Origin: Sphingomonadales bacterium
GTDB taxonomy: Bacteria; Bacteroidota; Bacteroidia; NS11-12g; UBA955
Length of the DNA: 40,365 nucleotides
Direction of reading: 5' to 3'
Assembly (NCBI GenBank): GCA_016872175.1
Contig: VHBA01000019.1
Span: 1 to 40,365 of the forward strand
This document shows positions 1-40,365 of this stretch, one piece after another (within the stretch, counting starts at the first letter, position 1; each line of letters opens with the position of its first letter). The position numbers were made by a program, and so were the translations under genes. The notes below the pieces were generated by a model. It was not told the DNA's origin and searched no databases. It worked only from the letters and a program-made list of their open reading frames with translations.

Positions 1-959
1 GGAACAGCATTTTCGTATAATACCCGGTACACCGCCTCCACTATTGGAGCCAAAATATTATTCTCTTTGCATAAGGGGTAAATACTGCCGGTTGCATAGT
101 AGCCTTCGGCGATCATGTTCATCTCCAGCTGTGCACTTTTTACGCTGTATCCTTTACCGAGCATGTTCCCAAAAGTGCGGTTGCGGCTAAACTGGCTGTA
201 GCAGGTCACCAGCAAATCTCCAAGGTAGGCGGCATCCTTCACATCGCGGTGCGTTTCGTGCATGGATTCCAGAAAAAATTTCATTTCACGCAGGGCAGCA
301 CCGGTGTATACCGCGTGGAAATTATCGCCATAGCCCAGTCCGTGTGCGATGCCGGCTCCGATGGCGTATATGTTTTTCAGTACGGCGGCGTATTCGGCGC
401 CATACAAATCATTGTTGGTGCTCGTATTGATATAACGGCAGCGAATGAGGGCTTCTATGCGTTCAGCAAGCGCGTTATCTGTAGCGGCCAGCGTAAGATA
501 GCTCAGTTTTTCCAGTGCCACTTCTTCGGCATGGCAAGGGCCTGTTATCAATCCAATATTTTGGGGCGAAATGCCATGTTTATTTTCCAGGTATCGGGCA
601 ATCACCATGCGGGTGGTGGGATCCACGCCTTTTACGGCAGAAATGTAGATTTTGTCTTTGGGTAGCGAAATATCTTTCAGTGCTTCGTGCAGAAATGCCG
701 AGGGTACTGCCAGGATAACCGCATCGCAGTGGTTAATCATGGACTGCAGATTGTTGTGCAACGATACTTTTTGCAGGTCAATCTCTACCGATGACAAATA
801 GCGGGGATTGTGGTGAAATTCCTGAATGTAGGCGAGGGTTTCGCTGTTGCGAATCCACCAGTTTACGGCAACACCGTTTTTTTCGGAAATGATTTTTACC
901 AGTGCGGTGGCCCAGCTGCCACTGCCAACAATGCCTACACTATGAAAAGCGTTTTCCAC
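1..959 (-). CDS. gpsA: NAD(P)-dependent glycerol-3-phosphate dehydrogenase, 3' end outside window
   Basis: GpsA reduces dihydroxyacetone phosphate to sn-glycerol-3-phosphate in the cytosol, the backbone for phospholipid synthesis. The translated minus strand starts VENAFHSVGIVGSGSWATAL, with the Rossmann GxGxxA/G nucleotide-binding loop at about residues 10-15. It continues with AVPSAFL, then SAVKG, then GPCHAEEV (the family GP-HAEE segment), and later LKNIYAIGAGIAHGLGYGDN and a GDLLVTC stretch, all typical of GpsA. About 319 codons are present, close to the usual 320-340, so only the extreme C terminus is missing. No ATG lies between the upstream in-frame stop (about 1011-1013) and the Rossmann loop, so I chose the GTG at 959. 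A consensus promoter lies directly in front of it, which implies an almost leaderless mRNA. The family is certain; the exact start is less so. Confidence 0.93.
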   Translation of the reverse strand, partial: MENAFHSVGIVGSGSWATALVKIISEKNGVAVNWWIRNSETLAYIQEFHHNPRYLSSVEIDLQKVSLHNNLQSMINHCDAVILAVPSAFLHEALKDISLPKDKIYISAVKGVDPTTRMVIARYLENKHGISPQNIGLITGPCHAEEVALEKLSYLTLAATDNALAERIEALIRCRYINTSTNNDLYGAEYAAVLKNIYAIGAGIAHGLGYGDNFHAVYTGAALREMKFFLESMHETHRDVKDAAYLGDLLVTCYSQFSRNRTFGNMLGKGYSVKSAQLEMNMIAEGYYATGSIYPLCKENNILAPIVEAVYRVLYENAV

Positions 960-964
960 CCTTG

Positions 965-997
965 CAAAAGTAGGGAAGTGGTGGGTTTTTCGGCAAA
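965..997 (-). promoter_or_regulatory. Bacteroidota-type promoter of gpsA
   Basis: Reading the minus strand, TTTG (994-997) is followed after 21 nt by TACTTTTG (965-972). This matches the Bacteroidota sigma-ABfr consensus TTTG-N19-21-TAnnTTTG exactly. The expected transcription start, about 7 nt after the second box, falls at or next to the GTG start codon at 959, leaving essentially no leader. Confidence 0.65.
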
Positions 998-1005
998 CGA
1001 ATTGC

Positions 1006-1455
1006 TTATTTCAGGATTTGAGCCGCGTGTTTGGCGGTTTCTACCTTTTCAATAATCTCGCTGATGACACCTTTTTCATCAATAATGAAGGTAGTGCGTG
1101 CAATGCCCATGTACTTGCGGCCATACATGCTTTTCTCTACCCAAACACCATAATCGGTAGCAACTTGGTTGTCGGTATCGGCCAGCAAACTGAAAGGCAG
1201 TTCGTATTTGGCAATGAACTTCTGGTGCTTTTTCTCGTTATCGGGGCTTACACCCAATATGGCGAAACCCTGTTTGAGCAGCGCATCGTGATTATCGCGC
1301 AGGCTGCAGGCCTCGGCCGTACAACCGGGGGTGTCGTCTTTCGGATAAAAATACAATACCAGCTTTTTGCTGGCAAAGTCATTGAGCGTAAGGGTTTTGC
1401 CGTTTTCATCGGGGGCGCTGAAGGCGGGGGCTTTGTCTCCGGGTTTGAGGTTCAT
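1006..1455 (-). CDS. bcp: Thioredoxin-dependent thiol peroxidase (peroxiredoxin, Bcp/PrxQ type)
   Basis: Bcp/PrxQ reduces hydrogen peroxide and organic hydroperoxides in the cytosol using electrons from thioredoxin. The 149-residue protein has the AhpC/TSA fold and the motif DDTPGCTAEACSLRDN. Cys45 is the peroxidatic cysteine and Cys50 sits five residues on, the atypical two-cysteine arrangement known from E. coli Bcp. YPKDDTPG before the cysteine and the later arginine in GIARTTFIID complete the active site. Length is normal for the family. The ATG at 1455 follows directly on MNLKPGDKAPAF, a standard N terminus. It is a single gene between gpsA and a DUF6150 gene, all on the minus strand. 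The thioredoxin reductase at 10554 could be part of its electron supply, but that is inference. Confidence 0.95.
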   Translation of the reverse strand: MNLKPGDKAPAFSAPDENGKTLTLNDFASKKLVLYFYPKDDTPGCTAEACSLRDNHDALLKQGFAILGVSPDNEKKHQKFIAKYELPFSLLADTDNQVATDYGVWVEKSMYGRKYMGIARTTFIIDEKGVISEIIEKVETAKHAAQILK

Positions 1456-1510
1456 AATCAGTACAATTGTCTGTTAATTAACACAAAACAGGGTGAATGG
1501 TTTTGTGATT

Positions 1511-1819
1511 TTACTTCATCCCCGCTTCACTCTTGTATTTGGTAATATATATTTTTAGTGTGGCTTCACTTTTGTACTTGGTGAAATACACCTGCCAGTC
1601 GGCCTCACTTTTATATTCGGTCCAAAACCAGATTCCGCTGTAGGGTTTGGCTTCGCTTTTATATTTGGTTTCATACACAATCATGTCTGCCTCGCTCTTG
1701 TACTCGGTAACGTAGATGATTTTATCGGCTTCGCTTTTGTAGGAAGTTTTGTACACCTTTTGGGCCATGGCTTTCTGTCCAAAAAAGATAAGGACTGCCA
1801 ACAACATAAGATTTTTCAT
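1511..1819 (-). CDS. Secreted YKSEA-repeat protein (DUF6150 family)
   Basis: This 102-residue protein of unknown function belongs to the DUF6150 type found in Bacteroidota. It begins with an apparent signal peptide (MKNLMLLAVLIFFGQKAMA) followed by six repeats built on KYKSEA, each pairing an aromatic-rich strand such as IIYVTE with the turn YKSEAD. The regular alternation suggests a small all-beta protein exported past the inner membrane. Two in-frame codons (GTG, GTT) precede the ATG at 1819, but the signal peptide starts naturally at the ATG. A TTTG/TATATTAG promoter lies just upstream. The repeat is obvious by eye; I cannot infer a function. Confidence 0.8.
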   Translation of the reverse strand: MKNLMLLAVLIFFGQKAMAQKVYKTSYKSEADKIIYVTEYKSEADMIVYETKYKSEAKPYSGIWFWTEYKSEADWQVYFTKYKSEATLKIYITKYKSEAGMK

Positions 1820-1824
1820 AACCA

Positions 1825-1856
1825 CTAATATACGAAATTAAAATGATATTTCCAAA
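1825..1856 (-). promoter_or_regulatory. Putative promoter of the DUF6150 gene
   Basis: On the minus strand TTTG (1853-1856) is followed after 20 nt by TATATTAG (1825-1832), one mismatch from TAnnTTTG. The start codon is at 1819, so the leader would be only a few bases. Confidence 0.45.
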
Positions 1857-1882
1857 TAAATCGGTTAAAAGGGGCGTATAAA

Positions 1883-4102
1883 TTATAGTTTTTCAATAAT
1901 GTATTCAGCCATACGCCTGTACAAATGATACTGTGCATTGCGGTCGCCGATGCCATGGTTGCGATTGGGGTAGACTTCGGCATCGTAGCGCACACCGGCT
2001 TTGATCATGGCGTTGATCATTTCGGCGCTGTTTTGCCAGTGCACGTTGTCATCGCCGGTGCCGTGGATGAGCAGGTAATTGCCCTTTATGTTCTTTACAA
2101 ACTGTATGGGCGAATTTTCGTCGTATCCTGCTGGGTTATCGGAGGGTTTGCGCAGAAAACGCTCGGTGTAGATATTGTCGTAATAGCGCCAGCTGGTAAC
2201 AGGAGCTACGGCAACAGCAGTTTTAAAAACATCTGCACTTTTGGTGATGCACAGACTGCTCATATAGCCACCAAAACTCCAGCCCCATATGCCAATTCTG
2301 TTGTTGTCCACATACGGCAGTTTTCCCAGCCAGCGGGCCGCAGAAGTTTGATCAATGTGTTCCAATTTTCCCAAATTCAGGTAGGTGCACTTTTTGAATG
2401 CTTCACCGCGGTGACCTGTTCCGCGTCCATCAAAACTTACCACAATGTAGCCTTTTTGCGTGAGGTATTGATGGTAGAGATAGTTGCGTCCGCCCCAGTT
2501 GTTTCTTACGGTGTTGGCGCCCGGACCCCCATAAACAAACATCAGCACGGGATATTTTTTGTTCGGGTCAAAATCGTAGGGCTTCATCATCCAGTAGTTT
2601 AAAACCACACCGCTGTCTGTGGTGGCCGCGCCAAATTCACTTTTCCCGAATGCATAGCTTTCCACTGTTTTCTTCGCATTGGCATTGTCTTCAAGAACCC
2701 TGGCCGGACTTACAGTGGTTCCTTTGGCAAATTCCTTAAGGGTGAATTTTGTAGGCTCTCCAAAACGGCTGTGATAATCCAAATAATACTTACCGCCATT
2801 GAGAATACTGATGCTGTGATTGCCGGCCTCCGGGGTGATATTTGTTTTTTTCTTTCCGTTAAAATCAATGCTGTAGCAATGGTCTTCCGTTGCTGAAACT
2901 TCGCTGCTGTTGTAGTAAATCAAATTGGTAGTTTCATTAACGTAGTTAATTCCCAATACGTCGAATTTGCCCACAGTAACAGGCGTTTCTTTGAATTGAT
3001 TCAGCACTTTGGTGGGTGTGTATCGGTAAATGTGGTTGTATCCATTTTTCTCTGATGTGGTAATGAATCCGGGAGATTTTTTCAGGAAATACAGGTTGTC
3101 GTGAATATCAATGTAGGTTTTGCTTTTTTCGTGCAGAACGGTTGTAACGGCTCCGGTTTTGGCATTGGCGAACAGCAGTTTCCATTCGTTTTGGGTGCGG
3201 TTCAGCCACTGAATGCTGAGTTGTCCGGGCACTTGTGTCCACTGGATTCTGGGCAGGTACTGATCACCCGGCGCGATATCGGCTTTTACTTTCTTGTCTG
3301 TTCCGGGTTCATACATATACACTTCCACCACTGAATTGTCTTCGCCGGCTTTGGGGTATTTCCAGCGTTCCTGGTCGGGATAAAGTCCGCTAAACATATC
3401 CATGCTGAATTCTTTTACGCCGCTTTCGTCAAAACGATAATAGGCAAGGTGTTTGCCATCCGGCGACCATTCAAAACCGCGGCTCATGCTGAATTCTTCT
3501 TCATAGACCCAGTCTACGGCGCCGTTGATGATGCTGTTTTTTAACCCATCGGAGGTAACGGCTTTTTCCACCTGGTTTTTAAGGTCAAACACAAAAAGAT
3601 CATTGTCTCGCACATAGGCCAGATAGCGGTTGTCGGGGCTCATTTGCGGATACATAGATTTCCCGTCGCCTATTTTTATGGAGTTTCCGGTGGTTAAATC
3701 TACCAGGTAGATAAGGGATTTGGTGCTATGCCTGTAAATGGATTCCGTGGCTGCGGTAATTACCAGGAATTTTTCATCGTTGGAAAAGGTGTAATTGTCG
3801 GGCAACATATCCACTGCGGTTTCTGAGCTTCTGAGAACAATTCCTGTGCTGTCGCCTGTCCATAGTTTGCGTTTGATGATGCGCCATCGGGGAGGCGGGG
3901 TGCCGGGTTTTGGCCAACCATTGACTTCCGTAATAAGTTCAGTGTAATGCAACCCGTCATTCATCACATTAAATCCGGAAATGCCTGCGGTTCTGAAGGT
4001 TCCTTTTAGAAAAATATCTTCAAGGGTGAAGGGCGTTTTCTGGGCAAACAGAACTATAGTGGCCTGTACGAAGAAAAAAAGAAATGCAATACTGCGTCTC
4101 AT
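1883..4102 (-). CDS. Dipeptidyl peptidase IV-like serine protease (family S9)
   Basis: Family S9 dipeptidyl peptidases cleave X-Pro dipeptides from peptide N termini in the periplasm and serve amino-acid uptake. The 739-residue protein has a signal peptide (first 20 residues, ending VLFAQK), an N-terminal beta-propeller, and a C-terminal alpha/beta hydrolase. The glutamate motif that anchors the substrate amino terminus is visible as DWVYEEEF (Glu201-203). The nucleophile Ser609 is in GWSFGG, the acid is probably Asp684 in HGTGDDNVH, and the base is His716 in NRNHGIG. Length fits bacterial DPP IV (about 720-740). It starts 11 bp after the kup stop and is probably cotranscribed with it. Prolyl tripeptidyl peptidase has the same architecture and cannot be excluded. 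Confidence 0.9.
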   Translation of the reverse strand: MRRSIAFLFFFVQATIVLFAQKTPFTLEDIFLKGTFRTAGISGFNVMNDGLHYTELITEVNGWPKPGTPPPRWRIIKRKLWTGDSTGIVLRSSETAVDMLPDNYTFSNDEKFLVITAATESIYRHSTKSLIYLVDLTTGNSIKIGDGKSMYPQMSPDNRYLAYVRDNDLFVFDLKNQVEKAVTSDGLKNSIINGAVDWVYEEEFSMSRGFEWSPDGKHLAYYRFDESGVKEFSMDMFSGLYPDQERWKYPKAGEDNSVVEVYMYEPGTDKKVKADIAPGDQYLPRIQWTQVPGQLSIQWLNRTQNEWKLLFANAKTGAVTTVLHEKSKTYIDIHDNLYFLKKSPGFITTSEKNGYNHIYRYTPTKVLNQFKETPVTVGKFDVLGINYVNETTNLIYYNSSEVSATEDHCYSIDFNGKKKTNITPEAGNHSISILNGGKYYLDYHSRFGEPTKFTLKEFAKGTTVSPARVLEDNANAKKTVESYAFGKSEFGAATTDSGVVLNYWMMKPYDFDPNKKYPVLMFVYGGPGANTVRNNWGGRNYLYHQYLTQKGYIVVSFDGRGTGHRGEAFKKCTYLNLGKLEHIDQTSAARWLGKLPYVDNNRIGIWGWSFGGYMSSLCITKSADVFKTAVAVAPVTSWRYYDNIYTERFLRKPSDNPAGYDENSPIQFVKNIKGNYLLIHGTGDDNVHWQNSAEMINAMIKAGVRYDAEVYPNRNHGIGDRNAQYHLYRRMAEYIIEKL

Positions 4103-4113
4103 GATAGGAAAAA

Positions 4114-6051
4114 TTAAGAAATGCGGGTAAGTTTAACGGGGGCAGTTTTTTTCTTGAATACTACCGGAATCATTTCATAGGTTACCATACTAGTATCCAG
4201 GCCAAACCATTTGTCTGGGCTTGCAGCGGTTTTTCTAACCCAGTAATAGGCTTTCATAACCAGTGAGTCGAGTACCGGTAATTCATTTTCCTGACTAATT
4301 TCTTCTTCAATAATCACAAATCTAAAATCTCCCAGTTGCTTTTTATCAGAAAAACCATGGTAGTAGGGGTCCAGATTGATTTCGTGGTTATTCACCATAT
4401 CTTCAATTACCAACCGCAGGAAATAGCTAATCTTCTGCTGAACCCTAAAACCCAGTCGGAATCTGACTTTGATCAAATCATCTTTTTCGATGATGCTTAC
4501 CTTGTATTCCATGGTGTACGGTTCATCGGTTACATCTACATTCACAAACCAGTAAAAATCGGCTCTTTTGGGTCGTTTCTGCAAAATTGAGTGGGGTATC
4601 AGCGATTCTACCTCATCATCTTTTTTTACCTTGCTCAAATAAATTAAATGTGTTGAATATTTGGGCAGGGTGGTATCTTGACTTAGCGCTTTAAGTTTAT
4701 GTTTGATAGACTCGATTTTAACGGGATCAACCATTGTTTTGCTGATTTTACCACCTCGGTAGCACACAAGCATCAAGGCAACAATCAATGAAGCAATCAT
4801 CACGGTAAAGAAGCCACCGTTCATAAACTTGGTGAGGTTGGCAAACAAGAATGAACTTTCAACAATAAAAAACACCATCATGATAGACCAAACCAACACC
4901 ATGTTCCAGCCCTTTGATTTCAGGTAGTGAAGCAACAATATACTGGTCATCAGCATGGCAATGGTGATGGCGAGACCATATGCGGCTTCCATTTTGGCCG
5001 ATTCCTTGAAATACAACACCATGCAAATGCAGCCTATCAGCAGGGTTTGGTTTACAGCTGGAATGTAAACCTGTCCTTTTATATTACTTGGGAATTTAAC
5101 GGTGAATTTGGGAAACAAATGCAGGCGTATTCCTTCAGAAACCAGTGTAAAAGAGCCGCTGATAACCGCCTGGCTGGCAATGATGGTGGCACATGTGGCT
5201 ATGATAATGCCCACAGGTAAAAACCAGTCGGGCATTACCCCGAAGAACGGGCGCTGGTCTCCCAGTGTCTGTCCTTTTAATGTCAATAACCATGCGCCTT
5301 GCCCAAAATAATTAGCCAAAAGGCAGGTTTTTACGAATATCCAGCCCGTTCTCACATTTTTCTTGCCACAGTGGCCTAAGTCGCTGTACAGTGCTTCAGC
5401 TCCGGTAGTGCAAAGGAAAACAGCACCAAGCAAAACAAAAGATTCACGGCTGCCGCTGAGAAATTGCACCATGTAATATGGATTGATGGCCTTCAATACG
5501 CCGGGATTGTGAACAAGCTGATTGATGCCCAAAGTAGCAAGCATGCAGAACCATACCAGCATAACGGGGCCAAAAGCCCTGCCCACCACATGGGTGCCTG
5601 CTCGCTGAAACAAAAATATTCCGGTAATAATGGCAATGACAATGGGGACGGTCTGTATATCAGGATTTAGGTAGCGCAGGCCTTCTACGGCCGATGAAAC
5701 CGAAATGGGTGGCGCAATGATGCCGTCGGCGAGAATTGCCGCGCCACCAACCACCGCACCTATAATCAGATACGGAAATCTTCTGCGAAGCAGCGCCAGC
5801 AGGGAGAATATTCCGCCTTCACCTTTATTGTCAGCCTTCAGGGTCAGAAAAACATACTTAACGGTGGTTTGCAGTGTCAGCGTCCAGAAAATGCAGCTGA
5901 GCCCGCCCAATACCATTACATCGTTGATTGTCTCTTTGCCAACAATGGCACTCATCACATACAATGGCGATGTTCCGATATCGCCGTAAATAATACCCAA
6001 AGTAACCAGCAGGCCTGCTGCCGATAACTTGTCAATACGAGAATGCCCCAT
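4114..6051 (-). CDS. kup: KUP-family potassium uptake permease
   Basis: Kup proteins import potassium with protons across the inner membrane. The 645-residue sequence opens with the family signature LGIIYGDIGTSPLYV near residues 17-32. It then has about twelve hydrophobic segments, among them GAVVGGAAILADGIIAPPIS and GAVFLCTTGAEALYSDLGHC, both strongly conserved in Kup. A soluble C-terminal domain of about 190 residues follows. The length is normal. The start ATG is followed by GHSRIDKLSAAGLLVTLG. A TAAATTCG element (6068-6075, minus strand), one base from the -7 consensus, lies 16 bp upstream. The dipeptidyl peptidase gene follows after 11 bp, an apparent two-gene operon with no obvious functional link. 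Confidence 0.95.
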   Translation of the reverse strand: MGHSRIDKLSAAGLLVTLGIIYGDIGTSPLYVMSAIVGKETINDVMVLGGLSCIFWTLTLQTTVKYVFLTLKADNKGEGGIFSLLALLRRRFPYLIIGAVVGGAAILADGIIAPPISVSSAVEGLRYLNPDIQTVPIVIAIITGIFLFQRAGTHVVGRAFGPVMLVWFCMLATLGINQLVHNPGVLKAINPYYMVQFLSGSRESFVLLGAVFLCTTGAEALYSDLGHCGKKNVRTGWIFVKTCLLANYFGQGAWLLTLKGQTLGDQRPFFGVMPDWFLPVGIIIATCATIIASQAVISGSFTLVSEGIRLHLFPKFTVKFPSNIKGQVYIPAVNQTLLIGCICMVLYFKESAKMEAAYGLAITIAMLMTSILLLHYLKSKGWNMVLVWSIMMVFFIVESSFLFANLTKFMNGGFFTVMIASLIVALMLVCYRGGKISKTMVDPVKIESIKHKLKALSQDTTLPKYSTHLIYLSKVKKDDEVESLIPHSILQKRPKRADFYWFVNVDVTDEPYTMEYKVSIIEKDDLIKVRFRLGFRVQQKISYFLRLVIEDMVNNHEINLDPYYHGFSDKKQLGDFRFVIIEEEISQENELPVLDSLVMKAYYWVRKTAASPDKWFGLDTSMVTYEMIPVVFKKKTAPVKLTRIS

Positions 6052-6280
6052 TTGAATTATCTGAGGGCGAATTTACGGGCGGTAGTTCCATTTTTGTTTT
6101 GTGATGTTACAAGTTGTGAATAATCTGTCAACAATCCCCGAGATGCCCATAGTGTCACACTTACACCATGGTGTATTATTTATGGAAAATTAAGATTATC
6201 AGCTTCTGCAATATCCGCATGGTCTAACGAACTTTGCAGCAACAAATCCATCACACATTCATTAAAACGCAACCATATCC
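6052..6280. other. Divergent kup / glutamine synthetase intergenic control region
   Basis: This 229-bp gap drives kup leftward and the glutamine synthetase gene rightward. The kup side carries TAAATTCG (6068-6075, minus). The plus side carries GAACTTTG (6229-6236), one base from TAnnTTTG, which would give a leader of about 38 nt before the GTG at 6281. A perfect 14-bp palindrome lies at 6162-6175. I see no gene in the gap. Confidence 0.5.
6162..6175. promoter_or_regulatory. Perfect 14-bp palindrome upstream of glutamine synthetase
   Basis: TACACCATGGTGTA is its own reverse complement. It lies about 65 bp upstream of the putative -7 element of the glutamine synthetase gene and about 90 bp from the kup promoter. 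It has the size and symmetry of a dimeric regulator site, but no regulator is identifiable. Confidence 0.3.
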
Positions 6281-8413
6281 GTGGCAAACAAACACCTCAT
6301 CTCTCACTACTTCGGCGAAAACGTTTTCGGACCCGAAGCCCAGAAAAAGTATCTTAGCAAAACTGCCGTTAAAGCCATTGCCGATGCGCAGCGCGAAGGC
6401 AACCCCATCTCGGCCGAGCTGGCCAGTGAAGTAGCTTCCGGGATTAAGGATTGGGCATTGAACAAAGGCTGTACACATTACACCCACTGGTTTCAGCCAC
6501 TGCGCGGAACCACCGCAGAAAAGCACGACAGCTTTTTTGAGCCCATTGCCACCGATAAAGGGGTTGAGAAATTCAGCGGCAAAGCCCTGGTACAACAGGA
6601 GCCCGACGCTTCCAGCTTCCCCAGCGGCGGTATTCGCAATACCTTCGAAGCCCGCGGCTACACCGCTTGGGATCCATCTTCTCCGGCGTTCATCATGGAA
6701 AAAGCCGGTGCCAAAACGCTCTGCATCCCCACCATTTTTGTTTCCTACACAGGCGAAGCACTGGATTACAAGGCGCCCCTGCTGAAAGCCATAGCCCTGG
6801 TGCGCAAGGCATCTACCGATGTTTGTCAGTATTTCGATTCCAAGGTTACGGATTGCACCATCAGCCTGGGTGTGGAACAGGAATACTTTCTGGTGGATGA
6901 AGCCCATTTCCACCAGCGTCCCGATTTGATGCTGGCCGGTAGAACACTCGTGGGAAGTTCGCCAGCCAAAGGGCAACAGCTCGAAGATCATTACTTCGGC
7001 AGCATTCCCAACCGCGTGCTGGCATTTATGGCTGATTTTGAAGAAGCAAGCCACAAACTGGGTATTCCCCTGCGTACACGCCACAATGAGGTTGCCCCCG
7101 CGCAGTTTGAGTGCGCACCCCAGTTTGAAGATGCAAACCTGGCGGTAGACCACAACAGCCTTTTAATGGATGTGATGGAAAGCGTGGCCGATAAACACGG
7201 ACTCAAGGTGTTGTTCCACGAGAAGCCCTTCAAAGGCATCAACGGCAGTGGTAAGCACAATAACTGGAGCATTATCACCAATACCGGCGTGAATGTGCTT
7301 TCACCCGGCGCCGATCCTCAAAACAACCTGCAGTTTCTCACGTTTTTTATCAATACCATCAAAGCAGTTTACGACCACGCCGATTTGCTCCGCGCCAGCA
7401 TTGCAACCGCAGCCAACGATCACCGTCTGGGTGCCAACGAAGCACCACCCGCCATTGTGTCGGTGTTTGTGGGTGATACCCTCGAGCACGTGCTGGATAC
7501 CTTTGAAGGTACCAAAACCACAGCCAAAGCAGGGAAGGGAAGTGCCAGCATCAAAATTGCCAATATCCCTGAAATTCTGCTGGATAATACGGACAGAAAC
7601 CGTACATCGCCGTTCGCCTTCACCGGCAATAAATTTGAGTTCAGGGCTGTGGGGAGCAGCGACAACTGCGCCAGCGCCATGACTGTGCTGAACACCATTG
7701 TGGCCGACCAACTCATCAAGTTTAAAAAGGATGTGGATGCCGCTATTAAGTCCAAGAAAGGCACCAAACCCGAAGCGGCCATAACGAAGGTGTTGCAGGG
7801 CTACCTGAAAGACAGCAAGAAAGTGTTGTTTGGTGGCAACGGCTACAGCGACGCATGGGTGAAAGAAGCCAAAAGCCGTGGGTTGAACAACATTAAAACC
7901 ACGCCCCGTGCGCTGGAGGCTTACATCAGCAAGGCCAGCACCGATTTGTTTGTGAAAAACGGCATTTTCAACCACAAAGAGCTGGAAGCCCGCACAGAGA
8001 TTCGTTTCGAAAACTACATACTGCGCCTGCAAATAGAAGGCCGCCTGATCAATGAAATGGTGCAAAACCACATTGTGCCCGCAGCCATCAATTATCAGAA
8101 GCGCCTGGCCGATAACGTGCAAACCCTGCTTCAGATTGGGCAGAAGAAAGAAACGTTAAAAGCACAGAACGAAATCATTAGCGAAATAAGCGGTTTGGTA
8201 AACAAACTGCATGAGGCCAACAAAGCCATGACCGCAGAGCGAGCCAATGCCAACAAAATTGAGGATGCCCACAAACGCGCCATTGCTTACTGCGAAAAGG
8301 TGAAACCTTTGTTCGACGACATCCGCGAATACAGCGATGCGCTGGAAAGCATGATAGACGACAACGAGTGGCCTTTCCCCAAGTACCGCGATTTGCTGAG
8401 CGGCTGCCGCTAA
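6281..8413 (+). CDS. glnN: Type III glutamine synthetase
   Basis: GSIII makes glutamine from glutamate, ammonia and ATP in the cytosol, the main ammonia-assimilation step in many Bacteroidota. The protein has 710 residues, near the family size of about 720-730. Visible signatures are FGENVF near the N terminus, THYTHWFQPLRGTTAEKHD, SFPSGGIRNTFEARGYTAWD, the catalytic NGSGKHNNWS segment, LGANEAPPA, and NRTSPFAFTGNKFEFRAVGS. An upstream in-frame TAA at 6263-6265 leaves the GTG at 6281 as the only reasonable start. The protein then lacks the roughly 25-residue N-terminal arm seen in some relatives. The stop codon (8411-8413) lies inside the left arm of an 87-nt palindrome. No P-II or regulator gene is adjacent. 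Several long antisense frames here are codon-bias shadows. Confidence 0.95.
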   Translation: MANKHLISHYFGENVFGPEAQKKYLSKTAVKAIADAQREGNPISAELASEVASGIKDWALNKGCTHYTHWFQPLRGTTAEKHDSFFEPIATDKGVEKFSGKALVQQEPDASSFPSGGIRNTFEARGYTAWDPSSPAFIMEKAGAKTLCIPTIFVSYTGEALDYKAPLLKAIALVRKASTDVCQYFDSKVTDCTISLGVEQEYFLVDEAHFHQRPDLMLAGRTLVGSSPAKGQQLEDHYFGSIPNRVLAFMADFEEASHKLGIPLRTRHNEVAPAQFECAPQFEDANLAVDHNSLLMDVMESVADKHGLKVLFHEKPFKGINGSGKHNNWSIITNTGVNVLSPGADPQNNLQFLTFFINTIKAVYDHADLLRASIATAANDHRLGANEAPPAIVSVFVGDTLEHVLDTFEGTKTTAKAGKGSASIKIANIPEILLDNTDRNRTSPFAFTGNKFEFRAVGSSDNCASAMTVLNTIVADQLIKFKKDVDAAIKSKKGTKPEAAITKVLQGYLKDSKKVLFGGNGYSDAWVKEAKSRGLNNIKTTPRALEAYISKASTDLFVKNGIFNHKELEARTEIRFENYILRLQIEGRLINEMVQNHIVPAAINYQKRLADNVQTLLQIGQKKETLKAQNEIISEISGLVNKLHEANKAMTAERANANKIEDAHKRAIAYCEKVKPLFDDIREYSDALESMIDDNEWPFPKYRDLLSGCR

Positions 8414-8493
8414 CGGTTTGCGTGTAGGCGATGTTGCCTTGTGTGCCCCGCATGTGCGGGGGCAAGGCAATATTGCTTACACGCTGTTAGCGG
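8407..8493 (+). repeat. 87-nt imperfect palindrome capping glutamine synthetase; possible terminator or mobile repeat
   Basis: The arms pair in four blocks: CCGCTAAC (8407-8414) with GTTAGCGG (8486-8493), GCGTGTA (8420-8426) with TACACGC (8478-8484), a 15-bp block (8427-8441 with 8463-8477), and a CCCCGCA/TGCGGGG apex (8446-8461). The only three non-Watson-Crick positions in the 15-bp block are G-T pairs (8427/8477, 8430/8474, 8433/8471), which stay paired in plus-strand RNA. Small asymmetric bulges separate the blocks. It lies between two convergent genes and could terminate or stabilise the upstream mRNA, though it lacks a clear U-run. Its size, end words and structure resemble dispersed palindromic repeats. 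Confidence 0.75.
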
Positions 8494-8959
8494 TATGTAC
8501 ATTTAGGCATCTATGTTAAATTTTTCAATGTTAAATCCTAGGCTGTAATCTTCATCAAGATTCTCAACATCTTGTAATTCTAATTTAAGTGTCCGATAAA
8601 ACTTTCTCTCAGGATTAATTCCCAAAGTGAATGTTTCATTTTTTATCAATGTATTTAAATGAAATACCGGTTGAACTTGGTAAGGGTCAACCAGTAAATG
8701 TATAGGAAATTGATTTTTTCTTTCATCAATGAAGCATCCTTGTTGGTCATCGAAAACAACATATTTCAGCTCAGCGATTAGTTTAACCTTTGAAATGAAA
8801 TTAGTCCATTCGTTTTCAAAATTCTTTTGGGATGTTACGAAAGCACTATGTATCAGTAAAGAGCTGTCTTCAGAATTCAATTTGATTTCTAACTCAGGGT
8901 TTGACTTATTTAGATTTATCTGTTCCAATTTGGTATCGTGTTTTTGTATTACCGCTAAC
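8486..8959. repeat. Segment framed by inverted GTTAGCGGTA / TACCGCTAAC
   Basis: GTTAGCGGTA at 8486-8495 reappears as its reverse complement at 8950-8959, enclosing most of the hypothetical gene at 8503-8988. The same eight-base core also forms the left foot of the neighbouring palindrome (8407-8414). Three copies of an eight-base word within 550 bp are unlikely by chance, so this may be the footprint of an inserted unit. The inverted arrangement argues against an ordinary integron cassette, whose recombination sites are direct repeats. Confidence 0.4.
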
Positions 8960-8988
8960 TTACCTATTGGCGCAACAAAGTTGCACAT
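8503..8988 (-). CDS. Hypothetical protein, 161 residues
   Basis: I do not recognise this protein. It is soluble and mixed alpha/beta in appearance, rich in Lys, Glu, Asn and Leu, with no signal peptide or membrane segment. It contains VKLIAELKYVVFDDQQGC and ends NIEKFNIDA. Its codons are more AT-rich than those of the flanking glutamine synthetase gene. The ATG at 8988 is preceded by AAAGGAAAAT, a plausible ribosome site. However, the first ~13 codons lie across one of the inverted repeats, and a TTG at 8928 (giving 141 residues, MEQINLNKSNPE) is an alternative start. It is convergent with the glutamine synthetase gene and separated from it only by the palindrome. It is probably a horizontally spread accessory gene. 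Confidence 0.6.
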   Translation of the reverse strand: MCNFVAPIGKLAVIQKHDTKLEQINLNKSNPELEIKLNSEDSSLLIHSAFVTSQKNFENEWTNFISKVKLIAELKYVVFDDQQGCFIDERKNQFPIHLLVDPYQVQPVFHLNTLIKNETFTLGINPERKFYRTLKLELQDVENLDEDYSLGFNIEKFNIDA

Positions 8989-9117
8989 ATTTTCCTTTAT
9001 AGCCGGACGAATTGTGCAACCGGTTTGCCATCTTGTATTTCAATAATACACAATCGCATTACAAATTCAAAACGAAAGACGGGTGGTTTTTTGAAAATTC
9101 CACAATACCAACCCGCT

Positions 9118-9714
9118 TCAATCCATAAACCACACCCAAAAATCGGGGGTGAGGGTTTCCAGCAATGCGTCTGCAATAAACAGCGGCATGAGTGCCCATA
9201 CAAAAACAGAACGCGGATGTTTCATGATTCGGTAAATCCATAACAGCGGAAATATCAATTTCAATAAAATAACCCCGCCAAATAATCCCATTCACCAAAT
9301 GTATCCAATCATGCCGTTCATGGGTGGCAAGGCCTTGGGGTCGTAATAGCCACCCTCAATCGGTATTGCAGCATTGTGCAGCCCGTTGGCGTAATATGGA
9401 ATTACCTGCCAGCCGAGATGAAAGATTAATAATAGCGCATAGAAACTGAATAGCCGAATCTCACTGTCCAAGGTTTGCATTTGCAGGCGAATGGTAATCA
9501 AAACAGCGGCAATCGTCATAAGCATTGCTGTGCCCATGATAATTTCGCGTAAATTGTGTTCCGTTGATGTTTTATGTGTCACATCCCACACGCTTTTCCA
9601 TGCAGGGTGTGCATCGATTACAGGTGCAAATGTTAAACAACACAATTCGAGTACAAGCAAAGCTGCAAGGATGGCTAAAGGTGTTAAAAAATGGCATATG
9701 GGGTAATTCACCAA
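9118..9714 (-). pseudogene. Five-helix membrane protein interrupted by one in-frame TGA
   Basis: The minus strand reads a 140-residue hydrophobic protein (9292-9714) ending MIGYIW, then TGA at 9292-9294. The next codon, in the same frame, is ATG (9291-9289), and the frame runs for 57 more residues to a TGA at 9118-9120. The downstream part is clearly a membrane protein too: GLFGGVILLKLIFPLLWIY, then FVWALMPLFIADALLETL. Together there are about five hydrophobic segments in a protein of about 198 residues, which looks like one gene with a nonsense mutation (for example TGG to TGA). Alternatively these are two abutting subunits with TGA-ATG coupled translation. The N terminus lacks an ATG; TTG at 9714 or GTG at 9711 would be used. 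I recognise no family. Confidence 0.55.
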
Positions 9715-9759
9715 GATTTAACGAATGTCTTACAACATAAATTGTAGACGAATAAAAAA

Positions 9760-9990
9760 TCAGGCTGCCTTTACCGTTGGAATTAACTCAGCGTATTGCA
9801 TGGTATGCAATGCACATTCTGATCGGAGATAGTATATATGCCCATTGAAAAGTAGGGTGCTTTTATCATTGAATGGAATTTTATTTCTCAATAAAAAGGC
9901 CTTTAAGGCAAATTTGCTGCCATCAATAAATTGAATTTGCTGCTTGAAGTGTGTGAATTTTACGGATTTTAATTCAGATGTTTTTCTCAT
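9760..9990 (-). CDS. Small hypothetical protein, 76 residues
   Basis: This is a basic, soluble small protein (MRKTSELKSVKFTHFKQQIQ...) with no recognisable domain. The alternation of hydrophobic stretches such as IQFIDGSKFALKAFLL and STLLFNGHIYYL looks like a short alpha/beta fold. A TAACTTTA element in the 25 bp before the ATG is one base from the -7 consensus. It lies downstream of the terminator of the 31-residue membrane protein gene, on the same strand. Coding status rests on frame, start and composition only. Confidence 0.4.
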   Translation of the reverse strand: MRKTSELKSVKFTHFKQQIQFIDGSKFALKAFLLRNKIPFNDKSTLLFNGHIYYLRSECALHTMQYAELIPTVKAA

Positions 9991-10044
9991 ACTATAAAGT
10001 TAAACCGGCTAAAGGGAATAAAAAAATAAAAACATGCTTTAAAC

Positions 10045-10069
10045 AAAAAAGCCCCGGTTTCCCAGGGCT
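10045..10069 (-). terminator. Rho-independent terminator after the 31-residue membrane protein gene
   Basis: On the minus strand AGCCCTGG, loop GAAA, CCGGGGCT is followed by a T-run (TTTTTT). The stem begins a few bases after the TGA stop at 10076. This is a classic intrinsic terminator and supports the tiny gene upstream as a real transcript. Confidence 0.75.
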
Positions 10070-10075
10070 ACTTGC

Positions 10076-10171
10076 TCAGTCTTTTTTACGGGATGTGAGC
10101 CAGGCTATAAGAAAAATAGCCGGTATTACCACCACAATGCCCGCAAAAATTAAAATGTAACTTTCATTCAT
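10076..10171 (-). CDS. 31-residue single-pass membrane microprotein
   Basis: The minus strand encodes 31 residues: MNESYILIFAGIVVVIPA, then IFLIAWLTSRKKD. It has a short polar N terminus, one membrane helix of about 22 residues and a basic tail (RKKD). By the positive-inside rule the C terminus would be cytoplasmic. It starts with ATG and ends in TGA, and a strong intrinsic terminator follows almost directly (10045-10069). It is too short for normal gene callers. Such small inner-membrane proteins often modulate larger membrane complexes, but no partner is evident here. Confidence 0.6.
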   Translation of the reverse strand: MNESYILIFAGIVVVIPAIFLIAWLTSRKKD

Positions 10172-10507
10172 AGGCAATCATGTTTTTAGTTAATACGAAG
10201 TAAGTTAAAATAAGCATAAAAACAAATGTTTTTGTGTGAAATGATAAAGGATAACTTGTTGAAATTCTATTGTCACCTTGTGGATGGTGAGTGTCGTCAT
10301 GATTTTGTGGATTACGTAAGTTATTCACATGATAAAAACCTTCTTGTGTTGCCCCACTTTATAAACGACGCAAAAAATGCGGAGAAAAATATTTTAAAAT
10401 ATACTTTAAAAGCATATATAGTATAGTAAATAGCTATTTTACATGTTGCAAAAAAACGCCTGTTCAGTCCCTTGTTTGTAACTTGTGTTGAGCAACTGGT
10501 CTATGTC
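10172..10507. other. Gene-poor AT-rich segment with DnaA-box-like words
   Basis: I see no convincing gene here. TGTGGATGG (10279-10287), TGTGGATTA (10306-10314) and TTATTCACA (10321-10329) resemble DnaA boxes; the last matches TTATNCACA exactly. They are followed by about 70 bp of very AT-rich DNA (about 10376-10445) that includes the palindrome ATATTTTAAAATAT (10389-10402). A 66-codon frame (10226-10426) crosses this but looks random. Confidence 0.35.
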
Positions 10508-10540
10508 TTTGGCGATTAAGCCTTGCTGATTGTAAATTTG
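10508..10540 (+). promoter_or_regulatory. Bacteroidota-type promoter of trxB
   Basis: TTTG (10508-10511) is followed after 21 nt by TAAATTTG (10533-10540), an exact match to TTTG-N19-21-TAnnTTTG. The transcript would begin near 10547, about 7 nt before the ATG at 10554. Confidence 0.65.
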
Positions 10541-10553
10541 CCCTTACGATACC

Positions 10554-11513
10554 ATGACCAATTCACCCGAACACGTAGAATGTTTAATTATCGGCAGCGG
10601 CCCTGCTGGTTATACCGCTGCCATTTATGCCGCCCGTGCCGACATGAAACCCGTTTTGTACGAAGGCCTTCAGCCCGGCGGACAGCTCACCATTACCACA
10701 GAAGTGGAAAACTATCCCGGTTATCCCGATGGGATTATGGGTCCGGAAATGATGGAAATGTTCAAAAAGCAGGCCGTGCGCTTGGGAACAGACGTTCGTT
10801 TTGGAATGGTAACTTCCGTAGAGTTTAAAAACGGTGGTCCCCAGAAAGTGATGGTAGATGGCACCCGTGAAATTATAGCCGACGCCGTGATCATCTCTAC
10901 CGGTGCCAGTGCCAAATGGCTGGGCATTCCCAGTGAGCAACGCCTGAACGGAAGTGGCGTAAGTGCCTGTGCCGTTTGTGATGGATTCTTCTACCGCAAC
11001 TCGGATGTGGCCATTGTGGGTGCCGGCGATACGGCCTGTGAAGAAGCCAGCTACCTGTCAAAAATTTGCTCGAACGTTTATATGCTGGTTCGTAAGGATG
11101 AATTCCGCGCCAGCAAAGCCATGCAGCACCGCGTGATGACCACGCCCAATATTGAAGTGCTTTTCAATACCGAAACCGATGAAATCCTCGGTCAGCAAAC
11201 CGTTGAGGCCGTTCGTGTAAAAAATAATCAGACCGGTGAAACCCGCGAAATTCCCATTAAAGGATTTTTTGTGGCAATCGGGCATACCCCAAATACAGAA
11301 ATTTTCAAACCCTACATCAACATGGATGAGCAGGGATATATTGTCACCAAGGCTGGAACTTCCTACACCAACGTGGAAGGGGTTTTCTGTGCCGGTGATG
11401 CGCAGGATAAGGTTTACCGACAAGCTGTTACTGCCGCAGGCAGTGGCTGTATGGCTGCCCTGGATGCTGAAAGATGGCTTGCTTCCCGCAATTCGGCAAG
11501 CGCAGGCGCCTGA
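10554..11513 (+). CDS. trxB: Thioredoxin reductase
   Basis: TrxB passes electrons from NADPH through FAD and a redox disulfide to thioredoxin in the cytosol. The 319-residue protein has the FAD-binding GSGPAGYTAAIYAARA near residues 14-29, the redox motif CAVC (Cys139 and Cys142), and the NADPH loop GAGDTACEEA. A basic VRKDEFRAS follows the NADPH domain (canonical HRRDxxRA), and GVFCAGDAQDKVYRQAVTAA closes the FAD site. Length is standard. The ATG at 10554 is preceded by a consensus promoter. The stop codon overlaps the start of the next gene (TGATG), so the two are probably cotranscribed and translationally coupled. Confidence 0.97.
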   Translation: MTNSPEHVECLIIGSGPAGYTAAIYAARADMKPVLYEGLQPGGQLTITTEVENYPGYPDGIMGPEMMEMFKKQAVRLGTDVRFGMVTSVEFKNGGPQKVMVDGTREIIADAVIISTGASAKWLGIPSEQRLNGSGVSACAVCDGFFYRNSDVAIVGAGDTACEEASYLSKICSNVYMLVRKDEFRASKAMQHRVMTTPNIEVLFNTETDEILGQQTVEAVRVKNNQTGETREIPIKGFFVAIGHTPNTEIFKPYINMDEQGYIVTKAGTSYTNVEGVFCAGDAQDKVYRQAVTAAGSGCMAALDAERWLASRNSASAGA

Positions 11514-13069
11514 TGAATTGGCAGCGGGGAATTATAGCGCTGTTTCTATTTGCCAACAACCTGTTGGCGCAAACCCCAATTATAGACCTGGTTCCGGGTG
11601 GATTGGAAACCAATGAACCAAGTTTATACATTCACCCTACAAATCCCAAGATTCAAATTTTAGGCTCCAACACAGACTACTTTTTTGTATCAAATGATGC
11701 CGGATTTACTTGGAAACATGTTGAACTTAAGCCTTCTGAAGGGTTTTATGGAGATCCGGTAACCTACATAGACAAAAAGGGTTATTTTTATCTGCTGAGC
11801 CTGGCAAAAAATCCCGGATTGGAATGGCCGGAGCATTTTGACAGGATAGTACTTCAGACTTCCAACGACCAGGGACAAACTTGGAAAAGTAACGGTGTAG
11901 GTTACCAGCCCGGAAAAATGCAGGATAAACCCTGGATTGCCATAGATGAGAATAAAAGCAGTCCCCACAAAGGCAGTGTTTATGTGTCATGGACCGAATT
12001 TGATAAATACGGCAGCAAAGACCCACGTGATTCCAGCCGTATCCGTTTTGCTTACCGAAGAAATGCTGATGACACCTTTGCTACGGTCATTGCCAGCGAT
12101 TCCTGTGGGGATGCTGAAGATGGCGACAATACACTGGAAGGCGCTACATGTGCTATCGGCGTCTGGGGCGATATTTTCTGCGTTTGGGCCGGAAAAGGCA
12201 AGATTTGGATGGATGTGAGCCGCGACGGAGGGAAAACCTGGGGCAAAGACCAAATTATCGCTGAACAGCAATCCGGCTGGGCTATCGATGATATTCCAGG
12301 ATTGATGCGCAGTAACAATATGCCGTTCATTAAAAGCGATTCTAAGGGCCGCCTGTATTTGGTGTATGGTGATAAACGAAACGGTGATTACGATATTTTC
12401 CTGAAAATGAGCAATGATGGCGGACAAAATTGGTCCGATGATCAACGGTTAAATACGGACGCAAAAAGTAACGGACGCGATCAGTATATGCCGCACCTGG
12501 CTATGGATGTCAGCAACGATAAACTGTATGTAATTTGGTACGACCGCAGGCATTCAAGCTCAAATATGTATACGGATGTGTATATGAGACCAATCGTGAA
12601 AGGTAAGCCGGGCAAGGAATACAGGATTACCAACCAGTCGTTTTGCCCGCCCGGCAAAAAAGAGTTTTTCGGCGACTATATTGCCGTTGCAGCCTCAAAA
12701 GGTCTGCTGCGCGCGGCATTTACAGATTTTGACAACCAGTCTGCGCAAACAACGGTAAAAGTGGCAGCGATGTCCGATGCTTTCATCAAGCGATATGCAT
12801 CAATACCCAAACAGGCATATATGGAAATGGGCGTATTACCTGATACAGCCTTGTTTCTGGTGCATTTTGCACTGCCCGGAATGAAGAGTTGTACACTGGA
12901 AATAAGCAGGGGGCGGCAGGTTGTTTACAAACAACTTTTTGATCCCTTGGCGGTTGAGGAACAAGAGGTGTTGTTGCCACTTAGCCGCATTCCTCGCGGG
13001 GTGTATAAGGTTGCGCTTTCGGCCAAGGGCCGCAAAATGACCAAGGAATTGTATATCGGTAAGCCTTAA
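11513..13069 (+). CDS. Secreted Asp-box (BNR/sialidase-like) beta-propeller protein
   Basis: This 518-residue exported protein has a signal peptide (MNWQRGIIALFLFANNLLAQ) and four clear Asp boxes of the form S-x-D-x-G-x-T/N-W: SNDAGFTW (60-67), SNDQGQTW (117-124), SRDGGKTW (236-243) and SNDGGQNW (300-307). These mark a sialidase-like beta-propeller. An FRIP-type sialidase motif is not obvious, so enzymatic sialidase activity is not assured. The last ~70 residues end in RIPRGVYKVALSAKGRK and resemble a T9SS type A sorting domain, suggesting surface export. I took the ATG at 11513, which overlaps the trxB stop, rather than an earlier in-frame start inside trxB, because the signal peptide begins there. 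Its stop overlaps that of the convergent hutH. Confidence 0.82.
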   Translation: MNWQRGIIALFLFANNLLAQTPIIDLVPGGLETNEPSLYIHPTNPKIQILGSNTDYFFVSNDAGFTWKHVELKPSEGFYGDPVTYIDKKGYFYLLSLAKNPGLEWPEHFDRIVLQTSNDQGQTWKSNGVGYQPGKMQDKPWIAIDENKSSPHKGSVYVSWTEFDKYGSKDPRDSSRIRFAYRRNADDTFATVIASDSCGDAEDGDNTLEGATCAIGVWGDIFCVWAGKGKIWMDVSRDGGKTWGKDQIIAEQQSGWAIDDIPGLMRSNNMPFIKSDSKGRLYLVYGDKRNGDYDIFLKMSNDGGQNWSDDQRLNTDAKSNGRDQYMPHLAMDVSNDKLYVIWYDRRHSSSNMYTDVYMRPIVKGKPGKEYRITNQSFCPPGKKEFFGDYIAVAASKGLLRAAFTDFDNQSAQTTVKVAAMSDAFIKRYASIPKQAYMEMGVLPDTALFLVHFALPGMKSCTLEISRGRQVVYKQLFDPLAVEEQEVLLPLSRIPRGVYKVALSAKGRKMTKELYIGKP

Positions 13070-14529
13070 CGGCCGAACAGTGAAAGTTTAGAGCGGGAAA
13101 TAAGTTCGTGCATAGGCACTTGTGTGTGCTCGTCCTGCCCAAGTTTCATACGCATGTTTTCGGCCTCCGGAAATGTCTTGCCCTGCCTGAATGACAATGC
13201 CTGGTTGGCACAAAGCCATTCTATGGACAGCACATCCTGAACGTTTTTAGCTACCTGCAAGGCTTTAACTGCCGCATTGGCGCCCATGCTCACATGGTCT
13301 TCCTGTCCGTTGCTGCTCACTATGCTATCCACGCTGGCTGGCGTGCATAATTGTTTGTTTTTACTCACGATGCTGGCTGCTGTGTACTGCGCTATCATAT
13401 AGCCACTGTCGGTACCGGGTTTGGTGGCCAGAAATGCGGGCAAATCGCGCTGCCCGCTGATGAGCAAATAGGTGCGGCGTTCGCTGATGTTTGCCAGTTC
13501 AGCCAGCGCCATGGCAGCGTAGTCCAGGGTTAATGCCAGCGGCTGACCGTGGAAATTGCCGCCACTGAGTACCACTTTTTCCTCTGCAAAAACAGTGGGG
13601 TTGTCGGTAACGCTGTTCAACTCAGTTTCCCAAACAGAAAAACAATGATTGAGTGCATCTATGCTGGCGCCATGTACCTGGGGAATGCACCGAAAACTAT
13701 ATGGATCCTGAACTGCAGGGCGGGGAAGGGTTTGCATGGGACTTTGCTTAAGCAGCTGCAGCATGTTTTCGGCAGCTTGTTTTTGTCCGGTATGCGGACG
13801 AATCCTATGCAATTCTAGCCTGAAAGGATCCTGACGGCAAAGCCATACATCTGCACTGAGGGCGGCCATAGTGTGTAATCTATCCAGAATAGATGTTGCG
13901 GCTGCCGTAACCTGCAAAGCATGGGCAAGCATGAACTGTGTTCCATTGATTAGAGCAAGAGCCTCTTTTTGCTTTAAGGGTATGGGTTTAAGGCCATTTT
14001 CTAAAAGCACATTCTCCGCACTTATTGCGCCGAATACAGGGTGCTCCAGGGTGCCCAATCCCAGCAAAGACAAACACATTTCAGAAAGCGGTGCCAGATC
14101 CCCTGAGGCGCCCAGTGAGCCTTGTTCATGCACCACCGGAATCCAGTCGTTGTTGTAATGCCAGATAAGCCTTTCAGCTACTTCTGCACGAACAGCACTG
14201 TACCCTTTGCCGATGTTGATGATTTTCAGCAACAGCATGGTTTTTACAATGCCGGAATTTAAAGCGTTGCCTGTACCTGCGGCATGGGTAATCAGCAGGT
14301 TGCGTTGCAACTCTTCCAGTTCATTGTCGGGAATGCGCACATTCTGCAAACTGCCAAAACCGGTATTTACGCCATATACCGCCGGTTTGCCTTCTTGAAG
14401 ATAATCCTCAAGGGCTTGTACAGATTCGTTTATTCGTTGCAAAATATGCGGTGAATAGCAAATTTTATCTCCGCTATTAATTAATTCCAGTATGGATTCC
14501 AGCGAATAATGCTCTTTTATTTCCCTCAT
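13066..14529 (-). CDS. hutH: Histidine ammonia-lyase
   Basis: HutH deaminates L-histidine to trans-urocanate, the first step of histidine breakdown. The 488-residue protein contains VYGVNTGFGSLQNVRI and the GSLGASGDLAPLSE segment, whose Ala141-Ser142-Gly143 forms the autocatalytic MIO cofactor. It also has LINGTQFMLA and SVTDNPTVF later in the chain, all family landmarks. Length is near the usual 500-510. I chose the ATG at 14529, which overlaps the hisS stop as ATGA, instead of a start 12 codons earlier inside hisS. No other hut genes (hutU, hutI, hutG) are nearby. Tyrosine or phenylalanine ammonia-lyases share the fold, but the sequence reads as HutH. Confidence 0.93.
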   Translation of the reverse strand: MREIKEHYSLESILELINSGDKICYSPHILQRINESVQALEDYLQEGKPAVYGVNTGFGSLQNVRIPDNELEELQRNLLITHAAGTGNALNSGIVKTMLLLKIINIGKGYSAVRAEVAERLIWHYNNDWIPVVHEQGSLGASGDLAPLSEMCLSLLGLGTLEHPVFGAISAENVLLENGLKPIPLKQKEALALINGTQFMLAHALQVTAAATSILDRLHTMAALSADVWLCRQDPFRLELHRIRPHTGQKQAAENMLQLLKQSPMQTLPRPAVQDPYSFRCIPQVHGASIDALNHCFSVWETELNSVTDNPTVFAEEKVVLSGGNFHGQPLALTLDYAAMALAELANISERRTYLLISGQRDLPAFLATKPGTDSGYMIAQYTAASIVSKNKQLCTPASVDSIVSSNGQEDHVSMGANAAVKALQVAKNVQDVLSIEWLCANQALSFRQGKTFPEAENMRMKLGQDEHTQVPMHELISRSKLSLFGR

Positions 14530-15911
14530 TGTGATATTTGCTGTAAAATTTGGTTTTGCGGGCATGTCTTTTGTTCGCCGCTTATCAGATTTTTAACCGA
14601 AACGGTCCCATCGGCAATTTCCTGTTCACCCAGAATGCAGGCCCACTGTATGCTTTTATTGTTGGCGTAATCCAGTTGCTTTTTTAGTTTGACAGCACCT
14701 GGGTATACTTCAGTCGATATGCCGGCATCGCGCAGGTTTTTAGCCATGCCAAATGCGGAAGACAGGGCGTTTTCGTCCATACAGCAAAAAAGTACGACTG
14801 TGCTTTGCATGCTTTCCGTTGGAAAGATTGCTGCAGCATCCATTAAATCATAGATGCGGTCGAGGCCAAAGGAAATTCCAACACCGGTAACGTCCTTCAA
14901 ACCAAACACACCCGTTAGGTTATCGTAGCGTCCACCGCCACCTATACTCCCTATGCGGAAGTCCTCGGGAATACGGTCATCAGCCGGTACTACTTCCATT
15001 ACCATGCCGGTGTAGTAGCTGAGACCGCGCGCCAGGGTGACGTCCAGTGTCATTGTGTTGGATGCAGGCAGGTTATTCAGCAGCGACAGGAGGTGTTTTA
15101 TTTCACTTATGCCTTTTAGCAGTGCTTCATGCTGAATGTTTGATGCATTCTGCAATGCAGTAAGTTTTTCTTCGTTTGAACTCAGATTGTTGATGTTGTG
15201 TAGCAAGGTCCATGCTTCCGCGCCATTTGGGATAGCCTCATTTGTAATTTCATTGAGCACACCTTCAAAACCAATTTTGTCGGCCTTGTCTATGAGCTGC
15301 ATAAATCGGTCATGATTGGTTGCGCCCTCCAGCCAAGGTTCAAATGCATCCAGTATACCGCGGTGGTTGAAGCGTATATTTACTTTCAAGCCCAATGTTG
15401 CAAAGGCATTGTCATAAATCTGCAGTAAATCGGCTTCATTACTGATGCTTTGGCTGCCAAGAATATCCGCATCGCACTGCCAGAATTCGCGGTACCGTCC
15501 CTTTTGGGGGCGGTCGGCGCGCCATACTGTCTGAATCTGGTATCTTTTAAAAGGAAAATGAATTTTATCGCGGTTCATCACCACAAAACGGGCCAGTGGT
15601 ACGGTCAAATCGTAGCGAAGTCCGCGGTCCGAAATCTGCGAGGTAAGGGATTTGCTGTCGCGCTGATGCAGCAGGTTTTCATCGGCCTTGGCCAAAAAAT
15701 CCCCATTATTCAAAATCTTGAACAGCAACTGATCGCCTTCATCGCCATACTTGCCCTGAAGGGTTTTCAGGTTCTCTACGGCAGGGGTTTCCAGCGGTAA
15801 AAATCCGAATCGTTTAAATGTTTCTTCTATGATGCCGATGATGAACTTGCGGCGCATCATCACCTCCGGCCCGAAATCGCGGGTGCCCGAAGGCAGGGAT
15901 GGTTTATCCAT
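14526..15911 (-). CDS. hisS: Histidyl-tRNA synthetase
   Basis: HisRS charges tRNA-His in the cytosol. The 461-residue class II synthetase begins MDKPSLPSGTRDFGPE, the typical PxGTRD opening. It shows motif 2 around KGRYREFWQCDADILG, the histidine-specific GLSYYTGMVMEV, and motif 3 in GISFGLDRIYDLM. A C-terminal anticodon-binding domain follows. The start is well placed, and TAACTTCG (15916-15923, minus strand), one base from the -7 consensus, lies just upstream. It is the first gene of a pair with hutH, sharing a 4-bp ATGA overlap, so both are probably made from one mRNA. Confidence 0.97.
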   Translation of the reverse strand: MDKPSLPSGTRDFGPEVMMRRKFIIGIIEETFKRFGFLPLETPAVENLKTLQGKYGDEGDQLLFKILNNGDFLAKADENLLHQRDSKSLTSQISDRGLRYDLTVPLARFVVMNRDKIHFPFKRYQIQTVWRADRPQKGRYREFWQCDADILGSQSISNEADLLQIYDNAFATLGLKVNIRFNHRGILDAFEPWLEGATNHDRFMQLIDKADKIGFEGVLNEITNEAIPNGAEAWTLLHNINNLSSNEEKLTALQNASNIQHEALLKGISEIKHLLSLLNNLPASNTMTLDVTLARGLSYYTGMVMEVVPADDRIPEDFRIGSIGGGGRYDNLTGVFGLKDVTGVGISFGLDRIYDLMDAAAIFPTESMQSTVVLFCCMDENALSSAFGMAKNLRDAGISTEVYPGAVKLKKQLDYANNKSIQWACILGEQEIADGTVSVKNLISGEQKTCPQNQILQQISQ

Positions 15912-16001
15912 GTTGCGAAGTTACGGGGATTATCCGAAAACGTTTTTCTGCTTTTTTGTACACTGAATAAATTAAAATTTTAATGATGCTGAATTCAATC
16001 C

Positions 16002-16009
16002 TAAATTTG
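16002..16009 (+). promoter_or_regulatory. Putative -7 element before the lipoprotein gene
   Basis: TAAATTTG matches TAnnTTTG exactly and lies 18 bp before the ATG at 16028. No clear TTTG box is found at the expected distance upstream. Confidence 0.4.
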
Positions 16010-16027
16010 CTACTCAAAATTATTAAT

Positions 16028-16450
16028 ATGAAAAAATTCTCATTCATTATGCTTGCTATGGCCTTTATGGCACTTGCAACTTTCTCTTCATGCGGCAAGT
16101 ATGAAGACGGCCCCGGTTTTTCACTTAGCTCGAAGAAAGCCCGTGTAGCCAACACTTGGGTTATTGAAAAGTGCATGGTAAATGGTCAGGATATTACCGC
16201 CGCCTTTCTGTTATTTCTGGGAACCCACTCTTTGGAATTTAAGAAAGACGGATCCTATGAGTTTATAGTAGATGGTGACAGGGAAACAGGTACCTGGTCA
16301 TTCGACAGCAAAAAAGAGAATCTGGAATTGATGGAAAGTGGCAGCACTACTAAATATCTTCAGAAAATAACCCGACTGACCGGCGATGAAATGTGGCTGG
16401 TAGAAGATGATGGAACCGATAAAACGGAGTATCACTACAAGTCTAAATAA
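16028..16450 (+). CDS. Lipocalin-like lipoprotein
   Basis: This 140-residue predicted lipoprotein has a signal sequence (MKKFSFIMLAMAFMALATFS) ending at a lipobox-like FSSC, with Cys22 as the likely acylation site followed by GKYEDGP. The mature part has short beta-strands, including NTWVIEKCMVNG, SYEFIVDGDRETGTWSFD and EMWLVEDD. These are the spaced W and GTW features of the small lipocalin-like/META-like lipoproteins common in Bacteroidota. Function is unknown. The ATG at 16028 is preferred to upstream in-frame starts because it begins the signal peptide. It has its own -7 element and an intrinsic terminator, so it is probably a single-gene transcript. Confidence 0.78.
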   Translation: MKKFSFIMLAMAFMALATFSSCGKYEDGPGFSLSSKKARVANTWVIEKCMVNGQDITAAFLLFLGTHSLEFKKDGSYEFIVDGDRETGTWSFDSKKENLELMESGSTTKYLQKITRLTGDEMWLVEDDGTDKTEYHYKSK

Positions 16451-16473
16451 TTTACTTTTAAAAAGTAGGTATG

Positions 16474-16503
16474 AAAGCCGCAGCATTCGTTGCGGCTTTT
16501 TTA
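16474..16503 (+). terminator. Rho-independent terminator after the lipoprotein gene
   Basis: AAAGCCGCA (16474-16482) pairs with TGCGGCTTT (16491-16499) around an 8-nt loop and runs into a T-tract. It lies 24 bp past the stop codon at 16450. Confidence 0.8.
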
Positions 16504-16564
16504 TTATCCTTTGTTTCCGCAAATCGAAATTGGCACATGATTTGATTTACTAAGCAAAACGTAT

Positions 16565-17062
16565 ATGAAAAACATTCTTGTCCTTGCTGCCGCTCTTGTT
16601 ATTTTTGTCTTTACGGTCAATGCCCAGAACCAGACCCTGCCTTCCATTCAGGTGAAAAGCATGGAAGGTCAACCTCTGGATTTCAAAACCGTGGCCGAAC
16701 CCGGAAAAATCACCGTGATTTCCTTCTGGGCTACCTGGTGCGTTCCCTGTATTAAAGAGTTGGAAGCTATCAATGAGCATTATGCCGATTGGAAAGAAAA
16801 ATATAACCTTAAGTTGGTGGCTGTAAGTACGGATGACGCCAGAACCAGCAAGAAAGTAAAACCAAAAGTACTCGGTTATGGCTGGGAGTATGATATTATA
16901 ATGGATGAAAACTCAGACCTTGCACGTGCTATGAATGTGAATAATCCGCCAATGACATTTATTGTGGATGGAAGTGGCAATGTAGTATGGTCGCACCAAG
17001 GTTATACGCCTGGAGCGGAGGAAGAACTTGAAGCCCAGATAAAGCGAATTGCAGGCAAATAA
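16565..17062 (+). CDS. TlpA-like periplasmic thiol-disulfide oxidoreductase
   Basis: This 165-residue exported thioredoxin-fold protein has a signal peptide (first 20 residues, ending TVNAQN) and the active site FWATWCVPC with Cys59 and Cys62. The cis-proline region is NNPPMTFIVDGSG. This is the TlpA/ResA architecture: periplasmic reductases that keep cytochrome c or other envelope thiols reduced. The charged EKYNLKLVAVSTDDART segment after helix 2 is typical of the Bacteroidota versions. It stands alone between a terminator and the ferritin gene. The actual substrate cannot be read from the sequence. Confidence 0.88.
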   Translation: MKNILVLAAALVIFVFTVNAQNQTLPSIQVKSMEGQPLDFKTVAEPGKITVISFWATWCVPCIKELEAINEHYADWKEKYNLKLVAVSTDDARTSKKVKPKVLGYGWEYDIIMDENSDLARAMNVNNPPMTFIVDGSGNVVWSHQGYTPGAEEELEAQIKRIAGK

Positions 17063-17110
17063 AACAAAAACGCATCAGGCGGGTTTTATTTGTAATTTAG
17101 CACACTCATT

Positions 17111-17632
17111 ATGATTTCAAAAACAATTGAAAAAGCCCTTCAGCACCAGATTGCGCTGGAGGCCTACTCAGGTGCCGTATACCTGAGCATGGCCAGCTGG
17201 ATGGATGCAGAGGGATTTGAAGGAGCTGCTGCATTTTTCTACAAGCAAAGCGATGAAGAAAGAATGCACATGCTCAAGATTTTTCATTTTATTAATGATA
17301 ACGACGGCCATGCTATGGTTCCTGCCATTGAAGCTCCACCGAAATCATTTAAGGACTTTCATACTTGTTTCAAAAATGTACTGGAACAGGAGCAAAAAGT
17401 TACCCAAAGTATTCACGAACTCGTGAATGTTTCACTGAAAGAGCGCGACCATGCCGCCAATAATTTTCTGCAATGGTATGTAAGTGAGCAGATGGAAGAA
17501 GAAAAGCAGGTAAAAAGTATTCTTAATAAAATCAAAATCATTGGCAAAGACGGCAGCGGATTGTACCTGCTGGACCGTGAGCTGGGCGAAATGGCCGCAA
17601 CAACTGCCGATGGGGAAGAGGCAGGCGCCTGA
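17111..17632 (+). CDS. ftnA: Non-haem ferritin
   Basis: Ferritin oxidises ferrous iron and stores it inside a 24-subunit shell in the cytosol. The 173-residue protein has all ferroxidase ligands at the same numbers as E. coli FtnA: Glu17, Glu50, His53, Glu94, Gln127 and Glu130. Glu49 and Glu126 are also present for the third site. The motifs EAYSGAVYLSMASWMDAEGF and SDEERMHMLKIF are textbook. There is no haem-binding methionine signature, so it is not a bacterioferritin. The C-terminal 20 residues are low-complexity Ala/Glu/Gly. Upstream TAATTTAG (17093-17100) is one base from the -7 consensus. Such genes are usually iron- or peroxide-regulated, but no operator is recognisable. Confidence 0.95.
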   Translation: MISKTIEKALQHQIALEAYSGAVYLSMASWMDAEGFEGAAAFFYKQSDEERMHMLKIFHFINDNDGHAMVPAIEAPPKSFKDFHTCFKNVLEQEQKVTQSIHELVNVSLKERDHAANNFLQWYVSEQMEEEKQVKSILNKIKIIGKDGSGLYLLDRELGEMAATTADGEEAGA

Positions 17633-17702
17633 TTTTTCGTAAAGGCTGTGTAATAAATGAGGCACTCTCGGATACGGGGTGTTCAAGTGCACGGGCAATC
17701 AT

Positions 17703-17710
17703 TATTTTTG
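17703..17710 (+). promoter_or_regulatory. Putative -7 element of the gldA operon
   Basis: TATTTTTG matches TAnnTTTG exactly. The GTG start of gldA is at 17721, only 10 bp past the element, so the leader would be about 4 nt. No TTTG box is seen at the expected upstream distance. Confidence 0.45.
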
Positions 17711-17720
17711 CAAAACCAAC

Positions 17721-18700
17721 GTGAGTATTCAGGTAAATAATCTGACCAAGATTTATGGCACACAAACAGCTGTAAATAATGTTTCGTTCGAAATAAAGCC
17801 CGGCGAAATAGTAGGTTTTTTAGGCCCAAATGGCGCCGGTAAAAGCACTACCATGAAAATGCTTACCTGCTATATTACACCAACATCCGGCGAGGCCAAA
17901 GTCTGCAATTTGGACGTTTCGGACCAGAGTATTCAGGTACACCAACATCCGGCGAGGCCAAAGTCTGCAATTTGGACGTTTCGGACCAGAGTATTCAGGT
18001 ACGGAAACATGTTGGTTACCTGCCCGAGCACAATCCTCTTTATCTGGACATGTATGTTAAGGAATATCTGGCATTTGCTGCGGGTATGGGTGGTGTGAAA
18101 AAAGTGAATGAACGTGTGGATGAAGTGATTGCACTTACCCACCTCGGTATAGAGAAACACAAGAAAATCGGGCAGCTTTCCAAAGGTTACCGACAGCGTG
18201 TGGGCCTTGCACAGGCCATTATTCACAATCCTGATGTGCTGATACTGGATGAGCCTACCAGCGGACTTGATCCCAATCAGGTAATGGAAATTCGCGATTT
18301 AATTAGAAACCTGGGAAGCAATAAGACTATTATGCTCAGCACCCACATTATGCAGGAGGTGGAAGCGATTTGCAGTCGTGTTATTATCATTGATAAAGGT
18401 ATTATTGTGGCTGATGATAAACTTGAAAATCTGCGCAACCGTTCTGAGGGGAAATGGCTGGTGCGTGTTCAATTTGCAACCGATGTTGACGAAAAAGCCC
18501 TGAAATCCATACAAGGATTGTTGCAGACTAACCTTCTGGGAAACAACACCTGGAGACTTACAGGTGATAATGAAAATTTCAGACAGGCAGTTTCACAGTT
18601 TGCTCTGTCATCAAACCTTGAAGTAACAGAATTGGTGAGCGAAAAAGACTCACTGGAATCTATATTCAGACAATTAACCGGCCATGTGGACAGTTTATAA
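17721..18700 (+). pseudogene. gldA: Gliding motility ABC transporter ATPase GldA, frameshifted by a 62-bp tandem duplication
   Basis: GldA is the ATPase of the GldAFG ABC transporter required for gliding in Bacteroidota. Frame 1 starts at GTG 17721 ([18 protein letters not shown]) and carries Walker [10 protein letters not shown] (about 35-43). After Val73 it runs out of register into 52 unrelated residues and stops at 18098. The rest of the protein is in another frame up to 18700: Q-loop [10 protein letters not shown], signature LSKGYRQRVGLAQA, Walker B VLILDEPTSGLD, and H-loop STHIMQE. The cause is a perfect 62-bp direct duplication (17877-17938 and 17939-18000). Deleting one copy restores a continuous 305-residue protein, the normal GldA size. 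As written, no product has both Walker motifs. gldF starts 17 bp inside the 3' end. Start choice: the ORF extends upstream, but GTG follows the -7 element. Confidence 0.9.
17877..18000 (+). repeat. Perfect 62-bp tandem duplication inside gldA
   Basis: 17877-17938 and 17939-18000 are identical. The match continues 1 bp before and 2 bp after, giving a 3-bp TAC microhomology at the junction. Sixty-two is not a multiple of three, so the duplication shifts the frame. No divergence between the copies means it is recent or artefactual. Confidence 0.97.
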
Positions 18701-19412
18701 AAAAGAAATACGCAGTTTTTTGAGTTCGCTCATTGCCTACATGGTAATGCTCGTGTTTTTAGGTGCCACAGGTTTATTTATGTGGGTAATCAAGGGCAAT
18801 TCAGTATTTGATCTGGGACTTGCAAGCATGCAGGTTATGTTTGAAATGGCTCCCTATATTTTTATATTCCTTATTTCGGCCATTACCATGCGCAGTTTTT
18901 CTGAAGAGAAAAGGCTTGGAACCCTTGAAACACTGACCACAAGGCCAGTTTCAGACCTGGGAATTATTTTGGGGAAATATTTGGCTGGCGTTACCCTTCT
19001 GCTCATTTCCTTGTTGCCTACACTTGTTTACTATTACAGCCTTTCAAAGCTGGGGCAGACAGAGGGAAACATTGATACCGGTGCCATGTGGGGAAGCTAC
19101 TTCGGACTTGTTATGCTGGGCATGGCTTATACTGCGATGGGTGTTTTTTCCTCTGCAGTAACCGACAACCAGATTGTAGCCCTAATCTGCAGTATGGCAC
19201 TGGGTTTCTTTTTCTATGTAGTGCTGGGAATGATGGGTGATATATCGGCGCTGGATGCCATCGGAAAGAGCCTGGAATGGTTTAGTCTGGAATATCATTA
19301 CGATAGTATGAGCCGCGGTGTGCTTGATACCCGAGATATACTTTATATGCTGAGTTTCAGCGCATTGTTTATTGGTCTTACCAAAACCGTATTTGAAAGC
19401 AGAAAATGGTGA
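18684..19412 (+). CDS. gldF: Gliding motility ABC transporter permease GldF
   Basis: GldF is the membrane subunit that pairs with GldA and GldG. The 242-residue protein begins MWTVYKKEIRSFLSSLIAYM and has six hydrophobic segments in the ABC-2 permease pattern. The cytoplasmic coupling stretch EEKRLGTLETLTTRPVSD follows the second segment. Length matches GldF of Flavobacterium (about 240). The start at 18684 overlaps the gldA end by 17 bp and its own stop overlaps the gldG start, so translation is probably coupled along the operon. The gene itself is intact, but its expression could suffer because gldA translation now stops about 590 bp upstream. Confidence 0.93.
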   Translation: MWTVYKKEIRSFLSSLIAYMVMLVFLGATGLFMWVIKGNSVFDLGLASMQVMFEMAPYIFIFLISAITMRSFSEEKRLGTLETLTTRPVSDLGIILGKYLAGVTLLLISLLPTLVYYYSLSKLGQTEGNIDTGAMWGSYFGLVMLGMAYTAMGVFSSAVTDNQIVALICSMALGFFFYVVLGMMGDISALDAIGKSLEWFSLEYHYDSMSRGVLDTRDILYMLSFSALFIGLTKTVFESRKW

Positions 19413-21175
19413 TGAAAAAACGCAGACTCCATAAAACCCAAAGCTGGCTTGAATTGCTGATGCTACTTGTGGGCATTGTGGTTATCAATGCCCTGTCATC
19501 ATTATACTACAAACGGTTTGACCTCACACAGGAAAAACGCTACACGCTGAGTGAAACCAGCAAAAACCTAGCATCTCAAGTTGAGGAGAAACTTTACTTT
19601 AAACTTTACCTTGATGGAGAAATGAGCGCAAAATTCAAACAGTTGCGCAACGAAATACGCGATATGGCGTATGAATTTCGGGAAGCCAGCCGTGGAAAAA
19701 TAGAAATTGAAGTTTCCGATCCACTCAAGGATAAAGATAAAAAAGAAGTAGCCGGGATACTGGAAAGCTTTGCTGAACGTGGCATGGAGCCGGTGAGGGA
19801 TGTTGACAGCGAGGATGGTGATGAAACCCGAATTAAGTATCTGGTACCCGGTGCTGAATGTATCTACAGGGGTAAAACTATAGCCATCAGGTTTTTTCAG
19901 TTTGATGTGTCAGTAGATATTGAGAAGAATATAAAAGGAGCCATTGACAATATTGAATATGAAATGGCCAATGCGTTGCGCCAGTGTGTTACCGAAAAAG
20001 CCAAAAAAATAATAGTGGCTGACGGAAGCGGAGAAATGCTCGATGCACGTGTAGGATCATTCGCCAAGGAATTAAGCCGGTATTACAGTGTTGAACCGCT
20101 TAACCTGAATATTGCAGACCCCGAATCTGTACGACCTTTTGAGGCACAGATTAAATCAGCACCTGATAGTGCAGAAATGGTTTTGCTGAAAGGACTGCAG
20201 CGCCGACTTAACAGCGCGGATCTCCTTATGGTAGTTAAGCCTGAAATGGATTACTCTGTAGCAGAAATGTTTCTTATCGATCAGTTCATTATGAAAGGTG
20301 GCAAGGTGATCTGGTTATTGGATCCGGTTCACATAGAAATTGACAGCTTTCAGACGGCCCCCACTGTGATGGCTATGAACAAAGGTCTTGAGAACATTAA
20401 CGCAGGTTTGTTTAGATATGGCGTAGGGGTTAATACAGATTTACTACAGGATTTGTGGTGCAACAGAATCCCTTTGCCCATGGGCGGAAGAATGGAAATG
20501 ATACCTTTTCCTTATTTTCCGCTGTTTACAAGCAAGGGGACTTCGCACATCATAACCAAAAATGTGGGTGCAGTATGGGCCCAGTTCCCGGGTACACTGA
20601 AATTAAAAAACCGCGATAGCAGTCTGAAAACAACGCCACTGTTGGTGTCTTCGCCATATACAAAAGTAGCCAATGCGCCGGCCACTGTTGAACTGATGAC
20701 TACGGCCATGATGAGTACGGATAAAAATTATCCTAAAACCATGAAAGGCGGACCACAGGTGAGTGGAGCGTTACTGGAGGGAAAATTCAAGTCTACATTT
20801 CTATACCAGAAAAAACCCAGCCTCGGAAACTATTTATCTGAAGGAAAAAGCGCCATGGTGGTATTAGCAGATGGGGATATTATTCGGAATTTTGTAAGCA
20901 GCAAAGGAGGTAATTTTCCCACCGGTTACGACCGCTATAGCCAGATAACATTTGCCAATCAGAAGTTTTTACAAAATTGCGTAGACTACTTAATTGATGA
21001 TAATGGGCTCATAGAAATCAGGGCAAGGGAAACACAATTGCGATTGCTGGATCCAGTAAAAGTGAAGGAAGAAAAAAGCTATTGGCAGTGGCTCAATTTA
21101 CTGCTGCCACTGTTTTTCATAGTTTTGCTGGGAGTGGTTAATTTTGTGATTCGCAAAAGAAAATATACCCGATAA
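19406..21175 (+). CDS. gldG: Gliding motility protein GldG (ABC auxiliary subunit)
   Basis: GldG is the third component of the Gld ABC transporter. The 589-residue protein has a cytoplasmic N terminus, a membrane segment (SWLELLMLLVGIVVINALSS) and the family opening RFDLTQEKRYTLSETSKNL. A large extracytoplasmic domain of the ABC_transp_aux type follows, and then a C-terminal membrane anchor (LLPLFFIVLLGVVNFVIRKR). Architecture and length agree with F. johnsoniae GldG. It starts at ATG 19406, overlapping the gldF stop; a second in-frame ATG at 19412 is equally possible. Its stop is 2 bp before ruvA, so ruvA joins the same transcription unit. Confidence 0.92.
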   Translation: MVMKKRRLHKTQSWLELLMLLVGIVVINALSSLYYKRFDLTQEKRYTLSETSKNLASQVEEKLYFKLYLDGEMSAKFKQLRNEIRDMAYEFREASRGKIEIEVSDPLKDKDKKEVAGILESFAERGMEPVRDVDSEDGDETRIKYLVPGAECIYRGKTIAIRFFQFDVSVDIEKNIKGAIDNIEYEMANALRQCVTEKAKKIIVADGSGEMLDARVGSFAKELSRYYSVEPLNLNIADPESVRPFEAQIKSAPDSAEMVLLKGLQRRLNSADLLMVVKPEMDYSVAEMFLIDQFIMKGGKVIWLLDPVHIEIDSFQTAPTVMAMNKGLENINAGLFRYGVGVNTDLLQDLWCNRIPLPMGGRMEMIPFPYFPLFTSKGTSHIITKNVGAVWAQFPGTLKLKNRDSSLKTTPLLVSSPYTKVANAPATVELMTTAMMSTDKNYPKTMKGGPQVSGALLEGKFKSTFLYQKKPSLGNYLSEGKSAMVVLADGDIIRNFVSSKGGNFPTGYDRYSQITFANQKFLQNCVDYLIDDNGLIEIRARETQLRLLDPVKVKEEKSYWQWLNLLLPLFFIVLLGVVNFVIRKRKYTR

Positions 21176-21177
21176 TC

Positions 21178-21783
21178 ATGTTTGATTTTATTGAAGGCAA
21201 TATTGAAAAAATAAGTCCTACCCATGTGGTAATTGAGAATGCAGGTATGGGATATCTCATGTCAATCAGTATTTACACGTACGAAAAAATAAAATCGAAA
21301 AAACTGGCCAGGGTATTTGTTGAACAAACCTTCAAGGTTGAAAACCAAAATCCGGTTGGAATTGTCTTGTTTGGATTCAGCGAACCGGAAGAGCGAGAAA
21401 TGTTTAGGTTGCTGACTTCTGTAAGTGGAGTGGGTAACAACACAGGCATTCTTATGCTTAGCAGCCTGGATGCTGAATCACTATCTGCAGCTATCCTAAA
21501 TGGAAATGTGGGTTTGCTGAAAAGTATCAAAGGAATAGGAGAGAAAACAGCACAGCGCATTGTGCTGGAATTGCGTGATAAACTGGGTGGCAAAAAAATA
21601 AAGGGTGGGGCAACGATGGTAAATCCGGGTGTGTCTGATGCTATGAATGAAGCCATCGCTGCTTTGCTGAGCCTGGGATACAATAAAGGTGCTGCTGAAA
21701 AGGCACTGATGAAAGTATATGATAATGGTAAAACAACACTGTCTGTGGAGGAACTTATTCGTAATTCACTTAAAATATTGTAA
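21178..21783 (+). CDS. ruvA: Holliday junction branch migration protein RuvA
   Basis: RuvA binds Holliday junctions as a tetramer and directs the RuvB motor during recombinational repair. The 201-residue protein has the N-terminal OB fold (MFDFIEGNIEKISPTHVVIE), two helix-hairpin-helix motifs (LTSVSGVGNNTG and LKSIKGIGEKTAQRI) and the C-terminal domain III that contacts RuvB (ALLSLGYNKGAAEKAL). Length is typical. It follows gldG by 2 bp and precedes sprA by 69 bp. A ruvA-sprA neighbourhood is known in Flavobacterium. There is no evident functional tie to motility. Confidence 0.96.
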   Translation: MFDFIEGNIEKISPTHVVIENAGMGYLMSISIYTYEKIKSKKLARVFVEQTFKVENQNPVGIVLFGFSEPEEREMFRLLTSVSGVGNNTGILMLSSLDAESLSAAILNGNVGLLKSIKGIGEKTAQRIVLELRDKLGGKKIKGGATMVNPGVSDAMNEAIAALLSLGYNKGAAEKALMKVYDNGKTTLSVEELIRNSLKIL

Positions 21784-21852
21784 ATTGCACCTTTTAACAC
21801 AAATCTGACAATATAGAAAGAACCACTACGTTTACTTTTTTCTGTTTTAAGT

Positions 21853-24800
21853 ATGAAAAATTCCGGCCGTAAGGCATGGTTTAGCACGATGTCAGTATTA
21901 CTGAAAGGTTATTTTACCTTTCTTTTCCTGTTGCTTTTTATACAAAACGTATCTGCTCAAACTGACTCTCTGAAATTCAATATTAATTCAGGGAAACCAT
22001 GGCAGAAAAATAAATCAACCTCGAATATTGACCTCCAAAATCCCATAACATCCGAGTGGAAATATAATTCTAAGACCAACCGCTACGAGGAATTTAAAAC
22101 TATGGGAGGTATGTCATTCCCTACCGGAAAATCACTTTCATTAGCTGATTATTTCAAGGAGACTACCCGGGCAAACCGCCTGGATTATTACCGCGAGAAA
22201 TCCCAGAATGCCAGCTACAACAATGGTAGCGCGGGAAAGGGAAGTATAAACGACTACATAAAAACAGAACTTACCAATCCTACCATTAGTAAAATATTTG
22301 GGGAAGGCGGTGTTGACTTTCAACTGAATGGTTCTGCTATGATCAAGCTGGGGGGCAATGTGAATGTGAACCGAAACCCTTCATTCAGTAAGCGACAGCA
22401 GCGGTATTTTGTTCCTGTTTTTGACCAGCAATTGCAAATAAGTGCCAATGGCATGGTGGGTCAAAATGTGAAGCTGGGTATTAATTATGATACCGAAGCT
22501 GCATTTGAATTTGACAATCAGACCAATCTGGGATGGAAAGGCAAGCCCGATGGTATCTTGAAGGATGTGCAGGTTGGTAACGTAAGATTAAATCTACCTA
22601 CGCAACTTATCAAACCAGCTAATAACCTATTTGGTTTCAGCACAACCATGCAGTTTGGAAAAACTACGGTTAAAACAGTGTTTAGCCAGAACAAAGGGCA
22701 AAGCACAGAAACAGTTCTGCAAGGAGGTCAGCAACTCAATGAATTTAAAATAACCTCAGATAATTATGACCAGAACCGCCACTTCTTTCTGTCGCAGTAT
22801 TTTCATAATAATTACAACAAATCTCTTGAAAATTTACCAATAGTAGCAAGTGGGGTAATAATTAACAGGGTAGAGGTTTGGGTAACAAACCGTAGCGCAA
22901 ATATTGAAACACCACGCGACATAGTGGTTTTTCATGATATGGGCGAATCAAAACCATACCGCACCAACCTGGGAGGTAACATAGATCCTGCGCCCGATAA
23001 TTCATCCAACGCATTATATGCACAAATAGCCAATGATAACCTTGTCAGGAAAAACGGTACGGCAGTAGACAGGCTGTATTCTATGTATCCTTATTTTGAG
23101 CAAACCGTAGATTTTGATATATTAAACAATGCTAAGCAGCTTAATAGCAATGAATATACCCTGAATTCACAGTTGGGCTATATATCGCTGAATCAACCCC
23201 TCAATAATGACGAGATATTGGCCGTTGCATTCGAGTATACACTAAACGGAAAGGTTTATACCGTGGGAGAATTCAGCCGAGACGTGCCACCGGGAGACCA
23301 GCGAATGCTGTTTTTGAAAATGCTGAAAGGCAATACCATCAGAACCAAACTGCCCATGTGGAATCTGATGATGAAAAATATCTACACCCTCAATACATAC
23401 AGTCTTTCCCTTGAGGATTTCAAGTTGAATGTTTTGTATGCGGACGATACCAGTGGTGCAGATTACAATTATTTACCGGTTCGAAATGCGGTTCCCGCCT
23501 TCGCCAACGGCAATCCACTAATTAGGGTGCTGGGGCTGGATAAATTAAACCGACAGCAAGAAGCCAAACCAGACGGGATTTTTGATGCCATTGAAGGTCT
23601 GACAGTGCAGGCGCAATATGCCCGTATTATTTTTCCGGTAACAGAGCCTTTCGGCGATTTCATGCGCGAAAAGTTTGGAAGTAGAACGGATCTCGCTGAT
23701 TTTTATTGCTATGATGCACTGTATGACAGCACTAAATGGCTCGCACAGCAAGATGTAAAACACAATAAATTCTTCCTTGCCGGAAGTTATAAAAGTCCCA
23801 ATGGCGCAGAATTGTTCCTTGGCACCACCAACCTGCAGCGCGGTTCCGTAAGGGTTACCGCCAATGGTCGTCCCTTGCAGGAAGGTATGGATTATGAAGT
23901 GGATTATGCCCTTGGGCGTGTCCGTATCATAAATGACGGACTGCTCCGCGGCGGTGCTGAGATTCGCGCCAGTGCAGATGGTCAGAGCTTCTTTAATATT
24001 CAGCAAAAAACACTGATAGGCGGTAGGGTAGAGCATAAATTTAATAATAACCTGCTGTTGGGTGCAACAGCGCTGCATATGTACGAGCGCCCACTAACAA
24101 CCAAAACCAATTTTAACGAGGAGCCTTTGCTGAACTCTATTATAGGAGCAGATGTAGCATACAGCAATAAGTCAAGGTTTATTACCCGTATGGTTGATAG
24201 GTTACCATTCCTTGAAACAAAGGAAATTAGCCGAATTACTGCGTATGGTGAATTTGCCAAAATCATCCCGCATAACCATCGCTCACAGGGTGGCCAGCGT
24301 GGCATATCCAATTTGGAAGATTTTGAAAATGCTGAATTGCCCAATGATTTAAAGCAAATCACCAACTGGACGGTTGCGAGTATTCCCCAAAAGCAGCCTG
24401 ATCTTTTTGCTGAAACCAAAGATACCAGCAAATTGAATTGGATGAACCGGCATGGCAGCCTATCCTATTACAGCATCGATCAGCTGTTCTACCGCGAGGA
24501 AGACATGCCTGATAATATCAAGGCCAGGGTAGATGATATTCTGAGTGATCCTTACATGCGGCAGATTGATCAGCGTGAAGTATTTCCACAGCGACAATTT
24601 CCTCCGGGAACGCCAACGCTGCTGACTACCTTAGACTTAGTATATCGCCCAACGCTGCGAGGATTATATAATTTTAACTCAGATCCGACTCAAATTAATG
24701 CCAACGGACGCCTGTTGCAACCTGAGCGTAGCTGGGCAGGTATCATGCGCCGTATTGACCAGAATGATTTTGAGGCCGCCAACATTGATTACATCGAAGT

Positions 24801-27800
24801 ATGGATGATGGATCCACTAATCAAAAATCCTGGTCTCAAAGGAGATCTTTACCTCCATCTGGGTAGTATAAGTGAAGATATTTTACCCGACAGACGTAAA
24901 TCATTTGAAAATGGACGCCCCTCTACCGCTGATTATACCAACACGGATACTACGGATTTTGCCATCGTTCCATCTATACCGCAGATTAATTTTGCATTTA
25001 ACAATGATCCGGCCACATTAAGGGAGCAGGATGCTGGCATTGATGGGATGAATGACGAGCAGGAGCGGGAACATTTCGATAATTCCTACCTGAAATTACT
25101 GGAAACAAACTTTGGGGTTAATTCCGCCATTTATAACCAAGCGCTGAATGATCCTTCCAATGACAATTTTGTGCATTATCTGGAGGAAAATTATACCACT
25201 GCTGACGCAGATATAATAGGTCGCTATAGCCGTTTTCAGGGCATGCAGGGCAATTCCAATCCCGATCGTTTTACAGGTAAGTATTCAGGTATGCCTAAAT
25301 CCTCATCAACTACACCCAATGATGAAGACATTAACCGTGACTTTACTTTAAACCAAAGCGAAGATTATTATCAGTATCAGATTAAAATTAGTGCAGCTGA
25401 TTTACAAATTGGTAAAAATTATGTAGCTGATATTGCCAGAAAACGGGTGAAACTCCGCAATGGCAAGGAAGAAGAAATAAAATGGTACCAGTTTAAAATT
25501 CCCATCCGTCAGTTTCAGAAATCTGCTGGTAATATCAGTGATTTCAAGAGTATCCGTTTTATGCGTATGGTAATGACAGGTTTTGCCGACAGCGCAGTTC
25601 TCAGAATGGGTTATATCAACTTGGTAAGGGCAGACTGGCGGAGATATACCAATTCACTGAAAACACCGGGTGTTATTGTTCCGCAAGATCCAAATGACAA
25701 TACCAAGTTTGTAGTTTCTACCGTTAACCTTGAAGAAAATGGTCAGCGTGCTCCCATTTCCTATGTAACACCACCCGGCGTGCTTAGGGTTCAAAACATG
25801 GCCTCACTCGGAACTGTTTTGGAAAATGAACAATCCCTTTCTCTTTCTACCTGCAACATGTTGCCGGGCGATGCCAGAGGCGCATTTAAAACCAGCCAGT
25901 TTGATATTCGAAACTATAAAAACCTGCAGTTGTTTGTGCATGCTGAAGCACCTGCCGCACCCCAGCTGAAAGATGGTGATGTTTCCTGCTTCATCCGATT
26001 TGGTACTGACCTCACCAATAACTTTTACGAATATGAAATTCCCCTGAAGATTACCCGTGGAAACATAAACAAAGGCACCCCCGGTGCGGATAAATTAATA
26101 TGGCCAGATGAAAACTTTATAGATCTGGAACTCGAACGTCTTTACCAGTTGAAACTCGAACGGCAGAATGCCGGCTGGCCAATGTCAGCGCCCTTTATAA
26201 GGCCATCCCAGAATGGTAAAATAACGGTTTTGGGTTTACCGGATGTAGGAAATGTAAGGGTGATGATGATTGGTATAAAGAACAATACCGATGCACCTCA
26301 GTGTTTTGAAGTATGGGTGAATGAACTTCGTGTTAAAAATATCGCTAACCGCGGTGGATGGGCTGCCTTGGGAAATGTGCAAACAACCCTGGCTGATTTT
26401 GGAACGGTAAACCTTGCAGGCAGCATTCGCACTATCGGATTTGGTGACGTAGACAAAAAACTGAACGACCGCAGCCTCAGCACCAATATGAATTATGATA
26501 TCGCCAGTAACCTGGAACTGGGTAAGTTTTTCCCGAAAAAGGCAGGTATCAGTTTTCCTATGTATATTGGGTATTCCGAAAATTATATCCGTCCTAAATT
26601 CAATCCGCTGAACCCGGATATTGAAATGACAACTTTTCTGAATGGACTGGTGGATAGGGCTCAGCGAGAGGCGGTAAGAAAAGCTGCTGAAGATTATTCA
26701 TCTTTATACAGTTTGAATTTTAATAATATAAGAATCGCGGCAAGACCCGGTAAAAAGGCCATGCCGTGGAGCTTATCTAATTTTAATGCGACCTATAGTT
26801 TCCAGCGCAATTACAGAAGAAACCAGCAGATAGAAGAGTTTTTTGCAGAAACTACCCAGGGAGCGTTGGGTTATCAGTATTCCATCCCAACTAAATTTAT
26901 CAGACCATTTAATAAATTAAAACCCCGCTGGCTCAATCCCATTAAAGAAATCAACTTTAATCTGCTGCCTTCAAACTTTTCTACACAATGGCAGGTAAAT
27001 CGATTCTACAGCGAGATGCAGGCCAGAAACAACAATAATTTCCGCCAGATAAATCCACGGTTATACGATAAGAACTTTACACTAAACCGTGTTTACAACG
27101 CAAGCCTGCCGTTGTTCAGTTCGCTGACCATAAACTATAATGCTACGGCCAATGCTCGTATTGAGGAACCATACGGCAGTCTGGATACTGAGGGAAGAAG
27201 AGAGCTTGTACGTAAGGAATTCAATACACTCGGCAGAATGACCCGATTTACACAGTCGGTTAATGGAAATTATACGCTACCTTTTGCCAAGTTCCGCCGA
27301 CTTGACTGGATAAACACAAGTATTAACTATACCGGAAGCTACGAGTGGAGTCAGGCTCCACCTGCATTTGCTTCGTTGGGAAACCGCATTAGCAATGCGC
27401 AGGATATCAATATTCAGGGGCAGTTGAATTTTCAAAGCCTCTATCAAAAGATACCTTGGCTGAGGGATCTGGAGAAACCATCTAAAAAGAAACTGGCTAA
27501 AGCAAAGGGTTCAGAAGAAGAAGAAAAATATGAGAGCGCTCTGGATAAAAGTAAAGACGGTAAGAAGAAAGCAAGTCCGGTTAAAATTGCTGTAGGCAAT
27601 TTCGTTAGCATGTTTAAGAATGCAGGATTTAGTTATAGCGTAAAACAAACCACAGATATGCCGGGTTTCCGTTACAAACCTGATTATTTTGGCCAAAACT
27701 TCAAGCATGTTCAGCCTGGTTTACCTTTTGTATTTGGCATGCAGGAGGCGGATATACGATACCGCCTTGCCCGCACAGGAGCGCTTAATGACGATATTCG

Positions 27801-28964
27801 CCAAAGTAATTTTTACCGAAATGCAACAACAGAGGCGTTTACGAGCAATATAACCTTGGAACCCATCAAGAGTCTGAGAATTCAGCTGGATATGAGCCGA
27901 AACAACATGCAAGGTACACAGAGTGTCTTTCGCTGGGACGGTACATCTTGGGTAGATCAGGGGATGACCCAGATGGGAAATTATAATATTACGGGTAATT
28001 TTATCCGAACACATTTTGTGAAAGACAATGTGCTGGGAGACAACCATGTAAATGCTGTATTTACGCAGTTTCAGTCAAACCGCTACAGTGTAGCCCAACA
28101 GCTTATGTTCGGAGACCAGCGCGTTACAATACCGGGTGAAGATACCATTACAAAATTCCCGCTTGGCTATAGTAAACAGCAACAGGATGTTCTAATTGGT
28201 GCTTTTTATACCGCATATTCCAGCCTGGATCCCGGACGCTCTGATGTTTCAGGTTTTCCAAAAATTCCGCTTCCCGGTTGGAATATTAATTACAATGGTG
28301 GAATATTAATTACAATGGACTTACCCGCATAAAGGCAATTGGCAAGATATTTACCAATATCAATTTTAGACATGGCTATAATGGCCGATATTCAATTGGT
28401 AGTTTCACGCAGAACCTAAAATATGATAAAGGACAGTCAGTTCAATATGGTGAAGATTTTGTTCCGCAGAAACAGATTGCTGATGTTACCATTTCAGAAG
28501 GATTTTACCCATTGCTGGGAATAAACATAGCTACACGTAATAACTGGACAGTGTCTTTTGATTACAAGCGATCTCGCATTCTTAAACTCTTTGCAGCCCA
28601 GTTTAATGTTACAGAAATGCGTAACAATGAAGTTCAGTTTCAAGCCGGATACCGCGTTACAGGTCTTACGCTTCCTTTTAGGCGAAACGGCCGAAAACTC
28701 TATCTGCCCAATGATTTCCGTTTTGATATGACTGTGAATGTGGCCGACAATATTACCATTACCCGAAAAATAGACCAAAACGATAACAGGGCCACCGGCG
28801 GTACCAAACAGGTGAGGATTGGCCCGGCAGCAACCTACCAGATAAATAATAAAATAAACATGGCATTCCGCTACAATAAAACCATCATGTCGCCGCGAAT
28901 AGCCAATCAGTTTTACACAGCCCTAACCGATTTTGGATTTGAAATCAGGTATACCCTTAATTAA
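21853..28964 (+). pseudogene. sprA: T9SS translocon / gliding protein SprA, frameshifted near its 3' end by a 20-bp tandem duplication
   Basis: SprA (Sov in Porphyromonas) is the very large outer-membrane beta-barrel that moves T9SS substrates across the outer membrane. The frame from ATG 21853 has a signal peptide (hydrophobic core FTFLFLLLF, cleavage after NVSAQT) and long Asn/Tyr-rich barrel and cell-surface segments. It stops at 28332 after 2159 residues. From about 28319 the true C terminus continues in another frame (LTRIKAIGKIFTNINFRHGY ... FEIRYTLN) to TAA at 28962-28964. A perfect 20-bp duplication (28279-28298 and 28299-28318) causes the shift. Removing one copy gives 2363 residues, in line with SprA (about 2400). 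The truncated form lacks about 214 residues of C-terminal barrel strands. It follows ruvA; porZ begins inside its last codons. Confidence 0.92.
28279..28318 (+). repeat. Perfect 20-bp tandem duplication inside sprA
   Basis: The unit TGGAATATTAATTACAATGG occurs twice back to back (28279-28298, 28299-28318), with no extension of the match on either side. Twenty is not a multiple of three. The frame exits to a TAA 12 bp after the second copy. Confidence 0.97.
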
Positions 28965-31197
28965 AAACACAGTCCTTTGCGGATTATTGTTTTTATTCGG
29001 CTTTTCGACATCAAAGGCTCAGGATACCATGCCGCCTATAGGCAAATGGCGTATTCATGCAAGTTATAAAGTTTCACGCATTTGCGAATCCTCAGGCCCT
29101 TATGTCTATGCGGCCTCAGCCGGTGGAATATTCCGAACCGATATAAGAGATGGTGAAATGAAAACCCTAACCAGATTGGATGGTTTTCAGGCTTCTGGTG
29201 TTTCTTTTATGCGTTATGCGCCTTCCCTCAAAATTCTTATAATCGGTTATAACAACGGGATGATTGAATTGCTCAAAAACGATCAAACATTAACAAAGAT
29301 TAATGGTTTTTACAGCAAACTTATTCAGGGAGATAAACGCGTCATCCATATCAATGTGGCCGGTGATAAAGCCATTATAAGCACAACTTTTGGAATACTG
29401 GTGCTTGATTTATTAAAGGAGGAGATTAGTGATAGTTATACAGCCATCGGACCCGGTGGGCAGAGTTTAAGTGTTTTAAGTACCGCAGTTTCCGGTGATT
29501 CCATTTATGCAGGTACCGCAACCGGTATTATTCGTGCTAAATATTCGGCCAGTGTTAATCTGAATGATTACAATAATTGGAAACAGGTTTTTGCAGGAAG
29601 TTTTTGTACCCATCTGTATGCTTATAATGACAGCATGTATTTTGCAGCCGATAGTGTTGTTTATCGCATATTCCAAGGCAAAGCCCGTGTGGTAGTTTCC
29701 GAAAAGAAGCCCACAGGCCGGATACAGCAGTATGCCGACAAACTGCATGTTTTTAGGGGTGGTGGTATTTACACAATAAGCGCATCAGGATTTTCAAAAA
29801 AGAATGTAAACTTGCTCAGTGATGGCACTGCCGATGCCGAGGGATATTTTTGGTTCTGCACCGGCATTGGTCCGGGTGTTATAAAACAAACCGATGTAAA
29901 CGAAATAGCATTTGAGCCTTCAGGTCCCTCCGGTACTTCCGTATTCGGAATGACAAAATCGGGCAATACCTTGTTTACAACTGCAGGTGGCGTAAGTAAT
30001 ACCTTTGGCAATGCCTACAATCCTACCGGTTTCTATATTTTTGACAACAACAGCTGGAGCAGTAATCCTGCTAGTACTTTCAACACAGGCCTATATGATT
30101 ACACATTTGTATACCATAACCCTGTAACAGGAAGAAACTATGTAGCAACCCACGTAAACGGGCTGCTTGAATTCAAGGGCAAAGACGCCATAAATAGATG
30201 GGATGCAGGAAATAGTACCCTGCAACCCACACCCGTAGTAAATATGGTACGGGCATCCGGTATTAGTTCCGACGAAAAGGGCAATTTATGGGTAACTAAC
30301 TACGGTTCTCCGGGTGCCGGATTGCACATGATGAATAAGTCCGGGCAGTGGACAGCAATTCCCATTCAAACCACCGATGTGGGCAATCTAATTGTTGATC
30401 AAAATGGTTATAAATGGATACAATTGATTGCCGGCGGGATTTTGGTGTATGATGATAATAAAACGCCCGGCAATACGATGGATGACCGCAGCCGAACACT
30501 GAATAACCGTGATGGTTTGATTACCAATGAAGTTACTGCACTGGCATGTGATTCCAATGGTTATGTTTGGATAGGAACCACGCAGGGTCTCAATGTATTT
30601 ACCAATCCCATTTCTGTGTTTGATGGAGCCAATGCCGATAGACTTATCATTCGACAAAATGGCGTAGATGGCTATTTGCTCGGTGAAGAAAGTATTAACG
30701 ACATCTGTGTAGACGGCGGGAACCGAAAATGGTTTGCCACCAATAATGGGGTGTTTCTCGTAGATGCCAATGGGCAGCAGGTGATCACGCAGTTTAGATC
30801 GGAAAATACGCCTCTGCCGGATAATAGGGTAATTTGCATAGGGCAGCAGGATCAATCTGGAGAAGTGTTTTTCGGCACCGAAAAAGGCATTGTCTCATTT
30901 CGCAGCGATGCCAGTGCTGCCGGTGATAAATTTGGTAAGTTAAAGATATATCCAAATCCCGTAAAGCCCGGCTACAATGGTCTTGTGACTATTGAAGGCC
31001 TGGCTGAGGATTCAGAAATCAGAATTACAGACGCAACCGGCAACCTGGTTTATCAAACCAAAGCCAATGGAGGCACTGCCACCTGGAATGGGTTGAGGCT
31101 TAACGGATCAAGACCCAGCAGCGGCGTTTATTTCGTGTTTGCGGTAAATAAAGACGGCTCTGAAACAGAAATGGGGCGTTTTGTATTTATGCATTAA
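28933..31197 (+). CDS. porZ: T9SS component PorZ (propeller protein with C-terminal sorting domain)
   Basis: PorZ belongs to the cell-surface attachment complex that joins T9SS cargo to lipopolysaccharide. The 754-residue protein has a signal peptide (core VLCGLLFLFGF, ending STSKAQ), the opening IGKWRIHASYKVSRICESSG, and two-component-regulator-like beta-propeller repeats (YKWIQLIAGGILVYDDN, GYVWIGTTQGLNVFTNP). It ends with a type A T9SS sorting domain (KLKIYPNPVKPGYNGLVTIE ... SSGVYFVFAV). Length is close to P. gingivalis PorZ (776). No ATG is available: TTG at 28933 or 28939, within the last codons of sprA, must be used, which implies coupling to sprA translation. The stop overlaps the convergent metallo-hydrolase gene. 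Confidence 0.9.
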   Translation: MDLKSGIPLIKNTVLCGLLFLFGFSTSKAQDTMPPIGKWRIHASYKVSRICESSGPYVYAASAGGIFRTDIRDGEMKTLTRLDGFQASGVSFMRYAPSLKILIIGYNNGMIELLKNDQTLTKINGFYSKLIQGDKRVIHINVAGDKAIISTTFGILVLDLLKEEISDSYTAIGPGGQSLSVLSTAVSGDSIYAGTATGIIRAKYSASVNLNDYNNWKQVFAGSFCTHLYAYNDSMYFAADSVVYRIFQGKARVVVSEKKPTGRIQQYADKLHVFRGGGIYTISASGFSKKNVNLLSDGTADAEGYFWFCTGIGPGVIKQTDVNEIAFEPSGPSGTSVFGMTKSGNTLFTTAGGVSNTFGNAYNPTGFYIFDNNSWSSNPASTFNTGLYDYTFVYHNPVTGRNYVATHVNGLLEFKGKDAINRWDAGNSTLQPTPVVNMVRASGISSDEKGNLWVTNYGSPGAGLHMMNKSGQWTAIPIQTTDVGNLIVDQNGYKWIQLIAGGILVYDDNKTPGNTMDDRSRTLNNRDGLITNEVTALACDSNGYVWIGTTQGLNVFTNPISVFDGANADRLIIRQNGVDGYLLGEESINDICVDGGNRKWFATNNGVFLVDANGQQVITQFRSENTPLPDNRVICIGQQDQSGEVFFGTEKGIVSFRSDASAAGDKFGKLKIYPNPVKPGYNGLVTIEGLAEDSEIRITDATGNLVYQTKANGGTATWNGLRLNGSRPSSGVYFVFAVNKDGSETEMGRFVFMH

Positions 31198-31981
31198 ACG
31201 GCATCTCCAATACCTGCCCATCATAAGCAAGCTGCATATTTATGGGTAATTCTGCATTTACCTCATCATGCAAGCCAATCTGATGGCTCATGTGTGTAAA
31301 CCAGGTATGTTCAGCTCCAATTTTATTTGCCTGAACCAATGCTTCGTCCAATGTAAAATGTGAAATATGTGTTTCACGGCGCAGGGCATTTAAAACCAGG
31401 TGTTTGCTTCCCGCAGCTTTTTGCCATTCATGGTCGTCTATATAATTGGCATCGGTAATATAGGTAAAATCTCCGATTCGGAATCCCAGTACAGGCAGTT
31501 TAAAATGCATGACCTCAATTGGTGTGATGGGAATACCATGTATTTCAAATGGTTTATTTTCTATTAAATGAAAACGGAGAAGCGGGATCCCCGGGTAGGT
31601 TTTTTCATCGAAAACATAACTGTACTGTTTGTGAAATGTATTCAGAATATGGCGGGTACAATACACATCCAGATGGTCTTCTTGCAAATAATTGTAAGGA
31701 CGAATGTCATCCAGTCCTGCCGTGTGGTCGCGGTGTTCATGGGTGAAAAGCAAGGCGTCAATTCTGTTTATTCCCGCCCGAATCATTTGATGCCGGAAGT
31801 CAGGACCGGCATCAATCACAATACTTTTTCCGCAAACCTCAATATGCACACTGCAACGAAGCCGCTTGTCTTTTGGATTAGTGCTCAGGCAAACCTCTGA
31901 CGTGCAACCAATTGGGGGAACGCCCTGAGAGGTTCCTGTGCCTAGAAAAGTAACTTTAAGGGTGTTGGCTGCCACCTTCAA
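31187..31981 (-). CDS. MBL-fold metallo-hydrolase, PhnP-like
   Basis: This 264-residue metallo-beta-lactamase-fold enzyme has the di-metal motif HEHRDH (His81, His83, Asp85, His86) in LLFTHEHRDHTAGLDDIRPY. An early FLGTGTSQGVPPIGC glycine-rich turn, an aspartate in YITDANYID and a late His in HMSHQIG complete the pattern. This resembles PhnP and RNase Z-like phosphodiesterases. No carbon-phosphorus lyase genes are nearby, so a PhnP role in phosphonate use is unproven; a cyclic-phosphate or nucleotide substrate is possible. It starts 3 bp after the stop of the isomerase-like gene and should share its mRNA. Its stop overlaps that of porZ from the other strand. Confidence 0.88.
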   Translation of the reverse strand: MKVAANTLKVTFLGTGTSQGVPPIGCTSEVCLSTNPKDKRLRCSVHIEVCGKSIVIDAGPDFRHQMIRAGINRIDALLFTHEHRDHTAGLDDIRPYNYLQEDHLDVYCTRHILNTFHKQYSYVFDEKTYPGIPLLRFHLIENKPFEIHGIPITPIEVMHFKLPVLGFRIGDFTYITDANYIDDHEWQKAAGSKHLVLNALRRETHISHFTLDEALVQANKIGAEHTWFTHMSHQIGLHDEVNAELPINMQLAYDGQVLEMPFNA

Positions 31982-31984
31982 TTG

Positions 31985-32971
31985 TTATTTAACAGAATCC
32001 AAAAAGCCTTTCAGACGCATAATAATATCAACACGCATGTTATTTGCTTTACGCAGGTTGGATGCATAAATGCTGACCCAGTCGAGAATATGTATGATTT
32101 CAAAAAGACGTTTTATTCCGGAACCAGATTCTGAAAATGCATATAAAAGGTTATTTTTTTCTTTCAAAACAGAGGTGAGAAATTGAAATCTTAGGTTAGT
32201 ACGTGCATTGTTTCCGCTGTTCAGCAAAATAAAATTGGTATCATGATGTTCCTGATAACTTTCAATAACATTATGGTTGGCTTCAGGTAAAACAGTGACA
32301 AATGATTCTCCTTTTGCATTTTCCTGAATTTGCTGACAAAACCGCACAGCCACAGCTTCGAAATCAGGATCACAAACCACCACGAATTTATGATTGATGG
32401 TTTGGCTGAAAAGGTCTATAATCTTTTGTGCTTCCTGTTTTAAACCGCTGTTGTCTAACAGCATATCGGCAGTGCTTTTAAGTTCGTCTGAAACAGGCCT
32501 GCCGGCGAGTTCCGATAATATAAGTAGCAAAGTGGTGAGGCTATAGCCCAATGCCATGCGCGGCTGGTAGCCGGTTTCAATCAAATAACAGGGAACCTGA
32601 TCCTGCTGAGCCTGTTGCATGATTTTTCCGCCGCTGGCCAGGCAAATCATTTTGCAGCCTTTGCTCCTGGCTTCCGAATACATGGCCAGTGTTTCTTCAG
32701 TGTTGCCACTGTAAGAGCACAATATTACAAGCGTTTTATTGTTGGCATATGCGGGTAGATTGTATGCTGAGAAAACTTCCACCGGAATGGGGAAATTATC
32801 TATCATAGCCAGGCGAGCAATGCGGCCTCCAATTCCGGAGCCGCCCAATCCGCCTATTACAACTTGGTTAAACTGTTCGGCCTTTAATGCGTGTGCGCAA
32901 TAATTCTGTAATGCCCAGTTAATTTGATGGTGAAAATTGTCGAGGGAAATTTCGTGTGTGATTTCAGACAT
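31985..32971 (-). CDS. Bifunctional phosphoglucose/phosphomannose isomerase-like SIS-domain protein
   Basis: This 328-residue protein has an N-terminal SIS sugar-phosphate isomerase domain (VVIGGLGGSGIGGRIAR, then CSYSGNTEETLAMYSEARSK) and a C-terminal domain of the bacterial phosphoglucose/phosphomannose isomerase family. A ring-opening base is plausible in the segment LPEANHNVIESYQEHH. Characterised relatives interconvert glucose-6-phosphate or mannose-6-phosphate with fructose-6-phosphate in the cytosol. Length (about 330) fits. A promoter is not clear: TATATTGC upstream is a weak -7 match. The gene follows the ppiD terminator and leads a two-gene unit with the MBL hydrolase. Confidence 0.88.
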   Translation of the reverse strand: MSEITHEISLDNFHHQINWALQNYCAHALKAEQFNQVVIGGLGGSGIGGRIARLAMIDNFPIPVEVFSAYNLPAYANNKTLVILCSYSGNTEETLAMYSEARSKGCKMICLASGGKIMQQAQQDQVPCYLIETGYQPRMALGYSLTTLLLILSELAGRPVSDELKSTADMLLDNSGLKQEAQKIIDLFSQTINHKFVVVCDPDFEAVAVRFCQQIQENAKGESFVTVLPEANHNVIESYQEHHDTNFILLNSGNNARTNLRFQFLTSVLKEKNNLLYAFSESGSGIKRLFEIIHILDWVSIYASNLRKANNMRVDIIMRLKGFLDSVK

Positions 32972-33036
32972 GGTATCTTATTTAATGACGTTCGCAATAT
33001 ACAAATCAAACAATAGTTTTGGTTGAATCTGTATCA

Positions 33037-33063
33037 TAAAAAAGCCCCGTTTAGCGGGGCTTT
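33037..33063 (-). terminator. Rho-independent terminator after ppiD-like gene
   Basis: On the minus strand AAAGCCCCG, a 5-nt loop and CGGGGCTTT are followed by a T-run. It lies 11 bp past the ppiD-like stop at 33074. The opposite strand also has a short T-rich end, but no plus-strand gene leads into it. Confidence 0.8.
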
Positions 33064-33073
33064 CTTTTAACAA

Positions 33074-35305
33074 TTATTTGAGTTCAAATATAATGTTGCC
33101 CGTTTTGGTCAGCTGCGTATAAATATCTTCGTCAGTGCTGGGACTCTGAAGATACTTGTAGCGGTAATCCATAATTTTCGAGGCCTTTATTGCATAATTT
33201 CCTTCCGTGAAGTAGTACAACAGCATATCTCCGGAAATTTGCATGTTATTATTGGTCAAAACAGAATTAGGAACCTCTAATTTATCCCTCCTTTCAATGA
33301 AAGCAACCGCCACTCCGTTGTAGCCTTCGATAGGTTTGCTCATTTTTTTGAGCGCTGTGCCGAATAATGCACCAACAATCTTGGGCTCGTTATTCATTTG
33401 AGGCAGGAATGTCTGGTTCATCCTGATTCCATCAACGGGTATCAAAGAAGCACCTGTTTTTTGAGCCAGCTCGTCAATGGTTTTGGAAGAAGCCATAGCC
33501 TTTTCAAATTTCTCTCGGATTTTTTCTGCCTTCAACTCTATGCGCACCAGTGGTTCTATTTTTTCACGAACATCTTCCAGTTCTGCATAGCCCATATGTT
33601 TCACTGAGTTAACCATCATTACAACATGCAGGTTATTGAAGGGCATGCGGTCAGAAACATCATTTCTTTTGCGATTGGCATCGAACAACCAGTTTAAGAT
33701 TTCTCTGATTTCTGTGTAATCTTCAATACCGGGAAGGTTTTTAATATCGGTTCTGATATCTTTTTGAACCAAAACATTCAATCCCATTTTATCAACTGCA
33801 TTTTGAAAGCTCTTTGCATCGCCGTTCACAACCAAATTCCTGAATTTACGACTCAGCTGATCCACCTCTTTGATTGTTTTGGGTCCAGCAGCAACTTCAA
33901 ACTTTTGTTCTTCAAATTTAATTTGGGAAAAATCCGGACTTTCCAGCGCTTTCATAACATGGTAGCCAAATTGAGATTTAACAACCTCTACCTGACCTTT
34001 CACTGCCCTAAGTGCAAAATCACGGTACGGAGCTACATAATTATCATAGGTCTTTTTATCCACCCATCCATAGCTGCCTCCATTTGTGGCAGAACCTTTA
34101 TCAGCACTCCAATCAAGCGCCAGTTTTCCCATATCGGCACCACCCTTGATTTGAGCGGCAAGTTCATTCGCCTTAGCAAGTGCGGCTGCACTATCGGAAA
34201 TTTTTTGTTTATTGGGCGCTTCGCCAACCTGAATAAGAATATGTGCTACATTTATGGATGGAATACTGTCTTTCTTTTCTGAAAGTTTGCGGTAAACTGA
34301 GTACGCTCCATCTTTGTAGAAAGGTCCGGCAACTGCATTTACGGGCATGGTCCAAAGCAATTCTGATACTTCTTTTGGGGTTTTCTTTGGAAGGCTGCCA
34401 CGTGAGAAGAAAATGGAATTCTCAACCAACGTAGAGTCTGGTTTGGTTTCCTGTTTGAGTGTAGTAACAGCTCCCAAAGCCTGTTTCAGCGCATAAGCTG
34501 AATCTTCAGAACTGGGAATGATTTTCCAGACAAGATATTGGATATCCCTTAATTCTTCTTTGTTTTTGTATTGTTCGCGATGGTTATTTAGGTATTTTTC
34601 CAAATCGGAATCTGTAACCTTTATGGTATTATCTGAAATAGTAGTGTAACTGATACTGGCAATTTTACCTGAAACGCTGGCATTGGCGGTGAGGTATTCG
34701 TATTTCATTACCGATTTTGGCTTGTGATTGCACTTTGCCAGGTAATTGAAATAGCGTTTCTTAATCTGCCTATCCCTTATTTCATTTTCAAACTTATCCA
34801 AACCTTTTTTCTGAGTCTTGTCTTTTTTTGCCCTTTTAAGAATGCTTTCCACTTTCTTGCGGTCATATTGTCCGTCTGTCTGAAAACTTGGGTCCTTCAT
34901 AAGGTCTTCCAGAGGATTAGGACCTATCTCCATGTCTCTAATGTCCTCATCCGTGACTGTAACACCTGACAGTTTCATTTCCCTGTCCAGGGTTTGATTA
35001 CCCAGTATTTCACTCCAGGCTTGGGACCAGGCCTGTTCAATAGCCATTTTAAACTCTTCAATTTCGTCAAGTTCACCTTCTTGTGCCCTCTCCAAAAATG
35101 AGTTGAATTTTTCTTGGGCCTTGGCTTCCAAATCTTTAGTGTTAATGGTGTTGTTATTGATCTTTGCCACAACACCCTGAAGCCCGTCTCCAAGCCCCAA
35201 ACGGTTATTGCTGCTTAGAGCGTCACCGATTACAAATAAAATCAGCGCAGCGATAATTACCACCACAACCAAACCTGAGTTTCTGAGCTTTTGTATTACA
35301 GCCAT
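33074..35305 (-). CDS. ppiD: SurA-N/PpiC-domain periplasmic peptidyl-prolyl isomerase (PpiD-like)
   Basis: PpiD-type foldases are anchored in the inner membrane and chaperone proteins leaving the Sec channel. The 743-residue protein has a short cytoplasmic N terminus (MAVIQKLRNSG), one membrane helix (about residues 12-29, LVVVVIIAALILFVIG), a SurA-like N-terminal chaperone region and a parvulin domain. The parvulin domain is marked by INVAHILIQ and GGSYGWV ... FGYHVMKALES. Low similarity is expected in the C-terminal third. Length is larger than E. coli PpiD (623) but normal for Bacteroidota. It has a consensus -7 element upstream and a terminator downstream, so it is monocistronic. Given the neighbouring T9SS and TamB genes it may help outer-membrane barrel folding. 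Confidence 0.9.
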   Translation of the reverse strand: MAVIQKLRNSGLVVVVIIAALILFVIGDALSSNNRLGLGDGLQGVVAKINNNTINTKDLEAKAQEKFNSFLERAQEGELDEIEEFKMAIEQAWSQAWSEILGNQTLDREMKLSGVTVTDEDIRDMEIGPNPLEDLMKDPSFQTDGQYDRKKVESILKRAKKDKTQKKGLDKFENEIRDRQIKKRYFNYLAKCNHKPKSVMKYEYLTANASVSGKIASISYTTISDNTIKVTDSDLEKYLNNHREQYKNKEELRDIQYLVWKIIPSSEDSAYALKQALGAVTTLKQETKPDSTLVENSIFFSRGSLPKKTPKEVSELLWTMPVNAVAGPFYKDGAYSVYRKLSEKKDSIPSINVAHILIQVGEAPNKQKISDSAAALAKANELAAQIKGGADMGKLALDWSADKGSATNGGSYGWVDKKTYDNYVAPYRDFALRAVKGQVEVVKSQFGYHVMKALESPDFSQIKFEEQKFEVAAGPKTIKEVDQLSRKFRNLVVNGDAKSFQNAVDKMGLNVLVQKDIRTDIKNLPGIEDYTEIREILNWLFDANRKRNDVSDRMPFNNLHVVMMVNSVKHMGYAELEDVREKIEPLVRIELKAEKIREKFEKAMASSKTIDELAQKTGASLIPVDGIRMNQTFLPQMNNEPKIVGALFGTALKKMSKPIEGYNGVAVAFIERRDKLEVPNSVLTNNNMQISGDMLLYYFTEGNYAIKASKIMDYRYKYLQSPSTDEDIYTQLTKTGNIIFELK

Positions 35306-35322
35306 AATTTCTTAAGAACCGC

Positions 35323-35354
35323 AAAAATAACGATTTTAAACAAGATTATACAAT
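35323..35354 (-). promoter_or_regulatory. Putative promoter of the ppiD-like gene
   Basis: On the minus strand ATTG (35351-35354), one base from TTTG, is followed after 20 nt by TATTTTTG (35323-35330), an exact TAnnTTTG. The ATG lies 17 bp downstream at 35305. Confidence 0.5.
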
Positions 35355-35435
35355 GTGAGTGGGGTGAAATATTTGGAAAATTCAGTTATTTTTCCTATAT
35401 TGTAATTTTTGAAGCAGATTTCAGGCTTTAAATTT

Positions 35436-36518
35436 CTACAAAGTGGCAATACGATATCGGGTGCTCCGGCCTCCGCTTGGCATTTTCTGAAGAATTCGCA
35501 AGTTTAATAAAGTCCTGATTTCACGCAATGCAGTGTCTGGCGAATAACCGCCGGTTTCCGCCCAGTCGCTGCTAGTGAAATGCTGTTTTTCACGTGTTGC
35601 CATCTTTCTTAAAATCTTCTTCTGTCGGAGTGATAGACCAATTGCCGACATTTTATCCTCCAGCTTTTGCTTCAACATCACATTGGTCTGGGTGGTTTTA
35701 ATCTCCAGGATGGATTTTTCAATAATTCCGACGTACCAGTGAATCCATGCTGTAATATCCAGGCTGCCTTTTTGGCAATCCTCTAATATTTGAAAATAAG
35801 CTTCTCTATCCTTTAAAATTTGAACTGATGGCGCGTAGTAGCGAGGCATGCCATTTTCAGAGGCAGCCAGCAACATGAGTGAAATTATTCTGGAAATGGG
35901 GCCATTCCCGTCCTCAAAAGGATGGAGTGTAAGTAGCCAAAATTGTGCAATAGCCGATTTAACCAATTTGTTTTCATGCTGATCCTGATTCATCCAAGAG
36001 AGCCATCTTTTCATATCAGCCGGCAATAATGTAGGTGATGGTGCTGCAAAACGCGTATTTATGCCACTCTTATCCTTGATTTCAAGACCGTTATTCCGCC
36101 AGTTGCTCCCTGTAGATCCCAGCCCGGGAAAAAGCCCTGCATGCCAGTTGCATAGAATGTCTGCCGTGAGTTTTTTGTCGTGGTAGCCCGCTCCCGCAAC
36201 CGTGGCCTCCGCTGCGCCTTTTGCCATGCCGCCGGAAGCAACCATATCAGGTAATCGTATTTTTAAACTTCGGGCTATCGCCGATTCAATCTCAGTATAG
36301 TCAAACAACGTGTCTTCTATAGCGCAGCTAGACAGCGTTTCAATGCTCAAAGCATTGATGATGGCCTGCTTTCTTAATTCGGGAGAATAACCTTCCATTC
36401 TTCCATGCAACTGTCCCTGAAGGAAATTAACTTTGCCCAGTAATGCTATAATTTTGCTATGATCATAGCGCAAATCAGGCCAGCCTTCCAGCTGATGAAT
36501 GTAGTTTATTCTCCGCAT
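35436..36518 (-). CDS. Fic-domain protein with DUF4172-like N terminus and altered catalytic motif
   Basis: Fic enzymes transfer AMP or related groups to target proteins. This 360-residue protein has a DUF4172-type N terminus (INYIHQLEGWPDLRYDHSKI). A likely inhibitory-helix motif follows, Ser64-xxx-Glu68 in SSCAIEDT, with Asp where Gly or Asn is usual. The Fic core HPFEDGNGPISR spans residues 199-210. The canonical motif is HxFx(D/E)GNGRxxR; here Pro207 replaces the first Arg, which normally holds the nucleotide phosphates. His199, Glu202 or Asp203, and Arg210 remain. A winged-helix C terminus (LRKMATREKQHFTSSDWAET) follows. It may have altered or lost activity, or use another substrate. It sits alone between ppiD and tsaD. 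Confidence 0.88.
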   Translation of the reverse strand: MRRINYIHQLEGWPDLRYDHSKIIALLGKVNFLQGQLHGRMEGYSPELRKQAIINALSIETLSSCAIEDTLFDYTEIESAIARSLKIRLPDMVASGGMAKGAAEATVAGAGYHDKKLTADILCNWHAGLFPGLGSTGSNWRNNGLEIKDKSGINTRFAAPSPTLLPADMKRWLSWMNQDQHENKLVKSAIAQFWLLTLHPFEDGNGPISRIISLMLLAASENGMPRYYAPSVQILKDREAYFQILEDCQKGSLDITAWIHWYVGIIEKSILEIKTTQTNVMLKQKLEDKMSAIGLSLRQKKILRKMATREKQHFTSSDWAETGGYSPDTALREIRTLLNLRILQKMPSGGRSTRYRIATL

Positions 36519-36544
36519 AATATACGGCGAATATAGGTATAAGT

Positions 36545-37558
36545 TTAGTGGATTGGATTAGATTTCGAGAAGGGCAGTATATCCAGACGCATGTTTTTGC
36601 CGCTTTCCAAAAGGAAATGTCCCGCCATGCAAATCATGGCTGCATTGTCGGTGCAGTATTCAAAAGATGGGATAATGCATTGCAACTTTCTATTTTCCGC
36701 AAGTTCCTGCAATTGATGTCGGAGTAACTTGTTTGCTGAAACACCGCCTGCAATTGCAAGGGTAGCGGGGCCGTATTCATTAATAGCCTTTTGCGTCTTT
36801 TCAATAAGGTAACGAATGATGCTTTGTTGGTAGGATGCGCATATATCGGATAAATTGTCTGTTATGAAGTTTTGATTTTTATTTGTTTCTCTTTGTAAGA
36901 AATACAGCAATGCTGTTTTTATCCCGGAAAAACTCATATTCAGTCCGGGCACCGAAGCCTTTGGGAACGCGAAGGCATCGGGATTCCCGGATTCGGCCCA
37001 TTTCTCAATAAAAGGCCCGCCCGGATAGGGCAACCCCAGAAGTTTGGCAGCCTTATCAAAGGCTTCACCTGCCGCATCGTCCAGCGTTGTGCCCAGTAAC
37101 TTTGTTTCTTCGTAGTTTGAGACAAGAATGAGCTGGGTATGCCCTCCGCTAACCAATAAAACAAGCAAGGGAAAAACTGGTGTGGGGTTTTCGATGTATA
37201 GGGCGGCAATGTGAGCCTGCAGGTGATTGACGCCAATCATGGGTTTATTTAACGCGATGGAAAGACCTTTGGCCGTATTGAGCCCAACCAGTAAGCTGCC
37301 CATGAGACCTGGGCCTTGTGTCACGGCAATTGCATCCACCTCATTTATCGCAATTTTTGCGGTTTGAAGGGCCATTTCCAGCGTAGGAATAATATGACTT
37401 TGATGCGCTCTGGATGCCAATTCCGGGACAACCCCGCCGTATTCGCGGTGAATTTCTTGCCCGGCCGTAATATTGGCAAGGATTTTGCCATTTTGCCATA
37501 TAGCTACAGCGGTGTCGTCGCAACTGCTTTCTATGCCCAATATAGTGGAATAACGCAT
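36545..37558 (-). CDS. tsaD: tRNA N6-adenosine threonylcarbamoyltransferase TsaD
   Basis: TsaD moves the threonylcarbamoyl group onto A37 of ANN-decoding tRNAs as part of the TsaBDE system in the cytosol. The 337-residue protein starts MRYSTILGIESSCDDTAVAI and includes GVVPELASRAHQSHI. The metal-binding His pair lies in GVNHLQAHIAALY, followed by VSGGHTQL, DDAAGEAFDKAAKLLGLPYP and AIAGGVSANKLLR. All are family signatures and the length is standard. The open frame extends 56 codons upstream, but that stretch has no family similarity and runs into the divergent tamB gene, so I used the ATG at 37558. It is separated from tamB by 46 bp. Confidence 0.96.
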   Translation of the reverse strand: MRYSTILGIESSCDDTAVAIWQNGKILANITAGQEIHREYGGVVPELASRAHQSHIIPTLEMALQTAKIAINEVDAIAVTQGPGLMGSLLVGLNTAKGLSIALNKPMIGVNHLQAHIAALYIENPTPVFPLLVLLVSGGHTQLILVSNYEETKLLGTTLDDAAGEAFDKAAKLLGLPYPGGPFIEKWAESGNPDAFAFPKASVPGLNMSFSGIKTALLYFLQRETNKNQNFITDNLSDICASYQQSIIRYLIEKTQKAINEYGPATLAIAGGVSANKLLRHQLQELAENRKLQCIIPSFEYCTDNAAMICMAGHFLLESGKNMRLDILPFSKSNPIH

Positions 37559-37604
37559 GGTTGGTGGATAGTGAGCGCCTTTCTGTACCTTATTTTCGAA
37601 ACGG

Positions 37605-40365
37605 TTGAAAAAGCAGCGGTCAAAATTACGCAAGTTTATACTCAGGTTTTTACTGTTTCTGCTTTTATGTGCAGGTCTCATGGGGATTTTGCTTCGCAGC
37701 AGAGCAGTGCAGACATATCTGGCCAACCGTGCCGCGCACTACCTTGAAAAAGAACTCGGATGCACAGTTTCGGTTAAATCCATCGAATTTGACCTTGTGC
37801 AAAACCTTCATGCCGAAGGCATTTTTATCAGCGATCAGCAGGGGGACAGCATGATCTTTATTCCTGTGTTGGATTTGAATCTTAGGAGATTCGACCGCTT
37901 AAGCAAAAAAATTGATTTCAGAGATGGAGAATTAACCGGTGGTTTCATACGGGTTGGACACCACAAGGGCATTAAGGGCCAAAATATCGATTTTCTGGTC
38001 GATTACATCAATGGACCCCCAAAAAAGAAAAAAACACCCTCAAAGCCATGGGCTGTATATTTTGGAAATGCCCATCTGAAAGATACCCGATTTCATTATT
38101 TTGATGAACGTCATAAACCCTCTGTGCCCGGTATTATTGATGAATATCACCTTGAGTTTAATGACATTTCAGGCGATTGCCGGGATTTTTGGCTTATTGA
38201 CGATTCACTGCACTTTACAGCCGTAAACCTAAAAACCCGGGAGCGCAGTGGTTTGCAAATTGATGCATTCAATGCATTGTGCAATATTCATTACAATGGA
38301 ATGGATTTCGATAAATTGTCCCTTAAAATGCCCTGTTCCGTTATTTCAGGAGATTTGCATTTTGATTATCCGGGATATAAGTATCTCGATGAGTTTATTT
38401 CAAACACACAATGGAAGGCCCATGTAAAAAACAGTACTATATGTCTGGATGAGCTTTCCATATTTGATGAAACCCTGAAAGGACATAAAGAATCATTACA
38501 TGTAAGTACAGATATTTCCGGCACATTTGACAGGCTTACGCTGAGCAATGCTGAAATCACCAGTGCGGCGCAGACAATGCTTGCCGGTAACCTATTTTTT
38601 GAAGGTCTTCCTGACTGGCAATCCATGTATTGCGAGTTTGATGTTAAAAGTCTGCAGACACATGCCACGGATCTTGAGAGGCTGATATCCGGAATAGATT
38701 TACCTGATCCTGTATCCAAGGCAGGTAAGATGAATTTTAGCGGCAGTTTTATTGGTCAATTGCTAGATTTTAAGGTTATTGGAAATCTGCAATCGGAAAT
38801 AGGAGACGTAGGGGCAAACGGCAATATGTTTTTTGAAGACGGACTTGCCAAGGCTCAGTTTAATGGTCAATTTACGTCCGCCGGATTAAACCTTGGTACC
38901 CTGCTCTCAACACCGGATCAGCTGGGTGATTTTACCTTCCAATTAAATTTGGAAGGCGAAGGACTTACACCGGAGAGTTTTCATATGTCTATGAATGGTG
39001 ATGTGCCTTCCTATCAGATTTTGGGACGAACTTTTACAGGAGGCAGGGTTAATGGTTATCTTTCAGCCGATAAGTTTGAAGGCGAAGCTTTTATGGAAGA
39101 CCCATTGCTGAACCTTGATTTTGGCGGTATAGTTGATTTTTCGGATAAAGATGCACGCTGGAATTTTACAGTAAATATGCGTGGAACAGATTTTTCGGCA
39201 CTGGGAATTGATACGGCACAGACCCTTGTTTATACAACTGCGGTGGTGGATGCAACAGGAATGGAACCGCGAGAGTTGCAGGGACAAATAAACCTGAACA
39301 ATCTTTCTGTGCATAGGGGAGGGCAGGTTTATGCCTTTAACCGTCAGCAGTTTGGAAAGAAAAATCAAGGCGAATTCACTGAAATATATGCCTCCGGCGA
39401 AGCTTTAGCCGGATTTGTCAAAGGCAGATTTGATCCGTCAAACATCCTGTCTGTGCTTCATAATGAGGCGGCAACCATTATGTCGAGGCGCATAGCCCAT
39501 ACCAAAGCGTATTATACAGATTCTTTTGCATATTCAGTGAATATCCCACAGACAGGTCTGCTGGCCGGTATTATACATCCGTCTTTCAATACAACCTCAT
39601 TGGTTGCATATGGCATGTTTGATGGGAAGTCCGAGACTATGCAACTGACAGTGGAACCCATGGATTTATGCTGGGGCCCCTTTTCAGCCAAGCAGCTGAG
39701 TTGCAATGCCAGAAAGCAAGACAGCAGTCATCTTGAATTTAATGTTTCAGCAGCATACATGAGTCACAACGATTCAGAATGGTTTCATAACATTGAGATA
39801 ATGGGTACTGCCTGCCAGTCAGATATAAACATGGAGCTTAAAATGAGAGATGCGCGCTGGGATGAGGAAATCGATTTTATTACACACAGCGAAGTATTTA
39901 GGGATTCGGTTGCTATGCACCTCGCAAACAGCCGACTGGAACTAATGCATAATGAATGGCAGGTAGCTGGAAATGCAGGAGTTACGTTTTTACCCAACGG
40001 TAAAATCAAAATTAACAATATTTATTTTGAAAGCAAGGATGCTTTTTTTGAAGTTAATGGTTTGATCTCGGAGCAGAAGGGAGATACATTGCACATAGAT
40101 GCAGGGAATTTTGCCCTGCAAAACTTGAATCCCCTGTTTCCGGGGCATGGATTGGATAACCTGAAAGGTCGAATTAATGCTGATGTTTATGTGACTTCAG
40201 TATTGAAAAAACCCCTTGTATGGGGCGACTTTTCTGCCAGAGACCTTGAATATATGGGTGTTAATTACGGAGACCTGGATGTGGGACTCAATGAAAACGG
40301 AGAGCCCGGCAGATTGAGCCTTATGGCAGGATTTGTAAATGGTCCGCTGGATGGTGTTTCGGCCA
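37605..40365 (+). CDS. tamB: TamB-like translocation and assembly module protein, 3' end outside window
   Basis: TamB/AsmA-like proteins span the periplasm as a long beta-groove and help outer-membrane biogenesis, probably by moving phospholipid. The plus-strand frame is open from an in-frame stop at 37572-37574 to the window end (about 920 codons). The TTG at 37605 gives a natural N terminus: MKKQRSKLRKFILRFLLFLL, a basic stretch and then a signal anchor. It continues RSRAVQTYLANRAAHYLEKE and then VSVKSIEFDLVQNLHAEGIF, the usual AsmA/TamB opening. Next come repeating short beta-strands with GDLHFDYPGY- and GRINADVYVTS-like units. The C-terminal DUF490 domain lies beyond the window. A TATTTTCG element (37591-37598) ends 6 bp before the TTG. 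A start at the later ATG 37680 would delete the anchor. Confidence 0.88.
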   Translation, partial: MKKQRSKLRKFILRFLLFLLLCAGLMGILLRSRAVQTYLANRAAHYLEKELGCTVSVKSIEFDLVQNLHAEGIFISDQQGDSMIFIPVLDLNLRRFDRLSKKIDFRDGELTGGFIRVGHHKGIKGQNIDFLVDYINGPPKKKKTPSKPWAVYFGNAHLKDTRFHYFDERHKPSVPGIIDEYHLEFNDISGDCRDFWLIDDSLHFTAVNLKTRERSGLQIDAFNALCNIHYNGMDFDKLSLKMPCSVISGDLHFDYPGYKYLDEFISNTQWKAHVKNSTICLDELSIFDETLKGHKESLHVSTDISGTFDRLTLSNAEITSAAQTMLAGNLFFEGLPDWQSMYCEFDVKSLQTHATDLERLISGIDLPDPVSKAGKMNFSGSFIGQLLDFKVIGNLQSEIGDVGANGNMFFEDGLAKAQFNGQFTSAGLNLGTLLSTPDQLGDFTFQLNLEGEGLTPESFHMSMNGDVPSYQILGRTFTGGRVNGYLSADKFEGEAFMEDPLLNLDFGGIVDFSDKDARWNFTVNMRGTDFSALGIDTAQTLVYTTAVVDATGMEPRELQGQINLNNLSVHRGGQVYAFNRQQFGKKNQGEFTEIYASGEALAGFVKGRFDPSNILSVLHNEAATIMSRRIAHTKAYYTDSFAYSVNIPQTGLLAGIIHPSFNTTSLVAYGMFDGKSETMQLTVEPMDLCWGPFSAKQLSCNARKQDSSHLEFNVSAAYMSHNDSEWFHNIEIMGTACQSDINMELKMRDARWDEEIDFITHSEVFRDSVAMHLANSRLELMHNEWQVAGNAGVTFLPNGKIKINNIYFESKDAFFEVNGLISEQKGDTLHIDAGNFALQNLNPLFPGHGLDNLKGRINADVYVTSVLKKPLVWGDFSARDLEYMGVNYGDLDVGLNENGEPGRLSLMAGFVNGPLDGVSA

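Follow-up and report, generated by a model that had tools for sequence, protein, structure and literature searches.

Between two ORFs of 710 and 319 aa, which from recognition of their sequences we take to be a type III-like glnA and trxB, a minus-strand reading frame for a hydrophobic protein is interrupted by a single TGA and continues, without a change of phase, from the very next codon, an ATG. The question raised by this locus is whether the two parts are the remains of one gene struck by a nonsense mutation, a deliberately divided gene whose second part is translated by restart at the ATG, or one gene whose TGA is read through. The locus was analysed in its window, that is, the whole 40,365-nucleotide stretch of contig VHBA01000019.1; the features are collected in Table 1.

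Table 1. Features of the disrupted gene and its surroundings (window coordinates).
Feature	Position	Strand	Description
glnA	6281-8413	+	type III-like, 710 aa
3' flank	8956-9117		common to G002 and, partly, G004; holds dispersed palindromic repeat
Stretch with relics in congeners G002 and G004	9118-9192	-	about the last 25 codons
3' part	9118-9291	-	ATG directly after TGA; helices 4-5; LTPxFxxWFMD-like C-terminal motif
In-frame TGA	9292-9294	-	codon 141, immediately after invariant Trp140
5' part	9292-9714	-	TTG (or adjacent GTG) start; helices 1-3; conserved YDPKxL...IG..W motif
76-aa ORF, adjacent on the upstream side	9760-9990	-	61% identical copy at the same place in G001
trxB	10554-11513	+	319 aa

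The original prediction, that one in-frame TGA is followed by an ATG in the same frame (9289-9291) and that the halves are exactly contiguous, was borne out by the sequence and the ORF coordinates, and the junction reads '...GMIGYIW*MGLFGG...'. The upstream frame contains 140 codons, whereas the downstream frame contains 57 and closes with a second TGA at 9118-9120. The TTG at the beginning of the upstream frame is followed by a GTG, and a stop lies two codons 5' of it. No in-frame ATG occurs until codon 60, so the start must be TTG or GTG; the missing early ATG would fit a second, milder lesion. The five hydrophobic helices that had been proposed are plausible, although the structure model on which they can be judged is poor (built from two aligned sequences; mean pLDDT 51); its long helices were predicted at residues 4-35, 51-79, 85-103, 134-165 and 170-187, in addition to three short ones.

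Its length would not by itself mark the open frame as a gene: of 2000 sequences simulated from the glnA-trxB interval with a first-order Markov model, 53 contained a frame of 197 codons or more interrupted by no more than one stop. The composition of both parts resembled that of genes: G+C at the three codon positions was 0.48/0.38/0.48 in the 5' half and 0.46/0.33/0.49 in the 3' half, compared with 0.50/0.38/0.47 in the large ORFs of the window. Codon usage was still gene-like in both halves, and the 594 bases of the gene contained only one clear lesion and no frameshift.

Relatives of the read-through product

The 198-residue read-through product matched one family of uncharacterised membrane proteins from Bacteroidota. 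Among 395 genomes of the window's class there was one clear relative (G299:C70, E 2e-14), in Bacteroidia bacterium isolate HJW.53 (record JALRAS010000163.1). A two-sequence profile identified a relative in G709 among 395 genomes of the phylum, and a three-sequence profile searched against 391 genomes of the class of G709 identified G709, G881, G897, G900 and G914, which all belong to one genus; in G743, a further listed genome of this genus, the three-sequence profile did not find the gene. The count of six full-length relatives leaves out the weak matches in G170 and G249 (E 5e-4 and 9e-4), G618 and G766, as well as matches of the class search with E values of 0.0037 to 0.1. Three other candidates were rejected: the match in G206 and G665 runs through stops ahead of a secreted-protein gene that is unrelated, and that in G149 is an 88-aa frame on the strand opposite a 732-aa ORF.

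In each of the six relatives the protein is encoded by one uninterrupted frame, which has about 201-202 codons when delimited by hand; for one of them (L106), whose mechanical ORF is longer, an internal ATG was used. The original prediction had proposed that the two halves be searched as one query; the continuous frames of all six relatives support a nonsense mutation, and no relative encoding two separate proteins was found. The window copy was 20-25% identical to the relatives, and it resembled them in length, in the GL...YDPKxL...W motif and in a C-terminus ending with LTPxFxxWFMD, of which the other six sequences carry close variants. Across all seven sequences, the YDPK motif, L129, I136, W140, W195 and D198 were invariant. 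The relatives differ from the window copy in that their frames are uninterrupted.

A profile of the six relatives, from which the window sequence was left out, was compared with six-frame translations of the window interval and gave one alignment crossing the TGA (E = 8e-23), in which profile positions 14-202 (of 202) were matched to window residues 13-198, a total of 186 residues. The whole product scored 77.9 bits with this profile, the N-terminal part alone 68.8 bits and the C-terminal part alone 8.7 bits; for the C-terminal part, one of 2000 shuffles scored higher, at 10.0 bits. The similarity thus extends over the whole length, on both sides of the TGA. Because of this match to a profile made of homologs only and the gene-like G+C at the codon positions, the read-through frame is a real coding sequence, and on the same sequence comparisons the window gene is assigned to an unnamed, patchily distributed family of Bacteroidota membrane proteins with about 200 residues and five predicted helices. 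The relatives outline this small family with a clear motif.

Searches with the read-through protein returned nothing in the GTDB genome contigs, viral contigs, plasmids, phages, PDB sequences, Pfam or NCBIfam. When three family members were scanned, none exceeded the Pfam cut-off and none matched PHROGs; the G299 protein had two sub-threshold Pfam lines (E 0.04 and 0.05), which were regarded as noise, and the G709 protein gave nothing in plasmids. In G709, G914 and G897 (L100, L106 and L107) the relative adjoins a gene with a CxxCH motif, which in G709 matched Cytochrome P460 in Pfam (E 5e-10), and a cupin-like gene also adjoins it in G709 and G897 (the Pfam name was obtained for G709 only). 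These neighbours may hint at the role of the family. The G709 relative lies beside Cytochrome P460-domain and cupin genes, whereas neither of the two window neighbours that were scanned, the 76-aa ORF among them, matched a Pfam family.

Fate of the gene in the genus

At E <= 1e-3 the gene was not found in any of the six congeners, the 69 other genomes of the family or the 107 other genomes of the order; weaker matches of the order search in G064, G066 and G070 (E 0.02-0.2) lie outside this count. The matches of the order search in G004 and G002 were found to be 3' relics. Both lie at the orthologous site, beside the same conserved small ORF and the same 3' flank: the small ORF with its terminator-like hairpin directly precedes them, and they are followed by the flank with the same repeat, which anchors their orthology. 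Their translations in G002 and G004, ...FVQNCLAKPLTPNFWGWFMN-stop and ...FLAPLQAKRQSLTPDFWVWFIMD-stop, are the counterpart of ...FIADALLETLTPDFWVWFMD-stop in the window. The DNA alignment of the relics is firm over the last 41 bases (9118-9158, 86% in G004), and in G002 it is firm over the whole of 8956-9158 (71%); relic codons beyond 9118-9158 were aligned by eye. As the scores of the relics against a profile containing the window sequence were weak (E 0.03 and 0.23), the case for them rests on synteny and DNA identity.

The most plausible view of the relics in G002 and G004 is that they are what a deletion of the 5' part left of this gene. Their position at the same locus implies that the gene was present in an ancestor and was then deleted. 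Gain of the gene by insertion in the window's lineage was rejected as an explanation, since sequence encoding the C-terminal motif of the family is already present at the orthologous site of G002 and G004. The two congeners may share one deletion: their breakpoints, which follow the hairpin of the small ORF, are similar in appearance, but a tree of trxB and glnA gave only 41-61% support around the window, G004 and G002. G001 keeps the 76-aa ORF without the gene. Missing from the sampled congeners and apparently deleted in at least two of them, the gene is judged to be dispensable in this genus. Several stages of gene loss can be placed side by side, with the gene intact in distant relatives, disrupted by a nonsense codon here, reduced to a 3' stub in two congeners and gone elsewhere.

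Readings of the in-frame TGA

We consider the locus to be a nonsense pseudogene, in which the TGA at codon 141 interrupts a dispensable gene for a five-helix membrane protein of about 200 residues, and we give this reading a probability of about three in four. It is supported by the uninterrupted sequence of all six relatives at the stop position, by the profile alignment across the TGA and by the decay of the gene in this lineage, where it is absent from six of six congeners, two of them with 3' relics. Among the three possibilities that the original prediction had named, the nonsense mutation was thus favoured by the continuous relatives, and neither deliberate coding in two pieces nor read-through gained comparative support. 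The residues of the six relatives at the site of the TGA are Tyr, Ser, Asn, Asn, Asn and Ser. The TGA probably arose by substitution in a formerly intact local copy. The mutation is best read as recent, no other clear lesion having accumulated.

On this reading, the locus would formerly have carried one gene for a five-helix protein of roughly 200 residues, and weak or absent selection in the genus would have allowed the nonsense mutation. Termination after helix 3 would leave a three-helix fragment, with loss of the last two helices and the conserved C-terminus, and the product is probably non-functional. Chance restart at the adjacent ATG might still produce the remaining 57 residues at a low or some level. 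The locus is similar to bacterial nonsense pseudogenes in having intact homologs elsewhere, one in-frame stop, and loss or relics in related species; it differs from them in showing one clear lesion so far and in the ATG after the stop, through which some expression of the second part might persist. Some observations stand against the nonsense reading: there is only one clear lesion and both halves are still gene-like; the ATG directly after the stop suits reinitiation, and only one of the 55 codons that are one substitution away from a stop has an ATG as the next codon; the relatives are distant, and an intact close relative, which would prove the earlier state, was not found among the genomes searched; and the relics score weakly with the profile. 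A nonsense mutation would be an ordinary event in an unnamed gene family, with little importance beyond annotation.

The best surviving alternative is a lineage-specific fission, in which restart at the TGA-ATG junction would yield three-helix and two-helix pieces in coupled amounts that associate in the membrane. We regard it as unlikely, although the stop and the start are adjacent, at zero distance, both halves remain coding-like, and the break falls near the start of helix 4 of the poor model. In a 2023 study (PMC10666635), a very short distance between stop and start was found to be strongly required for reinitiation, for which reason a restart at the adjacent ATG is conceivable. None of the six relatives is split, the Met at position 142 is not conserved in them, no other sampled genome of the genus has the gene, and the split form is known from one genome only. 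In addition, a chance ATG within three codons of a new stop is not rare, as eight of the 55 codons one substitution away from a stop have one at such a distance. Termination-reinitiation pairs usually overlap by 4 or 1 nt (ATGA or TGATG). The junction studied here is similar to such pairs in its zero distance and common direction, whereas its stop and start share no nucleotide and belong to one frame, and the two parts form one protein in every relative found. The full scenario, with zero-distance reinitiation at the junction, pieces that re-assemble in the membrane and a genus that has otherwise discarded the gene, appears slightly less probable again. If both halves were made, the locus would offer a rare case of a membrane protein that has undergone fission in nature.

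It is improbable that the cell carries an intact gene and that the TGA stems from a consensus error in the assembly or from a minor strain in a mixture. The genome is a draft of 91 contigs and the lesion is a single codon, which would suit such an origin, but chance creation of the only stop of the gene by an error would be improbable a priori, and the absence of the gene across the genus makes real decay unsurprising.

Read-through or recoding of the TGA (as selenocysteine, as Trp or by regulated leakage) to give the full-length protein is very improbable: the frame beyond the stop is intact, and in-frame stops are argued in PMC7918605 to be often conserved and tolerated in bacterial genes and not necessarily to mean loss of function, but neither Cys nor Trp was found at the site in the six aligned relatives, TGA is an ordinary stop in the window, where it ends 4 of 19 large ORFs picked from the ORF list, and the folding of the RNA around the stop barely exceeded that of shuffled sequences (z -1.4 and -0.8), so that selenocysteine, a changed code and a read-through signal are all without support. 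There was no tRNA of any kind within the window.

Variability of the glnA-trxB interval

Counting the window, trxB was found in seven of seven genomes of the genus, and six of them have glnA on the same contig as trxB; in G001, the stretch of the contig that was analysed lacks glnA. The interval between the two genes (window 8414-10553; loci L047, L048, L049 and L051) appears as a variable hotspot in the genus, with lengths of 843 bp in G002, 2.1 kb in the window, ~12 kb in G004 and about 13.5 kb in G006. In G004, G005 and G006 the two genes are separated by other sequence of about 11-13.5 kb, and large genes lie beside trxB in G001.

A dispersed palindromic element occupies 8956-9030 of the window, with an arm like AACTTACTTATTGGCGCAACAAAGTTGCACATA and its reverse, and supplies the first codons of an ORF at 8503-8988. 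Similar palindromic stretches were observed in G002 (C4, C10, C30 and C133), G003 C138, G004 C15, G047 C5, G031 C106 and G000:C25:7033-7071, and the element of this genome family resembles a miniature mobile or REP-like element. A very short conserved membrane ORF lies at about 10083-10170 of the window (minus strand), divergent from trxB and accompanied by a terminator-like hairpin. It ends with ...AIFLIAWLTSRKK in G002, and matching DNA was aligned in G001, G002, G004, G005 and G006.
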